Below are positions 1 to 64,000 of a stretch of DNA of 64,000 nt, piece after piece; the first letter of the stretch is position 1, and each line of letters opens with the position of its first letter. The stretch lies in the NCBI GenBank assembly GCA_012862575.1, contig BLSF01000009.1:186001-250000 (forward strand). Reading direction: 5' to 3'. The DNA comes from Parietichytrium sp. I65-24A (Eukaryota > Sar > Bigyra > Thraustochytrida > Thraustochytriidae). The translations under genes and the position numbers were made by a program. A model generated the notes under the pieces. The model worked only from the letters and a program-made list of their open reading frames with translations, had not been told where the DNA came from and did no database searches.

Positions 1-3000
1 CACACAGTTGATTCGTATTCCCAGATCCGAATCGCGAGGGAAAGCAACGAATCTGGACCTGCTTCTCAGTCTCGTAGCTTTTTGCTTCCTTAGCTTGCTT
101 CTCAAAGCTGTCCAAAGCAAAGCAAAGAGTTCAACCAACGCCTTCGAAAAGGGACTCTTCCTGCAAGCGACTACCATGGTTTTTGATAGAAGGACGGTAA
201 TTGCAGGTGCACATGCGTTGTGGCACCTGCAAATTTTGAACTCCCGCTCCGTCCACTCAGCTTCTTTTCTCCTTTCTCACTCTCTCACTTGTCAAACAAA
301 CTATAGCTCAAAGCTAAACGAGTTTTTGGAGTGATTGGTCCTGATTCTCCAGATGCAAAACTCGGCGAGTACTACTGAAAGGTTGTCAAGTTGATTAGCA
401 CACATCGCAACTCGGAACAAACAATACTTTTAATGGGATGTAGTATTGACGGTTATCAACAGCTATCGGCGTCCCTTCAAGTCGCCCCTCCAGCGACTTA
501 GCTGTGATATAGTTGCGGCCTAGACACCCAACGTAATTCACCACGAAAAAAATTGAACCAACATGAAGCAGTTGATTCTTCAAGATGCTGGTGCGATTAA
601 GATGCTGATACCGCTAACATTAGTATCGGCGTGCCCAATGAAAGAATTTGCAAAGCAGTTATATCTGTTGTTATCGGGTGTGGAAGAGGGCCAAACATGG
701 AGAGACTACAAATGTGTTTCTCCTCACGGTTTTGTCTACACTTTTGGTAGAGCGCATTAACTCCAGAAGTGTTCGATCATGAAAGAAAGAAGGAGTTGGC
801 GAATCCCGGGATAACTCACCTCTTTCGATCCTTAGAGTTTAGTAAAGAAACCTGGTGAGAGTGTGCTGGCTGCCACAGTGTGTGTGTTAAAACTTGTGTG
901 GAGCAGAGAGAGGAATCGATCAACACAAGGCAAACAAAAGAAATAATCACACGAAGAGCTCTTTCCTTTTCTTCATTCGAGACATTTCTTCCGTCCGAGT
1001 CCCTCCAAATCGAAACCAAAAGCTCGCCACATTTCACACACACATTTCATTGACGGAGTGCAGTGCGTTAGGCGTTTACTACTAATAATGGCTTTTGCAG
1101 ATTCCCGAAGCGGCGCATCCTCATGGCCTCCGGTTCTCGAATCTGAACCAACTCGATTCAATTTCATTTTGCAGATTCTAACAACCTATTTCTTGCGACT
1201 TGTGTGACTTGTGTGAAAGAGTGGTGGTTTATTCGGGAGTACTAGAACAAATCCTAAGGCCTACCGTGATTTAGCGGAAGTTTGGGGCCTTATTACGAAT
1301 CCTATGGAATCACTTTGAGGTCTTTCAGCTGTAACAGAGGAAGAAGGCAGCTTTTATTAGAGACGGAGATGATGTGTGGAGAGCTTAGAAAGAGTCAAAA
1401 TCATTTATATGGGACTACTAGTGGATAACTAATCTCGATGATTCTCCTTCTCCGAGGAGGTTCCTTGTTCCTCCTTTTGTGAAAATATGGGAACTAGGAC
1501 TCCGTATTCTCTCCCATAGGAAAGATGAGATGTTCGCAGAACATCCTCCCCTTTCTCTTCCTCTTTCCCGTCAAAGTTGATCTCTATGCTTTATGCCATT
1601 AACTCCATTAACACTTTTGACCTCCTCCCCTTCCTTTCCTCGCTTTCTCCAAGGTTGTGAGAACCCCTAAGTGTATTATTAGACGAGCGAATCTGCAACG
1701 TCTAAGCGAGATAGCCATCGCAAACTATACAAGGGCATGCTTCTCGTGCATGTTCGTATCAGCTCGTCGCAGCGCAAGAGTATGGCACAGCTTATCCGGG
1801 TTTCTAAGCAACTTGGTACAATAGTAAAATCAAAGCCATTCAAATTGTTGCAGATTCTGTTGCAGACTTCTCTTTGTGCATCCACTACAATGTCTTCCTG
1901 CCATGTTTCCTGAGCTTCTCCAACGTATCAGGAGCATGTGGATCTAGGTGCGTTACAAGTTTCCATTGAAGCGTTTTCGCTAGCGCTCCTTATCGAGTCC
2001 CCCTCCCCTTCTCGCTAACAAATCTAGTCGACTTGCACGGTGAGCTTCGAACTTGTTATTTCTTTTCGATGCTCACTCGCGCGGCCTTCCAGACCTTATT
2101 TAGCTGGTACCATCGTTGAAACAAGCGGAGCAGAGACTCGCCTTGTATTGGCCGTCTTGGTCGTATCAAACGTTGAACGAATTTAGATTAGATCGAACGT
2201 CTTCCTTCCGGTGAAGAAGTGAATCTGAATCCTGAACTCGTTAATACAGTACTTGTCGAGGGGAAATGGGCCCTGCCCAGTGATATAAGAATTTGTCTGA
2301 GACTCCAAGTTGTTCGACAGTTGGTTCTACACTTTGCTTTTCCACGGCGTGAAGTGATTCCTACTCGCGAGAGGGACCGGTAGGTTAGCGTGGTCCACTG
2401 TGAAGTGGTTCCTCTAGCAAGGACGCAAGTTAGACTACACAACTGGTTACCAGCTTTTTAGGACTATAGAAGAGAGCGGGAAAAAAGTGAATTATACTCA
2501 TGTAGAAACCCAGAAATAATGCTACAGATCATTTAGTAAGCTTTGAGTTTTGTGAAAAACAAGCTCTAGGGGAGCATCATGAAGGCCTACTACGCCATTG
2601 GGTGACAGTCAATTCTTTTCCTACTCACAATCACTCTTACAAGAATGTTTCACATCAAACAATAGTAGTTATTTTCTTAAGTTTCGAGCTCTTCATGTCG
2701 GATGGAAAAAGAAGAAAACAGGAGAAAGAAGAATTGGCGTATATTCTGTTTCTAATGATAATTGTTAACATTTAGTGAGAGGAAAATCGAGGGAAAAAAG
2801 AGGGAGGGGGGGAGTTCAAGGAGGAGAATGAAGAAACGAGGGGAAAGAAAGGGGATCGAGACACCGAGCGAAAGACATGATTGTCTACTGTTTCGTCTAT
2901 ATAAAATAATACTCCCCCTTCTTCCCGTCGACTTGACGACCCTATTCGCCTTCATTTCACGCGTGGTTCACGCATGCGATTGGATTTGCTCGAACTCGAC

Positions 3001-3787
3001 ACAACCTATCAGAAGAATAACTCTTAAGCGCACCAGCAACGCATCCGAGCTGGATCTACTCCGCGCTTCCCACTCCCCTTCCTACGCCTCCTCCTTCTCC
3101 TCCTTCTCCTCCCATCCAACCCCCTCTCATCTTCCAGATGACTAGACTGTTTCAACCCTCACAGCCGGAAATATAAGCGATGCCCGAGCCAGCGGGAAAG
3201 AGGGAGGAGGGAAGAGGGAAGGAGCTAGGCGGCAGCTGGAGTCCGAGGTAGAAGGCCAAATTACGACACCACGAGACGAAAGAAGGAAATGACTCATGAC
3301 TCACAATCAGACTTGTGTGTTCCGAACTCTGAGGAAAGAAAGAAAAGAAGGAAGAAACCAAAGCGCTAGTAACGAAACAAGGAAGAGCCAAGTTTTCCTC
3401 TCTCCATTCCTCCATTCCTCCCCTCCTCGCCCTCTCATCAGCCCATCAATCCATCCATCGATCGGAGAAGGAGTAGAAGCCACAGCCCGAAAGCAGCAGC
3501 AGCTTTTCTCGCCGTATCAGCGAGTCAAACAAACTCAACTCACAGAAGTGTCAGAGGTGTTAGAGCGTCAGAGTGTGGTGGTGGACGAACGAACGACCAG
3601 GGTGGAGGACCTCTGCAATACCCGAATACAACGATACAACGATACAACGATACCGCGACGTAAGGGGACGCAAGCAGTGAATGCGGACGCCGTCAGTTGC
3701 GTTCAGAATCGACCGTGGAAAAGTTTCCAAGTTTAAAGACCAGACGAAAAAGTGCGCTTCGGCAGAAGCAAGTGGATTCAAGCAGAG
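1..3787. other. Gene-free stretch, left edge
   Basis: I see no gene here that I can support. All open frames are short, most lack a true ATG, and none resembles a known family. The last 350 bases (about 3,450-3,787) are A/G- and C-rich with short repeats such as CAACGATACAACGATACAA near 3,629, and probably form the promoter and 5' leader of the WD40 gene that follows. The region between about 3,060 and 3,130 is rich in TCC triplets. Confidence 0.5.
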
Positions 3788-5305
3788 ATGATGGACTGTG
3801 CGAAAAAGACCCCGGTCCAGACCGGAGGGTCTTCGAAGAGACCGGTCAAAGTGTTGACTGTTGAAGACGGATTCCTGGACACGATGGAGACCACAAAGAC
3901 GCGCAAAAGGGTTCGCAGTGCGGGGGTGCAGAATGTGTTTGCCGGGCTCCACAAGAAACAAGTCTCTGGGTTCAACTTTGGAGGCAATGCTCACGAGCTC
4001 TTTGAGCGCCCCAAGCCTTCGGGCTACATCAAGCTCTTCAGGCACAACGTCGTCAATCCTCCGGCTTCCGTCGTGCAGGAGTTTGAGGAGATTGAGAACA
4101 AAACAGTGGTCGAGCTCGAGTATAGCGATGCAGGGAACTTGCTTGCTCTTAGTATGGGCGGCGTGTTCCGGATAGACTCTCGGTGCAAATCCGGGCGAGA
4201 CTGTTCGTGGTTGGCGGCGGGAGGCGAGTCGTGCGCTACAAGCGCCAGATTCCTAGATTCCAACAGCTTCGTAATGTCCAACGACGCAGGACAAGTCCGG
4301 GCGGTGGATCTTCGTAAACCAGACGCTGCGACAGTCAACATTGAGGCTCATGAGGACATGGCTAAGAACGTGTCCATCCTTCAAGACGGTATCGTCCTCT
4401 CTTCCGGTTTCGACGGTACCGCCAGGATCTGGGATATCAAGCGGTCCAGCACCGCAACCAATCCGGTTTCCATCGGAGAATTCGTTCATGGGGATGACGT
4501 GTTCTCCTGCAATGGGCTGTACCGCACCATCTACAACCCGGCACAGAACAAGCTGGCGATCTTTACGTTCCGGGAAGCTTTCGTAATTCATGACTTCTCG
4601 CTCTCCCATGGCCTCAAGAGAGACTTTCTCGGCATTGAGCACTTGATACGTTCTCTTCCAAACAATTTCCACCGCGCAAGACGTGCAGATTCGTTCTCCA
4701 GATTCGTGATTTCTGACGCATTTCTGCCACAACGCTCCAAGAACCGATTCGAAGTGCTAAACCTCGGCGACATGGCATGCGCCTACTCTGGCCGATTTGA
4801 CGATAGCGGGAATCGATTAGCCCTGCGCGGCTACTGCTTTCACGGCCGAGAGGTTGGGATGGTCCTGGACATGGACTCCTCAAGGCTGGACAAAGCTATG
4901 GAAATGAATGTATTGCAGCGCGCTTTCGACCAGGGGCGGAAGAAGCGCATTCTCGTTGGGGAGGATCTCTCTCCCGTGGAACTGAGCTGCCTCAAAGGTA
5001 AGGGCGATACCTCGATGAACTTCATTGCACCTCGGCGCGCTATCGGATCAATGTTCAGCTGCGCGTCCAGCCAACCAAACTTCATTAAAGGTCCAAGCCT
5101 CTCAAGAAACGGCACTCTCCTCGCCAATCCTTACATGGACTCTGTGCAGATCCTCAAAGTTACGGACGAAAGCGTCGAGCCGCACCATGTCTTGTCGGCC
5201 GGCAGGGGGGCAGGTGAGGTGTTGTCGTGCACGTTTGACCCAACCATTGCTCAGGTCGCGAGTTGTGGTTTCGGCGGAGTTCATCTGTACGAGCCGAGGT
5301 TTTAA
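3788..5305 (+). CDS. WD40-repeat protein, DCAF10-like (probable CUL4-DDB1 substrate receptor)
   Basis: A 505-residue protein. The frame opens further upstream, but the first ATG codons are at 3,788 and 3,791, so I start at 3,788. WD-type segments are visible around residues 105-125 (KTVVELEYSDAGNLLALS) and 185-216, where SSGFDGTARIWDIK is a clear WD blade ending. The order 'AKNV...SGFDG...IWD' resembles the corresponding part of DCAF10/WDR32, a substrate receptor of the CUL4-DDB1 ubiquitin ligase. The C-terminal half has weaker blades with a long loop around residues 340-420. DCAF function is inferred from that local resemblance. A generic WD40 scaffold is the alternative. It converges with the next gene, with a 464-base gap. 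Confidence 0.72.
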   Translation: MMDCAKKTPVQTGGSSKRPVKVLTVEDGFLDTMETTKTRKRVRSAGVQNVFAGLHKKQVSGFNFGGNAHELFERPKPSGYIKLFRHNVVNPPASVVQEFEEIENKTVVELEYSDAGNLLALSMGGVFRIDSRCKSGRDCSWLAAGGESCATSARFLDSNSFVMSNDAGQVRAVDLRKPDAATVNIEAHEDMAKNVSILQDGIVLSSGFDGTARIWDIKRSSTATNPVSIGEFVHGDDVFSCNGLYRTIYNPAQNKLAIFTFREAFVIHDFSLSHGLKRDFLGIEHLIRSLPNNFHRARRADSFSRFVISDAFLPQRSKNRFEVLNLGDMACAYSGRFDDSGNRLALRGYCFHGREVGMVLDMDSSRLDKAMEMNVLQRAFDQGRKKRILVGEDLSPVELSCLKGKGDTSMNFIAPRRAIGSMFSCASSQPNFIKGPSLSRNGTLLANPYMDSVQILKVTDESVEPHHVLSAGRGAGEVLSCTFDPTIAQVASCGFGGVHLYEPRF

Positions 5306-5769
5306 AAAAGTTGGAAAATTTTCGGCCCCGGTGCGGCTCGCCCGGACAGTATAGATTTCGTGTCTGCCTGAATTGAAGCTGGGAGAAGTAGATCTCGCAG
5401 CGATGACTCTTGTATCTTTTCTTTTATTGACTTGAACCCTCAAAAAACCATTTTAGTGTTTTTTTTTCTTCTCTTCTTCTTTTTTTCTTTTTTTGGAGAA
5501 ATTCATAAAAAAACACTACTCTTCGATTTCAGAATTCAGTACTGCTGTTTAGTTTATGTTCACTGAACGAAAACTTGGCAAACAATAAGTTTAAAGCTTG
5601 TCAAAAAAGATTGTTTTATTCTTTGTGGGTGATTGAAAGCTATGCTCGAGCACTCTAAAGATTGTCCCTGGCTCCGTCCAAAGCTTTCCTCGCATATAGA
5701 TGCGTGGACGGCCCCCGAAGCCTGAGGGTCAGTTGGCTCGCAATAAAAGAAGTCAAGGCATAAAATCCT
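5306..5769. other. Convergent 3' intergenic gap
   Basis: The space between two converging genes. It contains a long T-rich stretch (about 5,455-5,500) with runs of six to seven T, and A-rich patches near 5,505. These are probably 3' untranslated and polyadenylation sequences of the two neighbours. I see no open frame or RNA gene. Confidence 0.5.
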
Positions 5770-6867
5770 TTACTCCTGCTTGGAGAGAGCTTGAGTGCGC
5801 TCGGCAACGTGCTGAAGGATCGCCTTTCCGTGAGTTTCCTCGGACAGGCCATGGTCGGTGCAGAACTGCGAAATTCTCTGATCAACAAAGTCGCCATCGT
5901 ACAATTTCATAGAAAACTCCTTGCCGTCCACGTTGATAGGAATGTCGAGCAGGAGCTTAGGCTCCTCTTGACTCTCCTCGGCCTGGATGGATGCAGCTTT
6001 CGCGCTCTCGGCCTCCTTGTTTGCTTGCTCAACGAGCTGTTGCCGAAGCTGCTCGGTGGTATCGACGATGACTTGGCGGATAGCTGGGCCAAACTGCTCC
6101 AAGCTGATGTTTTGTTCCTCACAAAATTTGGTCACAAGGCCATCGAGATTGTCTCCCTCGTGGACGCGAAGGCGAACAAGTTTGCCGTCTACGTCAATAG
6201 GAATGGAAAACAAAAAGTTGTCCTCCTTGGTGCTCTCAGCGGATTGCTGTTGGTTTTCAGCTGGTGCTTGCTCCCCGCTTTGTGCTTGCGCCGCCTGACT
6301 CTGTTGTTGGTTGACTTGTTGCACAAAAGCATCTATTAGAAGCTTTCCGTTCTGCTCAAAATTGATTCCATAGGCAGTGCAAAAGCGCTCCACAGCGCTG
6401 CGAATGGTCTCGCCTTCAAACGCGCGCACCACCAATGTGGTCTTGTCAACGACGACCTCCAACGCGGCAATAGTCTTTGGCGGCTCCGCTGGGACCAGCG
6501 AGTCGCAGCCCATCTTGGCCCACTCGTCCACAGCGGCCTGAGGCAGCGACCCCATGTCCTTCCCAGGCACCACCTTGAACTCCATCTGCCACGCGAGGCA
6601 GCGCTCCTTGTACACGTTCTGCATCCTCATGCTCTCCCACTTGGCTTCGAGCGCCTGCTCGATCGGGGCCAAATCTGCGGCAGGGAGACTGTTCCTCTCC
6701 ACAAACTCCGCGGCGGCCTCCTTGAAGCTCTTTCCTGCGGGCACCACCAGCGGCACGGTCACAGGGATGGTCACTGCCACCGTCACCGTCTCGGACGCCT
6801 GCCCTTTCGCGCTCGCCACCGACGCCGCTGCCACCACCAAAGCCTTTGCCCAGAACATCCCCTTCAT
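5770..6867 (-). CDS. Secreted protein with four divergent beta-grasp-like repeats (unknown function)
   Basis: A 365-residue protein. The start is the ATG at 6,867, which puts a good signal peptide at the N-terminus: a charged n-region, then KALVVAAASVASA. Upstream codons in the same frame are basic and lysine-rich and look like purine-rich leader. The mature part has four related units at about residues 27-77, 133-185, 218-273 and 305-359. The shared pattern is two beta strands around 'IPI.VDGK..L', then 'EGD', then a helix ending 'FC...GLS'. Q/A-rich linkers separate units 2 to 4. I do not recognise a named family. The pattern suggests a ubiquitin-like or beta-grasp fold, which is inference. 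There is no membrane anchor or KDEL signal. Confidence 0.75.
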   Translation of the reverse strand: MKGMFWAKALVVAAASVASAKGQASETVTVAVTIPVTVPLVVPAGKSFKEAAAEFVERNSLPAADLAPIEQALEAKWESMRMQNVYKERCLAWQMEFKVVPGKDMGSLPQAAVDEWAKMGCDSLVPAEPPKTIAALEVVVDKTTLVVRAFEGETIRSAVERFCTAYGINFEQNGKLLIDAFVQQVNQQQSQAAQAQSGEQAPAENQQQSAESTKEDNFLFSIPIDVDGKLVRLRVHEGDNLDGLVTKFCEEQNISLEQFGPAIRQVIVDTTEQLRQQLVEQANKEAESAKAASIQAEESQEEPKLLLDIPINVDGKEFSMKLYDGDFVDQRISQFCTDHGLSEETHGKAILQHVAERTQALSKQE

Positions 6868-8687
6868 CTTCGATCGACACCTCCTTGCTTCTTGCTTCTT
6901 GTTTCTCCTTCTTCGCCTCTTCCAACTCTTCCACTTCTTCCAATTCTTCCAATCCACGTTCGCGATCTACTCCAACTGCTCCAACCTCTCTGTGCTCCAG
7001 CATATGCTCCAGCTAGCTAACTACCAGGGTAGCTCTGAATTCAGGTGTATCTTTGGTTCCTTTTCTGGACCACCCCGTATCGCCAAGTATCACCCGGCCT
7101 ATAGGTAGGCCAGCCTAGCTCCAAATTTAGACCCGCGGATCCCAAGGAGGCCTATGCATGGATAGTCTGGATCGTGCGATCTAGGCCTGCCTATCCGTTG
7201 CTTTAACCGTGCGTTTAACAGGGTGTTAATAGGGGGAGGTAGCGTAGCGTTGGTTAGGTAACTGCCAGGTGTGAAGGAGAGGGCGTTTCTGTGAAGTGCT
7301 ACTCGAGTACTGAGAGTGGTTACTGAGATTTGTAATGTGCAACAGTCGTTTGTTTTTCAATTTTTAAACGAGATACTAAGTTTTTCAGTAATACGAAGGT
7401 AGGGAAGAAAGGTGGGACGGGGGAGTCACGAAGTGGGGACTGCTAGAGAAAACATTGAGACGCCGAGTAGGTCCGTGGGCCACACTCTTTGCTGCTGGTC
7501 CAGTTTTCTTTCGCTCTCAATCAAAACTCAAGTTTTCGCTTTCCATTTTGCTGTCAGAATGGATGTGCCATCAAGGGCGTTACAGTACTCGAGTACTCAG
7601 TACTCAGTACCACGACTCGAGCGTTGAACGTTCGAGCACGTTCCAACTTTAGCGTTGCCTGAAACTATTACTACTTCGAAAGGTTGATTGACTGTGAAGA
7701 TGAAGAAGAGTTAGTTCAATTCCAAAGAATTGACAGGTCAGATTTCACAGTCAATAAAAGCACGAGTTGATAGGCGCAATAGATAATGCGAGCCTACCAA
7801 GAGGACTCGCTCGCTTACTTACTCACTCCCCTTGGGAGATACCAAAAGTAGTTTCCAGTAACTTGTAGAGTGGGTCCGAGAGAACTGCGTTGTTGCGTTG
7901 GAAAATGGATTCGCATGTAGTGTCAACGTCTGTTCTCGTGAGGTAAATGGGTGCACTTGCCTCTGTCAAAGGCAAAATATCAACGGAAGAGGAGAGGTCG
8001 CAGTAAGCTTATTTTGAAAGAGAGCCAACGTGCCCATCATTGCGAGAGGGTTTACAAACTTTGATAGTGCTCTATGTGGCCCTTGCATTCCACGGTGCTT
8101 GCGAACCAAAGCCAGTGAAGCCATTGAATTTTTTATTCAGAAGAAACTTTCCCTTTTGAAAGATTTAACGAGATGGCGATTCCAACTGAATGGTAAAAAA
8201 AGAGCAATTTAACTGTCTTTCCTTGCAGGGGTTTCTCGCAGGCTCACAAAATTGCCGAAATTACTCGCAACATTTTTTCAAACTGGCAACGGCGGGCAAT
8301 AGCGCACCGTTCACTGGCCACTTGCTCGATGTGGAGGGGTGCCCGCTCGCACTTTCCTTGTATCTCGGTATATCCCGGTCGGTCGAACATGTTCGCTTCC
8401 CTAGGGTCTCGCGATTATATGACCCTCAATGGCAGAGGGGAGGGCAGATGACCTGAAAGAGATCGTGCGTACCAGCTCAGGCTTCTTTTTCATGAAACGA
8501 TCTTTTGGCTGGTTCTTGTTTTCGATAGTGAAAATTCGACTTTCCAAAAGTTTGAGAATAACAGGGGAGAAAATTCGCACAAGAGGAAATTACAGGTTGA
8601 AATATGTACGAGGCTGGAACGCCTTGCTCTTGCTCTTGTGAATAGATGATCCTGAGCTCTTTCTTGCCTGATGGATGGGTCACGACC
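6868..8687. other. Intergenic stretch with tandem GTACTC palindromes
   Basis: About 1.8 kb without a supported gene between two minus-strand genes. The first 100 bases are the pyrimidine-rich (purine-rich on the coding strand) leader of the secreted protein gene, followed by AGCTAGCTAACTACC near 7,010. Two clusters of GTACTC/GAGTAC palindromes lie at about 7,300-7,328 and 7,584-7,620. The rest is unremarkable. Confidence 0.45.
7584..7611. repeat. Cluster of AGTACTC/GAGTACT palindromic units
   Basis: Overlapping copies of AGTACTCGAGTACT and TACTCAGTAC, in which each half is the reverse complement of the other. The same family of short palindromes occurs in several other 5' intergenic spaces of the window, for example 25,580-25,592 and 61,478-61,492. 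A related cluster lies at 7,300-7,328. Confidence 0.55.
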
Positions 8688-8999
8688 TCACATTCTCGAC
8701 ATCAGCAAGCCGCGAGTGACCTGGACATTATAGCTGGCAAGCGCTCCCGTTTCCTTGAAATCGGTCCATACTTTGTAGTGCGGGGTCTTCTTGTGGAAGT
8801 CCACGGCGGCCATGCTTTCGTACACTTCGTAGAACACAAACTTGTTCTCCGACCCCTGCACTTGCAGCACATCAAACCCGAGGCAGCCGGGCTCCTTCCT
8901 GCTCTCCACAGCGTCCATCTCGATCACCTTCTTAAACTCGGCCAGCCTCTCAGGCACGATCTCCACGTTCACCACCACGCCGACTGGAAGCTCGCCCAT
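8688..8999 (-). CDS. Small ABM-domain (dimeric alpha/beta barrel) protein, putative quinol/antibiotic-biosynthesis-type monooxygenase
   Basis: A 103-residue protein. The ATG at 8,999 starts it directly before the first strand of the fold. The sequence follows the ABM/YgiN pattern: strand VNVEIVPERLAEFKKVIE, then 'ESRKEPGCLGFDVLQ', then 'KFVFYEVYESMAAVDFHKKTPHYKVW', then a short helix. This is the normal length for a single-domain family member. Such proteins act as homodimers on small aromatic, aldehyde or quinone substrates, often without a cofactor. The substrate here cannot be told. It is divergent from the phosducin-like gene, 361 bases away. The family call is good, but a precise function is not supported. 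Confidence 0.78.
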   Translation of the reverse strand: MGELPVGVVVNVEIVPERLAEFKKVIEMDAVESRKEPGCLGFDVLQVQGSENKFVFYEVYESMAAVDFHKKTPHYKVWTDFKETGALASYNVQVTRGLLMSRM

Positions 9000-9360
9000 C
9001 TCTCTTTCCAAAGCCCTCTAGATCTTCACACCTCCAACCCTTCCAAACACCTCAGCTTTCGCTTATTGCCAACCCGCTTTTGCATCCAAGCGTCGGACTC
9101 TGCTTCGCAATGACCGACCTGTTCTACAACCTTCTCTCCCTACGTCGGTGAAACCGGGGATACCTGTCCTAACCAAGAAGGTACGACCGGAGCAAAACTA
9201 CTATGTGAAGTAGTCCCGGCGTCTGAAGGATTATCCTTCGAGGGTTTGGGTGAGGATTTAGTGTGAAGCGGCGAGACTGCGAGGAAGGTCTGACTGCGTA
9301 AGAGCGCGTAGAGGCAAGGAGGAGCTCGGCGGCAGTCGAGTCTTACGAAAGGCGGGAAAG

Positions 9361-10233
9361 ATGAACTTTTCTGGTGCGAGCCAGACGATCCACAAAAATC
9401 GAGAGATCGAAACGACGGAGTGGGAGGATGTCCTGATCAGCCATAATGTCATCTCTGAGCGGCCCGAGATTGCGGCCATACGAGAGGCTCGCAAGGAAGC
9501 TGCTTCGCGGACGGAAGCAAGCGAGGAGGAATTGGACGATATTTTGAACTCGGCGCTGGAGGAGCTCAGCACTGATCAGCTCAAAGCCGCAGAAGACGAT
9601 CTTGAAGACGAGGTTTTGGAGAAACTGCGGCTACAACGACTCGCCGAATTGCGGCGGAAAGCAGCAAAGGAAAGATTTGGTTCCGTTCTGCACATAAGCA
9701 AGCCCGACTTTGTGCGGGAGGTGACGGAAGCCAGTCGGGAAGTTTGGGTTCTTGTTGAGTTTTTCAAAGAGGGGATTGAGGAATCGCAAAAGGCGTCTGA
9801 GCTCTACCGAGAGCTCGCAACACGCAAAAAGGAGTGTAAATTTGTTCGCATACGGTCGACAGACTGCGTAGAAAATTACCCGGACAATAGTGTGCCCACG
9901 TTTTTTCTTTACCGCCACGGTGTCATGCAAAAGCAGCTGATAGGGTTAGGATTCTGCGGGGGCCCTGCCGGCGCGACAGTGGACAAGATGCAATACGCTC
10001 TGTCTCAGCTTGGAGTCTTCCCGGACGACCTCCCAATGAATCCAAATGAAATGTCTCGAGCAGAATACGAAGAAGAGCAAGCTCGTAGAAGAGAAGCCGA
10101 GGAGGACGCCCAGAGCAGCAACTTGAAGTCAAGGGCGAAGAACGTAGCAGCATTGCCCTCCGAAAAAATAAAGTCAACCTCTCGCGGCGCGGTCTTGGAA
10201 AACCTGGATGACGACGATGATGATGATTGGTAA
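9361..10233 (+). CDS. PDCL3: Phosducin-like protein 2/3 family (thioredoxin-fold chaperonin co-factor)
   Basis: A 290-residue protein starting at ATG 9,361 after a purine-rich leader (GGCGGGAAAG). The N-terminus has the family motif TEWEDVLISHNVI, then an acidic helical region, then RLAELRRKAAKERFGSVLHIS leading into a thioredoxin-like domain (about residues 105-220). That domain contains EVWVLVEFFKEGI, KFVRIRSTDCVENYPDNSVPTFFLY and 'IGLGFCGG'. The CxxC of true thioredoxins is absent, as expected for phosducin-like proteins. The tail ends in a run of aspartates plus W. Family members bind the CCT chaperonin and help fold actin and tubulin. That role is from the family, not seen here. Length is slightly above animal PDCL3 (about 240). 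Confidence 0.9.
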   Translation: MNFSGASQTIHKNREIETTEWEDVLISHNVISERPEIAAIREARKEAASRTEASEEELDDILNSALEELSTDQLKAAEDDLEDEVLEKLRLQRLAELRRKAAKERFGSVLHISKPDFVREVTEASREVWVLVEFFKEGIEESQKASELYRELATRKKECKFVRIRSTDCVENYPDNSVPTFFLYRHGVMQKQLIGLGFCGGPAGATVDKMQYALSQLGVFPDDLPMNPNEMSRAEYEEEQARRREAEEDAQSSNLKSRAKNVAALPSEKIKSTSRGAVLENLDDDDDDDW

Positions 10234-13200
10234 TTTTGCTGTCTTTAAATGCTGCGCCATGAACATTATTGCTACTAGACCTCGCCTTTGATCGGCCCTC
10301 CCTGAAACCTAAATTGACAACATTGTGGCGAGGCAACGGCGGTTTTGCACGAGCGACTCCTTCTTCCCTCTTAGAAAAACAAAGCGAGAATCATGTTGGC
10401 AGAGCCACTTTGCAAACACCTCTACATTCTTTTTCGCGAGGAATGAATGTATTTGCGGAGAATTTAACCAATGTTACTTTATGTTTTCGAAGTGTCTCCT
10501 TGGGCTCGCGAGTGTCCAGATGACCGCTCTCTTCCATGACGGTATGTACAAAGCGTCTTTGTGCTAAATTTGTTTTCTGAATTCTGGGGAAATACGTTTG
10601 TTCTCTTCAGTCCTCAAGAAGCCGCTTCGACTCTAAACAAAGAGTGAAAGAAACGAAAGAGACTACAGAGCCCGTTTCACTGATCGCGTCGAAAATCCTT
10701 GAAGTCAGCACCGTGAGACAACTGCCAATCTTGACGTTTCACACCTTCTTTCATTGACCGCTATTTTCAGGATTAAGATGGTTCGATTTCTTCATCGTCA
10801 CAAAGACTGGCATCGTGTCAACCAGAACAAAACTTGCGCGGGTCTCCTGACCCTTTGCACTCACCAGATGCTTGCAGTTTCCGGGGCCGTCGGTGAGAGA
10901 AGGCTTCTCTGATCAACATTCTAGCTTTCAAAACTCTGAGCTATAATTTTTGCTCCGCGCCATTTCTAATTTCACGAATACAACTTTATTGCAAGCAAGT
11001 TTGTTGCTCAGACTCTGACACCGTTTTGCCTTGCAAGTCCAAAGATAAATGTTGAGCGATCTAAAACTGATCTTAAACTGGAATTGTGTAAGTAAACTGG
11101 GTTCTCTACTCCGGGTTCTCTCATCCGGAACCAAAATCGGTGGAACCCAATCGACTCATTCATTGGAACCCTTAGGTCCGGCTTCATAAGCGCTGAAGGC
11201 ACTAACCAATTCTAGCACAGGCTGCTGCGGGAAAACAGTAAGAGTCCTGTAGGCCGTCGAAAAGGTAGTAATGAATGCACGCGCAGTCTTAGTCAGTGGA
11301 ATTTAGAAGTATCGACTGGAACCAGTGGGAGAAGAAGAAGAAGGAAAGAAAAGAAGAAAAAGACATTTCCCAGTTTGTCCCATGTCTGCTGTCTGAGCCC
11401 TATCGTTTGAACCAGCCAAGGCGTACCGCGCGGCGCTCGCCCTTGCGAAGGCGGTGAAACTTCCCTGAGCTTGTTTCACAACATTCACAGCCAATTCCTT
11501 CTTGCCATTCAATCAAGACTGTCATTCATTTTCAATTTCAATTTGACGTGTGTCAGTTCTTCATTTCGCGACCAAGAACGCAGCTAACGCAGCTAACGCA
11601 GCAGCCATTCCTCGTATTTTGTATCTTCTTTTCTCCTGCGTTTTCCTCTTCCTCTACCAGCCCGCTACGACCATTCGCTAATCGGCTCCCTACACGAATG
11701 TACCGACAGGGTAGCACCTTGCTCCTATGGGAATGGATAGACGAGGCTATCGGCCCAGCTTCCATTCCTCTTGGTTCAAGCCAACCCGGCGTCTTACTCG
11801 GACGCTTAACACCTCTAGTAGAAATCGAGCACGCGAGATTGTTGTTGTTACTAGCTAGAGGAGCATTAGGGGTACCGTTTGGAATCAGAGTGAGAGTATG
11901 TGATGGTAGTGGGGGACTATACCCACCCACCCTATAGGCGTGGGCAAAGCTTTAAGATTCTTGTTAGTTGCCCATCAAGCTTAACAATGTGGGGAGGAGG
12001 GAGATTTATCCTCACAGTCAGTAAGTTACCAATGAATTCAGAATTCAGAGTTCAGAATTTATTACGCAGGAGGAAGGAATGAAACGAATGAAAGACTGGG
12101 GAAGATGCATAATAACGTAGGAATGTATGGCCAAGATGCGCGCAAGATGCGAGCAGTAAGACTAACAAGTAATGGAAAAATAAGCCCTTTTGATTTGCTT
12201 TGATTCCCACAATCATGATCTTCTCTCACTGACAACCAACATCACTCGCCATTTTACAGCGTCGGTCACTACTACCACTGGTACTAAGACTTCATACCAG
12301 TCGAGCTTTTATCGCTCTTTGCCAAGTGCAAACTAAGTTTGTTGGTTTTGTTTGTTTGCAGAGTTTGCAGCCTGAAAAGGTAGGCGTGAAAACGACGGCC
12401 CAGATCGCCGGTACCAGGTACTGAGTAGCTAGATCTCACTCATTTTCTCACAGCTTGTGAATGCATGTGAGCCTGCCTCCGGAACTCGCCAATGCAGTGA
12501 ACAAAGAAAAGAAAATACAATATTTCTCATTTTCTTATCCGTCTCCGTCGCGCTTTACCTTTGTCTGACTGCTGACTCAGAGTCGGCATAATTACACAAT
12601 TACACTTTAAAAAGTCTTCACAGCCCAGACAAACAATTGCCTGAAAGTAATTCCTTGCTTTGCACACCACCTGCCAATGGGAAAACAGTGGGAAGCTAGT
12701 CTCCGTCCTGCGTTGCCGAGTAGCGGGGAAGACGTGGCGGTGGAAAATGGCGGTTTCTGAGGCTCGCGGCAGACAACCAACAAGGTGCTCTCTCTCTCTC
12801 TCTCTCGACAGGAATGGACAGTGAATCGATGCAATGTATGCGCCACCCCCTTCGCAGTGGCCCCAAATAGCTACGCCGACCTTAAAGGGCCTGTACGCGA
12901 GCAGTTATTTGGACCAACAGACTGGGTCTTGTACAAGTACCCATCTTCCGGACCCGAGGTGCAATAGCGCGTCGGCACAAGCCTCGATTTCTCGTGTTTT
13001 GCTTTTTCAGTTCAGAGAATTCAGTTCAAGGAATCTTGGACGAGGACCGATTTGGTTCGATTTGATTCGATTTGCTTCAATGTATTTTCCGAGTCAATGT
13101 CAGCGCAAACGTAAACGCAACGGCAGTGGGAGCCACTATCGCTTCCGAAAACGCGATTTCCACACTGCAAGATTCAATCAAAAGTGCAGTGAAAATGAAT

Positions 13201-13591
13201 CAGGCCCGGGAGGGACCAGCTTTCGCTCTCTCTCTCTCTCCGGTGTCATCGCGTCTCATCGCGAAGAAGTGAAGTGTCTTCTGTTGTTTGAGACAGAGAG
13301 AGAATACCGGTATCGGCCAGCCATTCAACGCTTATTTCGATCAATGTTAATTGATTTCAAACTGATCAAGATCACGAGAGCGGTCGCTGTCTAAGCCATT
13401 GCATTGCACCCATCATCATCATCACGGCCATCTCGTCCGCGGTTCGTGCCGAATTCTCGTGTCAAAAGAGACAGCGTTTACTGTTTCGCGAATGGATTGA
13501 TGAAATTGAGAGTTCAATGTGACAGTCTCTAATCTTATCTACGTTTCTTTGCTCAAATTTAAAACAATGGTGCAGCGAGGTGTGGTTGTTG

Positions 13592-13632
13592 AGTCATGAA
13601 AAAATGTTTTTAAGTCATGAAAAAATGTTTTT
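13592..13632. repeat. Two tandem copies of a 21-base unit
   Basis: AGTCATGAAAAAATGTTTTT occurs at 13,592-13,611 and again at 13,613-13,632, separated by one base. The unit is a simple tandem duplication in a noncoding, A/T-rich stretch. Confidence 0.8.
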
Positions 13633-14126
13633 ATTTTCATCAGAAAGAAGCGAAACTTTGAAATACAAAAAGTAAACGTTCAAACCAGAGCAAAGACAGT
13701 GTAGTATTGTTTGTTTGACACATCACTCGCTCGTTCGTTTCCTCCCGCTCCTACCCCTCGCTCTAACCCCGCCTACCACCCGCTCCGAACCAAATCCCAA
13801 CATCACCACCTCTCCTTAGCACCCACCTACGCTCTCCCTACCACCGGGAGAAAGCAGGAACTGCCACGGGAGAAGGAAGGGTTACCAGCGCATAGCCACT
13901 CCCACCCGCGCGCTCCATGCATATTTTGTCGGTCATCTCGACCCCTCCAATGCGAACCGCTAGTCTCGCGTAGCCGTTATTAGCAGTCTCTAGCACTCCG
14001 GTGGGAACTAGCGTAGCGGCCGGTGGTAGCGGCCGGTAGCCGATTGCTATCAGGGGAAGAGAGTGAGAGCGTTTTGGGCCGTGCATTCAGAGTCATTTCA
14101 TTCATTTTTCATTTCTGCGCAGACCG

Positions 14127-14262
14127 GAAAAGAGACAAAGAGAGAAAGAGAGAAAGAGAGAGACCGGTAAATAGTGCATGCAAATTTGATCCGCCGTGCA
14201 TTCGAAAAGGCCGAGGATCCCCCGCGAAAGAAGAAAGGAAGAAAGGAAGAAAGGAAGAGAGC
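14127..14262 (+). promoter_or_regulatory. GA/GAAA purine tracts upstream of SPX-GDPD
   Basis: Two blocks of GAGA-type repeats (14,127-14,163, AGAGAGAAAGAGAGAAAG; 14,226-14,261, AAGAAAGGAAGAAAGGAAG) are followed by AGAAGGC repeats at about 14,328-14,350, just ahead of the start codon at 14,395. Coding-strand purine tracts in this position recur before most genes in the window, so I read them as promoter or 5' leader elements. The function is inferred. Confidence 0.5.
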
Positions 14263-14394
14263 AGAGGCGTGGGTGAGCTGCGTTTGCAGGAGCGTGCAAG
14301 TTGGGGGGAGTGGTCAAAGAGGCAGGAAGCAGAAGGCAGAAGGCAGAAGGCAGGACAGACGCACTTTAGAAAGTAGGAGAAGAAGAGAGCAAAG

Positions 14395-16083
14395 ATGAGG
14401 TTCGGGGCGCACTTGGCGGCGTCCATGGTGCCAGGGTGGGAGATGCACTACGTTGACTTTGAAAAGCTGAGGGAGTACGCGGTGGACGCGAGCACGGACC
14501 CAAGGGAATTTGGCGCGCTGTGGGAAGAGGAGCTGGTGAAAGTGACAAAGCATTTCGAGGCGCTGAGCCACGATGCCACCATGGCGCTGTTCAAGCTGCG
14601 CAAGCACAATGCGCTGGCGGAGACCTTGTGCGATCAGCTGCCTGGGTTGTGCAAGCAGTTCAATCGAGGCTACGGGTCGTCATTCTCGTTCAACGAAGAC
14701 GATGGGTTTCTGAATTCGCAGAGCTACAATGATATTCTCGAGCTCAACAGTGAAGTGATCCCTTTGTTTGAGGCGCGTAGAGTCTTTGGCATGCTCAACG
14801 CCGAAGCGCTCCGCAAGCTGGTCAAGAAGCTGGACAAGTACGTCGACGGCGACTACGCATCAACACTCTACATCTCCTTGTCCACCTCCAATTTGAGCAA
14901 CTCAATCAACACAGACTTTTACAGCCAAATGCGCGGTCTCGTAGGGGAGTGCCTTGTGCGCCGCTCGTCGGATGTTGATAGCACTGAGAACGAGCAAAAG
15001 CACCCCAGAAGCAGCAGGCCTTTTTCAGGAAATCTCAAGCAATCATCTACCAGTTCATCAAAGCGGGACTCGCCCCCGAGGCGCCTAAGGAGCAGAGACA
15101 GTGCCAGCGACATCAATGCCCCAAGTCCATTTGACAAGCTGTGCACTACCATTCGGTCCATTGAGCCCACTCTCAAAAGGCGACTTGTGTCCCACCGCGG
15201 GTTTCACAGCAAAAGGGATGAGCTCCATCGTCCTCTGGAGAACACACTGACCGCATACGAGCAGTCTTGGTCTGCAGGCCTTTCGTTTTGCGAGTGCGAC
15301 ATCACCCTCACCCTGGACGGACGGCTGGTGCTGTGCCACGACAACGATCTCAAGCGTCTGGCCAAAGATCCTTCCAATTCTTTTGCGTACACCCCCGTCA
15401 ACAAATTGACTCTTGAGGAACTCTACGCTCTGCCGCTGAAAAACGGGGCCAGCGCGCCCCTCCTTGAGGATGTTCTTCGTACAGCCACTCGCGCGGGTCC
15501 GGATTGCTCTCTTGTGATCGAAATCAAGTCTGGCGCCGATGGTCAAGAAGTTGCAGCAGCGCTTTGCAAACTTCTAGTGGACAACCCGAAACTGCTCTCT
15601 CGTGTGGCTGTTGTCATGAGCTTCGACCTGTACATTGTTCACAACTTCAACAAGTTCTTCAACAGTGCCTTCGAGGGCAAGAGGCCTGAACGCATTCCTG
15701 AGGTGCTTTTTCTAACCAGGGATGTTGACTGCGCTCCGGATAACTCGGTTGAGATGCCAATTGATTGGGAGAATACGCTCCCTGAGGATCTCAAAACCCT
15801 TGTGGAAGGCTATGTCGCGCACGGAACCTCACGCTTGAATGGGTTGTATATGCAATTTCACCCTAGCATGGTTGTTGAAAATCATCCCACGGAGAAGCTC
15901 ATGCGGGAGCTTTGCTCCAAGTACTCTGTTGGCATCTGGGGCGCCAGCACTGATCCAGATGACATTGAGACTGCACAGGCTCTTTCGAATCTCGGTGTCA
16001 TGTACATCAACACAGATCTGCCAGAAGACTTCACCGTTGAGGATCTTGTTTCTTACGAAGAAGCCCTCCTTAGTGCCGCTTGA
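14395..16083 (+). CDS. SPX domain-glycerophosphodiester phosphodiesterase fusion
   Basis: A 562-residue protein. The N-terminal SPX domain (about 1-165) begins MRFGAHLAASMVPGWEMHYV and ends with the basic motif NAEALRKLVKKLDKYVDG, whose lysines (141-148) bind inositol pyrophosphates in this family. A serine/arginine-rich linker (about 190-245) leads to a GDPD domain (about 262-555). Catalytic signatures are visible: HRGF (267-270), ENT (282-284), E300/D302 in CECDITLTLDG, and H315-D316. GDPDs hydrolyse glycerophosphodiesters to glycerol-3-phosphate and an alcohol. SPX domains sense phosphate status, so this enzyme probably scavenges phosphate under inositol-pyrophosphate control. No signal peptide or membrane segment is seen, so it is likely cytosolic. 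SPX-GDPD fusions are known in fungi (Gde1-like) and some protists. Confidence 0.93.
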   Translation: MRFGAHLAASMVPGWEMHYVDFEKLREYAVDASTDPREFGALWEEELVKVTKHFEALSHDATMALFKLRKHNALAETLCDQLPGLCKQFNRGYGSSFSFNEDDGFLNSQSYNDILELNSEVIPLFEARRVFGMLNAEALRKLVKKLDKYVDGDYASTLYISLSTSNLSNSINTDFYSQMRGLVGECLVRRSSDVDSTENEQKHPRSSRPFSGNLKQSSTSSSKRDSPPRRLRSRDSASDINAPSPFDKLCTTIRSIEPTLKRRLVSHRGFHSKRDELHRPLENTLTAYEQSWSAGLSFCECDITLTLDGRLVLCHDNDLKRLAKDPSNSFAYTPVNKLTLEELYALPLKNGASAPLLEDVLRTATRAGPDCSLVIEIKSGADGQEVAAALCKLLVDNPKLLSRVAVVMSFDLYIVHNFNKFFNSAFEGKRPERIPEVLFLTRDVDCAPDNSVEMPIDWENTLPEDLKTLVEGYVAHGTSRLNGLYMQFHPSMVVENHPTEKLMRELCSKYSVGIWGASTDPDDIETAQALSNLGVMYINTDLPEDFTVEDLVSYEEALLSAA

Positions 16084-16409
16084 TCCTCTTTACGCTTTTG
16101 GTTTTGGTCTACTCACGTGCGATGGGTGTTGCTCTAGTGCACGCCTTCCCTTGTTAGAACCCTTCTTCTCCTTCGTTGTGGCATTTTGACACCTCCACCA
16201 TTGGATTTGAACGAGAATTGTGTTTATTTATTGCATTTTAAAACTCTTGTGCCTTTCTGCTTTTCTGTTTGTTTGCTTGCTTTTGCAGCTCGACTTTATG
16301 AATATACTCCTACGGACAATCCTGTCATATATTCACACGACCAGGGAAACAAACACGTCAGGAAGAAGGAAATTTTCATTGCATGAATTACTCATATCTG
16401 TGCATGAGC
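16084..16409. other. Convergent 3' gap between SPX-GDPD and the peptidase fusion
   Basis: A T-rich stretch of 326 bases holding the two 3' ends. There is no open frame of note and no terminator-like hairpin. Confidence 0.5.
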
Positions 16410-19400
16410 TTACAGCTTCGCCAAGCGCGCCAGAGCCCCAGCTGCCACTGCAAGTGCGGTCAACCAAAAGAGCTTTTCTGCTCGATCGTTCATGTGCGCG
16501 AATTCGAGAGGCGGTTCCGGGTTAGACACCGACGAGACAATCAGTGGCTCAAGCGGCCGAGGACAAACTTCATCGAATTTTGAGGTAACGTGTTTGTCCA
16601 GCCAATTCTCCTGCTCAGCGATGACGTGAAGTATGCTCTCCTTTGCAGCATAACCGTGGCCTTCAGACGGCAAGAGAACCAGCCGAGTGATCGCTCCGTG
16701 TCCTTTCAAGGCATCGTAAAGTCGCTCTGACTGAAGCGGATACGTTCCACTGTTCTCGTCGTCAAGGCCGTGGATCAAAAGCAGCTTGCCACCGTTCTTG
16801 GCGATGCTTGGCACATGCGAGAACGGAGATAAGGTCATGTAGGTATCCGGAGCTTCCCAGAACGAGCGCTCCTCCGCCTGAAACCCGAACGGAGTAAGGG
16901 CGCGCAAGTACGCCCCGGACCTCGCGATCCCCGCATTAAAGTACGTCGTGTGAGCAAGCAAATGCGACGTCATGAAAGCACCGTACGAGTGTCCCCCGAC
17001 GGCAAAGCCTCCCATCTTTCCGTACCCTTTTTTGATCAAGAAATCGACTGCCGCGTGGGCATTCATTTGTACCTGTTCAACAAATGTGTCATTGGGCTCC
17101 ACATCTTGCCCCTCCCCAACGATCGGGGACGAGAACCCAAACACCACCCAGCCCTTCACAACCCACAAAGTTGGTCTAGCCCAAGAAGTGCTTGTGAAGT
17201 GATGCGGGGAAGACTGCACCTGGCCAGCCGTCTCCTTAGCTTTAAACTCCCTTGGGTACGACCAGAGCAAGCAAGGTCGAGGTCCATCACGAGCTGGGTC
17301 ATAGCCCTTTGGTAAATACAGCTCACCAGTCAGCTCCACACCGTCTTGCCTCGTGTATCGTTCTAGCGATCGGCGAATGCCACGAAGTGCAGGCTGTGGG
17401 TGCTCCATATCCGTGATTTGCCATTCTTTGCCGGTTCGCAAGTGATGGAAAAAGTAGTTTGGAGGCTCATCATTGCTCTCGCGAGTAATGAGCAACCAGT
17501 ATCCACCTTCGAAAACCTCTTCCGCAGTTTCCAAGACGGCGCGGCGTTTTTCTGCGGGAGGTAGCTTCTTGCCGGGCTCCTGCTCAATATTCACGTCATC
17601 GGGATTCACTTCAGGAGCAAAGGTGGATCGCCAAACGCGGACTATGCGCGGCTTGATCGTGCCGCCAAACTTGTCAAGAAACAGACGGTCATAGAATGGG
17701 CGCGAGCCTATCGGCGAAGCACCATCCCCGAGTAGGTCGAAGGAGCCATCCTTTAGGCTCTGCTGCACTTGATAGCGTCCATCTCTTGTGCGGGTGGTGA
17801 GCAGCGACCCGGGATGGGCATACGAATCATCAGATGATCTCTCAAAAAGGACTGCACTGGTGTACTTGCCATCGCCTTCCTCTTTGACGACCCACGCCCG
17901 CATTCTTCTGGTCTTGTACCACGACTCATACACAAACCCAATCCTCTCGCTGTTTTTGGCCCACTTGACGGTGCCAACACGGTATTTCACCTTGATCACG
18001 AGGTCCACATGCTTGTTCACGGAAGGGTCCACTGCTTCGCCAGTACTAAGCGTGAACGGCGCATGAGCTAGAAACAACGTGTCCCTGTACTCGTCCGGCA
18101 CGGCATTCTTGGGATCGCCTTCGTCCAGGGCGTACGAAAACTCAAGGCTGTGCGGCTTTTGCCAGTGCCAACTGAAGCTCCGCGGCCCCTTCTTTCGCGC
18201 GTCAAACGAGATTGGAGTGCCCTCACCGTCAGGCATGTCGTACACCAAAGTTCGGGACTCCACTCGCAAGTTGGGCAATGTCACTGATCCATTTTTCAGC
18301 CTCTCCGCAGCGCGAAGTACCATCTCCTTGTGACTTGCGTACAGATTCTTAAAGTCCGCGTTCTGTTCATCAACATCGAGCCAAGTGACAGCACCAGCGT
18401 CGTCTCCTGCCTCCAGCTTAAGAGTTTGGGCAAGATCATCGTTGCAATGAAAGTGCACGAACGAGCTTTCCATCCATGCATTATCCGTGTTGCGTGGATC
18501 ATCCACATACCCACGGTAAATTTCATAGCCGTTCGCGAAAAGTTCGTCGACCTTCTCTTTGTGAGCCTTAATCTCGCTCTCGCTGAGCTGCAGATTCCCA
18601 GCTTCTTCCATGAACTCGCGCTTCATAGCAGCAGGCACAGATTCGCCCGGGTCGACCATCCCTCCAGGGATCGCCCAGTTCCCAGTGTCTTTGCGGCAAA
18701 TCGCGACCATTTGCAACTTTCCTTCGTGCATTCGAGTTACAATGGCATCTGCAGCATGGTTTGGCCCCCATTTCCCAAGCAGGCCTCGCCCAGTCATACC
18801 AGTTCGCCCGACAGGATTGCGTGGCATACCGTTGACGAGGAACAACTTGCCGTGGTAAGAGAATCGCGTCTCGAGCTCCGAGGCAGGGATTTCATCCACC
18901 GAGGGGTCAGCCCAACCTCCCTCCTTCTTGGTGCAGTCGTTCGCGAACACAACGTTGTGCGTAAACTCCACCGGTTTGTACGACTCGTCAGACTCGTCGA
19001 AATCAACGGCGCTCACAGGTGCTCGTTCAGGGTACGCCGGGTGCTTGGAAAGCGCCTTAGCGTGTGTTCGCGGTGGCGGGTGACGCTGCATATTTTCTGA
19101 GAGCTTCCAGACCTGAATCGTCTTCGCAAAACTGCTGTATCTCAGAGTCCAAGAAAACGGTTTGTTGGTAATAGAAGCGAGCACGTATTTTCCGTCTGGA
19201 GAGAAGGACACGTGACGAACCATTTCCTTGCTGGCGAGCGTGCGAGGAGACACTGAGCCGTCATTCTCGTCGATCTTGAGCAAAACAACATCCACAGTCG
19301 TGTAGTACTCAAAGACCTCCTCGTCGTACTTCGAGGCGATCAGCCATTGGTAAGTCCTTGCTGGGACCTTTTTCGCAACCAAGTTCTCCTTGACATTCGG

Positions 19401-20012
19401 ACCGTCAGGTAACGTAGGCTTTTCTGGGGGAGGGCCGGCGTTCTCCGGGCAGAGGTAGCACAACACGTGAGATCCGTCGCCGACAAACGCAATAGGGCGA
19501 TTCAGAATAGCGTTGAGAGTTCGTTCGCCCACAATGACTCTCGCGGTGGGCTTTTGCTCTGCAGCGCTTTTGCTGCCATCCAGCTCCACCATAAGCGCGT
19601 CCAGTCTTTCGGTGCCGTCCTTCTGCGCCCGTCTCCCGCAGAAGATCAATCTCTTGCCGGCGGGGTCCCAGCTGAACCAGCGGAACCCGTCGTACTTTTC
19701 CAGTCCAGCGATCGCGACGGTCTCTTCATTCTCCGCAACGCCACTGTCCACGTCAGTCGTCGTGTCGCCCGTAAACACCCTGCGCAGCTTGACAGCATTG
19801 GCAAACGTGGTTCTCTTTGGGACGAGCAGCGCTGGGTCCCAGCACAAACCTGCCGATTTCATTAGCGGTTTGGCCACGTCTCCCACCCCGAGACTCAGCG
19901 CGCGGTACTCCAGCAGCACTGCCCAGCGACCGCTGGGGTCCATGAGCACCGCCGGAGTGCTGCTGCAGTCCACCACGGACTCCAGCTCCGCGGACGGGCG
20001 CAGGTACGGCAT
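16410..20012 (-). CDS. Glutamyl endopeptidase (S9D, CGEP type) with an embedded complete NUDT9-type ADP-ribose pyrophosphatase and a C-terminal tail anchor
   Basis: 1,200 residues from the first ATG (20,012). Residues 1-310 are the start of a CGEP-like beta-propeller, with 'SWDPAGKRLIF' and 'KTIQVWKLSE' blades. Residues about 326-576 are a full NUDT9 module, including its N-terminal cap (YKPVEFT, GGWADPS), PRNPVGRTGMTGRGLLGKWG, the Nudix box from G451 (GGMVDPGE...REFMEEAGN), YVDDPRNTDNAWMES, EAGDDAGAVTWLD and YASHKE. The propeller resumes with RTLVYDMPDGEGTPISF and continues through FVYESWYKTRRMRAWVV. The hydrolase domain (about 880-1,145) has the triad S1009 (GHSYGAF), D1085 (HGLDDENSG) and H1119 (EGHGY). 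The final 20 residues (LFWLTALAVAAGALARLAKL) form a likely tail anchor. Both active sites look intact. No transit peptide is evident. The enzyme presumably cleaves after glutamate and hydrolyses ADP-ribose to AMP and ribose-5-phosphate. Coupling of the two is inferred. Confidence 0.92.
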   Translation of the reverse strand: MPYLRPSAELESVVDCSSTPAVLMDPSGRWAVLLEYRALSLGVGDVAKPLMKSAGLCWDPALLVPKRTTFANAVKLRRVFTGDTTTDVDSGVAENEETVAIAGLEKYDGFRWFSWDPAGKRLIFCGRRAQKDGTERLDALMVELDGSKSAAEQKPTARVIVGERTLNAILNRPIAFVGDGSHVLCYLCPENAGPPPEKPTLPDGPNVKENLVAKKVPARTYQWLIASKYDEEVFEYYTTVDVVLLKIDENDGSVSPRTLASKEMVRHVSFSPDGKYVLASITNKPFSWTLRYSSFAKTIQVWKLSENMQRHPPPRTHAKALSKHPAYPERAPVSAVDFDESDESYKPVEFTHNVVFANDCTKKEGGWADPSVDEIPASELETRFSYHGKLFLVNGMPRNPVGRTGMTGRGLLGKWGPNHAADAIVTRMHEGKLQMVAICRKDTGNWAIPGGMVDPGESVPAAMKREFMEEAGNLQLSESEIKAHKEKVDELFANGYEIYRGYVDDPRNTDNAWMESSFVHFHCNDDLAQTLKLEAGDDAGAVTWLDVDEQNADFKNLYASHKEMVLRAAERLKNGSVTLPNLRVESRTLVYDMPDGEGTPISFDARKKGPRSFSWHWQKPHSLEFSYALDEGDPKNAVPDEYRDTLFLAHAPFTLSTGEAVDPSVNKHVDLVIKVKYRVGTVKWAKNSERIGFVYESWYKTRRMRAWVVKEEGDGKYTSAVLFERSSDDSYAHPGSLLTTRTRDGRYQVQQSLKDGSFDLLGDGASPIGSRPFYDRLFLDKFGGTIKPRIVRVWRSTFAPEVNPDDVNIEQEPGKKLPPAEKRRAVLETAEEVFEGGYWLLITRESNDEPPNYFFHHLRTGKEWQITDMEHPQPALRGIRRSLERYTRQDGVELTGELYLPKGYDPARDGPRPCLLWSYPREFKAKETAGQVQSSPHHFTSTSWARPTLWVVKGWVVFGFSSPIVGEGQDVEPNDTFVEQVQMNAHAAVDFLIKKGYGKMGGFAVGGHSYGAFMTSHLLAHTTYFNAGIARSGAYLRALTPFGFQAEERSFWEAPDTYMTLSPFSHVPSIAKNGGKLLLIHGLDDENSGTYPLQSERLYDALKGHGAITRLVLLPSEGHGYAAKESILHVIAEQENWLDKHVTSKFDEVCPRPLEPLIVSSVSNPEPPLEFAHMNDRAEKLFWLTALAVAAGALARLAKL

Positions 20013-20711
20013 CTTGCTACCCGATCGGAAATACCACAAACACGCGACCTCTGCCCGGTTATGTCCCCCGCACTCCTATTGCCCCCGCCCTGAGACAACC
20101 GAGACACCCAAGATACCTGAGACACCTGAGACACCTGAGACACCTGAGACGCCACAGTTGAAAACCGAGTGATGTTCAAGCGAGTCTGCCGAGACGACTT
20201 GCCGAGGAAGCCTTGCCTTACCTTCACGCCCGCGGTCACCTTGGTCACCTTGGTCACCTCCTCTTTCTAGTTAGCTAGCAACTGCCTCCGACTTTTGAAC
20301 GATTCTTTGTTTTCCTTTCCCACTCTCTCTCTCTCACTTTCCCAATCTTATGTTTACCCTCTTTCCCAATTCCCACGCTCTCATTCCATCTCATTCCTTG
20401 GTTAGTTAGTCCCTTGTATTGCCAGACAGATGTTTGCTGTTCAGCAGCTACAGCTATTCGCATTCGCTAGCTAGGGGGTCAACAGAAAAGGATTAGGATT
20501 GTGGATATTGGGTGCAATGTTGGATGATCGACGATGTTGGATGTGGGGATGTGGAGAATCGACGATGGTGATTGCAAGTTGGACTTTGACTCGATTGACT
20601 TGATTGAAAGAGGAAGGTACTCAGTAGAGAAAGAAGGTTTATGGTGGAAAGTTTGAGTGCGCGCACAAACGAATGGTGGCGGTTTGTGAGTTTGGAGAAG
20701 AGTCTTGAGGA
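20013..20711. other. Intergenic stretch with decamer and undecamer tandem repeats
   Basis: 700 bases between two minus-strand genes. It contains the decamer array at 20,094-20,152, a GTCACCTTG tandem repeat at about 20,236-20,260, a CTCTCT run at about 20,320-20,335, TTAGCTAGC motifs at about 20,270 and 20,465, and GGTACTCAGTAG at 20,616. No gene is seen. Confidence 0.5.
20094..20152. repeat. Decamer tandem repeat (ACCTGAGACA)n
   Basis: About six imperfect copies of a ten-base unit, with the last four nearly perfect. It lies 80-140 bases upstream of the start codon of the NUDT9-peptidase fusion, in its likely promoter or 5' leader. Confidence 0.8.
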
Positions 20712-21593
20712 TTACGGCACCTGAAGGACGATGACTTGCTTGGTCGTCGGAGATGAGCACTCCGAGGTGCCAGCGCACGCGTCAGCGTTCATGACAGAAG
20801 CGTTCGAAGTGGAAAAGTGTACTACCTTTTGTGGCTTGAGAGGAGCTTCGCCGCCCTCAAGCTTGTCATATTTGACGTCCTTTGCGGAAAGGCACTGATG
20901 CCTCCATCCAAGTATGGAACCGAGGAGGACAAGTGCGATTGTGCTTGCGAAGACTGCCCAGCACTGCATGTTGTCGTCGCAAGCAGCTTCTTCAGGGTTT
21001 TCTACGATAAGCTTCAAGCTCACACCGGTTTGAAGAAAGTGGTTGAGCGAGATCGCCCACAGGAAAGCACCCACAGCCGCGCATGCGACCACGACGGCAT
21101 ACAAAAAAATTACATATGAGACCACCGCGCAGGCGATCATTAAAATGGCCATCAGTCCCCACATGAATGCATCATTCCCAATTGCAGCAATCACACCACT
21201 CTGGTTGAGCAAAGCAGCGACTACTAATCCAAGCGAGCAGCCGATCAAAACCTTGGCAAGACGCAAAAGGCACATGCACATGCAGGCAAACAAAAACGCA
21301 GACGCACCGATTGCACCAATGCGAAGTTGCGTATCCACCTCGAATCCCTGAAGATGGTCAATAATGTAGTCGCCAATCCCTGCCCCGACTGTTGCTCCGA
21401 CGACAACAGACCCCACGCGCGGATTACGAGCACCGACCAGGGCAAAGAGGGCTCCGAACGCAAGCCCGGCTCCGGCAAATCCGTTCACCACGCGCGGATC
21501 AACCTCATTGCTCAGGTACTCCTCGACTTGATCCACGACATAACTCGCATTGAAGCCTTCGGAGCCCGCCACGGCGCTCGCAACCTTGTCCAT
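20712..21593 (-). CDS. Multipass membrane protein, possibly TMEM198/DUF4203-like
   Basis: A 293-residue protein. I choose the ATG at 21,593 because upstream codons look non-coding. A short soluble N-terminus (SYVVDQVEEYLSNEVDPR) precedes about seven hydrophobic segments between residues 37 and 235: GFAGAGLAFGALFALVG, VGSVVVGATVGAGIGDYI, IGAIGASAFLFACMCMC, VLIGCSLGLVVAALL, WGLMAILMIACAVVSYVIF, AVVVACAAVGAFLWAIS and WAVFASTIALVLLGSILG. The glycine/alanine-rich pattern and topology resemble TMEM198/DUF4203 proteins, but the match is loose. The tail (about 235-293) is soluble and contains serine and threonine. Transport or scaffold function is unknown. It is followed at 644 bases by the PhyH-like gene on the same strand. 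Confidence 0.75.
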   Translation of the reverse strand: MDKVASAVAGSEGFNASYVVDQVEEYLSNEVDPRVVNGFAGAGLAFGALFALVGARNPRVGSVVVGATVGAGIGDYIIDHLQGFEVDTQLRIGAIGASAFLFACMCMCLLRLAKVLIGCSLGLVVAALLNQSGVIAAIGNDAFMWGLMAILMIACAVVSYVIFLYAVVVACAAVGAFLWAISLNHFLQTGVSLKLIVENPEEAACDDNMQCWAVFASTIALVLLGSILGWRHQCLSAKDVKYDKLEGGEAPLKPQKVVHFSTSNASVMNADACAGTSECSSPTTKQVIVLQVP

Positions 21594-22237
21594 CCTTGCT
21601 CTTGGCTTCTGTAGCAGTTCAACAGCTCCTTCCTCGGCCTTTCCTGTGCAACCGTGCCTCCTCACTCCCAGATGCCACGACGTTTCGGCCGCGTGATCTT
21701 GAGGATTCGAGCCTCCTCTTGACCATTGACACCGAGCTTTTCCTTTCAAAGCTCTTTGTCCCAATTGGTCGTCTCCGCTCTGCTACAAAGTCACCTCCAT
21801 TGGTACTGTACTCAGACCATTGATCGGCCCATCAATTGTCATGAACTCGAAACCCCCAAGTACAACTTTTTCAATTAAGTCGCACCGGATCAATTTTCAG
21901 CTTCCGGTAGGGCTTAAATAGTGATTTGTATAATAGTCATGTCAACCACCGTGCAACATTTTCATGTATTCGGGTGTGAGAGGCGAATTGTCAATGTCCC
22001 GGCTCTGCACACTCTGCTCGCTTTGCGGGGCTGACTTTTTATTGATCGAATGAGCAAACGATCGCTAATCCTCCGTCTCATCGACCGCCTGATTGAGCTC
22101 GGATGAAATGGTGCGGTGGAAAGCTGACTGCAGCTGAATGTATAGTAAACAGTCTTAGACTGAATGGCTGTGCAGTCCAAGTCCAGTGGGTATTTTTTCC
22201 ATCCCATTCATCAATCAAGCGAACAAATCGAGATAAA
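21594..22237. other. Intergenic stretch, nothing recognised
   Basis: 640 bases between two minus-strand genes. No repeat, palindrome or open frame that I would support. The first 100 bases are probably the leader of the membrane-protein gene. Confidence 0.45.
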
Positions 22238-23143
22238 TCAAAAGCGCTTGTGTGCGCGCCCAAAACCGGTGGGCAGCATGGAAAGAAGCTTCGCATCAAT
22301 AATTGCTCGCTCTACGGGACTAGCAAGGCTGCGATCGAAGCTGTCATCGACCTTCATATCTTCTTTAAGACGAATGCAGGGGTTGCAGATAAAACGAACG
22401 CTCAGGAGCCCCTTCTCACCGAGATTCGGACCACGCGCGTGAAGAAGGAACGGATGAAGAAAGACAACGTCTCCTGCCTGCCCTTCGACCTCGATGACAT
22501 CATTGAAGATATCAGGATGTCTTCGCGCTTCCGACGAAATGGGACCTGGCGCAAGGCCCTCCGTATCGCCTTGGTGCCTCCACAGGACCTGCGCTACGAT
22601 TTTATGCGAGCCAAGCGCCAGGGCGGTTCCACCCCCGCCAGCCTCAACATCCGAAAATAAAAAGATGGGCACCAGCCCCTGGTCTTTTGAGTCTACCCGA
22701 TGCAGAAAGTGAGATCCATCCACATGCCAAGCGCCGTGCGGGGCCCAATTCTCTTCAAACTCTTGTGCGGCTTCGGGATCGACCACAGGAAGCGGGAACG
22801 ATACGGCCCACCAGCCGAGTCCGAGACTCTCTTCATCCCAGCGCTCTCGCCCGCCCAACAACTGGTCCACTGCACCTTTCACTCTCTCCGTCAACACACC
22901 TTCCCACGGATCGTCTGTCTTCGCGCTGCCAGGAGGCCGGCGTTCCGGAAAATATGACTTCTGCAAGCCCGCATGCGTCGGCCAGGAAGCGGGGTCGTCG
23001 CGACTGACCTTGCATTCGGCGGCCAACTCCGGCCACAAGACTTGCTCTCTGCACCTCTCCGCAACTTCCCGAGGAAACCCGCCGCGGAGCACCACGCACC
23101 CGGTCTCCTCAAACTCCTCGATATCCTGAGCGCTAAGCGCCAT
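22238..23143 (-). CDS. Phytanoyl-CoA dioxygenase-like Fe(II)/2-oxoglutarate oxygenase
   Basis: A 301-residue protein starting at ATG 23,143. The N-terminal LSAQDIEEFEETGCVVLRGGFPREV is the usual first helix and strand of PhyH proteins. The double-stranded beta-helix core carries the iron-binding H-x-D (H140, D142 in WHVDGSHF), a distal histidine (H235 in HPFLLHARGPN) and a 2-oxoglutarate-binding arginine (R250 in LLSVRFICNP). The family hydroxylates diverse small molecules such as phytanoyl-CoA, lipids and secondary metabolites. The substrate cannot be assigned. There is no targeting signal, and the C-terminal HKRF is not a peroxisomal PTS1. The length is normal for the family. Confidence 0.87.
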   Translation of the reverse strand: MALSAQDIEEFEETGCVVLRGGFPREVAERCREQVLWPELAAECKVSRDDPASWPTHAGLQKSYFPERRPPGSAKTDDPWEGVLTERVKGAVDQLLGGRERWDEESLGLGWWAVSFPLPVVDPEAAQEFEENWAPHGAWHVDGSHFLHRVDSKDQGLVPIFLFSDVEAGGGGTALALGSHKIVAQVLWRHQGDTEGLAPGPISSEARRHPDIFNDVIEVEGQAGDVVFLHPFLLHARGPNLGEKGLLSVRFICNPCIRLKEDMKVDDSFDRSLASPVERAIIDAKLLSMLPTGFGRAHKRF

Positions 23144-23683
23144 GGTTGCCTACTCACCACTCGAAAACCTTGCAACTCGCGCCTTGCGACCGGAGTCCGC
23201 CGACACTGATGATATGATTTGACTGGCAGCTCGTTTCGTTTCGCCCCTCTGTGATCCTCTCCGTGGCTACTAATTGCCAATAGTTTTTACACACCCCACT
23301 GTGGCAGAGTTACAGCAGCTCTCTATCGTACGCCTCCGCTGAGTTGAGCAAGTTCCTGCGGTGGTGAACAGCTTCCTGGGACACGAAGTATCACGAAGTA
23401 TCACGAAGTATCACGAAGTGCAGCGTAAACAAACCCTATCGGAAGGTGGGGTGTTCCTGGGATTGAAGTGGAGCCACGAGGTCACGAGTGCAGCGCAAGC
23501 AAACCCCATTGGAAGGCAGGGTGCCCGGGTTGAACGTGAGCAGCTGTAACCCCTACAATAGTGGGGTGACCGAGCCCTGGTAGACTTGCGAGGAAGAACC
23601 TCCCTTCATCCGAGAACAGTTGGCAGAAAATAAGTTTTTTTAATCATTTTGTGGGACGGTTGTGTAGATTGGGGGCTCGCAGA
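23144..23683. other. Intergenic stretch with short direct repeats
   Basis: 540 bases between two minus-strand genes. It contains the TCACGAAGTA array and a roughly 70-base imperfect duplication listed separately. No gene is seen. Confidence 0.5.
23383..23537. repeat. TCACGAAGTA array plus about 70-base imperfect tandem duplication
   Basis: Four copies of the decamer TCACGAAGTA at about 23,383-23,420 run into two related copies of a segment at 23,418-23,467 and 23,488-23,537. The second segment begins GTGCAGCG and contains AAACCC, GGAAGG and AGGGTG or GGGGTG blocks in the same order. Confidence 0.75.
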
Positions 23684-25093
23684 CTACAAGTCAGCGAGGT
23701 CCAAAATCGGCATGGACTCTTTTTTGTGTGCTCTGCGAGGAGGCGCAGAGCGCCGCTTCGCTCCAGGATCGTCGAAAGAAGGTGGAACCCTGCGCTTGGT
23801 CGAGCTGTCGACTACATGCGAGGACACCTTAAAGCTCTCTCTTGGGGGAGTGACGGTACTAAAGGAGCCGTCCGCTGGGCGAGTTCGAATAGGGGAGAGC
23901 GTGGACTGCAGAGATCTTGTTGGGGAGCTGAGCGCGGAACTGCACTCCGCATCAGACTCTGGGTCCCCGTTCAGATTGACTCTGTGAACGGCATTGGTGA
24001 ATTTGGAGGTCCCTGTTACCTCGTCAATGCCTACTTGGCCGCAGACGGACACGAGAATGTCATTCACAACAACGGCGGAGTGTCCGCTAAGCGGGCCGAG
24101 TCTTGTCGCTTGATAAAACCTCTCCTTGGCACTGATCCAGTGTTGTCTGTCCACGTCCAGTACAGCTGCTTCGACTTGAGGGCTCTCCGAGTCAGCCGAG
24201 TCAGGATTGGGATTCCAACCCCCAAAGACAAGGATCTTGGTGCTTTTGTTTTGTATCAAAACAGACTGGTGGCCGCACCGAGCCTGGAATCTGAAGCCTG
24301 TAATGACTGGCGTGGACCACTCCAGTTTGTTTTCTAGCCGCGAAAGAATGTGAATGTCGTCGTATGCATCGTCCCCGATTCTCCCACCGATGACAATCAT
24401 TCTGTCTTCTCCAACTGCAGTTGCAGTGTGGAAGGCCCTCGCTCGGGGATGCCTTCCATCAATATCAGGTTTGCTCCACTTCCAGGAGTTGGTGTCCAAC
24501 TCATAGACATCGTTCATCTCCTTCCGTTTAAGCAAACCTCCAAACACCATCAGCTTATTTCCAAGCACGCAGGCAGAGTGCCCCATGCGGGGCGAAGGTG
24601 GCGTGCCCACGGTCGTCAGCGGGTACCACAGATTTATATCACAGTCAAAAACAGAAGTCTCATTTGTTTCGCCATCTTCGTCCATACCTCCAAACACCAA
24701 CAAGTTCCCTGAAGCGGCCATGTAGTTTGCGGTATGCCAGGCCAGCGGCTTGCCTTCACTCTCTGCGGGCACGCTCCAGGTCATGCTGTCCGACTCGAGC
24801 ACCATCACGCTGCCAAGCAGAGCGTCTTTTGACTCCCCACCATAGAGCACCACCTTTCCATCCGCCACTTGCGTCAAAGATGCTCCCCATCGCGCGATCG
24901 GCTGCATCCCCCCTGCTCGTTCTTTCACAAGCGCCACGTGATCATCCACTCCGGCCACTTTACCGTCTCGCGGGTTATCCCACACCCACCGCACACCAGG
25001 TGGCAGCACCAGCGTCCCTGAGAAGTTTGTCAGCGCCACCATATCACTTGCAAGCGAATGTGGCTCACTCTCGCCCACTATTCGAACTTCCAT
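23684..25093 (-). CDS. Kelch-repeat beta-propeller protein
   Basis: A 469-residue protein starting at ATG 25,093 behind a GA-rich leader. Six kelch blades are visible between about residues 66 and 350, each with the double glycine or its variant: KVVLYGGE, NLLVFGGMDED, KLMVFGGLLK, RMIVIGGRIG, KILVFGGWNP and a degenerate ILVSVCGQVG. Typical '.R.GHSA' or '.R.FHTA' turns lie between them. A propeller of six blades is the usual form. The C-terminal 100 residues are disordered, rich in S/P/R/K (RRSAPPRRAHKKES) and could be a nuclear signal or a phosphorylated tail. No BTB, F-box or enzyme domain is present, so the protein is probably an adaptor. The partner is unknown. Confidence 0.87.
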   Translation of the reverse strand: MEVRIVGESEPHSLASDMVALTNFSGTLVLPPGVRWVWDNPRDGKVAGVDDHVALVKERAGGMQPIARWGASLTQVADGKVVLYGGESKDALLGSVMVLESDSMTWSVPAESEGKPLAWHTANYMAASGNLLVFGGMDEDGETNETSVFDCDINLWYPLTTVGTPPSPRMGHSACVLGNKLMVFGGLLKRKEMNDVYELDTNSWKWSKPDIDGRHPRARAFHTATAVGEDRMIVIGGRIGDDAYDDIHILSRLENKLEWSTPVITGFRFQARCGHQSVLIQNKSTKILVFGGWNPNPDSADSESPQVEAAVLDVDRQHWISAKERFYQATRLGPLSGHSAVVVNDILVSVCGQVGIDEVTGTSKFTNAVHRVNLNGDPESDAECSSALSSPTRSLQSTLSPIRTRPADGSFSTVTPPRESFKVSSHVVDSSTKRRVPPSFDDPGAKRRSAPPRRAHKKESMPILDLADL

Positions 25094-26086
25094 CGCGCCT
25101 CTCTCTTTCTCTCAATCTTTATCGCTGCTGCCCAGATCCCAAGATGCCAAAATGCCAAGATCACAAGATCACAAGATCCCCAGCAGCGCCAGCCCTACTT
25201 GGCCCGGACCTATCGTATAGATCGACCAACGCTTACAGTAGCACTCACGCTGAGTACTTTCGGGGTTGGCGTTCGTTTGCGAGGACCTTCGCGAGGACCT
25301 TTTCGGCTTTGCGTGTTTGTGAGTGTGTATCGTGTAGGATGTATGTTTCTTTGTTGATTTGAAATTGATGTTTTGATTGACTGTGAGAGAGACTCACACT
25401 CTTCGAAAATTGTTGGGTACCGGTAGCTGAAGAATAGAACGCGCTAAGACCCTTGGTTCCTGGAACGGAGGGGCCTATGGTGACGTTGCTATAGATTACG
25501 CCAATTGGTGCGCATAGTAGTAGTTGCGGAACCCATTATTTTTTCCCCAAATCAAACTTTTTCCCCGCAACAATTTTTAGGTACTCAGTACCATGTTAGT
25601 GGCGCACATACCAGAACGTCTAACGCACATTAGCGAGAAACCCGTAGCGGTTGGTTGCTTATATTCGCAATCTAAAAAGGAGGAAAACAAGAAAAGTAAA
25701 CAAGAGAGGGGAGGGTTAGAGTCACTTTCAGCACTGAATACTGCTTGGGATAGGTTTTTTCCTAGACTGCTGGTCGTCTTAAAAAAAAAAAAAAAAAAAT
25801 AAGGGTTGGTTCGATTCAGTTAGGGTCCTGGGACCAAAAGGGAAAAATTGAAAAAATGATCGATTCTTCTTGTTTTCTTGGAGAGATTGCGATGCACAAG
25901 GGAGTTCCATCCCAGTGAGATCCCTTGCCGAATTGCTGAAGACGGTGTACTCGGTTCTGTCAGTGGAGAGGTGCGCGGGCTGCTCGACATGAGTGGATGG
26001 GCTCTCGCGGCGGCAGAGCACACGATGGCCAAAGCGGAAACGTTGGAGGGCGAGCTGGGCACGCTGGGCATGGTGGGCCGAGTAAG
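25094..26086. other. Divergent promoter region with palindrome and poly(A) run
   Basis: A divergent space between the kelch and coiled-coil genes. It contains GGTACTCAGTACC at 25,580 and an uninterrupted run of A at about 25,781-25,798. Part of it (about 25,930-26,085) may encode the N-terminus of the coiled-coil protein in another frame; see that gene and the finding. Confidence 0.45.
25580..25592. promoter_or_regulatory. 13-base palindrome GGTACTCAGTACC
   Basis: A perfect inverted repeat around one central base, in a divergent 5' space. The same sequence (or its complement) occurs at 61,479-61,491, with one-base variants elsewhere, always outside genes. A transcription-factor site is inferred. 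Confidence 0.5.
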
Positions 26087-26995
26087 ATGCAAGAGATCAA
26101 GAGTCTCCGCACGGCGAAAGGAATGATCTGCGCGCTGCACGAGAGACTTGAAGCACTTGTGGAGTCTCACGGGTCGCAGTCATTCGCGGTCGCAGAGCTT
26201 CGGGACACGGTGGAAGAGCTGAGCGTGGTGGCAGCTGGGGTAGTAGACGCGCACGCCGACCTGGAGGAGTCTTGCGGTCACAATGCGCAAGATGTGGAGC
26301 TCGTGTGGAAGGCTCTCGCCGACATGAAGGAAAAGCACGCGAATGAAATGCGCAGTGTGCGAGAGGAGAGTAAAATGCAGGTCGCAGAGCTGAAAAGGCT
26401 CGTGACAGATTTTCAGGCCAAATCTCTCCAACACATTCAGGAAAGTGATGAGAGGCATGGATCGATCTCGGAGGCAATTAAGGCTTTGCGCCAACAGACA
26501 CTTCGGGTCGAAAGGCAAGTGCAGAGCTGTCAAGAGCAGATTGAGGCTCTCACCTCGAGGTGCAATCTCAACTTTGCCGCCGGGGAGGAGCAATTTCAGC
26601 AAGTCAGCGAGATTGCAGCCACTATTGAGCGCAGCGAGGTCCGTGTGAAGCTGGACATCTCCTATCTCAAGGACAGATGCGAAAAGTTGGAGCAGCGAGG
26701 ATCCTCGGAGCAGATGGACCGATTCCAGCACGACATCACCTCCCGTATCTCCAAATTGGCCGCAGAAATCGCGGGCTATCGCAAGATGACCTTGGAGGCT
26801 CTCAATGAGCAGGCCCTGACGAGCGGCGAAACCAGCCGCAACGTGGACCTTTTGCGGCTGCAGATGCGTGATGAGGTGAAGAAGTTGTCCAAGTCGATCG
26901 ACCTTGCACAGATCGCTGTCCGCCGACGGTCAAGCAACGCCGACTTGGAGCCCTCCACGCTCGGTTTCTCCTTCGCATCCCTCTCATCTACTTAG
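26087..26995 (+). CDS. Coiled-coil protein of unknown function (N-terminus uncertain)
   Basis: 302 residues from the ATG at 26,087. Almost the whole protein is predicted coiled coil by its heptad pattern (ALHERLEALVESHG, LVWKALADMKEKHANEM, LKRLVTDFQAKSLQHIQ and so on). The last 40 residues are serine-rich (RRRSSNADLEPSTLGF). No family is recognised. The frame stays open back to 25,997, but those codons (GSRGGRAHDGQSGNVGG) look out of frame. The frame one base away reads helical protein (RGLLDMSGWALAAAEHTMAK) between about 25,965 and 26,085 and runs into GTAAGA. An unrecognised intron or a frame slip in the assembly could therefore add N-terminal sequence. The next gene on the same strand starts 548 bases later. 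Confidence 0.65.
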   Translation: MQEIKSLRTAKGMICALHERLEALVESHGSQSFAVAELRDTVEELSVVAAGVVDAHADLEESCGHNAQDVELVWKALADMKEKHANEMRSVREESKMQVAELKRLVTDFQAKSLQHIQESDERHGSISEAIKALRQQTLRVERQVQSCQEQIEALTSRCNLNFAAGEEQFQQVSEIAATIERSEVRVKLDISYLKDRCEKLEQRGSSEQMDRFQHDITSRISKLAAEIAGYRKMTLEALNEQALTSGETSRNVDLLRLQMRDEVKKLSKSIDLAQIAVRRRSSNADLEPSTLGFSFASLSST

Positions 26996-27543
26996 CGTAG
27001 GGAAACACTGCCGACATTACTTGGTTTCTCGGTCTCCCCTCACCTCAAGGGGACTAGCCACGACTAGCATGCGAAACATTCTTGAACGCACAGAACGCGA
27101 ATTTGCTGTTACCGACTTGGAATGAAACTATGTAGCAAACTATAATTGCAAAGTGTAAGTAAAAACAAGATTTACTGTTGTCGAGACATTGACGAGTCGG
27201 AGCATAGCGATAGATAGCTCGTGATGTGAGTTGAGTTGAGGAGCCACTTTGTGTCGTCAAGTAAGTCTGGAAACACAGGTCGCAGGAGAGTGGCCAAGCA
27301 GCCCCTCATTGCAGATCAACTCTTTATAGCGCTTGCGGTCTGAGCGCTTGTGCTAGCGTAGGGAAAGTAGTGCGCAGGTGCGGCACTTTCGGTTTTCACG
27401 CTGTTTGACCGTGAAGTAGCACGCGGACGCTTGAAGGTTCTGGCTGGCCTCGGTGGTGGGTTTGGACGAAGGCTGGTTAAGGGCTTTAGAGATCGCCTGG
27501 TCAGTGCAGGGAAAGGGAAAGGCAGAAGAAGCGGGAGAACACG
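26996..27543. other. Intergenic stretch, nothing recognised
   Basis: 548 bases between two plus-strand genes, ending with a purine-rich leader (GGGAAAGGGAAAGGCAGAAG). I looked for terminal inverted repeats that would flank the transposase-like gene and saw none. Confidence 0.5.
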
Positions 27544-28968
27544 ATGAGTGGTTTTAACGATTTTAGTGGGCAGAAGATGCCCGCCGAGGTACCTCTGGAC
27601 GACGCCGCAGCTGAAGCAGAGGCGCTGGGTGAAAAAAGCTCTGCGAAGCAGAGCAGAAGGAGTTACACGGAACAGCAAAAGGAGCTCATTGTGCTGGCGG
27701 ATGCGCAAGGTGGGCGCAAGAAGAGGCTGGAAGTGGCAGAAATGATTGGGATGCCCAGTAAGACTGCGGACCATGTTATCGCACTGTACAAGGCGCACGG
27801 CAAGAATGCCCTGCATGATGCCAGGCACGACAGGAGGACTCACCTTGGAAAAGGGGCCAAGAAAGACTCGGCGCTATTGCAGCTGTTGCTGGAGTGGCTT
27901 CACATGAATGCCAAATTGACACACAAGCAGCTTCGCGAGCTAATCAATCTGGAAATATTTCGGAGGATCGTCAAATCAAGCGATCTCTATTTGGGCTCGA
28001 ACGAGTCCTCCCCAAATTGCCCGATATCTCTAGAGCACATTCAAACCTACTTTGAGAACCCTTTGGTTCACGAAAAGTACAAAGCACAGCACGTAGAAAA
28101 CGAGAACACCATTGCGCACTGGCTTGATGGCCTCATTGTGAGCCGCAAGTACATCCTTGACAATACTGCTGTTGTCAATGATGAAACGAATCGCAAGGCG
28201 AGGAAGATCTATGCCCAGGAGCTTCTTTCTGCTCTTGAAGACTCGCGCTCCCAGCTTGTGTTCCTGGACGAAGTTCCTTTTTGGCTCACCATGACACACC
28301 CGCCCGGACATTCCTCCGACGTGAAGCTTCACACTCATGTCCATACGTTTTTAGGGATCACGCCTGGCAGCGGGCTTATTAAAAGCGATCTTTTTGCTGT
28401 CGAGAACCACGAACAAAAGCACGGGCTAGAGCATAACGCAAAGCTCTTCAAAAAATTCTTGAATGAGCTATTGGAGCAACTCATCAGCGATCTTTCAAAA
28501 ATCCAGGGCAAGAATATTTACATTATTGCAGATTGCCCCGCAGAGTACATCACTTCGGTGACCGAGCACAAGAGCTTGCACTCTGTTCCGAATTGGGAGG
28601 TCCTTCAATCTCACTTGCAGAAGACCGGGAATGAGGCATTTTTGATCAAAATGGCTCCACACTCACCCCCACTCAACCTCGGCGAGTACTACAACCGCAG
28701 TCTGCGCAACAAGTCTAATGACTTTCTCCACGAGCTTGTCTTGAACGAAAAAGACCACGAAGACTTCCTCAACCACGCCGAGGCGGGCCACCACAAGGAC
28801 TTGCTGGCGAGGATCGTCAGACACTCGCTTGATGAGCTGGAGAAAGAAGGGACTGACACAACTGCTGTGGTCCGACTTACCGATGCAATTCGGGACTGCA
28901 TGAATAATGACGGAGAGCTCGACTTTCGGAGAGCTTATGAAGACCTGTTTGGAACGATGCAAGAGTAA
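27544..28968 (+). CDS. Tc1/mariner/IS630-like DDE transposase-derived protein, probably domesticated
   Basis: 474 residues from ATG 27,544. The N-terminus is a helix-turn-helix region (about 40-88: YTEQQKELIV...RLEVAEMIGMPSKTADHVIALYKAHG) typical of these transposases. A linker with 'LTHKQLRELI' follows, then an RNase-H-like DDE core. Candidate catalytic residues are D242 in LVFLDEVPFW, D330 in IYIIADCPAEY and E381 in PHSPPLNLGEYYNRSL, matching the usual 'DE', 'DN' and 'SPDLNPIE' blocks. The second block lacks the customary Asn and His. The frame is intact, the gene is single in this window, no terminal inverted repeats or target duplications are visible, and it has a GA-rich leader like host genes. 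I infer a domesticated host gene. A recently inserted element with undetected ends is the alternative. Confidence 0.75.
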   Translation: MSGFNDFSGQKMPAEVPLDDAAAEAEALGEKSSAKQSRRSYTEQQKELIVLADAQGGRKKRLEVAEMIGMPSKTADHVIALYKAHGKNALHDARHDRRTHLGKGAKKDSALLQLLLEWLHMNAKLTHKQLRELINLEIFRRIVKSSDLYLGSNESSPNCPISLEHIQTYFENPLVHEKYKAQHVENENTIAHWLDGLIVSRKYILDNTAVVNDETNRKARKIYAQELLSALEDSRSQLVFLDEVPFWLTMTHPPGHSSDVKLHTHVHTFLGITPGSGLIKSDLFAVENHEQKHGLEHNAKLFKKFLNELLEQLISDLSKIQGKNIYIIADCPAEYITSVTEHKSLHSVPNWEVLQSHLQKTGNEAFLIKMAPHSPPLNLGEYYNRSLRNKSNDFLHELVLNEKDHEDFLNHAEAGHHKDLLARIVRHSLDELEKEGTDTTAVVRLTDAIRDCMNNDGELDFRRAYEDLFGTMQE

Positions 28969-29241
28969 ACCATTTTTCACAGCTTGCTCGTATGCGCTGG
29001 TGTTTGGTTCGATTGTGTTCAAAAACACAAGGCATCTCGATATGGGCTTTAGTGGCTCTAGATCCTGGAAACTCGGACGTGCCTTCAAAACTGCTCAGCA
29101 CCTCTTTGCCACGTCCGCTCCACTGCCCGACAGAAACCAGAGGAGCCTTCCGGTGTCCAACTTGGTATCCGTCTCAAAGAAAGGGCGAGAAGAGAAGAAC
29201 GAAAATTATTTGGTAAGAAGACGACATTTCTAACTATTCTT

Positions 29242-30837
29242 TTAGTCCTCCTTTTTGTTCGTTGCTGCCCAGACTTGCTGGGCTTTCTTGCAAACCTTGT
29301 CGTAAACTTCTGGGAAAGCATTTGCTGGGTCGTACTTTCGCTTCATTGCGTCGTAGTGGGAGTGGTCAAACATGCTGCGGAACTCGTCTCTCGTCTGGTA
29401 AGAGTCAGCGTACAACATCTGGAACCCGTGAACGCTCTCGACGTACCTCTCCACGTCGCGGGAGACCTTCACAATGTCAAAAGGCTTCTTGTCAAGCACA
29501 GCGCGAGGAATTCCATATGCCCCCAGATCCACATACATCTCGAAGTTTGATCCTTTCTCCAGCTTGAGCGGCTTCTTGAGCAAGCAACGGTGTGGAACGT
29601 TGTTCTCCTCGTAACTGTATGCACGGTACGGGCACACCCAGAGTGGATAGATTTCGTAAGACTCGTGGAACTTATCGAGCGCCTCGGCGGTCTTGGTGAT
29701 TGGCACAAGCATATCCTGAATGACATGGGCCTCTTCGTAGGTCTTGCGAATGCTCTCAGTCTGGGTGAGCTTCAAAAAGCTCACTTTTGGCGGAACTGCC
29801 CACCCGAGAAGAAATCGAAAGACTGGGTGGTTGCCCCAAGGAATGATCTGCTCAAGCTCCCAGAAAATTGAACGGGTGTGCCTGTGGTAGTAGTCGCGGA
29901 GGGGGATGTATTCAACTCCTTTACCTTTCGCAAAATAGCTCTCCACATGCTTATAAAACCAAGGCTTGTACCAGCGCCCAATCGCATTCACCTGGCCGGA
30001 AGGAACGTCCTTCGCGTCGACAAAGTTGGCAGGCATGACGACCATAGAATCCTTCGAGTACGCCAGTGCCTCGACAAAGTCTGGAGGGCTCTCCATGCAG
30101 CTGTACTTGGTGAACGTCTCCACACACTCTTGCTGGGTTGTGCAAGGAATGTATTCAATGCGAACAAAGGGCTTGCTTGGGATAACCTGGATCTTCACCG
30201 ATGCGAGAAATCCGAGGGTTCCATAAGACCATGGGAGAGCGTCAAAGAGATCACGATTCTGAGTCTTCGAACAAGTGACCACGTCTCCATTGGACAGGAC
30301 GATTTCCGCCTCGATGACAGTGTCATTGAAAAGCCCGTATTTGTGAGAGCTGGTCTCGATGCCCACGCCCATGAGTAAACCGCCCACGGTCAAGTCATCC
30401 ATCTCTGGGAGGACTGGGATGGTAAGGCCGCGGTGCCCAAGGTAGTGCGAGAGCATTCCCATGTTCACCATTGGCTCTACGTGAACCCAGCCAGCTTCGG
30501 TGTTGAGCTCAAGGATGTCGAACAAGTTGATGTCAATAGTAGAGAGCTTCTTCTTGTATACACGCATGGAAGGGCTGATCGACTGCCATCCTCCGCGCGA
30601 GGTGCAAAGCTTTGACTTTGCTCCAGCCTTGTGCCACGCGCGGATCTGCTCCTGGATATTCTTCACTCGTTTCTCATGCAGCGCCGGTGCACTGTAAAAC
30701 TTGAGCACCATCCAAGCACGCACCGAGTAGTACAAGTCAAACAGCAGCGAGATGGGCAGCACAAAGATCGTCACGAACACCCCGCGGTGCTCCGTGGCGA
30801 ACTCTGTGCCCCAGTTGTACAGCGTGCTCCACACCAT
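29242..30837 (-). CDS. DWF1: Delta(24)-sterol reductase, DWF1/DHCR24 family
   Basis: A 531-residue protein starting at ATG 30,837. An N-terminal membrane segment (FVTIFVLPISLLFDLYYSV, about 20-40) anchors it, probably in the ER. The FAD-binding domain follows: CTSRGGWQSIS, NLFDILELNTEAGWVHVEP, then the signature PEMDDLTVGGLLMGVGIETS and HKYGLFNDTVIEAEIVLSNG. The C-terminal domain (PLWVCPYRA, YVDLGAYGIPR, GFQMLYADSYQTRDEF, MFDHSHYDAMKRKY) is complete. The enzyme reduces the C24 double bond of sterol side chains with NADPH; plant DWF1 also isomerises it. Length (530-560 in plants, about 516 in animals) is normal. The long hydrophobic start and intact FAD motif support activity. Confidence 0.95.
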   Translation of the reverse strand: MVWSTLYNWGTEFATEHRGVFVTIFVLPISLLFDLYYSVRAWMVLKFYSAPALHEKRVKNIQEQIRAWHKAGAKSKLCTSRGGWQSISPSMRVYKKKLSTIDINLFDILELNTEAGWVHVEPMVNMGMLSHYLGHRGLTIPVLPEMDDLTVGGLLMGVGIETSSHKYGLFNDTVIEAEIVLSNGDVVTCSKTQNRDLFDALPWSYGTLGFLASVKIQVIPSKPFVRIEYIPCTTQQECVETFTKYSCMESPPDFVEALAYSKDSMVVMPANFVDAKDVPSGQVNAIGRWYKPWFYKHVESYFAKGKGVEYIPLRDYYHRHTRSIFWELEQIIPWGNHPVFRFLLGWAVPPKVSFLKLTQTESIRKTYEEAHVIQDMLVPITKTAEALDKFHESYEIYPLWVCPYRAYSYEENNVPHRCLLKKPLKLEKGSNFEMYVDLGAYGIPRAVLDKKPFDIVKVSRDVERYVESVHGFQMLYADSYQTRDEFRSMFDHSHYDAMKRKYDPANAFPEVYDKVCKKAQQVWAATNKKED

Positions 30838-32680
30838 CTTGTCCTCCGCGATACAATCACACGACCTCTCGTGCTCCGCCGCTTCCTCCTTTCCCTCTTC
30901 GCTCTACTCGCACACCTCTCAGACTTCTCTCTCACCCAAAAACTCAACAACTCGACAACTCAACTCACACTCCAATGACTCACTCTCAATGTCAATGTCA
31001 TTGTCACTATGTCACTATTTGTCACTCTCGCTACTCTCGTTCTCTCTTTCCCTCTCTCTATCTATCTATCTACTATATCTACTAATAGTATATCTATCTG
31101 GCAACAGGGTCTTACTGCGTAGTCTACTCCATTGTGTTAGAATTGGTTAAGGCTAGGCGGACTCTTGATTGAAGCTTAAGGTTTGGGGATGGTTTCTCAA
31201 GGAGGAGTCTAGCAGAGGATAGGGAAAGATCTAGTGACGCTGCTAAACCACACCCAAGCCAAGTTGCTAAGTATCCGACTAGTGGCGAACGCTCTCCTAA
31301 TCGGGGCTATTGTTTCAAGTCTCGTAAGGTAGGACCAGGAAGGTGTCAACTCTCAATGGGCTTAATTCAAATTACTACTTTGTCCTCTTTCTACCATTTT
31401 CTACCTCTCTACGAGATTATTTTCATCTTCTTACACCCCAGCTATGTAATCTGGTGGAAGGCTTTCGCGCTAGGCCTACACTTTGCGGTAGAGGCTGGTA
31501 GTGTAATTTGGACGCTTTGGTGATGTAAACGCGGTGTACTCAGCATGATCGCGACAACTTTTTTTGCGATCTTTTTGTAGCTCTCTAGAGTACTCTCTTG
31601 GTACTGGTAGCTAGGTACGAAGTTCGAAAGAGGAGAGCGCTGCTGAGTTTATCTTTCTCAATCTTCCATCGCTGCTCTCATGGATCACATGGATCCATCC
31701 CATGGGCAAAATGTTTCCCGTCTTTGCGCGTTTCTACATCATTGTTTTTCATGCGCGGGAGGCGAGCGATAGGCTCTGCGCTTTTCGGTTCTCGTTGACT
31801 GGCTGAGGCTCAGAAGATTGGTTTGGAGTTGATGTATAATCAAGTGGCGGAAGTGGCGGGGAAATGAATGAATCAAGCTCGGTCTGTAGCGCTCAGAGTT
31901 GCTAGCATCGGTTGTCAAAATGGTCGGTTGAAAGGTTTGGCGCAATCAAGTCCCGTGGTTTGGGTCATGGCAAACGATAGCTCTGAGGTACAAAGATACA
32001 GATACCCTCGAAAGACTGCATAAGCGCCATGACATCCCGTGCTCGAGGACACGGTAAGTCTCTTGGTGGCGACCCCGGTTCCCAGGCAAAGAACCGGTCA
32101 AACGATCGGTTCCTGTCATCGTCGAGAACCCACGAGAACCGGTCTGACGAGGAGAGACTGAGAGACTCTGCCTTTGAGTTCTACCAACATCTACCACTAC
32201 CCTTACCGCGGAACCGTTTCTGTCCCGTAAAAGGTCCTACCGAGCTCGCTATAGCTCGGTAGCCTGGGAGACAAGAAAGAAAGGATTTTCCCCACAAGAA
32301 TCGGGCCAGAAACTTAGAAAATTGGCTTACTGAAAGCTTCCCGCACCAAGCAAAGTCGAGGATCTGCGGAAAGGTGTCTTGGTGCGGATTTCGCGCAAGG
32401 CATGCATAGACGCGAGAGAGGAAGAAGCAGGAGCGAACGCAAAGTGACAAAGTGACAAAGTGACAAAGGAACGAAGGAACGAAGGCAAGCGAGAAGAGCC
32501 GGGAGCGGGAAATCCACGGCCGGATTTCGCGCGCGAGGACAGAGCGGCGAACGAGTAGCGGGCGCGGAACGAAAAGGAAGCGGGAGTCTGAGTTGCTCAG
32601 TGTCTGAGTTGCTGAGTTGGCAGCGGAGAACATAGAAAGGGGAGAACATAGAAAAGGGAGAACAGAGGACAGAGAACAGA
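30838..32680. other. Divergent 5' intergenic region, 1.8 kb
   Basis: A shared upstream region of DWF1 (-) and the RND gene (+). It holds CT-rich sequence (GA-rich on the DWF1 strand) at about 31,025-31,095 with TCTATCTATCTA repeats, and toward the plus gene the AAAGTGACA tandem repeat (about 32,440-32,466) and GGAACGAA repeats. No gene is seen. Confidence 0.5.
31040..31100 (-). promoter_or_regulatory. Purine tract (GATA/GAGA) upstream of DWF1
   Basis: On the minus strand this reads as repeated AGATAGATAGATAG and AGAGAGGGAAAGAGAG about 200 bases before the DWF1 start codon. It belongs to the recurring purine-rich leader or promoter pattern. Confidence 0.4.
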
Positions 32681-35600
32681 ATGGGCTGGCTGGACAAGCT
32701 CAGGTGGGGCAGGAAGAGCGCGGACCAAGCGCGGAGAAGGCGCGGGCGACAAGGGGCGGACGACTCTGTAGAGGGCAGCGAGGACGGGGACAGCCAGGAA
32801 AGCGAGGAGAAGGAGGAGTATGAAGACGGTGAGGACGGCGACGAAGAAGGGGTGGGGGGCAGTGATAGAACATTCTTTGTGGTGTCAGAAGATGCGGACC
32901 ACCACCTGCTGTCGGTGGAAGGAGAGGGCGTGGTGAACATCGTGGAACGCAGAGGAGACATCTTGTTGGGGAATTTGTCTGGGTTCCTGTACCAAGTGCT
33001 CATGGCGTTCCCGTGCTGCATCGTGTGGGAAAAGATGTGCAGAAGGGAGCAAAAGGACTCTCAGGAATCGACGCGTCAGAATACGAGGGCCAACGAGGAG
33101 GAGGCCGCGCAGCACACAAATCAGGAGTATACGGACTCAACTGCCGTACTGCAGAGCATTTGGCCCAAAGGCTTCGGACCGGGTTGGCTGGTCAGAACCT
33201 TCTGCCCGATTATTTTGCTCTTCTGGTGCCTTGTGCTGTACAACGGTGTCATGTTTGGCCCGGCTCTTTTCCAGCACTTAAAAGCCGACATTAGCCCACC
33301 CGCCGGGAGCCCTTCGGACCTCGCGAAGAAGGAGTTTGCAAAGTACTTCTTCCATGTAGCGTGGGATGATTTCCCCGCGCAAACCCTCCTGCTAATCGAG
33401 CGCAAGGACGGCACCTCAGTTCTGACCGACGAGGTCGAAATCTTTAGCAAAGTATTGGAAAAGGCACTCATCTGCCCGAACTCGAACTGTCGCAATGACG
33501 CCAGTGAGCTCATTGGCGTGTACGGGTATGATGGGTATTTCATTCGCGACGACCCCGGCGTGCGCGACGCTGTTGAGTCCACCTTTGTGAGCGGAGATCG
33601 TTCTGCCATGATCATCTATGTCAAGCATAGTATACAGCACGGCGGCGTCGGCAAGGAATTTTTCGACTATCTTGATGACTTTATTGACTCCAACGGGCCC
33701 AACCCAGAGCTGTACCGCGTCCGCTTCACCAATGAACAGAAGCTTCTTCTCATTGCGCAGGATGAGGTCATCTATGACTTTGAGCATGCTGACCTGATCG
33801 GAATACCGTTCTCCTGGGTACTATTGCTGTGGTACTGCGGTTTCCCTGCCACCCTGGTGCTCATTAGTCTTCCAGTGTGTCTTCTCTCGGCATTCTCGAT
33901 GAGCGTGTACTGGATGCCAGATAATCTTCATCTTCCAACATTCGCTCCGTCTATGATTGTGTCCATGGGTGTGGCACTGAATGTAGACTATGCTCTCTTC
34001 ATGCTAGTCCGATACTCAGAGGAGATCAAACGTGGTGCCAGCCGAAATTTTGCGCTAGATAAGGCAATGAGCACCGCGGGGAAGACCATCGCGGTCTCTG
34101 GAAGTATTATGCTCTTCAGTAACGGTTGCCTTTACTTTGTCAAGGCCAACACTGTGTCCTCGCTCGGAGTCGCCCTTGCCGTCACCAATTTGATCACCAT
34201 CGCAACCAACCTTACTCTTTTACCCGCTCTGCTGTGCATGTTTGGCTCTCTTTTTGACTACTTGCGGAGACTCCCGATTCCGACTGTGTATGGTGGCATT
34301 GTACGACTTATAAAGGTCATCACGGCTCCGTTTTGGTGGGGATTCGACAAGATTTTCGGCTCCGGCCGGAAAGCGAAAGCTTTCAAGATCATACAGCCGG
34401 ACTCTGTTGTACAGAATCGCCGTGGATCTGAAGCAGATGCTCTGGAAACCCAACCTCTAATTCAGGACAGCGATAGCTACTTTGGCGACGGGTCCCCGTC
34501 GCCGACCCCGCTGATGATGAGCGCCCCGGCGTCATTGGCCAGGGCGCGAGAAGACTCTGCTGTAGCGCATCTACGTCGTTCAGGAAGCTCAGGTCGAAGG
34601 TACGATGTTCACGAGGATTTTTTGGAAGATGCCGGATTGGCGCCGACGCACCTAGACCAAGACTCAGACGGTAATGGTGCGATCCCTCTCTACTCTGTCA
34701 ACGAGGACGACCGCGAGCTTAATGCGGCATACCATCTTGATCAAAGCGAAGATGAAACATACGACAAAGACGCAAACACTGTGACAAGGAAAAGGAACCG
34801 GGCCAAGAGGTCTTCCTCGAGAGTTTTGTCCGCTCAGTCGAGGGTGTGGGCAGCCATCGCTAATCTCTGCTTGCGCTACCCGCGGGCCCTGTGTGTAGTG
34901 GTCTTTGCGCTCTGCATACCAATCTGCGCGCAAATGTACCGATTCTCTTGGACGGATAGTCAAGCCAACTTGGTGCCATCCAAGTCGCCATATGTCGAAA
35001 CCGTTGACGACATCGGGGCCAATGGACTTGTGCAAGGTTGGCTCGCAGACTACAAAGCGATTTTGCGAGGTCCAAAGGGACCTGACAAGCCGCCGCCGCT
35101 TCGGAACGAATGCTTCGACGATGATGTAGCTTTGAACAAAGCCCTTCCGCCGTTGAATCGTTGGATCAAGAAGCGGTTCCCCGGCATTCCTGACCTTCAT
35201 TCTAATTGCTCGCATGTTGCGAAGTTTTTGATCGCCACCCACAAGTCGTGCTACTTTCCGCTTGCTGACGAGCATCCGAAGGCGCGTCTAGCCCTGAACC
35301 TCATACAAAATTACTGTGCCTTCTCATGCGATACGTGCAGACATGAACTCTACACGTCCAGGCAGTTTTTCTCACAGGCCACAGAGGCATCAAACTTGCT
35401 TTTACATGAGACCATGAAGTATGCGACCCTCAACATGACTCGAGCTGGCGGTTCCGAGCGGATTTCGAGTTCGGTTCTGGAGTCTGTCACCTTTTACTTG
35501 GGGAGGACATACACCTGGGGCAAAGTTCGCAGCCTATTGAGCCACGCGTATCGCGATGATGAATCCACAGACACTATTGACGAGATGTTCAGGGACAGGT

Positions 35601-36679
35601 TTCACAACCTCACAGGGTGGAACGCCACTCACACCCTGTTTCGCTTGCGCACGCCCTTCCACCCTTACAACAATTTGGCTCACCCATGGGCGTCCAACAT
35701 CTTAAAAAAAGTAGCTGACGCGGAGTTTAGCGCACAGCACTACTCATTCTTCTTCGGCGGTGCAAATGCTCAGCTGTTCGATCAGGTTGACGAAGTATAC
35801 GCCGACACACCTCCGGTAATGCTGACCGCGGTCATTCTCACGGTTCTGGGAATGAGCATAGTTGTCTTTCAGTCGGTGCTCCTTGGCCCTCGTCTCTTGA
35901 TGACCGTGGCTCTGACGATTGGGCTGGTTTTTGGTTTCATGGTGCTCATCTTTCAAGATCTTCATCTTTCCCCCACCTCATCTGGGCTGTATTGGATTGT
36001 CCCCATCCTTGGCATTCCAATTATGGTTGGTTGTACTCTAGACTACGACTCGTTCGTCGTTGCTCGGATCTATGAAATGCGATTAGGCTCTTTTTCGACG
36101 GAAGCAGCAGTTTTCGCTGGCCTGCAGGAGACCGGCCACGTCATTACAATTGCAGGAGTGATCATGACTGTGGCATTTGGCTCCATGATTGCGTCTGCAA
36201 TTCCTGTCATCCAGCAAATCGGAGCACTCCTCGTTGTCTGCTGCCTTCTGGATACCTTCATTGTCCGTAGCCTTCTCGTCCCTTCTCTGATGTTGATTGC
36301 GGTTGATTGGAATTGGTATCCTAAAGAGATGCCGGAGATTTTTATTACAATGGATATGCTCCGCGAAGCAGCCCAAAGAGAAAAGCGCAGCGCGATTAGC
36401 CCTCGCGAGCAGGAAGTGAGTGAAGATGAACGTGCTGATCTTGTGCCCACTCTGCCGACTCTCCCGGTCACAAATTTGGGCACAATTTTTGGAAACGACA
36501 TGGACTCTGATGGCGCGAAGAAGACTCCGTCTGCCGTTGATGGCGGAGAGAGCAATCACCGTGCTCTTCAGATTCCCTCGTCAGATGATGCGATTGACCA
36601 GAGAAGTGCCATGAAGCATTCTCAGTCGAACGGATCCTGGGCCTCTTTAAATCGCGACGAGGACCCTAACTTATTTTAG
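32681..36679 (+). CDS. Patched/MMPL-type RND transporter with two SSD-like halves
   Basis: 1,332 residues from ATG 32,681. A hydrophilic acidic N-terminus (about 1-85) is followed by a first membrane helix (about 168-190), a first extracytoplasmic loop, a five-helix SSD-like cluster (about 372-520), a long cytoplasmic linker (about 545-720, rich in S/D/R), another helix (about 725-750), a second loop and a second helix cluster (about 1,045-1,206). The conserved acidic helix motif is present in both halves: ALNVDYALFMLVRYSEE (about 430) and GCTLDYDSFVVARIYEM (about 1,113). Loop 2 carries a cysteine motif NYCAFSCDTC. This layout matches Patched, Dispatched, NPC1-like and bacterial MmpL proteins, which move sterols and lipids with a proton or sodium gradient. 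The exact cargo is unknown. The adjacent DWF1 gene suggests, but does not prove, a sterol link. Confidence 0.88.
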   Translation: MGWLDKLRWGRKSADQARRRRGRQGADDSVEGSEDGDSQESEEKEEYEDGEDGDEEGVGGSDRTFFVVSEDADHHLLSVEGEGVVNIVERRGDILLGNLSGFLYQVLMAFPCCIVWEKMCRREQKDSQESTRQNTRANEEEAAQHTNQEYTDSTAVLQSIWPKGFGPGWLVRTFCPIILLFWCLVLYNGVMFGPALFQHLKADISPPAGSPSDLAKKEFAKYFFHVAWDDFPAQTLLLIERKDGTSVLTDEVEIFSKVLEKALICPNSNCRNDASELIGVYGYDGYFIRDDPGVRDAVESTFVSGDRSAMIIYVKHSIQHGGVGKEFFDYLDDFIDSNGPNPELYRVRFTNEQKLLLIAQDEVIYDFEHADLIGIPFSWVLLLWYCGFPATLVLISLPVCLLSAFSMSVYWMPDNLHLPTFAPSMIVSMGVALNVDYALFMLVRYSEEIKRGASRNFALDKAMSTAGKTIAVSGSIMLFSNGCLYFVKANTVSSLGVALAVTNLITIATNLTLLPALLCMFGSLFDYLRRLPIPTVYGGIVRLIKVITAPFWWGFDKIFGSGRKAKAFKIIQPDSVVQNRRGSEADALETQPLIQDSDSYFGDGSPSPTPLMMSAPASLARAREDSAVAHLRRSGSSGRRYDVHEDFLEDAGLAPTHLDQDSDGNGAIPLYSVNEDDRELNAAYHLDQSEDETYDKDANTVTRKRNRAKRSSSRVLSAQSRVWAAIANLCLRYPRALCVVVFALCIPICAQMYRFSWTDSQANLVPSKSPYVETVDDIGANGLVQGWLADYKAILRGPKGPDKPPPLRNECFDDDVALNKALPPLNRWIKKRFPGIPDLHSNCSHVAKFLIATHKSCYFPLADEHPKARLALNLIQNYCAFSCDTCRHELYTSRQFFSQATEASNLLLHETMKYATLNMTRAGGSERISSSVLESVTFYLGRTYTWGKVRSLLSHAYRDDESTDTIDEMFRDRFHNLTGWNATHTLFRLRTPFHPYNNLAHPWASNILKKVADAEFSAQHYSFFFGGANAQLFDQVDEVYADTPPVMLTAVILTVLGMSIVVFQSVLLGPRLLMTVALTIGLVFGFMVLIFQDLHLSPTSSGLYWIVPILGIPIMVGCTLDYDSFVVARIYEMRLGSFSTEAAVFAGLQETGHVITIAGVIMTVAFGSMIASAIPVIQQIGALLVVCCLLDTFIVRSLLVPSLMLIAVDWNWYPKEMPEIFITMDMLREAAQREKRSAISPREQEVSEDERADLVPTLPTLPVTNLGTIFGNDMDSDGAKKTPSAVDGGESNHRALQIPSSDDAIDQRSAMKHSQSNGSWASLNRDEDPNLF

Positions 36680-36972
36680 AACCTTCGTTTTATTACATTT
36701 CTCCAGGGAGTAAATACTTGCGCGAGGCTTTTGAAAGTCCGTCCTATTCGCGTCTTTCACTTGAATGTATGTTGTGATGGCTCTCGCCAAGATTTAAAAA
36801 AAGTTTGCTCCAATTTGATAGTGACGAACAAATTTTAAAGTAATCAGTGTAGGAAGGAGTCTTCTCTGCCTCGAGTTTTTCATATTCCAATTTCATGTTT
36901 TAATTTTAAACTATTTTGTTTTTGTATCTCACGTATGATTGAAAGTTACATCTATCAACATGAACGCGTCAA

Positions 36973-39900
36973 CTAACTGAAGACCGTCCGAATCCAGGGC
37001 GCTCGTGCAGCTGCTGCGCTTTTAAAGTCGCTTCGGCGCGACAAACACGCAAATAAGAATCGCTTGTCTAGCCCAGAGAGTCCATCCTCATTGATAAATG
37101 TTGGAAGAACGTCCGGTTGCACCAGGAATAGATTCCCAATTGATCTCATCTCGTTCCACATGCTGACGATTGGCGGTATACGTAGGCAAAAGGGTTTTTC
37201 GTGAATGGCTTTGTACAGTGTAGTAATGTCCTGCACGAGTGCGAACGCTCCTTGGGAGGAAACTTTGGACCGCTTCAGGGTTCCCAAAACTACATCTCTC
37301 GCTGAGAAGCTGAGGTACAACAAGCAAGCAGTTCGCAAACGTCCGTCTCCGACCCGCGAAAAATCATTTAGATACACTGAAAGCACCTGTACCACAAGAG
37401 GCACCCATGCCGAGGTCTGGTCGATGGTTGCGCCGGACTCTTCGTTCGGCAGATAGTCTGTAGGGCGGTGAAGGGCAACAGCACAAGCTTGCATAAGCAC
37501 GTTGGCGTAGTGGAGCTGCTCCTGAACGCCTTCTGAAATTGTTTGCTCAACCTTTTTAAGCCGGTTTTCCATGTACGAGAGACAATTACTCGATCTGTTC
37601 GGAATCTGGGACAGAGAGGGAAACACGATATCCCTCCAGAACACCAATCCTTGGGAAATGCAGTCCTCCGTACAGTGCAAAGCTGCAACGAAGAGCTGGA
37701 TCTGCTTGGGAACGAGAGCCTCGCCAAAGTCTGATCGCGTCTGAGCGAGAACAGCGATTTGAGCACTAAGACTTTTAACTTGACTATGATTGAGGAGCAG
37801 AGACGGCAAGCTGGAAGGTTGAAGCTCGGGCTGACCTACGCACATCACGTAAGGCTTGGCAGTCGAAATCTCGGGAAATATGTCCGAGTCCTCTGCAGTG
37901 CGAGCTTTGCTGGCCGATCCAGCATCGCTCCGCTTCGCCGGAATGTGATTGGGCAAGGAAGCAATGCAGGTCTCGAGAACCACCAAGATGGTGGAAAGGA
38001 AGAATCGATCACAGAACGCTTGAAATATGTTCTCCACTGTGTCGAAAGCAACCTTATTGTCCTCCGTCCCTCGCAGAGCCAAAGGAGCGAATCCTCCACT
38101 CGCTACCGGTTGTTCTTTTGCCTGCACCTCCTCGTTACTTCCAGGGGCGTGATAGGGAACTAATTTGGCACTGAGTAGATCCATGCATCTGGCATGCGCT
38201 TCAAAAGCCCATCTGATGATCTGGCCGGGGACACCCCTTAATTCATAAAATACCGAAGCAAACGTGCGCTTCTCCGGCTCCCTTGTGACGGGGTCCTGAA
38301 GATCAAAAGTCTCCGAGCCTCCGCCACCACCCCCGCCACCACCATTGTTTTGTCCATCCTCACCATCCCCAGTGATCAAGTCCACCTCATCGAGCTTCCA
38401 GCGCTCCGCTGGCTGGGAAACGACGTATTCGTCCAGTTGCTCAAGCGTCAAAGACTCCATATCCTCTTCCCACGTATTTCGCAGCTGCAGAGTCCGATAC
38501 AGAAGAGATTCCGCATTGAGAGAGTCGTCATTGGTCAACAAAGATCGAAAGCACTGAATGGGATTGTTGCGATACTGAAGTTCCAATTTCGCTTCCATAT
38601 CTTGAGGTGGAAGCGGTGGTGTGGTTGGAGTTGTGCCGGTTTTGTCCTTCTCGGTCTTTCCCTTTTTCTTTTGTTGTTTGGTTGAACCGTTCGATTCCGG
38701 CGTAGTGGGCTCCTGCGACTGGCACTCTTGGGAGGCTACTGCAACTTGCTGGGCGATTTCTTGTTGGCGTCTTTGACTCAACACTTCGGGGGGCACCTCC
38801 AGGTTTGGACATGCCACGGCGAGAAAACTATGTGGTAGTGTTGAGTAAAGTTTCTTCGATATCCGCTGCTCAAAGAGTTGAAGCTCCCGCTCTCCATAGT
38901 CACTTGTGTAATGAACAAATACACTACGCATTTGCCGGTATACAAAAGCAGAGTCGAAAGAACTCGCAGAGCTATCCGCGCCAGCGCCACCTTTGACGTC
39001 GTCGTGAGCGTGAAAGAGAAAGCCCGCCCCGTTCTGGCCGAAAGCGGCTTCGGCCTCCTGGGCGCGAGCTTCCAGAGCGGATTGATACGCGCTCTGAAAG
39101 CCTTTGGCGAGCTCCTGAGCCAGATGAGTCGACTCTCTATGCGCGGTGAGAAGAATCTGGAGGTATTCGCTGTTGCCCAGAACCGCATCACGATGGGGTG
39201 GAAATAAAAAGTCATGCAGCATTGCTTGAAGGCCATATTTTGGATCTTTAAACAGCTTGCCCACCAAAAGCGAGAGCACTTCGTCCATTTTCTTTGGGAA
39301 GACCCGAGCGATGACGACGTGCGTTGTCCGGACCGTGCTTCTGATCTGGCTGAATAAGTGAGCGAGGTTGTCCCGCAAAGCTGTGTTCCGGAAAGCCACG
39401 GACCGCTCCCGCGCGGCCAAGAGCGGTTTCAGTGTTTCATCCACGAACAGATTGAGCAACGTTTCTGGTCCGTTTTTGTGGGCAAAGAACTCGATAATTG
39501 CGTCTGCGTAGGAACGCATTTTTTCGAGATCTCCATCCGCGTTGCCTTTTTCAAACTCTGCCAGCAACCTTTTCAGTATGTCATCGCTCATCTCGCGTAT
39601 CCGTTTGCACCCGTCCTCTGTCCCTGGCACTGAGAGGTCGTTGGCAATGCTTTCGAGGTCACGTATGATTGGCGATGCTTCCACGAGCGTTCTCGGAAAG
39701 TCGACAAACAGCGTGCTCCGCACCTCCGTCTCGTAAGCAAACTCACTAAAGTAAGCCAGCAGCGTGCGCGCATGCATCGCCCGCCTTCGCACATCGTCCA
39801 GGTGGCCCAGCTTGGACCCGATCTGCATGGCCCCGTCCGCGGATCTCCCGAACCTCCTTTCCAGCGACCTGAACTGCTTGGCCGCCGCCTCCTGCTCTCT

Positions 39901-40209
39901 CTTCTGCACCCTCACCAGCTCGATCGTCTCCTTTGCCAGTTCCTCGTTTCGCTGTTGCGCCTGCGCCACGCGCTTGCCCACCGCCACCGCCATCTCGTCC
40001 ACCTGCGACAGCGCCTGCCGCACGTCCAACATCAGCTCCGTCAGAGTGTCATTATCATTATCATTATCATTATCGTTGCTACTACCCACACCGTCGAGAC
40101 TGTGCTGCCCGCATACGCGATCAAGAAAGTCGCGGATGGCGAAATCCTCCGCGCCAAACTGCATCAAACCCAGCTCCAGCCGACGCTCCAGTCGTCTCTC
40201 GGACTCCAT
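36973..40209 (-). CDS. SEC10: Exocyst complex subunit Sec10 (EXOC5)
   Basis: 1,078 residues from ATG 40,209, larger than animal EXOC5 (about 700) because of disordered inserts. The conserved N-terminal rod is at about 150-470, with HLDDVRRRAMHARTLLAYFSEF, GTEDGCKRIREM, LLAEFEKGNADGDLEKMRSY, RVFPKKMDEVLSLLVGKLF and YLQILLTAHRESTHLAQELA. Low-complexity inserts include a DN repeat near residue 46-57, polyQ/K segments and a run of nine glycines around residue 620. The C-terminal half, with EQLHYANVLMQACAVALHRP, belongs to the CATCHR-type helical bundles. Sec10 links exocyst subunits and tethers secretory vesicles at the plasma membrane. The match is in the N-terminal half. Inserts and C-terminus diverge. 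Confidence 0.82.
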   Translation of the reverse strand: MESERRLERRLELGLMQFGAEDFAIRDFLDRVCGQHSLDGVGSSNDNDNDNDNDTLTELMLDVRQALSQVDEMAVAVGKRVAQAQQRNEELAKETIELVRVQKREQEAAAKQFRSLERRFGRSADGAMQIGSKLGHLDDVRRRAMHARTLLAYFSEFAYETEVRSTLFVDFPRTLVEASPIIRDLESIANDLSVPGTEDGCKRIREMSDDILKRLLAEFEKGNADGDLEKMRSYADAIIEFFAHKNGPETLLNLFVDETLKPLLAARERSVAFRNTALRDNLAHLFSQIRSTVRTTHVVIARVFPKKMDEVLSLLVGKLFKDPKYGLQAMLHDFLFPPHRDAVLGNSEYLQILLTAHRESTHLAQELAKGFQSAYQSALEARAQEAEAAFGQNGAGFLFHAHDDVKGGAGADSSASSFDSAFVYRQMRSVFVHYTSDYGERELQLFEQRISKKLYSTLPHSFLAVACPNLEVPPEVLSQRRQQEIAQQVAVASQECQSQEPTTPESNGSTKQQKKKGKTEKDKTGTTPTTPPLPPQDMEAKLELQYRNNPIQCFRSLLTNDDSLNAESLLYRTLQLRNTWEEDMESLTLEQLDEYVVSQPAERWKLDEVDLITGDGEDGQNNGGGGGGGGGSETFDLQDPVTREPEKRTFASVFYELRGVPGQIIRWAFEAHARCMDLLSAKLVPYHAPGSNEEVQAKEQPVASGGFAPLALRGTEDNKVAFDTVENIFQAFCDRFFLSTILVVLETCIASLPNHIPAKRSDAGSASKARTAEDSDIFPEISTAKPYVMCVGQPELQPSSLPSLLLNHSQVKSLSAQIAVLAQTRSDFGEALVPKQIQLFVAALHCTEDCISQGLVFWRDIVFPSLSQIPNRSSNCLSYMENRLKKVEQTISEGVQEQLHYANVLMQACAVALHRPTDYLPNEESGATIDQTSAWVPLVVQVLSVYLNDFSRVGDGRLRTACLLYLSFSARDVVLGTLKRSKVSSQGAFALVQDITTLYKAIHEKPFCLRIPPIVSMWNEMRSIGNLFLVQPDVLPTFINEDGLSGLDKRFLFACLSRRSDFKSAAAARAPWIRTVFS

Positions 40210-40941
40210 TGTCGTTCCTTGTTCCTTGTTCCTTGTTCCTCGTTCCGTGGCCGTTCCCAACCGCGCCCGTGCGCGCTCGTGTGCGTACGTCCGCGCACTC
40301 AGTGCCAGTCTGCCCGAGTGACCCGCGTCATCCAACACAAGTCGGAACCCGAGGGAAGAGTTTGGGTTCTCGGCACGCGAACCGGAACCAACCAAGCAGG
40401 GACCTCAGGAACCTCAGGAACGGTTCGCTGTTCTCAACAGGGAGACTCCCCAGCTCTGTCCTCGCTGATGCGCGCGGCGTACGAGTATCTATCTATCTAT
40501 CTAACTATCTATCTATCTTCTTCTGGGTTTCGGGCTACTAGAGCCTAGCTAACTAGTCGTTAGAGCCAGACCTATAACTTGAAGTCTCTAGCTAGAGTAG
40601 AGCGAACTTCTGCTGAGCTTGCTGAGCTGCGAAGCGTATGAGCTATAGCTGCTAGCTAGCTAACTAGTACACAGAGAAGTTTTACAGTACGTAGACGAAC
40701 AGAGCGGGTTTGCTACGGATTGTGAGGACTGTGAGGACTTGTGAGGGAGCACTCGAAGTCGATTCTCGGTCGATTTGGGCAAACATCGCAGGTGTGGGGA
40801 AGTTACTTGCCGGGGCGTTTCAGGTGCCAGGTGTTATAGAGGTTGTAGAGCTCGAAATCTGTTGAGCGTCGCTGTTAGTTGGTGTGTTTTGGAGTTGGAG
40901 CGGGGAAGGAGAGCTCCGCAGGAGAGCGGGAAGGGAGGGGA
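40210..40941. other. Divergent 5' region, Sec10/polyQ gene
   Basis: 730 bases. On the Sec10 side TTCCTTG repeats (purine-rich on the coding strand) at about 40,212-40,245. In the middle the TCTATCTATC repeat (40,485-40,517) and several CTAGCTAGC/CTAACTAG motifs (about 40,540-40,665). Purine-rich toward the polyQ gene. No other gene is seen. Confidence 0.5.
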
Positions 40942-42069
40942 ATGCATATTGCTGGGAGAGCGTCAGGAGACGCAATGGTGGCGCCACCCCCGCGACGTAG
41001 GCCGCAAGAATCAGCTCAAAAGCAGCAGGAGCAATACCAGCAGCAACAACAACAACAGCAGCAGCAGCTTGCGCAGCAACAATATGCGCAACAGCAGAGG
41101 CAGTTACAGCTGCAACAGCAGCAGCAGCAACAACAACAACAACAACAACAACAGAGGCATGCGCAGCAACAACACCAACAACAGCAGCAGGCGCAGTTGT
41201 ACGCTAATCAGCAACATCAACAACAGCAGAATCAACATCTTCAACAACAGAATCAACAGCAGCAGCTAGAGCAACAGCAATACCAACAAATGCAACAGCA
41301 GCAAGTTCAACAACAACAACAGCAGCAGCAACAACAACAACAACAACAACAATTGAATGGGTCCAGACCGAGCAGGCGTCGGTCCAATGGGTCGCAAAGA
41401 CCGTTCTTCGAACGTCTCGATGATTTAAACGGCACTTTTGATCGCAGAGACGGGTACATGAGGCGCATGGAGATGGAAATGGAAGATCTGAAACGCACGT
41501 GTGACGAATACAAACGCCGTCTTTCCGGACTGGAACTCATAAACGTTGACTTGGAGAAGAGGCTAGAAACTGAAGCCATCCGTAAGCTGGACTTGGAGCG
41601 AGAGCTGCAGGCCGCCAGGGAAGACGCCGATACGGAGCGTGCAAACTTCCAGGCTCGTGTAGAAGATCTGGAAGAGAAACTTAAAGCAAAGGTGGTGCAG
41701 GAAGACAAACTTTCTGAGAAAATACGTCGCCTTGAACGAGAACTGTACAGAATGCATCAGAGAAAGCATGAGATATTAATGGAGGTCCGTCGCCAAGAAG
41801 CACAAGATCGTGCTGACGACGCTGAAGCCTCGCAGCTTTTGAGGGCACAAGCTGCAGCAATCGAAAACAGATCTGGAGCTGCTGCTCCAACAGCGCCGCG
41901 CACAAATTCGGGCGGGCGTGCCCAAACACCTTCCAGTAGTGCGAGACCAAATCAATTGCAGGATGAGGCGATGGCGGTAGAGTATTTTAGCAGACCAAGC
42001 CCAGCGCTCGCCGAGGAACAGAACCGGTTTCGGATGGCTCAGTCCCTAGGGGACTTTTTCCAGTGTTAG
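40942..42069 (+). CDS. Polyglutamine coiled-coil protein
   Basis: 375 residues from ATG 40,942; a second in-frame ATG at 40,975 gives 364 residues. Residues about 25-140 are a glutamine-rich tract coded by mixed CAA and CAG codons with A, R, H, Y and L interruptions, so it is not a pure triplet repeat. From about 150 to 295 is a predicted parallel coiled coil (FERLDDLNGTFDRRDGYM, LEKRLETEAIRKLDLEREL, LEEKLKAKVVQEDKLSEKIR). A proline/serine/threonine-rich region (about 305-345) and the short tail SLGDFFQC follow. I recognise no family. PolyQ next to a coiled coil is typical of proteins that form condensates or aggregates, which is an inference. It converges with the dynein LIC gene, 124 bases away. 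Confidence 0.75.
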   Translation: MHIAGRASGDAMVAPPPRRRPQESAQKQQEQYQQQQQQQQQQLAQQQYAQQQRQLQLQQQQQQQQQQQQQQRHAQQQHQQQQQAQLYANQQHQQQQNQHLQQQNQQQQLEQQQYQQMQQQQVQQQQQQQQQQQQQQQLNGSRPSRRRSNGSQRPFFERLDDLNGTFDRRDGYMRRMEMEMEDLKRTCDEYKRRLSGLELINVDLEKRLETEAIRKLDLERELQAAREDADTERANFQARVEDLEEKLKAKVVQEDKLSEKIRRLERELYRMHQRKHEILMEVRRQEAQDRADDAEASQLLRAQAAAIENRSGAAAPTAPRTNSGGRAQTPSSSARPNQLQDEAMAVEYFSRPSPALAEEQNRFRMAQSLGDFFQC

Positions 42070-42193
42070 ACTTTTTTGGAACAAGGCTTCGTCACGGCCG
42101 CAGTCCTCCCAGAACACTGTGGTGTGGCTGTGTGTGTGGCGCAAAGACGTGCTTCTGCTCTACAAAACAGGTCATATATTATTTTAATGTTGC

Positions 42194-43772
42194 TTATTTT
42201 CCCTTTGCTGCATCACCTTTATCGCGGTTCAGAAGGTTTTGGAAGAAGTCCGCAATAAGAGCAGGGTTTTCCTTGGCGTCTTGGGCTGTTACCGTTCGTC
42301 GCGGAGGCGTGTCTGTTCCACTCTGAGAAAGAGACGAAGCCTTTGCCGAGGGTGTCGGGGTGCTCGACCCTGACGACGAATCTCTGATGCCTGGCTGCAA
42401 CGAGCTGGCAGTTGCGTTGAAGGAGTTAATCGCGGCAGCTGCCGCGTCTGAAGAGGTCGCCCTTACAGAATCTGGTAGCAGCGCTTGCTTGGCCAAAAGC
42501 TTGGCAAGAAAGTCAGAATTTGGCAGCACCTCCTCTCTCTCCACGTCGGCAGAGTTGTCGAATGAGTTGGATCTGCTGGACTGGTCGGACGGCCCATGAA
42601 TCACTTCTTCGTACGAGGCATCAGGAGACCAGGAAACAATGTTTCGATTCTTGGAGTTCGCAAGAGCTTGAATCAGTTCTGCTCGATCCCAGCCAGCAGG
42701 GATGTGGACAGAGTCTCTCGACGTTTTGGCGAATTGTGAAAATTTGGAGCCGGCGTCTTCCGCGTTCACGGAATGTTCAGGGCCGTGATTGCTTTTTAGG
42801 GCAATGTATGTCGGGTACAGACGGTGAAGAAGGTAAGAGTACAGCAGCTCGACATTGGTCTCGCTCCGTGCTGACACAAAAGTCAAACTGGCGCCGTGCT
42901 TGTAGCAGAACTTTCGAAGATGCTTTTGTATGAACTCGAGTCGCATTTCGACCTCCATATCTTCCGCGGCGCGAGAGAACACGTCTGCTTTGGTACCCAC
43001 AACCAATACTGGTACACCAATATTCAACTCAAGCATACCATCTCTAAGGGGGGCGCTCTCTTCACGGGATTCTATAATCGTATTCCCCTCTGTTGCGCCA
43101 CCGGGCATATTGCGTGAAGAGAACACTGTAGATATATCCCCATTACAAGCCTCAATACTTTTCAAGTACTCTTCCACTGCGGCCTCGCACTTTGACGACT
43201 CGGGTAGACTGTCTTGCAACGCCTCCACCCAGCCCTCCAAAGACTTTAGCGCGGCCCACGGCTTGGCAAGATCTACAGCGATCACAACTATAGTGTTTTC
43301 CACACTTTCTTTCCGCGGAAATATTTTCTTCAAAAATGTGCGAGCCTCCTCTTTCTCCCCTGCAACCCACATGCTAACCTTGACGGCATCGTCATCTAAT
43401 GTTCGTTCAGCACTCCCCAACGCGTCAGTCCAGCCAAATCCAAATCCAAATCCATGTCTTGCTTCTTTTCGCAAACGCGGCTAAGATTCAAAAATGAATG
43501 AACTCACCTTCTACTTTCGGGCTCAAGTACGTGTATCCCAATCCGGCAACGCTGACAGCCACAGACTGCAGAAACTCCCGAACTTGCTGCGGCTGCGGCG
43601 CCACTTGCTGCGCCTTGCACGCCTTTTCCAGGTCCACTTTTTGAAGCGCCGACGCCAGTGATCTCTTACCCGAGCCCGTATCTCCAACTAGAACAACCTT
43701 TCCAGGTCGCACTCTTCTCCCGTTCCCGCCCACCTGTGAGAGCAGCTCCTCCCAGGCGTTGCTCTGCGCCAT
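42194..43772 (-). CDS. DYNC1LI: Cytoplasmic dynein 1 light intermediate chain (two exons)
   Basis: The first exon is 43,508-43,772 and the second 42,194-43,464, with an intron of 43 bases (43,465-43,507) starting GTGAGT and ending AG; 511 residues. The N-terminal Ras-like domain has KVVLVGDTGSGKR (24-37; Walker A has Arg at 37 instead of S/T), GLGYTYLSPKVE, 'TIVVIAVDLAKPW', LVVGTKADV and YCYKHGASLTFVSAR-like strands. The C-terminus contains NPALIADFFQNLLNRD, matching the adaptor-binding helix of animal LICs. LIC links dynein to cargo adaptors. The intron is supported by the broken frame and a strong donor. The 3' splice site is the only acceptor in phase but gives a very short intron, so the exact junction is uncertain. 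Confidence 0.85.
43465..43507 (-). other. Predicted 43-base intron in the dynein LIC gene
   Basis: GTGAGT follows ...GTAGAAG at 43,507; the acceptor AG is at 43,465-43,466. The exon junction is phase 1. The length is short for spliceosomal introns, so an alternative boundary is possible. Confidence 0.55.
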
Positions 43773-44832
43773 TTCACTATCTCACTATCTCACTATATCT
43801 CGCTGGTCGCAAGGTCCTACTGCGTTTCTGTGTTGAGGGCCGTTGATGATGTAGTTATGACTATTTGTATCTTAGCGGTCCTCGCTGAGGACGCCTTAAC
43901 TTGACACCGTTGCTTGAACTGGTTCTTAGTTAGGCAGGCAAGAAATTATCTTTACGGTTGTACCCTGCTGTGTTACGTCACAGAGACTTACACGTTACTG
44001 ACGTTGGTCTGGTTTGATAAGACTAACTAACTTGCCACTACTCACACCCCGTGGAACAGCTCGTTGATCTCGAAGGAATTCAAATCTGAGCGTTATACCA
44101 CTAGTTACGAATATGTTTAAGAGCCAGAACATCTAGTCGGAAAAAAACGGCGAAAAGCAGATTATAATGAGCACGAAAATTGGAAGGAAAATCCCCCAAC
44201 CATCCATGCCCTACAATCCTCACCAGTTTACACTAAACCTGCCTCACTACCCAATTGCTTCTATCCAAGACCGTTAGTGTTTACAGTAGAGCATGGAGTC
44301 CTCCTCTGGAGAGGAGTACTCGTAGTCGTAGCCAAATAGGTAAATACGAAACATATGAAACAGGAATAGGAAAAGAAAGGAAAAAAATCTATCCAATAAA
44401 AACAGCGTTGTGTCTCTCTCAGCCAACGCGAGAGAAAAAAGGACCGCGCGTACACCTGCCGCCCGCCCGCGCACCCCCCTCCTTCCTTCTCCCGCGACCC
44501 TGCGTCCCACGCCCTCCGCCCCACGCTCCACCTCACGCGCGTGCGGGGCAAGCGGTTGGTGGTTCAGGTGGTTCGTCGCGATCTTGTGGTTGAGAGAGCA
44601 GAGCCTTTTTTTTTTTTTTTTTTTTCACTCATCTTCCTTCCTTCCTTCTCCTCTCCCCAGCGCGCGGGAAAAGGAAGAATAATTCGCCGAGGACCATTCG
44701 TCGGCGTTTTGTTTTGGAGAGCGAAAGAAGGAGAGCGCCTTTGTCTCGCTGTTAGAGCAGAGCAAAGGTGAAGATAGGGAGAAAGCAAAGAAAAAGAGAG
44801 AGAAAAAGAGAAAAAGAGACTGAGCAAGTGCG
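43773..44832. other. Divergent 5' region, dynein LIC/nucleoporin
   Basis: 1.06 kb. Near the LIC start CACTATCTCACTATCTCAC repeats (GA-rich on the minus strand). GAGTACTC at about 44,336. A run of about 20 T at 44,607-44,626. Then GA tracts before the nucleoporin start. No gene is supported. Confidence 0.5.
44769..44822 (+). promoter_or_regulatory. GA/GAAA purine tract before the nucleoporin
   Basis: AGGGAGAAAGCAAAG followed by AAAGAGAGAGAAAAAGAG and AAAAAGAGAC directly precede the start codon. It is the clearest case of the purine leader pattern. Confidence 0.55.
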
Positions 44833-47800
44833 ATGCTGAGCAGGATAAAAGACTACGTACTGGGCTCAAGCCCGGCGTCGAAAGCTGAGAAGCGGCAAGA
44901 GGAAAGTGCTGCAACCGCGAAAGCTTCCGTGCAGGATGGAGAGTCACAAAGTGTTAGCGCAGGCAATGCTGGATCCCACGCAGCGAAGCCGAAACCTGTG
45001 CTTAACTTTGGGAACGGCGTGGTGGCGACGGAGAAGCAGAACGCTGGAAGAAGAGCCCCGCAAGGTCTTGCAAAGACGCAGGAGGACACAAAACAAGAGC
45101 TTGAGAGAAAGTTGCAAGAGCTGCAGAGGATGAAAGGGCCGGAAGCACGCGAGATGGCTTTGCGACTGCGCCAAAAGCTGTTTCAGTACGTCAACGGGAT
45201 CGAGCATGATGGTACGTCTGCAAGCGATGAAGAAGATGATGACGATGACGACGACGACGACGATGATGACGATGAGGAGGAGGACGACGAGGACGAGGAT
45301 GAGGATGATATGGTAGATGATGAGGAAGAGGATTACGGAAGGCAAAGAGGCCGTTTTGTCAATGGCACGCCTTTTCCCGGAAGGAAAAGACAGTATGACA
45401 ACTCTTCACCAGAAGAGTTCTTTCAGCCTTCCGCGAAGAGAACCAATTTTGGAACCCCATATTCTGCAAGTTATCGCCAGCACTCGCGCGCAGGTCATAC
45501 TCCAGGGCCGTTCGGGCCTTTCTACGCTCCATCCAGAGATGAGAGACAGTACGAGAGACCCATTCAGCATCAGCAAGAAGATGTTGCACAGCGCATTTTA
45601 CAGACACTCGGAAAAATGTCGACTCCTCTCGAGGACGCTCGACGCCGTCGTCCGCCAACGTGGCCCGCGCCATCTCTGTTGACCGCCTCGCGGTCTCCGA
45701 ATGTAATGAGGCTTGGCAGCATCGACGCTGGTCTGCGTCATGCGGAAGACGCGTTGCTACCAAGAGAGACGATCAGTCCGGCGACCACGGTTAGCAAAAG
45801 TGCGTACGATGCCGCCGTGTCCATCACAAAACCACCACGGATGGTTTCTTTTGTGCGCAAGCCTGAATATATGGGCTCCGCCTCGCACGAATCTCGAGGC
45901 ATGGAGGAGCCCCGTTCTATGGCAAGCAAAACGGTGTTCAGTACCCCTGTCCCCGGCGCGGCTGTTCGTGGGTACAGCAACAATCAGCCTTCGAGTAACG
46001 GAACCACCGCAGCGATGGACGAACGCCTTACGCCGTCCCCACCCCCTGCTGCAAGGCCTTCAGCTGTATCCAAGCCAGCATCTACCCCATTCTTCGGAGG
46101 AAGCTCGGGCGCTACTCCGCGAAGCCCGAAATTTGGAGCTTTGACTCCATCAGAGACATATCGCGCGAGCTCGGCGTCTACTGAGAGCCTCCCTTCCGGC
46201 AGCGTTTCAGAAAGGGTGCACCAACGGTTCATCTTTACTCCTCCTCCCGGGGTGGAGACGAAGCTCGATAGCGCCTCTATCCTTTCAGCAAGTGCTTCGC
46301 GAAAGCAAGAATTTAATTTTGACCAGTACAAGGACCTCCCTTTCGCATTACGCAAGACGAAGCCGTCTGCCTCTGCTTCGAGCTCGTCTTTGCCTGCCAC
46401 AAAGTCGTCTCCCGTGAAGGCGCCTGAGGCTGTCACAAAAGCAAGCGCGGATGTATCCGATGCAGACACTGACGATGGCGCCCCTAAGACCTCCGCACTT
46501 TTTGCCAAATTCCTCTTGCCAAAAGATATGTGGAAGTGTGATGTATGTATGGTAAAGAACAAGAACGCATGGGACAAGTGTGCGTCATGTGAGACACCAA
46601 GGCCTGCAAAGGTTTCGCCAGATGCAGTAAAGGTTTCGCCAGATGCAGTAAAGGTTTCGGCTGACGCAGAAAAGGTTTCGGCAGATGTAGCGCCTCCTGC
46701 TCAATCTGCTTTGTTCGCCAAATTCATGCTGCCAAAGAATATGTGGAAGTGCGATGTGTGTCTCGTTAAAAATAAGAACGAGTGGGATAAGTGCGCCTCT
46801 TGCGAGACTCCACGACCTGCATCCACCGGAGCTGGAGCAGCAAAGCCGAGCGAAGCGCCGACCCCGGCAGCAACTGAAGAGTCCAAAGAGAAGAAGGTGA
46901 GGTTTACTTTTCCTGGCGCATCTGCCTCTGAGGAGGCTAAACCTGCTCCGGCTTTCGATTTTTCAGCAGGAGCTCCAAAAGGCACACCCTTCAAGTTTGG
47001 CGCAGCTTCCGACTCATCAGCATCTACGCCATCTACCACCGCCTCTCCTGTCCCGTTCTCCTTTGGCACTCCCTCAACCAAAACGTCTTCGGACTCTACC
47101 GCGTCTTCGACTCCGTTTTCGTTTGGGGCAGCTAGCAAGCCCAGTACCTCTGAGTCCGCAGCAGCGGCCAGCACGCCAGAAAAGTCTACAGGACTGTTTG
47201 GCAGCAAGCCTGCTTCGACTCCGTTTGCTTCTTCGAGTTCTACCTCTTCCAGCTCCGGTGGATTCAACTTTGGCGCACCATCGTCCTCTCAGAAGCGATC
47301 CGCGAATGATGACGAAGATGAGCCTGAACCATCTGCAAAGAAGCCATTCTCCTTTGGCGCACCTTCTTCGTCTACAGAGCCTGAGAAGTCTAGCGGAGGG
47401 CTAAACTTTGCATCGACTTCCACGGAAGGCAAGCCGGCTCCTTTTTCATTCGGCTCACAAAACTCGGAGAAAGCAGCGAGTTCTGGTGGGTTTTCGTTCG
47501 GCAGTACGTCCTCGTCCTCCTCTGGTGAGAAGGGAACCGAGAAACCCCTCTTTGGAGCTGCACCAGCCACCTCACAATCCGGAGATGCCCCCGCAAAGGG
47601 AGGCTTTAGCTTTGGCGACTCTACCTCCAAGTCCTCCTCTTCTTCTATCTTTGGGGGGGGCTCATCTTCGGGAACCAGCTCCAATTCTTCGGGAGGATTC
47701 TCTTTTGAATCGAAAAAGGATGGTGATAGCGAGGCCCCGGCAGCTAAAAAGCCGTTCAGTTTTGAGACACCCGTATCTTCGAGCAAAGATGGCGAGGCGA

Positions 47801-49341
47801 GCAAAGCAGGTGGATTTGCGTTTGGCGAATCAAGCAAACCTTCTTCTTCGGCATTTCCTGAATCTTCTTCTGGCAAACCATTCGCGTTTGGGCAGCCAAA
47901 GAAGGATGAGGAGAAGAAGGCAGATGCAAACGAAAGCACCGGTAGTGCATTCCCTCCCGCTTCGGGTGGATTTGACTTTGGCGCGAAGCCCACCATCATC
48001 AGCACTTCCAAGCCATCTTCCGGGTTTAGTTTTGAGGCTCCGGTGAAAGAGGGAGCTGGTACCACCGGGTTCGGCGGGTCATCAGGAACAAGTACAAAGC
48101 CGTCTTCGGGTGGGTTTTCCTTCGAGGCGCCCGTATCGAAACCGAGCTCGGACAAACCATCGCCATTCGCTTCATCCGGATCTTCCGGAAACCTTTTCGG
48201 TGGTTCTAATGCTTCCTCAAACAGCAGTTCTGGGACGACAGGGTCTTTTGGTGGATCAAATAACGCATTCGGCAGCGCTCCTGCTTCATCTGCGCCATCT
48301 TCTCAGAGCTCGTCTTCAAATCCTTTTGGAGCACCATCTGAGTCTGGAACTTCGTCGGGTTCGTCCGGAGGCTTTGACTTCAGCGGTAGCAAAAATGCAT
48401 TTGGGGCAGCGCCCACAGAAAAGACTCCTGGCTTTCCATCTTCCAACACCAGCACAACCCCGTCCTCTGGAAGTGGGATGTTTGGAAGCGGAAACGCGTT
48501 CGGTGAAGCTCCTTCGAAATCTTCGAGCACAAACGCATTTGGGTCGTCCGGAAGCAGTGGGAATGCTTTCGGCAGCACGGCAGGGAACGCATTTGGAGGA
48601 AGTAGCAGTAATAGCGGCAACGCATTTAGCAGCAGCTCAAGCGGTAACGCTTTCGGCAGCTCAGGCAGTAATGCTTTCGGCAGCTCAGGTGGGAATGCTT
48701 TCGGTAGCTCAGGCGGAAATGCGTTTGGTGCAAGCAGCTCGGGTTCTGGCTTTGGAGGAGCGACTAACAACAGCAGTGGGGCGAACAACTCTACTCCGTT
48801 TGGTGGCAACAATTCCGGGACGCAGGGCAATAATGCATTTGGTGGCAGCAACAATGCATTCGGTGGAAGCAACAATGCATTTGGTGGCAGCAACAATGCG
48901 TTTGGAGGCGGCAGCAATAGCTTTACGTCTTCAGGCTCGTCCAATGCTTTTGGAGGACAGAATAGCGGCAATATGAATCAGAATCCAGGCATGAACTTTG
49001 GTGGTGGTGGCAACAACGCGTTTGGAGGAAGCACCCAAGGGATGGGCGGAGGAGGATTTAACAACAACAATAGTTCCCAGTCGTTTGGCGGAGGACAACA
49101 GCAGTCCAGCGGCGCACCTTTCGGAGGTGGTATGAACAGCGGTGCAGGCGGATTCGGGGGAAGTAGCTCCGGAGGCTTTGGCCAGCCGCAAGGAGGTGGC
49201 GGATTTGGAGCACCAGTCAATTCGAACCCTTTTGGAGCTCCTGCCCCAGGCGGCTCCAGTTTCAACATGGGCGCTGTGAGCAATAATGGGCCAAAGAGTG
49301 GCGGTGGAAGGAAGCCTGTGCGTGCACGACGCAAGCGTTAA
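44833..49341 (+). CDS. FG nucleoporin with two RanBP2-type zinc fingers (Nup153/Nup1/NUP136-like)
   Basis: 1,502 residues from ATG 44,833. The N-terminal MLSRIKDYVLGSSP is a plausible amphipathic helix, as in Nup153 and Nup1, which bind the inner nuclear membrane. An acidic block lies at about 130-175. Two zinc fingers, each C-x2-C-x3-N-x6-C-x2-C (WKCDVCMVKNKNAWDKCASC near 565; WKCDVCLVKNKNEWDKCASC near 636), are part of a duplicated unit also containing 'SALFAKF.LPK'. From about 690 to 1,490 are FSFG, NAFG and GLFG-type repeats with S/G/N-rich linkers. The basic tail GGGRKPVRARRKR matches the conserved C-terminal motif of the family. The protein is expected in the nuclear basket and to bind importins and Ran. 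The family assignment is firm; orthology to Nup153 is probable. Confidence 0.88.
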   Translation: MLSRIKDYVLGSSPASKAEKRQEESAATAKASVQDGESQSVSAGNAGSHAAKPKPVLNFGNGVVATEKQNAGRRAPQGLAKTQEDTKQELERKLQELQRMKGPEAREMALRLRQKLFQYVNGIEHDGTSASDEEDDDDDDDDDDDDDEEEDDEDEDEDDMVDDEEEDYGRQRGRFVNGTPFPGRKRQYDNSSPEEFFQPSAKRTNFGTPYSASYRQHSRAGHTPGPFGPFYAPSRDERQYERPIQHQQEDVAQRILQTLGKMSTPLEDARRRRPPTWPAPSLLTASRSPNVMRLGSIDAGLRHAEDALLPRETISPATTVSKSAYDAAVSITKPPRMVSFVRKPEYMGSASHESRGMEEPRSMASKTVFSTPVPGAAVRGYSNNQPSSNGTTAAMDERLTPSPPPAARPSAVSKPASTPFFGGSSGATPRSPKFGALTPSETYRASSASTESLPSGSVSERVHQRFIFTPPPGVETKLDSASILSASASRKQEFNFDQYKDLPFALRKTKPSASASSSSLPATKSSPVKAPEAVTKASADVSDADTDDGAPKTSALFAKFLLPKDMWKCDVCMVKNKNAWDKCASCETPRPAKVSPDAVKVSPDAVKVSADAEKVSADVAPPAQSALFAKFMLPKNMWKCDVCLVKNKNEWDKCASCETPRPASTGAGAAKPSEAPTPAATEESKEKKVRFTFPGASASEEAKPAPAFDFSAGAPKGTPFKFGAASDSSASTPSTTASPVPFSFGTPSTKTSSDSTASSTPFSFGAASKPSTSESAAAASTPEKSTGLFGSKPASTPFASSSSTSSSSGGFNFGAPSSSQKRSANDDEDEPEPSAKKPFSFGAPSSSTEPEKSSGGLNFASTSTEGKPAPFSFGSQNSEKAASSGGFSFGSTSSSSSGEKGTEKPLFGAAPATSQSGDAPAKGGFSFGDSTSKSSSSSIFGGGSSSGTSSNSSGGFSFESKKDGDSEAPAAKKPFSFETPVSSSKDGEASKAGGFAFGESSKPSSSAFPESSSGKPFAFGQPKKDEEKKADANESTGSAFPPASGGFDFGAKPTIISTSKPSSGFSFEAPVKEGAGTTGFGGSSGTSTKPSSGGFSFEAPVSKPSSDKPSPFASSGSSGNLFGGSNASSNSSSGTTGSFGGSNNAFGSAPASSAPSSQSSSSNPFGAPSESGTSSGSSGGFDFSGSKNAFGAAPTEKTPGFPSSNTSTTPSSGSGMFGSGNAFGEAPSKSSSTNAFGSSGSSGNAFGSTAGNAFGGSSSNSGNAFSSSSSGNAFGSSGSNAFGSSGGNAFGSSGGNAFGASSSGSGFGGATNNSSGANNSTPFGGNNSGTQGNNAFGGSNNAFGGSNNAFGGSNNAFGGGSNSFTSSGSSNAFGGQNSGNMNQNPGMNFGGGGNNAFGGSTQGMGGGGFNNNNSSQSFGGGQQQSSGAPFGGGMNSGAGGFGGSSSGGFGQPQGGGGFGAPVNSNPFGAPAPGGSSFNMGAVSNNGPKSGGGRKPVRARRKR
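46609..46686 (+). repeat. 21-base tandem repeat inside the nucleoporin gene
   Basis: Four imperfect copies of a 21-base unit, 'AAGGTTTCGCCAGATGCAGT' plus one base, encoding KVSPDAV, KVSPDAV, KVSADAE and KVSADVA. It forms the linker between the two zinc-finger units. Confidence 0.85.
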
Positions 49342-49831
49342 TCCCGAGCTGGCTGAATGGGATTTGGTCGTTGTATACTTTTCTCGCCTTGACTCTTTCT
49401 CGAAAGAGACTGATAGTGAAAAAAAAAACATGCTAAGCAAGTTAACATTTCGTATTATTTTTCTTTGTAAATATTGGTTTTCCGCTGGTAGCTAGTCTTG
49501 CTTTCAGGCTTGCAAGTGTTCTCATAAGATGTGGTGCGCTGGTCGGTTGCAGTTTTGCCCAGTCTCGACTTTTTAGAGGAGAGCGTCACAAGCCACTGGA
49601 GGTGCGTGCAAAAGCGGCAGAGGTTTAATTCCAGGAGGCAGGACAAAAGTTCAACTTTGTTTGTAATACAGCTACTCTAATGAGAGCTTGGTGTTTCCTT
49701 CATTGGAACAAAAGAAGCAAACAAAATAATACTGGGGAGACTCCTTCTACCTTTGCACCTGGGCACATCAATGGCATCCTTTCTCATCTCATCTCATCTC
49801 GCAGCAAGTCGCATTCAGGAACAGCAAGCTA
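49342..49831. other. Convergent 3' gap, nucleoporin/OXA1
   Basis: 490 bases with both 3' ends. It includes an A-run near 49,420 and CATCTCATCTCATCTCGC repeats near 49,782-49,800. No gene is seen. Confidence 0.5.
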
Positions 49832-51061
49832 CTACTGGTTACGGTCTTTGCGGTTCTTTCTCGATCGACGTTCCAATGTGGGGTCGTGCATGTAGACCTT
49901 TTGTTCAGTGATATCGCGAGGAACGCTTCCCGCAGCCGCGGGATTCTTGAGCGTTATGCCGGCAAGCGTTTTCACAGCAGGTACCTTAAACACCGCGCTC
50001 TGTGCAATGCTGAACACGTTCGTGGTCGCCCAGTATACGGCTACCGCAGACGGCTGAGTGGCAGTGATTGGAAGCATTACCAGCGCCATACCACGCATGA
50101 ACATTTTCATCCGTTCCTGCTGCTCCTGGGAGCCGGACGGTGGCGGAGCGTCCGACGAGCCAAACTCAATCATCGCCCAGAACGACAGTGAGCAAAGTAG
50201 AGGGAGACCGTAAGTCGGGTCCGCTTCCGAGAGATTTTTAAACCAAAGAGCGCCTCCGTCAGCCATGGACGGATAGTCCTCTGCCATGCGACGCAGCGTC
50301 CAGAACATGGTCAAGAAGATGGGGATCTGGCTAAGCGGCCCTAGCATCGTGCCCCACATGGACACGCCGTGCTTCTCCTGGAGCGCGTGCAGTCTGTACG
50401 CGTACTGCTGCCTGTCCTCGGCATCCATGGCCGGTTTGTCCTTCATCTCCTCCTGCAGCCTCACCAGGTCCGGCTGCAGCTCCTTCATGCGCAGTGCGTT
50501 GCGCATCTGCCGCACATTGAGTGGTAGCACGGCTACGCGCAACACCGCCGTCACCAGCACGATCGAGCCCCACCACGGCAGCCCGGTCGTCGCGTGCAAA
50601 TAATCGATCCCCGCCGTGCACAGGTCCATCGGGCCCCACCCTAGCTCTCCGCGCGACGGGTCCGACGCCAACGCCACTGCCACGGCGTCCGCTGCGTCCT
50701 GCAGCTCCGCGCCCATCGACCCTACAGAACCCGTTACCAACGAAGATCCCAAACCGTCCGCGGAACCCGCTGCGTCCAAAGAACCCAAAGAACCCAATTC
50801 CGATGTCGCGGACGACGCCGAGGAGGAGGAGGAGGAAGTGCTCAATGCCCGCCACATTCCCACGGATCCGAAGGATCCCATGGATCCGAAGGATCCCACG
50901 GATCCAAAGTCGAGTCCCGGCGCCAGTCCCATGCCGGACGAAGCTGCGTGTTGCTGGGACGATTTGTGGTCCCCGACGAGGACGGTAGCAGTGGGACGCC
51001 AACCGAGAGGACGCCGCACGGCCAAGCGCCGGGACGCCGCGAGGACCCCACGCGCCTGCAT
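49832..51061 (-). CDS. OXA1: Mitochondrial inner-membrane insertase OXA1 (YidC/Oxa1/Alb3 family)
   Basis: 409 residues from ATG 51,061. The N-terminus (MQARGVLAASRRLAVRRP) is basic and lacks acids, as in mitochondrial presequences. A low-complexity insert GSVGSFGSMGSFGSVG (about 51-68) is coded by a DNA tandem repeat. The insertase domain spans about 150-365: ATTGLPWWGSIVLVTAVLRV (TM1), 'NALRMKELQPDLVRLQEEMKD', LGPLSQIPIFLTMFWTLRRM (TM2), YGLPLLCSLSFWAMIEFG (TM3), MALVMLPITATQPSAVAVYW (TM4) and TTNVFSIAQSAVFKVPAVKT (TM5). The conserved TM spacing and the cytosolic amphipathic hairpin are intact. The protein inserts inner-membrane proteins such as Cox2 from the matrix. Alb3 (plastid) is an alternative, but the presequence favours mitochondria. 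The C-terminal HDPTLERRSRKNRKDRNQ is basic, consistent with ribosome binding. Confidence 0.9.
   Translation of the reverse strand: MQARGVLAASRRLAVRRPLGWRPTATVLVGDHKSSQQHAASSGMGLAPGLDFGSVGSFGSMGSFGSVGMWRALSTSSSSSSASSATSELGSLGSLDAAGSADGLGSSLVTGSVGSMGAELQDAADAVAVALASDPSRGELGWGPMDLCTAGIDYLHATTGLPWWGSIVLVTAVLRVAVLPLNVRQMRNALRMKELQPDLVRLQEEMKDKPAMDAEDRQQYAYRLHALQEKHGVSMWGTMLGPLSQIPIFLTMFWTLRRMAEDYPSMADGGALWFKNLSEADPTYGLPLLCSLSFWAMIEFGSSDAPPPSGSQEQQERMKMFMRGMALVMLPITATQPSAVAVYWATTNVFSIAQSAVFKVPAVKTLAGITLKNPAAAGSVPRDITEQKVYMHDPTLERRSRKNRKDRNQ
50864..50907 (-). repeat. GGATCC-rich tandem repeat within OXA1
   Basis: A 15-base unit (GGATCCGAAGGATCC with variants) repeats about three times and encodes the GSFGS/GSVGS stretch after the presequence. 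It is probably a recent in-frame expansion. Confidence 0.8.
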
Positions 51062-51104
51062 TTCCTCTTCCCCTTTCTCTTTCTCTCTCTCTCTCTCTCT
51101 CTGC
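51062..51104 (-). promoter_or_regulatory. (GA)n purine tract before OXA1
   Basis: A CT run on the plus strand (51,068-51,102) reads GAGAGAGAGAGAAAGAGAAA on the minus strand directly before the start codon. A second CT run lies at about 51,199-51,223. Confidence 0.5.
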
Positions 51105-51301
51105 TCCAATTTACTCTGCCCTGATCAGGCCGGTCCGCCCTGCGGGGGAGTTGCTATGTACGCTTTAGTGAGGACTATGGTGTCCTCGCCGCGTACGTAC
51201 TCTCTCTCTCTCTCTCTCTCTCACCAGTGGCTTTGTGTGAGCAGGGTAATGTGTTGCTGGGTAGCGTCTCCTCAGTGGCTAGTAGCTAGCTAGATCTATA
51301 T

Positions 51302-51329
51302 TAGAGTACGATCGTACGATCGTACTCTA
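51302..51329. promoter_or_regulatory. 28-base perfect palindrome in a divergent promoter
   Basis: TAGAGTACGATCGT and its exact reverse complement form a 28-base palindrome between OXA1 (start 51,061, minus) and the UGT gene (start 51,695, plus). It contains GTAC and CGATCG cores related to the GTAC palindromes seen elsewhere. Confidence 0.55.
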
Positions 51330-51694
51330 TTAGCTAGACACTGAACGTAGCGGGAGTGTAGGGGTACGTGGTCCATTAATCTTTACTTTAATACCAACAA
51401 TAGACGGACAACCTACCAATCTTAGCGCCCAACCTCTCGCGTTCTGGGGATTCTGGCGGGTGTGTGAGTGTATGCATTGAGTAAGACCTAAAAGTACCGG
51501 CAAATTGCCGGTGTTGTTGCTGGAAGTGCATCCCTCTCTCAAGGTGCAATTAATTGAGTTCAACAACAAGTGCACTCCAAACACCATAGCGTGCGGGGGG
51601 GTCCTCGCTGCGCTGAACCTCGTAATATAGACGCCACATGGGGGGTCCCCGCGTACCCTTCTGCATCTCATATTGTAATAACCTTAAGAGGGCG

Positions 51695-54023
51695 ATGGCG
51701 GTGCGCGGTATGCTGGCACGGTCGCCCCGTCTGGCGGCGGCAGTAGTAGCGTTGGCGCTGGTGGTGTACGCGCTGGAGTATGCTCCAGTGTACGCGGACG
51801 CTTTGAGAGTGGCGGCGGTGGGCGCGTGCGGGGCCTCTCGCGCGCACTGGGCTGGCGTGGCGCGCTTGGCGGAGGAGCTGCGGACGAGAGGGCACGAGGT
51901 GGTCGTGGTCGCGCACGAAGGCTGTGGCGCGGACAGCAGGGCGCTGGGAGTACAGGTGAGTAAAAAAAGGGTGCGCGATGTGTACGCGATGCGTACCCGA
52001 CTGAGATTGGTAGATTTGGTTCTGTGGGGATCTGTGTTGTGATGGTTGTTTTACGTCTTGTTAACTTGTGTTGACTTGCTAACTTGGTAATGGAACGTGT
52101 GATTGCTGATTGCTGATTGCTGATTGCTGATTGATTGATTGCTTAATTGGTGATCGAATTGGACGCGGATGGCGCTGGATGTGCTGATGTGCGTGCGCAT
52201 GTTGGCGTTGGTGCGTGATTGTTTGGTGAACTTGCTTTGTGTGTGCTATTGATGTGGGTGAATGCGTGTGGAACCTGTGCTGCTGGACTTTGATTTGCTG
52301 GCACGTGTAGAGCGTATCGCTAGGAGCCAGGAAGGATGCCGCTCGGGAGTTTGTGGGGCACGCAATGCAGGAGACGCCGGCGCTGGGGGCTATGTGGACG
52401 TTGACTAGAGAGCTGTACTTGGACCAAGCGCAACAGACCGTAGAGAGGCTCTGTTGGTTTCTTCACGCGGGCTTGCCTGAGAAGAACGTGAGCTGTCCGG
52501 CAGCAGGTCGGGAGAGCGCGTGGACCGAGCTTGGGCTCGGAGAGGACGAATGCCCGCTGTGGACTCCAGAGGTTATCGTTTCAGACATCGGCGCCGTTGG
52601 GGCCGCTGAGGTAGCAGAGGCGTTTGGGCTTCCCCTAGTATTGTACAGTCCAACGCTAATGTTTAATCTGGAGGACTCGGTATTTGGGTCAAGCTCTTCA
52701 GGCCATCTTCCGGGGTGGGGGACTGGCTTCTCGCGCTCCATGTCCTTTTTGGAGCGCTGCATTAATCTAGTGTATCCGCGGCTCATGGCCGTCGCCCTCA
52801 CGCCAGAGTTCTCCGTGATCAATGACCTTCGCGCTCAGCTCGGCTTGGCGCCGTATAACTCGCAGCATGCAGTTTTCCGCGGCAAACATATACTGGTCGC
52901 CACAGCACCCGGCCTCGACTATCCTGTACCGGCAGACCCTACGACCTACCACGTTGGTCCTCTTCTGGACTCTAATTCCGTGGCATTCTTTCATGAGAGA
53001 CTTAAGTTGGAGAAGGCCGAACGCGAGGGTTCATCTTCATCTTCCGCCCAAAGTCCTCCCCTGGGGTGGCTCGAGACGTGGTTAGAGCAGGAGGCAAAGG
53101 AAGGACGTTCCGTGCTTGCGGTTCACTTCGGGTCCTTTGGTCTCCTCGATACCAATGTGCTTGAATCGATCTTTCGAGGAAGCGCAGGATTTTCAGTCCT
53201 CTGGATACTCTCGCGCTCAGACACTGAAGAGCCTGTGGTCCAGGGAGCTCTTCATCCGGAGCCCCTTCTACGCTTCATTGATTTGAAACGCGGGGAGACT
53301 TTTACGGAAGATCTGGTTCGGGCGTACAAGCGCTTCTGTCTCACTGGCGATCTCGTCGAAGTGGGCAAAGACATCATTTGCCCTGAATATCATGGATCCG
53401 TAGGGGAAGACCACGGGTCGTACGGCCTCAAGCAGGAATTTCAGGTCTACGAGAGAGATTCGACGGGCGAACTCTTGTCCATTTTGAGTCATCGCGCCAT
53501 TAGGGTAATGATGTCTCATTGTGGCCTTGCTGCCGCTCAAGAAGTTATCTTGGCAGGTAAAATTCTGTTTTGCGTCCCATCGTATGCTGACCAGTTCGAC
53601 GTTGCTTCACGAGTCGTGGATGCTGGCGTGGGAGTCTCGATGGACCGCTCCTCCTTGAATCCGCGAGATTTGGAGGAGGTCTTGCGGTTTCTGCATTTAC
53701 CCGAATCCGAAACGTTCAAAGATTTAACGCAAAGCCTTGGCCGCCACCTCTTGAGGCAGGGAGGGACTCGACGAGCAGCTGAAATTGTAGAATTTGTGGC
53801 AGCCCAGCAGAATCTTGGAGCCCTCGGCAAAAACATTTACCCCAAAGATCTCAGGTGGCCGGTTTATCGCTCGATTTGCCTGGATGTCTTCGCTCTATTC
53901 ATTTCATCTTGTGCATTCATAGTTTCCACCGGCTGCTCGCTTTTCAAGCTTTCAACAAATTATTATCGCTCCAGAGCAACCTCGGAAGGCTCGTTTTCGA
54001 GTCGCATCGATGCTCCAGAGTGA
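51695..54023 (+). CDS. UDP-glycosyltransferase (GT1 family), membrane-anchored, two exons
   Basis: Exon 1 is 51,695-51,955 and exon 2 is 52,311-54,023 (phase 0 junction after ...GVQ); the product is 657 residues. Exon 1 alone would end soon after an in-frame GTGAGT donor, and exon 2 begins after TAG. The N-terminus has a signal or anchor segment (LAAAVVALALVVYALEY), then VAAVGACGASRAHWAGVARLAEELRTRGHEVVVVAHEGCG, the usual first UGT strand and helix. The C-terminal half has the donor-binding signature AIRVMMSHCGLAAAQEVILA with 'PSYADQFDVASRVVDAGVGV'. A final hydrophobic stretch (LFISSCAFIVSTGCSLFKL) is a membrane anchor, as in ER UGTs. It transfers a sugar from a UDP donor to a small acceptor; the acceptor is unknown. 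Insertions make it longer than typical UGTs (about 500-530). Confidence 0.87.
51956..52310 (+). other. 355-base intron of the UGT gene, with an ATTGCTG repeat
   Basis: The intron starts GTGAGT and ends GTGTAG. It contains a tandem array of the heptamer ATTGCTG at about 52,102-52,131 and is T/G-rich. Joining exons keeps the reading frame open. Confidence 0.85.
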
Positions 54024-54340
54024 GCCCTGTGTATTCGCTAGTAGTGACATAGCATCTGTTGATTTCTAAAAATTGAGATATTTTCAATTTTCAAATTAAC
54101 AAAAAAGAAAATAGTGCGGAGGAAATAACGACGGAACCATTCTTCGAGATCAAAATGGAGTTTGGTCTAGCGAGAAGTGAAGGAGAAGGAGAAAGGATTC
54201 ACATGATTTGTGAGGTCAGTTTTCCAGTTCAGAAAATGGCTGCTGATCAAATGCAAAGCTAATAATTTCTCAAACATATCTACTAAAAATTTTGCGCACG
54301 CAACTCTGCGTTTGCAAACTACCTGACTCAAGCTTCGAAT
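54024..54340. other. Convergent 3' gap, UGT/kinase
   Basis: 317 bases, A/T-rich near 54,070-54,110. Both 3' ends. No gene is seen. Confidence 0.5.
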
Positions 54341-57300
54341 TCATTCAAAGTCATGGCCTCTGTTGCCCGCGTGCTCGACTCCTTGAAGAATGGCCTTTGC
54401 GTGGCTCTGCGCTTGAACACCAGCCGACTCGCGCAAATGAGGCCTCGACACTTGCAAAAAGCCAGCCCAAGGTACGTAAGGCTCACTGGCGTTTGCGAGT
54501 ATTTCTGAAGACTGCTCACGAGCAGCTTGAAACTCGGCAAAGGTGAGAGGCACCTCATTTGTGATGTCCAGCGGAACATTCTCGCCTCTGAAAGGAGGAG
54601 CAAGTGACCGTGGCTCTGGAATAAACGGAGGATAGAGAGTTTGTGTTCGGAGATTTTGCCAGGAAAATCCGGAAAACTTTCGGTCGTCCTCGGCATGGCT
54701 ATCGACATCGTCATCTAGAGCAAACCAATGATGCCTCATTACACTTCTACAAACATCTCCGCCTTTCTTGAAATTCCCGCTTTCATTGAGAACCCAGGAG
54801 CATCGTCTTTCCGGGTCGCAACAAAGCAGCCTCAGGATAAGATCTTGAACTTGGGAAGTTTTGGACGTAAGGTCTTGAAAATACTCGGACGAACGCAACT
54901 TTAGAATCTCCTCATCAACGGACTCCTGCCTGCCCTTACTCATAGGCTTGGTCATAAAGGGGGAGAAAGCATGTCGCTTCTCCTTATTCCGGATAGAACT
55001 GACTTGACTCTCATAGTCTGCTGCAAAAGATTTTATGTTCCCTATTGTCTCTTGATTGTCACCGTACGCGCTTGCAAACGGCGTGGCGCCAACAAGGAGC
55101 TCGAACATCAAAATACCAATTGCCCAGATATCAGGCCCACACAACCCAGCTGGTCCACTCAATATTTCCTCAGTTCGAATGACTTCGGGTGCCATATACT
55201 CGGGTGTGCCGGTAAATTCCCAAGTGTCCGTATCAGTGGACACATGATCGACATCATCAATGAAGCAGGGCTCTGACGCTGCCCCGCAATTGCTGTCCTG
55301 AACGAACATTTTAGCAATTCCAAAGTCGCAGATTTTAAGATACCCCCACTGATCTATGAGCATATTCTCTGGTTTGATATCAAGGCAAGCGATTCCCCGG
55401 TCGTGGAGATGCTCCGTGGCTAGCAGGGCACAACCTACGTAGAAGCGGGCTTCTGACTCGAACATAACAGATCGGGCCTCCAACAAGGCCGCGAGATCTC
55501 CGGCAGGGACCGGCTCCAGAAGAAGATAGGCCCAAACATGATCTTGAAATGCGCCGTACATGCCACATAAGAAGGGCGAGTCTATCAGACCCAGCACCTT
55601 TCTTTCTCTCTCCACTGACAGCTTCATCCCCATTGCAGTTATCTTCCGTTTATGAATAATTTTGATCGCCACAAGCTCCGGCATATTCTCTTGCGCCACT
55701 GTGCTGGTGGCACTCGCATCGCCCGGGTGTTTTTCGGTGCCAAAAGACTTGGCAACCTCTGGCTGATTCCTCTTTATTTCTCGTCTCCTCTCGGCTCGTC
55801 TCTGGGCCGCATCCATGTGGGCTTCCCCACTGTCTGTGGTAGGAAGCCCACTATTCGTGAGCCCCAGACTAAGCATATTTAGTGCAGGAGAGAGCTGATC
55901 ACGTTGCAAAGCCAGATCTGAAATGTCGCTCTTGTTCACCCATTTGACGGTCGACCACCAGTCCGGGTCGGGTTCGTCTGCTGGGCTACTTTGGAGGGCG
56001 CCGAGATGAGAAGGGACGGAAACCGAAGACCTTTTAAGGCTTTGGTGGGTCTCAGGATCTTTGGCATACTTTGGCGAAGCTGGGGCGCGTGGACTCGTCA
56101 TGTACGGAGCGAGCCCATTTGCCTTTGGCGACGAGTGGCTCTCCAAGAGAGCTGCGAGCGGACTCTGCTTCGGCCTGATGTCGATTACCTTAGGGCTCTG
56201 ATTCGTCAAGTTTAAATTTGAGCTGAGGGAAGCGCTTTTGCGTAGTTCACTAGCGCCCCAACGCCAATCCGAAACGCGTTCCTCGCCGTTGCTGCTCCTT
56301 AGCGAACCCCTGCAAGAGCGCGGCGTGTCTCCTGGATAATTTCGTGTGCCATTTTGATCTGTCAATTCCGCACCAAAAAAGTCTCTTCCGTATCCGCCTC
56401 CTCGATGCTGAGCGTCCTCATCGTCAAACTGTGTGTCAATAGTAAGATTTGGTCGGCGCCCACTGCTAGTCAAAGATATGCAGTCATCTTCAGCCTCCGA
56501 GGTTGTCCCTAGAGCATCGAGCGTGCTAAGTGAGGGTGATGAGACCTTGGAGAAGTGCAATGAGGTGGGCGAGATATCAAAGTTTTGCGTAGCCACTCGA
56601 GCGAGTGCGACAACACCCGTGGTCCCACTCCCAAGCTGCGCGAGGACCTCAAAAGAACTCATATCAAATCGCCGGAAAAGCAATGGCCGTTTTGGCAACC
56701 GGCCATCTATTTCTGCTTCCTTACCAGCATCGGACTCAGAGTCCTGCTCGGATTTTTCCGCCTCGCATAGTGCGCACTGCTGAGAGTCCGGGTCATTCGG
56801 GCACGTGCAAATGCCGCAGCGCCACCCCTCCGCCATCCCCTTGCCTTCTCTTTGCACGTGTCCTTGTTCGCTTTCGTTTTCATGGCGTTGTCCATGTTCC
56901 GCATGTGCATGTGCCTGGCCATGACCCTGACCCTGACCTTCGGCAGAACGAGTCTCCGCAGGTGATTTCGCTCCCGCCGACGCGCCACTGTGCTGCCCTC
57001 CCAGGAACGTGTGGGATGTCACGCCCGTTGCCGCAGCCGCGTCTTGCACGGGCCCCACGTACGCCGCCAGCATTAGAACGAGCGGAGTAAGAAACACTGC
57101 CGCGAGCGCCAGTGCCAGCCCCGCTGCAGCGAGCCTCCACGCGGCCTCTGTTATCGACAACTTGGCCGCGTCCATAAATACGAGGCTGCCCAGGTGCAGG
57201 AAGCCCTGACCGCCTACGCCAAAGACCTTGAGCAGCACAGGCTGACTCCAGTTCACGGCCTGCCGCGCCCCTTCCAACACCGCGTTCGCGTTGAGTGCCG

Positions 57301-57475
57301 CCACCAGTGCCATCGCAGCTCCCAATGCCAACGCCCAGCGCCAGTCCCACGTGGCCCCGCGCGATGCGAGCGAGGACCTTCCCGCGCTTGCTAGCATTCC
57401 CCCTGCTGTTACCACGAACACAAGCATGAGCAGCTGCACGCCCACATCCGCGCCATCGCCTTCCGCGGGACGCAT
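54341..57475 (-). CDS. Membrane-anchored AGC-like protein kinase with RanBP2-type zinc finger and a split catalytic domain
   Basis: 1,044 residues from ATG 57,475. Three or four membrane helices lie in the N-terminus (about 12-30, 47-65, 112-139). A histidine/glutamine-rich linker is followed by a RanBP2-type zinc finger at 218-237 (WRCGIC...N...CALC). The kinase begins with a glycine loop LGSGTTGVV (281-289), is interrupted by about 300 disordered, S/P-rich residues, and resumes with LVAIKIIHK (K605) and ERERKVLGL. The catalytic loop reads CLDIKPENML (695-706; HRD is CLD, a non-RD kinase), DFG at 717-719, TGTPEYMAPE at 755-764 and DIWAIG at 782. A C-terminal tail KFSGFSWQNLRTQTLYPPFIP resembles an AGC tail. 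Key catalytic residues K605, D699 and D717 are present. The substrate is unknown. Confidence 0.88.
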   Translation of the reverse strand: MRPAEGDGADVGVQLLMLVFVVTAGGMLASAGRSSLASRGATWDWRWALALGAAMALVAALNANAVLEGARQAVNWSQPVLLKVFGVGGQGFLHLGSLVFMDAAKLSITEAAWRLAAAGLALALAAVFLTPLVLMLAAYVGPVQDAAAATGVTSHTFLGGQHSGASAGAKSPAETRSAEGQGQGHGQAHAHAEHGQRHENESEQGHVQREGKGMAEGWRCGICTCPNDPDSQQCALCEAEKSEQDSESDAGKEAEIDGRLPKRPLLFRRFDMSSFEVLAQLGSGTTGVVALARVATQNFDISPTSLHFSKVSSPSLSTLDALGTTSEAEDDCISLTSSGRRPNLTIDTQFDDEDAQHRGGGYGRDFFGAELTDQNGTRNYPGDTPRSCRGSLRSSNGEERVSDWRWGASELRKSASLSSNLNLTNQSPKVIDIRPKQSPLAALLESHSSPKANGLAPYMTSPRAPASPKYAKDPETHQSLKRSSVSVPSHLGALQSSPADEPDPDWWSTVKWVNKSDISDLALQRDQLSPALNMLSLGLTNSGLPTTDSGEAHMDAAQRRAERRREIKRNQPEVAKSFGTEKHPGDASATSTVAQENMPELVAIKIIHKRKITAMGMKLSVERERKVLGLIDSPFLCGMYGAFQDHVWAYLLLEPVPAGDLAALLEARSVMFESEARFYVGCALLATEHLHDRGIACLDIKPENMLIDQWGYLKICDFGIAKMFVQDSNCGAASEPCFIDDVDHVSTDTDTWEFTGTPEYMAPEVIRTEEILSGPAGLCGPDIWAIGILMFELLVGATPFASAYGDNQETIGNIKSFAADYESQVSSIRNKEKRHAFSPFMTKPMSKGRQESVDEEILKLRSSEYFQDLTSKTSQVQDLILRLLCCDPERRCSWVLNESGNFKKGGDVCRSVMRHHWFALDDDVDSHAEDDRKFSGFSWQNLRTQTLYPPFIPEPRSLAPPFRGENVPLDITNEVPLTFAEFQAAREQSSEILANASEPYVPWAGFLQVSRPHLRESAGVQAQSHAKAILQGVEHAGNRGHDFE

Positions 57476-57530
57476 GCCCGCTCTTTCTATCTCTCTATAT
57501 CTCTATCTCTATATCTCTATATATATCTCG
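57476..57530 (-). promoter_or_regulatory. GATA/GAGA purine tract before the kinase
   Basis: On the minus strand it reads GAGATATATATAGAGATATA and GAGATAGAGATATAGAGAG up to the start codon. It fits the recurring leader pattern and also includes TATATA. Confidence 0.5.
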
Positions 57531-57857
57531 CTTGCTGCACTGCCGTACACGCCCCACCTCTCTCGCCTGAAGGGCGGCCGCCCGCGCACCAGTGCGACCA
57601 GTGCGACCCGTACGCGGGGCCAGGAGAGCTGTCTGTCTGACAGACTCTTGTCCTATTGCGCTAGGATCCTACCCTGTGCTCTGTGCTCTTTACTCTTTAC
57701 TCTTTACTCTTTGCTCTCTTTATTTACTCTTTGCTCTCTTTGCTCTTTGCTCTTTTCTCGTACTGAGTACCAAGGTAAGCCATCGTGAGGTGTGTGCTCT
57801 ATCTATCGAAAGGTGTTTTTGTTTAGTGTACTCGAGTACTTGGTACTCAGACTTGGT

Positions 57858-58197
57858 TTCAACTTGATTGAGGATGAGAGATGAGAGATGATGGATGATG
57901 GATGATGGATGGGTGATGAATGAATGAATGAATGAATGAATGATGAATGCAGCTTGCCAAGCTGTAAAGAAGGGGTGATGGGACCTCGGGGTAGGTTGGA
58001 TTGGAGAAACCTCAGTGTTCCACAACGACGTGTACACTTGATTGAGGATGAGGATGTGACGAAAGATGATGATGGATGATGAAAGATGATGGATGATGAA
58101 TGATGAATGATGATTGCAGCTTGCCGCAAAGAAGGAGGCGATGGGACATTGGGTCACGTTGGCTTGGAGAAACCCCAGTATTCCACAAGGCCGCGAG
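57858..58197. repeat. Imperfect tandem duplication of about 170 bases with GATGGATGATG arrays
   Basis: Two copies begin CTTGATTGAGGATGAG (57,861 and 58,037). Each has a GATGATGGATGATG array, then GCAGCTTGCC, AAAGAAGG, GATGGGAC, GGAGAAAC and TTCCACAA in the same order. The copies differ by many substitutions and in array length, so the duplication is not recent. Confidence 0.82.
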
Positions 58198-58810
58198 GAT
58201 TGCCAATTTTGCTGTGGCTTCGAAAGCCATGCGTATCACAACATGGCATATATTGAAGTTTACACGCCTGTTTACTTAATCTAACAGAACCCCCTCAGTC
58301 TACCGAACAACTCGATACGTTGGAGGACGGCACGCGGGACGAAAAGCCTTGTTGATTACATACAGGAGTAATAAACCAATCTCGATCAGAGACGCTGACA
58401 GCGTTGTCAAACCTCATGCTCTGGAACCAAGTCGCCCAGTCAGTCCCGTCGTAACTAAGACGCACCTGTGATAGCTACTTCTCTCTCTACCACGAAATTC
58501 AAACTCATAATTCGAGTCGAGTTTCCGCTTTCCAGCTACTGTTAGTACAGTCCGACACGGATAGTGCACGTCTATACATGAATAAAGAGCGACGGGGACA
58601 TTGTCGTTTGTCGTCGTTACTTTTCAATCAATCTGTTTTCAATTGAACAATTGTGAAAATAATTGAAAGCAAACCTCAAAGTGACGTGAACGATTGCGAA
58701 CGCCGACCAACACTGCGTTGAAGAGGGGGCGAGTTGCGCTGGAAGGGATTCCACGAGCACTTGTTTACAGCTAAACAAGCTGACTTTGCCGCCCACGTTG
58801 TCCTGCGGAG

Positions 58811-59563
58811 ATGCTTGGAGTAAGTGATTGTGCTTGAAAAATATGGCTTGGAGGTGTGGACGGCGCAATATGGGTGGGTGCTGTGTCTCTTTCTTACATC
58901 GATTTGTTCGTTTGCGCGCGGCTGCAGGAGAATAGCGCGTCGAAGGCCAATGCAGGGCCATCGGCAGACGAGAAGCGCAGGAAAGAGATAATCGAAAACC
59001 TGCCTGCAGACATGACGGTGGAGCAGTATCTCGCTGCGGAGACAGAAAAGCTCGTGGCTGCGGTGGAATCCGACGCGCAGAGGATGGTCGAGGAGCTCAG
59101 GAGTAGATATGGGGAGATGAGGGCCAGCTTCCTAGCTCATGCAAAGGACTTTGGGAAGAAGGCCAAGGACGATGGCGCTGCGATTGAGATGCCCACCGAC
59201 GACACCACTCCAAGCCAACTGGAGGTCGAATTGACGGTAACAGAAGGCGTCTACGCAGGCAAAACATTTCTCATTTACCCCAAGGATGGCCAAGGTGCAC
59301 TGATTGGACGTTCCAGGAAGAAGGAGTACAAACAAGGAGTGGGTATTAGCTTGTGGAAAGACGACGAAGTCTCGACCCAGCATGGTGTTTTTGAGTTTGG
59401 AGAAAACGCTTCACTGATGTACACAGACGTGGGAAGCTCGAATGGCACTCGCCTGAATGGAAAATCTGTTCAAAAGCAGGTCCAGATGGAGCTGGCCGTT
59501 GGCGATGAGCTTTCAATTGGGGCCGGTATTTTGAAGGTAACACGGATAACGGCCTCGTCATAG
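58811..59563 (+). CDS. FHA-domain protein with a nine-base first exon
   Basis: Exon 1 is 58,811-58,819 (encoding MLG), exon 2 is 58,928-59,563; 214 residues. An in-frame stop (58,781) lies just upstream of the ATG, and the reading frame after the intron has no ATG before a conserved part, so this splice is the simplest explanation. Residues about 5-75 are charged and helical (KRRKEIIENLPADMTVEQYLAAETEK). The FHA domain occupies about 110-210, with GALIGRSRKKEY, 'EVSTQHGVFEFGENASLMYTD' and VGSSNGTRLNGKSV, containing the phosphothreonine-binding G-R, S-x-x-H and S-x-N-G motifs. FHA domains bind phosphothreonine. The partner is unknown. It converges with the Myb gene at 162 bases. Confidence 0.87.
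58820..58927 (+). other. 108-base intron of the FHA gene
   Basis: It starts GTAAGT and ends GCTGCAG. The junction is phase 0 (MLG then ENSASKANAG). Confidence 0.8.
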
Positions 59564-59725
59564 TCATTTAATGTGATATTGTCGCCAAGCAATACTGTCG
59601 CAGCGCTGGCGTGATCATCAAAAACGCGCACGACAAACAATGTACCTTGTAACTAAGCTGATTTAAGATTAAAAAAAAAAAAAAAACTTCTTGGTTTCTA
59701 TTTGCATGTCATCAATCCTATTGGT

Positions 59726-61354
59726 TTACCGGTGCTTGGCCCGCTTCGAGTGGCCGCCATCCTTTCCGTGCTTACTGGGTCGCTTGGAGCGCGTCTCCTC
59801 TTCCGAGTCATCATCGTCGTCATTAATCAGCGCCAAGACACTATCTGAGCGTGGCGCCGAGTTCATAGCCAGAGGCTCGATACGATCCATAGGCTTTCGG
59901 GCGGCGTGAGGATTGATCTCATCCTCATCCAAGTCTTCTCCATCTAAATCTAAGCCCAAAATTTCGGCCGCGCGCTTGTATGACATTTTCTCAGCTGCGT
60001 CTGGTCTACGCGGTGGCGGTGCTTCCCCGGGTCTAATATATACGTAATCCTTGGGGATTGGGATGGACGGACCCCTCTTGACTAATTCAGTACGCTCCAA
60101 CTCTTCGTCGATACTATCGTTGTCATCATCGACATCGCTATTCCCACGCTCGATGTCGCTGTCTGCATCATCGAGGCAATACATTTTGTACATGCGCTCC
60201 ACTTGCTCTTTGAAAGGTACGTTCTCCAAATGTTTCCTGCGGATCAATGATACCCACTGCCGCCTCGCCACAAAAGCTGAAAAGCGAATCGTGAGGTTCT
60301 CAAAAGGTACCTGGTCGAACTCATCTGCGTTCACTGCGTGCAGAGCCTCCAATAACTCTCGGTATTCAATTCTTCCCCAGTTGCGTGTTGGATAGCCAAC
60401 GGCTCTTCCATGAAGCGACTGGTGCCATTTGTTGAAGCAACTTGGTATGGTTCGGCCAAGTTTCTTGGCGATAAGCTTCCATGGGCTGCACATGGCGGTT
60501 AGCCCGAGCCAAAACGGAGTTTCGCATCTCACGAAGACCTAAACTTACATGTTATACAGCGGAATGCCGTCTGGATAGAGCTTCTTAACCATTTCGATGA
60601 CAGCATCCTCTTCCTCCCTGGTCCATCGGGTACTCGGCCTCTTTGTCAGCGCTTTGTCCATCTCGATACGGTACCTGTCACGGCAGGCGTTGGGGACGCG
60701 GTTCATCAGAGCCCCAATTTTTGTCCACTGACGTCCATGCTCAGTCACAAGCCTGCGCAAAGTAGCACACTCAGCTGCAGTCCACCTGCCAGTATGTGCG
60801 GGATGGAATATTCGCTCGCCCCGGTTCTTAACGCTCTCAACAGTGCGAGTCTGCGATTCAACAAAGACCGTCAGTTTTTAAATAAAGGACAACCCTCACG
60901 GTGCCACCCGAGGCGCGGCAAACCTCCACCAAATAAACAACTTACTGGAAAGAACGCCGCACACTGCACCCAGATTCCCCTGACCTTCTTGGTAGCAGCC
61001 CGATTCGTGATCCTCGTCTCGCGACTCAAAATAGTTTCAAGCTCCTGCATCGTCACTCCGCGGCTGGCCAAGAATTCAGCGACAACCGCCTGCAACCTAT
61101 CTTCAAAACAGACATTTGCTCAACAGCTCTTGAGAACGCACGAACTTCCCATACTCTTTATTCAAAGCGACACGGAACCCCCACCCCACACCCCACACCC
61201 CACACACACATACACAAACTTCCGCAACTCACATCTTATCCTCTTCCTCACTCCATCGCCCGACGTTCATTTCCCCTTCGTCCACGAACCCGCGGCGCGC
61301 AAATCTCCGCTGCACATTTCCCGTCGGGGCTTTGGCGGGCACTTTCGCGCTCAT
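59726..61354 (-). CDS. Myb/SANT DNA-binding protein of the Reb1/TTF1/DMTF1 type, four exons
   Basis: Exons: 61,354-61,233; 61,096-60,946; 60,850-60,549; 60,485-59,726. All introns have GT..AG ends, and exon joins keep the frame, giving 444 residues. Four Myb-like units are visible. The first is VGRWSEEEDKMLQAVVAEFL (31-90, split by the first intron). The second is GRWTAAECATLRRLVTEHGR plus QWTKIGALMNRVPNACRDRYR (112-152), whose CRDR(Y/W)R is the family hallmark. The third is RWTREEEDAVIEMVKKLYPD with 'IPWKLIAKKLGRTIPSCFNKW' (166-212). The fourth is a divergent NWGRIEYRELLEALHAVN (about 227-280). The tail is acidic and serine-rich with DDDDDSEEETRSKRP and a basic nuclear-type end. Reb1/TTF1 proteins bind promoters and rDNA terminators. 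Which role applies is unknown. Confidence 0.87.
60486..60548 (-). other. 63-base intron 3 of the Myb gene
   Basis: It starts GTAAGTTT and ends TGTGCAG. The junction completes ...LYN-I-PWKLIAKK across a split codon. Confidence 0.8.
60851..60945 (-). other. 95-base intron 2 of the Myb gene
   Basis: It starts GTAAGTTG and ends AATCGCAG, in phase 0. Confidence 0.8.
61097..61232 (-). other. 136-base intron 1 of the Myb gene
   Basis: It starts GTGAGTTG and ends GAAGATAG. On the plus strand it contains a CCCCACACCCCACACCCCAC repeat (about 61,179-61,207). The split codon restores M41 within EEEDKMLQAV. Confidence 0.78.
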
Positions 61355-61477
61355 CTTCCCTCTTTTCCCCTCGAAACCTATGGACTTTCTTTCACTCACA
61401 GAGTTCCCTCGCAAGCCTCGCAAGCCTCGCAGTGCTCTTGGCTCGCCCTGCTAGGCGCCTCTTTAGTAATCGATTAC

Positions 61478-61492
61478 CGGTACTGAGTACCG
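61478..61492. promoter_or_regulatory. 15-base palindrome CGGTACTGAGTACCG
   Basis: A perfect inverted repeat around one central base, 125 bases upstream of the Myb start codon. It is the most extended copy of the GGTACTGAGTACC family. Confidence 0.55.
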
Positions 61493-62532
61493 CCTTCGCG
61501 ATTCTCACGTATGTCAAGGTGTGCGCGCCAGGCAAACCATTTCAGAATAGATGACGCAAGATTCTTTGGAGGAACCCAATCATGACGTCAGCTAATCTGT
61601 GACCATTCCTGCCTCTTGGAGGACCCTATGGAGATTAATAGGGAGTATCAAGGTCCTATTGCTTACGTCGTATTATGATATTGTGTACATACTGTTATTG
61701 TTAATGACGACAATGGAGGAGATTAGGAGGGAGCTAGAGGTTGTCAAAATCTGGAATCCGGAAATATCCGGAAAATCGTTTGGTGGAACCACAGTGGTTC
61801 GGAATACTGCGCAGCAAAGCACTTCCAGTGTGCGGTTTAGAGTTGTTTTGTTCTCCCAAGGCGACATCGACCAAGTCAATAGGTCGTATATTGAGATAAA
61901 TTATTAACCTTTTTTTGTCAGCGTTTTAAGTATTGAGAATTGTGTGGAGTCTCCGTTCTTTTGGCTGGAAACACGATGTAGAAGTCGGATCGCGCCAGAT
62001 CTCGCGCGTGTGAGATCATCGGAGATCGGAAATGATGAGTGGACGGAGCGATAGGCTGTAAGCGGTGCGAGCAGTTACGGTAACTCGAAAAGGAAACGTA
62101 TTGTTTCCTAAATTCTAGTTCAACTTTAAATTTTAATTAAAACCGCGAGCATCGCTAGCAGCTGTGAGTCACACAGAGTGATGAGTCTCGACCACTGGCT
62201 TGGCAATGACACCGCAGATAAATTTGCACGGAAGTTGGAGATGTACGCTGTGACAGCGCTCAGTACACGCTGTCTGTGCAATTGATTCACCTATCTATAC
62301 CTATGCAGACATTTGCAGGCGCAGTGACTTACTGTAAAGAATTGTAAAGAGATCGCTTCTGCTTCGCTGATACTGAACTACCCTAGCTAGCTAGCTAGGC
62401 CCTATGTAGGTACTACCATTCAACGGACAAGTACTACTTCTGTCTATTAATCTGTGCTACTGTGATGAAGTAAGCGCCATTGGATCCGTTTGGAAATCAG
62501 AGATCCTGATACCATGGCATGATGGAATTCTG

Positions 62533-62552
62533 ATGATCATCATGATGATCAT
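62533..62552. repeat. 20-base perfect palindrome of ATGATCATC units
   Basis: ATGATCATCATGATGATCAT is its own reverse complement, embedded in a longer stretch of GATGAT/CATGATG units (62,530-62,570). Confidence 0.75.
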
Positions 62553-63531
62553 GATGACGATCATCTATCAATGATTATGGCACAATCATCAGATCATGTG
62601 GAGCTATTGATCGTGGTTGGGATTGGAAATTCCGCCTGTGGCGCAGTGGCGCTGGCACGGCACGCCGCTAATAACACTTTGCTTTCTCTGAACTCGGGCC
62701 AGTAGGGCGGCAAATGAGAACTAATTTGATTCTTGATGTGTTTCATGTACCGACACACCACAGCAGAGGGAGGTCTTTTCCAAATAGCCCTGAAAAACTG
62801 TTTAAAAAAGACGCCGCCCGGTGCTTCCTGCCTTTTCGAAAGACCGGAATCAATTGAAGACTCTTCGGTGCATCAAAGAGCATGGTGAAAATTGAACGGA
62901 TGCATCCACCACATCAGCTCTTTTAATACTAAAAACTTGCACAAGCAACACAAACTCGGCGGCCGAAGTTCGAGGTCACAACAGACACATGAATTCTGAG
63001 ACCTTGAGTTGATATTCGACCTGAGGTAGCAGTAGAATCGGTGAATAGGGTTCAGGGCAAAGTTCTAGCAATCCTTCCGCGCAGAAAAAAATTGGAACGC
63101 CGGAAGTTGTGCATTTTGTCGCGAAGCTAAAACTGCACGGTTGCAACACAAATTAAGCTCGCTCTGGAAAAAAAAACTCTACCTTTTAGTTAAATTTATA
63201 GAGTTGCTTTGCTTATTCTTGGGAGACATCCTTTATCGCATCCCTTCATCAGTGGCTCGGATCTTTGATCGCCAACGGACAAGCTTAACACCACCGAGCT
63301 AGCTTCACGTTCCGGGCATACATAAGTTTTGACTAAGAAAAAGCACCGAATTCGGAGAGAAATGTGGCCCCACAAGATAATATCACAATTTATATTGCAA
63401 AGTTAGCCCTTAAATGTCCGCCAAGCATCCAGTTCCTCAACGCTTGGGGAGGAGCAAGCTGTCGCTGCTTCGAATTCCAAACTCAAAGAGATTCTCGCCG
63501 TCGATACGAGAGCGCGTGGCAGCACGAGAAA

Positions 63532-64000
63532 ATGTCGTACAACAATGACAGCTGCGACTTACGAGATCCGGGGGACACAGCATGGCTGCTTTCCTCGGCT
63601 GTGTTGGTTCTGACGATGCAAGGAGGCTTTGCGCTATTGGAGAGCGGCTCAGTGCGCGTGAACAACAGCGTCAATATTCTTGTGAAGAATGTATTTGACA
63701 TGTGCTTGGGCGGAATCGGATACTGGGCATTCGGGTGGGGACTCGCGTTTGGATCGAGCTCCAACGGGTTCATCGGCACAGATGCATTCTTCCCTGACGA
63801 GGGTCTCGATTATTCGTCCTTTTTCTTTCAGCTCTCCTTTGCAGCGACTGCTTCCACAATTGACTCAGGAGCCTGTGCAGAGAAAATGAAGCTCAAAGTC
63901 TACTTTGGTTTGTCGTTTCTCGTCTCTGCATTTGTGTACCCAGTGGTGACACATTGGGTGTGGAATGCTGAGGGTTTTTTACTGAAAAGAGGATACGTGG
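63532..64000 (+). CDS. AMT: Ammonium transporter (Amt family), 5' part, runs off the window
   Basis: 156 residues are visible from ATG 63,532; the gene continues beyond base 64,000. The sequence matches the start of Amt proteins: GDTAWLLSSAVLVLTMQGGF and ALLESGSVRVNNSVNILVKN (TM1 and the conserved gate region), VFDMCLGGIGYWAFGWGLAFG (TM2), NGFIGTDAFFP, FFFQLSFAATASTI, then 'DSGACAEKMKLKVYFGLSFL' and VSAFVYPVVTHWVWNAEG (TM3-TM4). The usual 'IVSGAVAER' is replaced by IDSGACAEK. Amt proteins are trimers that carry ammonium across the plasma membrane. The transport histidines lie beyond the visible part. Confidence 0.93.
   Translation, partial: MSYNNDSCDLRDPGDTAWLLSSAVLVLTMQGGFALLESGSVRVNNSVNILVKNVFDMCLGGIGYWAFGWGLAFGSSSNGFIGTDAFFPDEGLDYSSFFFQLSFAATASTIDSGACAEKMKLKVYFGLSFLVSAFVYPVVTHWVWNAEGFLLKRGYV

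Follow-up and report, generated by a model that had tools for sequence, protein, structure and literature searches.

Why a single open reading frame should carry a whole ADP-ribose pyrophosphatase in the middle of a protease is the question raised by a gene of Parietichytrium sp. I65-24A, a member of the thraustochytrids, which are unicellular and marine. The gene spans 16410..20012 on the minus strand of the window, that is, of the whole stretch of 64,000 nucleotides that was analysed, and encodes 1200 residues in one open frame. An S9D glutamyl endopeptidase of the CGEP type occupies residues 3-305 and 591-1145; the segment that separates them, at about 315-576, is a complete NUDT9. The best explanation, to which I assign a probability of roughly 0.62, is that one ancestral insertion of NUDT9 gave rise to a bifunctional glutamyl endopeptidase and ADP-ribose hydrolase that is targeted to the peroxisome. 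A search of the accessible literature found no paper on a NUDT9 within a CGEP-type propeller.

The first-pass annotation, which had proposed that a CGEP-type propeller houses a complete NUDT9, is borne out by the continuity of the frame, by a sequence search in which the CGEP match falls into two parts flanking NUDT9, and by structure prediction. The AlphaFold model of the fusion protein (pLDDT 89.8, pTM 0.86) has both modules folded, and both folds are recognised in it by structure searches with Foldseek and VIA-align; CGEP entries are absent among the 50 matches listed by each, the CGEP type being identified by sequence only. At an E-value of 0.001, Pfam reports Peptidase_S9 and NUDIX alone. 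All features lie on the minus strand. The S9D N-terminal segment (residues 1-304; 19101..20012) comprises, by sequence match and by model strands 265-270, 276-282 and 297-304, propeller blades 1-3 and strands A-C of blade 4, the blade numbering being my own count; within it, residues 188-227 (19332..19451) correspond approximately to the dimerization loop of CGEP, as read in an alignment against the loop named in PMC12871690. NUDT9 follows with its N-terminal cap and Nudix core (residues 315-576; 18285..19070), then, by sequence and model, strand D of blade 4 (584-593) and blades 5-8 (residues 584-870; 17403..18263), and then the alpha/beta hydrolase catalytic domain with S1009, D1085 and H1119 (residues 871-1145, boundary approximate; 16578..17402). 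No N-terminal targeting extension was seen by eye in this protein, in which the family motif begins a few residues after the methionine. Chloroplast targeting, a property of plant CGEP only, is accordingly set aside, and the membership claimed is in S9D, not in chloroplast CGEP.

The insert occupies the hairpin between the outer strands (C and D) of one propeller blade, where NUDT9 replaces a turn that measures 15-26 residues in all 31 aligned insert-free homologues. The joints between the NUDT9 fold and the blade strands are short, about 10 residues (305-314) and 7 residues (577-583), and the model is less confident, at 71-74, over residues 311-320, 331-340 and 571-580, which may reflect flexible joints. 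A propeller loop is thus where a structure prediction places the Nudix domain. That the insert sits in the gate of the protease, as had also been suggested, is not supported, since the strand order of the model would put it on the propeller face opposite the catalytic domain and away from the active site; the gate of CGEP is the hinge loop (PMC12871690), whose counterpart here is residues 917-946 (17175..17264).

The same architecture is present in seven further proteins, six of which show both junctions; among the holders are Hondaea fermentalgiana, Mucochytrium quahogii (P0008) and a transcriptome protein of Thraustochytrium sp. LLF1b, and transcriptome sources are listed for P0006 and P0008. 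An assembly chimera or missed introns would have to recur in six other proteins from several sources, two of them transcriptome-listed, and the artefact, whose probability is negligible, is ruled out for the lineage. The first-pass annotation had named splicing, two separate messages, or a chimera lacking relatives as grounds for abandoning the fusion; the relatives carry it, two with transcriptome sources. In a tree of the S9D part, with the eight fusions and 31 insert-free rows, all fusions stand on one side of a branch with an SH-aLRT of 100, and the insert-free P0122 and P0124 are closest to them among the treed rows (SH-aLRT 90). The NUDT9 tree, built from 89 of 209 extracted domains, is less tidy: the label 'fusion' needs three changes on it, because a second copy in this genome (C61) and the standalone metagenome protein P0269 fall inside the fusion set on long branches. 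Given this placement, and a long-branch warning on the pairing of P0008 with P0269, the NUDT9 tree alone is no proof of one origin. The matches examined were the best 120 of 184, 120 of 7988 scored and 120 of 3217 for three listings; of the 114 insert-free S9D proteins listed, 31 were aligned and the other 83 judged from their Pfam columns. Three standalone NUDT9 proteins (P0237, P0245 and P0265) were considered as possible fragments of fusions, yet their sequences, P0265 being also compared, held no notable protease sequence. Taken together, I infer a single ancestral insertion in the thraustochytrid lineage.

Both active sites had been described as intact, and this description stands, with the Nudix box, the Ser-Asp-His triad and the CGEP hinge-loop residues all present. 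The box of the window protein (G451-x5-E457-x7-REFMEE470; 18603..18662) agrees with the form G-x5-E-x7-REUxEE found in all eight fusions. On the protease side, GGHSYG[AG]FM is found in seven of the eight, P0008 ending before the motif, of which GGHSYGAFMT is the form given as an S9D/CGEP signature (PMC12871690); the serine and histidine of the triad are present in all seven fusions long enough to reach them, and W917, Y919 and P920 of the hinge loop, whose counterparts are required in CGEP as judged from mutants, are kept in all eight aligned fusions. The protein thus has the Ser-Asp-His order with the propeller cap and alpha/beta catalytic fold of an S9D peptidase of CGEP type, and the full-length cap, Nudix core and intact box of a NUDT9 ADP-ribose pyrophosphatase. 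A bare chance Nudix motif is ruled out by the full-length NUDT9 sequence match and the fold recognition. Likewise rejected is a degenerate, binding-only Nudix domain such as that of human TRPM2, because the box is of the NUDT9 type, to which PMC4974056 ties hydrolysis. Judging from its sequence, the fusion protein is a putative bifunctional enzyme, each half being predicted to be catalytically active.

The place of action is suggested by the C-terminus. The peroxisomal targeting signal PTS1 follows the C-terminal pattern [SAC][KRH][LMI]. In all seven fusions whose C-terminus can be read (that of P0008 cannot), the chain closes with a hydrophobic stretch and then a PTS1-like tripeptide; in the window protein the stretch covers residues 1177-1200 (16413..16484), modelled as a helix at 1177-1199 with a pLDDT of about 41-55, and the tripeptide is AKL (16413..16421). 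The last three residues fit the exact form [SA][KR][LI] in 7/7, the remaining tail being poorly conserved. Such ends occur in none of the 114 listed insert-free S9D proteins, in one of the 120 listed standalone NUDT9 proteins, in none of 113 in a further listed control set, and in a single one of the 43 stop-to-stop frames of at least 200 residues in the window, namely the fusion gene; the seven tails are related, hence the counts are not independent. Elsewhere in this genome, three acyl-CoA oxidase frames end in SKL, SRL and CKL, malate synthase ends in SKL, three matches to the Pex2/Pex12 family are found, and none of nine other Nudix or S9 frames read (several being exon pieces) has a PTS1-like end. 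The KD19 of the hydrophobic stretch is 1.48-1.96 in the seven readable fusions, the window protein having the lowest value (KD 1.48), so that its tail may be unable to cross a membrane. PTS1 cargo is normally soluble, and it is unusual for the signal to follow a membrane helix. The earlier proposal of a C-terminal tail anchor on a membrane therefore keeps its hydrophobic stretch, with a helix modelled at low confidence, and is amended by the PTS1-like tripeptide, which makes the peroxisome the likely owner of the membrane. As far as the sequence indicates, the fusion protein would be a membrane-associated, peroxisomal bifunctional enzyme.

Comparison with known systems sets the arrangement apart. 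Arabidopsis CGEP (S9D; PDB 10eq, 10eo, 10et) shares with the fusion the cap and catalytic domain, GGHSYGAFM, the Ser-Asp-His triad, the hinge-loop W, Y and P and the dimerization-loop region; it lacks an insert, carries a transit peptide for the chloroplast and has a C-terminal extension that it cleaves off itself, whereas in the fusion no transit peptide could be seen, one blade contains a NUDT9, and the tail is hydrophobic and closes in a PTS1-like manner. With NUDT9 itself (1q33, 1qvj) the cap and the Nudix core correspond in full, over 251 residues at 2.8 A, and the intact box is shared as well; that protein, however, is a separate soluble mitochondrial enzyme according to PMC4974056, and not a module lodged within a protease as in the fusion. 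In TRPM2-type proteins (chanzyme 8sr7; Nematostella 6co7) one chain likewise combines NUDT9-H with a second working module; there NUDT9-H is C-terminal in an ion channel, while in the fusion the NUDT9 is set into a propeller blade to which the chain returns, and TRPM channel and MHR domains are absent from the fusion protein (Pfam, E 0.001). P0122 and P0124, the nearest S9D proteins among the treed rows, share the hydrophobic C-terminal stretch, but have loops of 21 and 26 residues in place of NUDT9 and end in AIH and SSQ, which are not PTS1-like.

Two independent enzymes might have been brought together with no functional link, and this passive insertion is quite possible, though short of even odds: both modules look complete and NUDT9 domains are joined to many partners among the matches listed, while the architecture and both active sites are retained at 46-59% identity, a retention which shows each function to be important but does not show a link between the two. 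Linkage would be direct if ligand binding or hydrolysis at the insert altered the opening of the cap and switched proteolysis, as NUDT9-H does in TRPM2 gating. The insert is bonded at both ends within one blade by short joints, so that a ligand-driven movement could act on the cap; moreover, CGEP has been proposed to be active only with the cap closed (PMC12871690), and PMC11479946 reports for the srTRPM2 chanzyme that binding of the ligand both rearranges NUDT9-H and has a modulating effect on the channel. Such gating is nonetheless unlikely, as the hairpin, judging by strand order, lies on the face remote from the active site and the drop in confidence near the joints may mean that they are flexible. 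An elaboration in which the inlaid NUDT9 is allosteric, ADP-ribose sets the propeller opening of a protease at the peroxisomal membrane, and a resident DNA virus has kept the NUDT9 module alone is rather improbable.

The tail could alternatively be an anchor of the mitochondrial outer membrane or the ER, its terminal basic and hydrophobic residues being nothing but the charged end of that anchor. In addition to the hydrophobic stretch before the end of all seven readable fusions, hydrophobic tails without PTS1 occur in the insert-free P0122 and P0124 (over 19 residues only P0122 passes the hydrophobicity cut) and hydrophobic helices end the standalone NUDT9 proteins P0245 and P0265, but the exactness of the last three positions in a tail otherwise poorly conserved makes this reading doubtful. 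Finally, glutamate is an acceptor of ADP-ribose, and the halves might jointly process ADP-ribosylated peptides, NUDT9 trimming the conjugates and S9D cutting after the glutamates that bear them. To my knowledge no NUDT9 enzyme is known to act on ADP-ribose that is bound to protein, nor are peroxisomal PARPs known, and the proposal is very improbable, even with six PARP-domain matches in this genome. CGEP does cut after glutamate (PMC12871690).

The preferred reading, a single insertion yielding a peroxisomal bifunctional enzyme, would run as follows. In one ancestral event in the thraustochytrid lineage, a whole NUDT9 would have entered the hairpin between strands C and D in a single blade of a CGEP-type S9D protein; the S9D part would cut peptides after glutamate while the cap is closed, the NUDT9 part would convert ADP-ribose into AMP and ribose-5-phosphate with Mg2+, and the tripeptide after the hydrophobic tail would send the product to the peroxisome and probably keep it at the membrane. 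What is apparently the only host NUDT9-type hydrolase would thereby be present where the protease is and in the same amount, and ADP-ribose breakdown could be tied to protein breakdown; if the two are coupled, the fusion would join TRPM2 as an example of a NUDT9 controlling its partner module. In any event it is a clean natural case of an entire enzyme set into a blade of a second one, retained by several thraustochytrids with the active sites of both intact; it adds a stramenopile lineage to the S9D holders listed in PMC12871690, and the setting it suggests is the peroxisome, not the plastid.

The accessible part of the main text of PMC12221091 contains none of the words 'peptidase', 'Nudix' or 'ADP-ribose'. 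As to the rest of the genome, in which only the best candidates were scored in a possibly incomplete assembly, 14 unclassified Peptidase_S9 matches were found, and the C61 copy is the only other strong NUDT9-type match, the fusion thus apparently carrying the only such hydrolase of the host. No relative of this copy appeared in the viral collection among the patterns tried; it is a truncated relative, made of the last blade and NUDT9, and lies in an endogenous DNA-virus region.

The fusion gene (16410-20012, minus strand) is open for 1200 residues, begins with an ATG preceded by an in-frame stop, and encodes the Pfam domains Peptidase_S9 and NUDIX. Among solved structures, two consecutive parts of the Arabidopsis S9D glutamyl endopeptidase CGEP, 56-334 and 342-861, match residues 3-305 and 591-1145 of the window protein (4.3e-141), and NUDT9 matches residues 333-571 (5e-58), TRPM2-type NUDT9-H domains ranking after it. 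The catalytic positions named for both enzymes in the first-pass annotation are correct when checked on the protein sequence. Among the best 120 of 184 database matches to residues 290-640, six carry both Pfam domains, namely P0002, P0003, P0004 (Hondaea fermentalgiana), P0006 (Thraustochytrium sp. LLF1b), P0007 and P0016; a further relative, P0008 (Mucochytrium quahogii), has the same domain order by alignment, its sequence ending abruptly near the active-site serine. These fusions are 46-59% identical to the window protein, and the two organisms whose taxonomy was checked belong to Thraustochytrida, relatives that suggest a thraustochytrid host for the window as well. As P0007 has no start and P0016 starts inside the Nudix core, both junctions are present in six of the seven; P0006 (eukprot/MMETSP) and P0008 (mmetsp) have transcriptomes among their listed sources, so that in these two the messages span both junctions. 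An assembly or intron artefact is rejected for the lineage.

The spacing between two landmarks flanking the insertion point is 15-16 residues in 29 of 31 aligned insert-free homologues, the others being P0122 (21) and P0124 (26), vs 268-297 residues in the seven fusions with both flanks (163 in the partial P0016). An AlphaFold model of the window protein (63 sequences, pLDDT 89.8, pTM 0.86) places strands 265-270, 276-282 and 297-304 upstream of the insert and 584-593 downstream, the next strand starting at 610; judging from this strand order, NUDT9 is predicted to replace the C-D turn of one propeller blade, the fourth by my count. The joints are short, only 305-314 and 577-583 falling outside the structural match to NUDT9. 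The same strand order suggests that the propeller chain enters and leaves on the catalytic side, with the A-B and C-D turns on the opposite face, which counts against the initial proposal that NUDT9 sits in the gate. In PMC12871690 the gate of CGEP is identified as the hinge loop W689-S718; its counterpart in the window protein is residues 917-946, where W917, Y919 and P920 are kept in all eight aligned fusions. The dimerization-loop region of CGEP is also found, at about 188-227.

In quick-search trees, all fusions lie on one side of a branch of the protease tree (39 rows, SH-aLRT 100), the insert-free P0122 and P0124 adjoining them (90); in the NUDT9 tree (89 rows), eight fusions, a truncated copy on contig 61 of the host assembly and P0269, a standalone metagenome NUDT9, form one set (96), with a long-branch warning and three changes required for the label 'fusion'. 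A single insertion event is the simplest reading. The insert-free S9D proteins P0122, P0124, P0127, P0193 (from a transcriptome, MMETSP) and P0208 are possibly eukaryotic, and the eukaryotic range of S9D may extend beyond the plants and algae listed by PMC12871690. Among the matches listed for residues 290-640, NUDT9 domains are fused to many partners, such as PF01156 (9 of 120; a nucleoside hydrolase, going by one source's name for P0102) and sugar-kinase, ion-channel or transporter-type Pfam domains.

Searched with the whole fusion protein, the host assembly (42.5 Mb, 172 contigs) returned its own gene and one shorter place (E 0.001), and with the NUDT9 insert two strong matches, the fusion gene and contig 61, plus three that are both short and weak (E 3e-4 to 0.07). 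It holds 14 Peptidase_S9 family matches, one of them the fusion gene, and 21 NUDIX matches, including the fusion gene and the contig 61 copy; another Nudix match (contig 26, 248371-250612) and malate synthase are separated by about 1.3 kb and lie on opposite strands. Ordinary neighbours of the fusion gene in the window are large uninterrupted frames for an MMPL-domain protein (32681-36679, plus strand) and the Sec10 exocyst subunit (36973-40395, minus strand).

The contig 61 copy is a 495-aa frame (174349-175836, minus strand; 8350-9837 of locus L019), 44% identical to window-protein residues 242-599, which comprises the last N-terminal blade strands, the linker and NUDT9, with no protease sequence thereafter. 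Among its neighbours (166000-185999, loci L019 and L020) are a family B DNA polymerase (1e-75), a match to the resolvase family Pox_A22 that is weak and just over the cut-off, and a PD-(D/E)XK match below the cut-off, on which grounds the copy is taken to lie in an endogenous DNA-virus region. In the NUDT9 tree the copy groups within the fusion set, with P0006 as its neighbour (95, long branch), and it is likely a captured piece of the host fusion that kept its Nudix box pattern, which is intact. Mirusviruses are reportedly known in Aurantiochytrium, going by a reference title.

Seven fusions have a C-terminus that can be read, and these terminate in AKL, SKI, AKL, SRL, AKL, SRI and ARL. The corresponding PTS1-type pattern, [SAC][KRH][LMI] at the C-terminus, occurs, among the matches listed, in 0 of 114 insert-free S9D proteins, 1 of 120 standalone NUDT9 and 0 of 113 other matches to the 290-640 query, and one of the window's 43 stop-to-stop frames of at least 200 aa, the fusion gene itself, ends in it. 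A hydrophobic stretch (KD 1.48-1.96 over 19 residues) directly precedes the tripeptide, overlapping it in the window protein. In the host genome three acyl-CoA oxidase frames end in SKL, SRL and CKL and malate synthase in SKL (a fourth oxidase match with an internal stop and a second malate-synthase-family match running beyond the locus edge were left out), and there are three Pex2/Pex12-family matches. Taken together, these features point to a peroxisomal placement; membrane association is likely, and the C-terminal tail anchor proposed at first pass is amended to a hydrophobic stretch whose PTS1-like end would direct the protein to the peroxisome. The tails of P0122 and P0124 are hydrophobic and have no PTS1, which may mean that the tail arose before the tripeptide. 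Five of 120 standalone NUDT9 among the matches listed pass the hydrophobicity cut, and P0245 and P0265 finish with a hydrophobic helix, in the manner of tail-anchored proteins.

The fusion would best be read as a bifunctional peroxisomal enzyme. Putative control of proteolysis by ADP-ribose is possible, since short joints fix the insert inside the cap at both ends, and activity of the protease is proposed to require a closed cap; six PARP-family domain matches suggest that ADP-ribose chemistry is present in the cell. A literature search, with most subscription journals outside its reach, found no paper on NUDT9 with glutamyl endopeptidase, on a thraustochytrid ADP-ribose pyrophosphatase or on a Nudix-prolyl oligopeptidase domain fusion. 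In public databases the Hondaea fusion is named 'ADP-ribose pyrophosphatase, mitochondrial', which conceals the protease and perhaps gives the wrong compartment.
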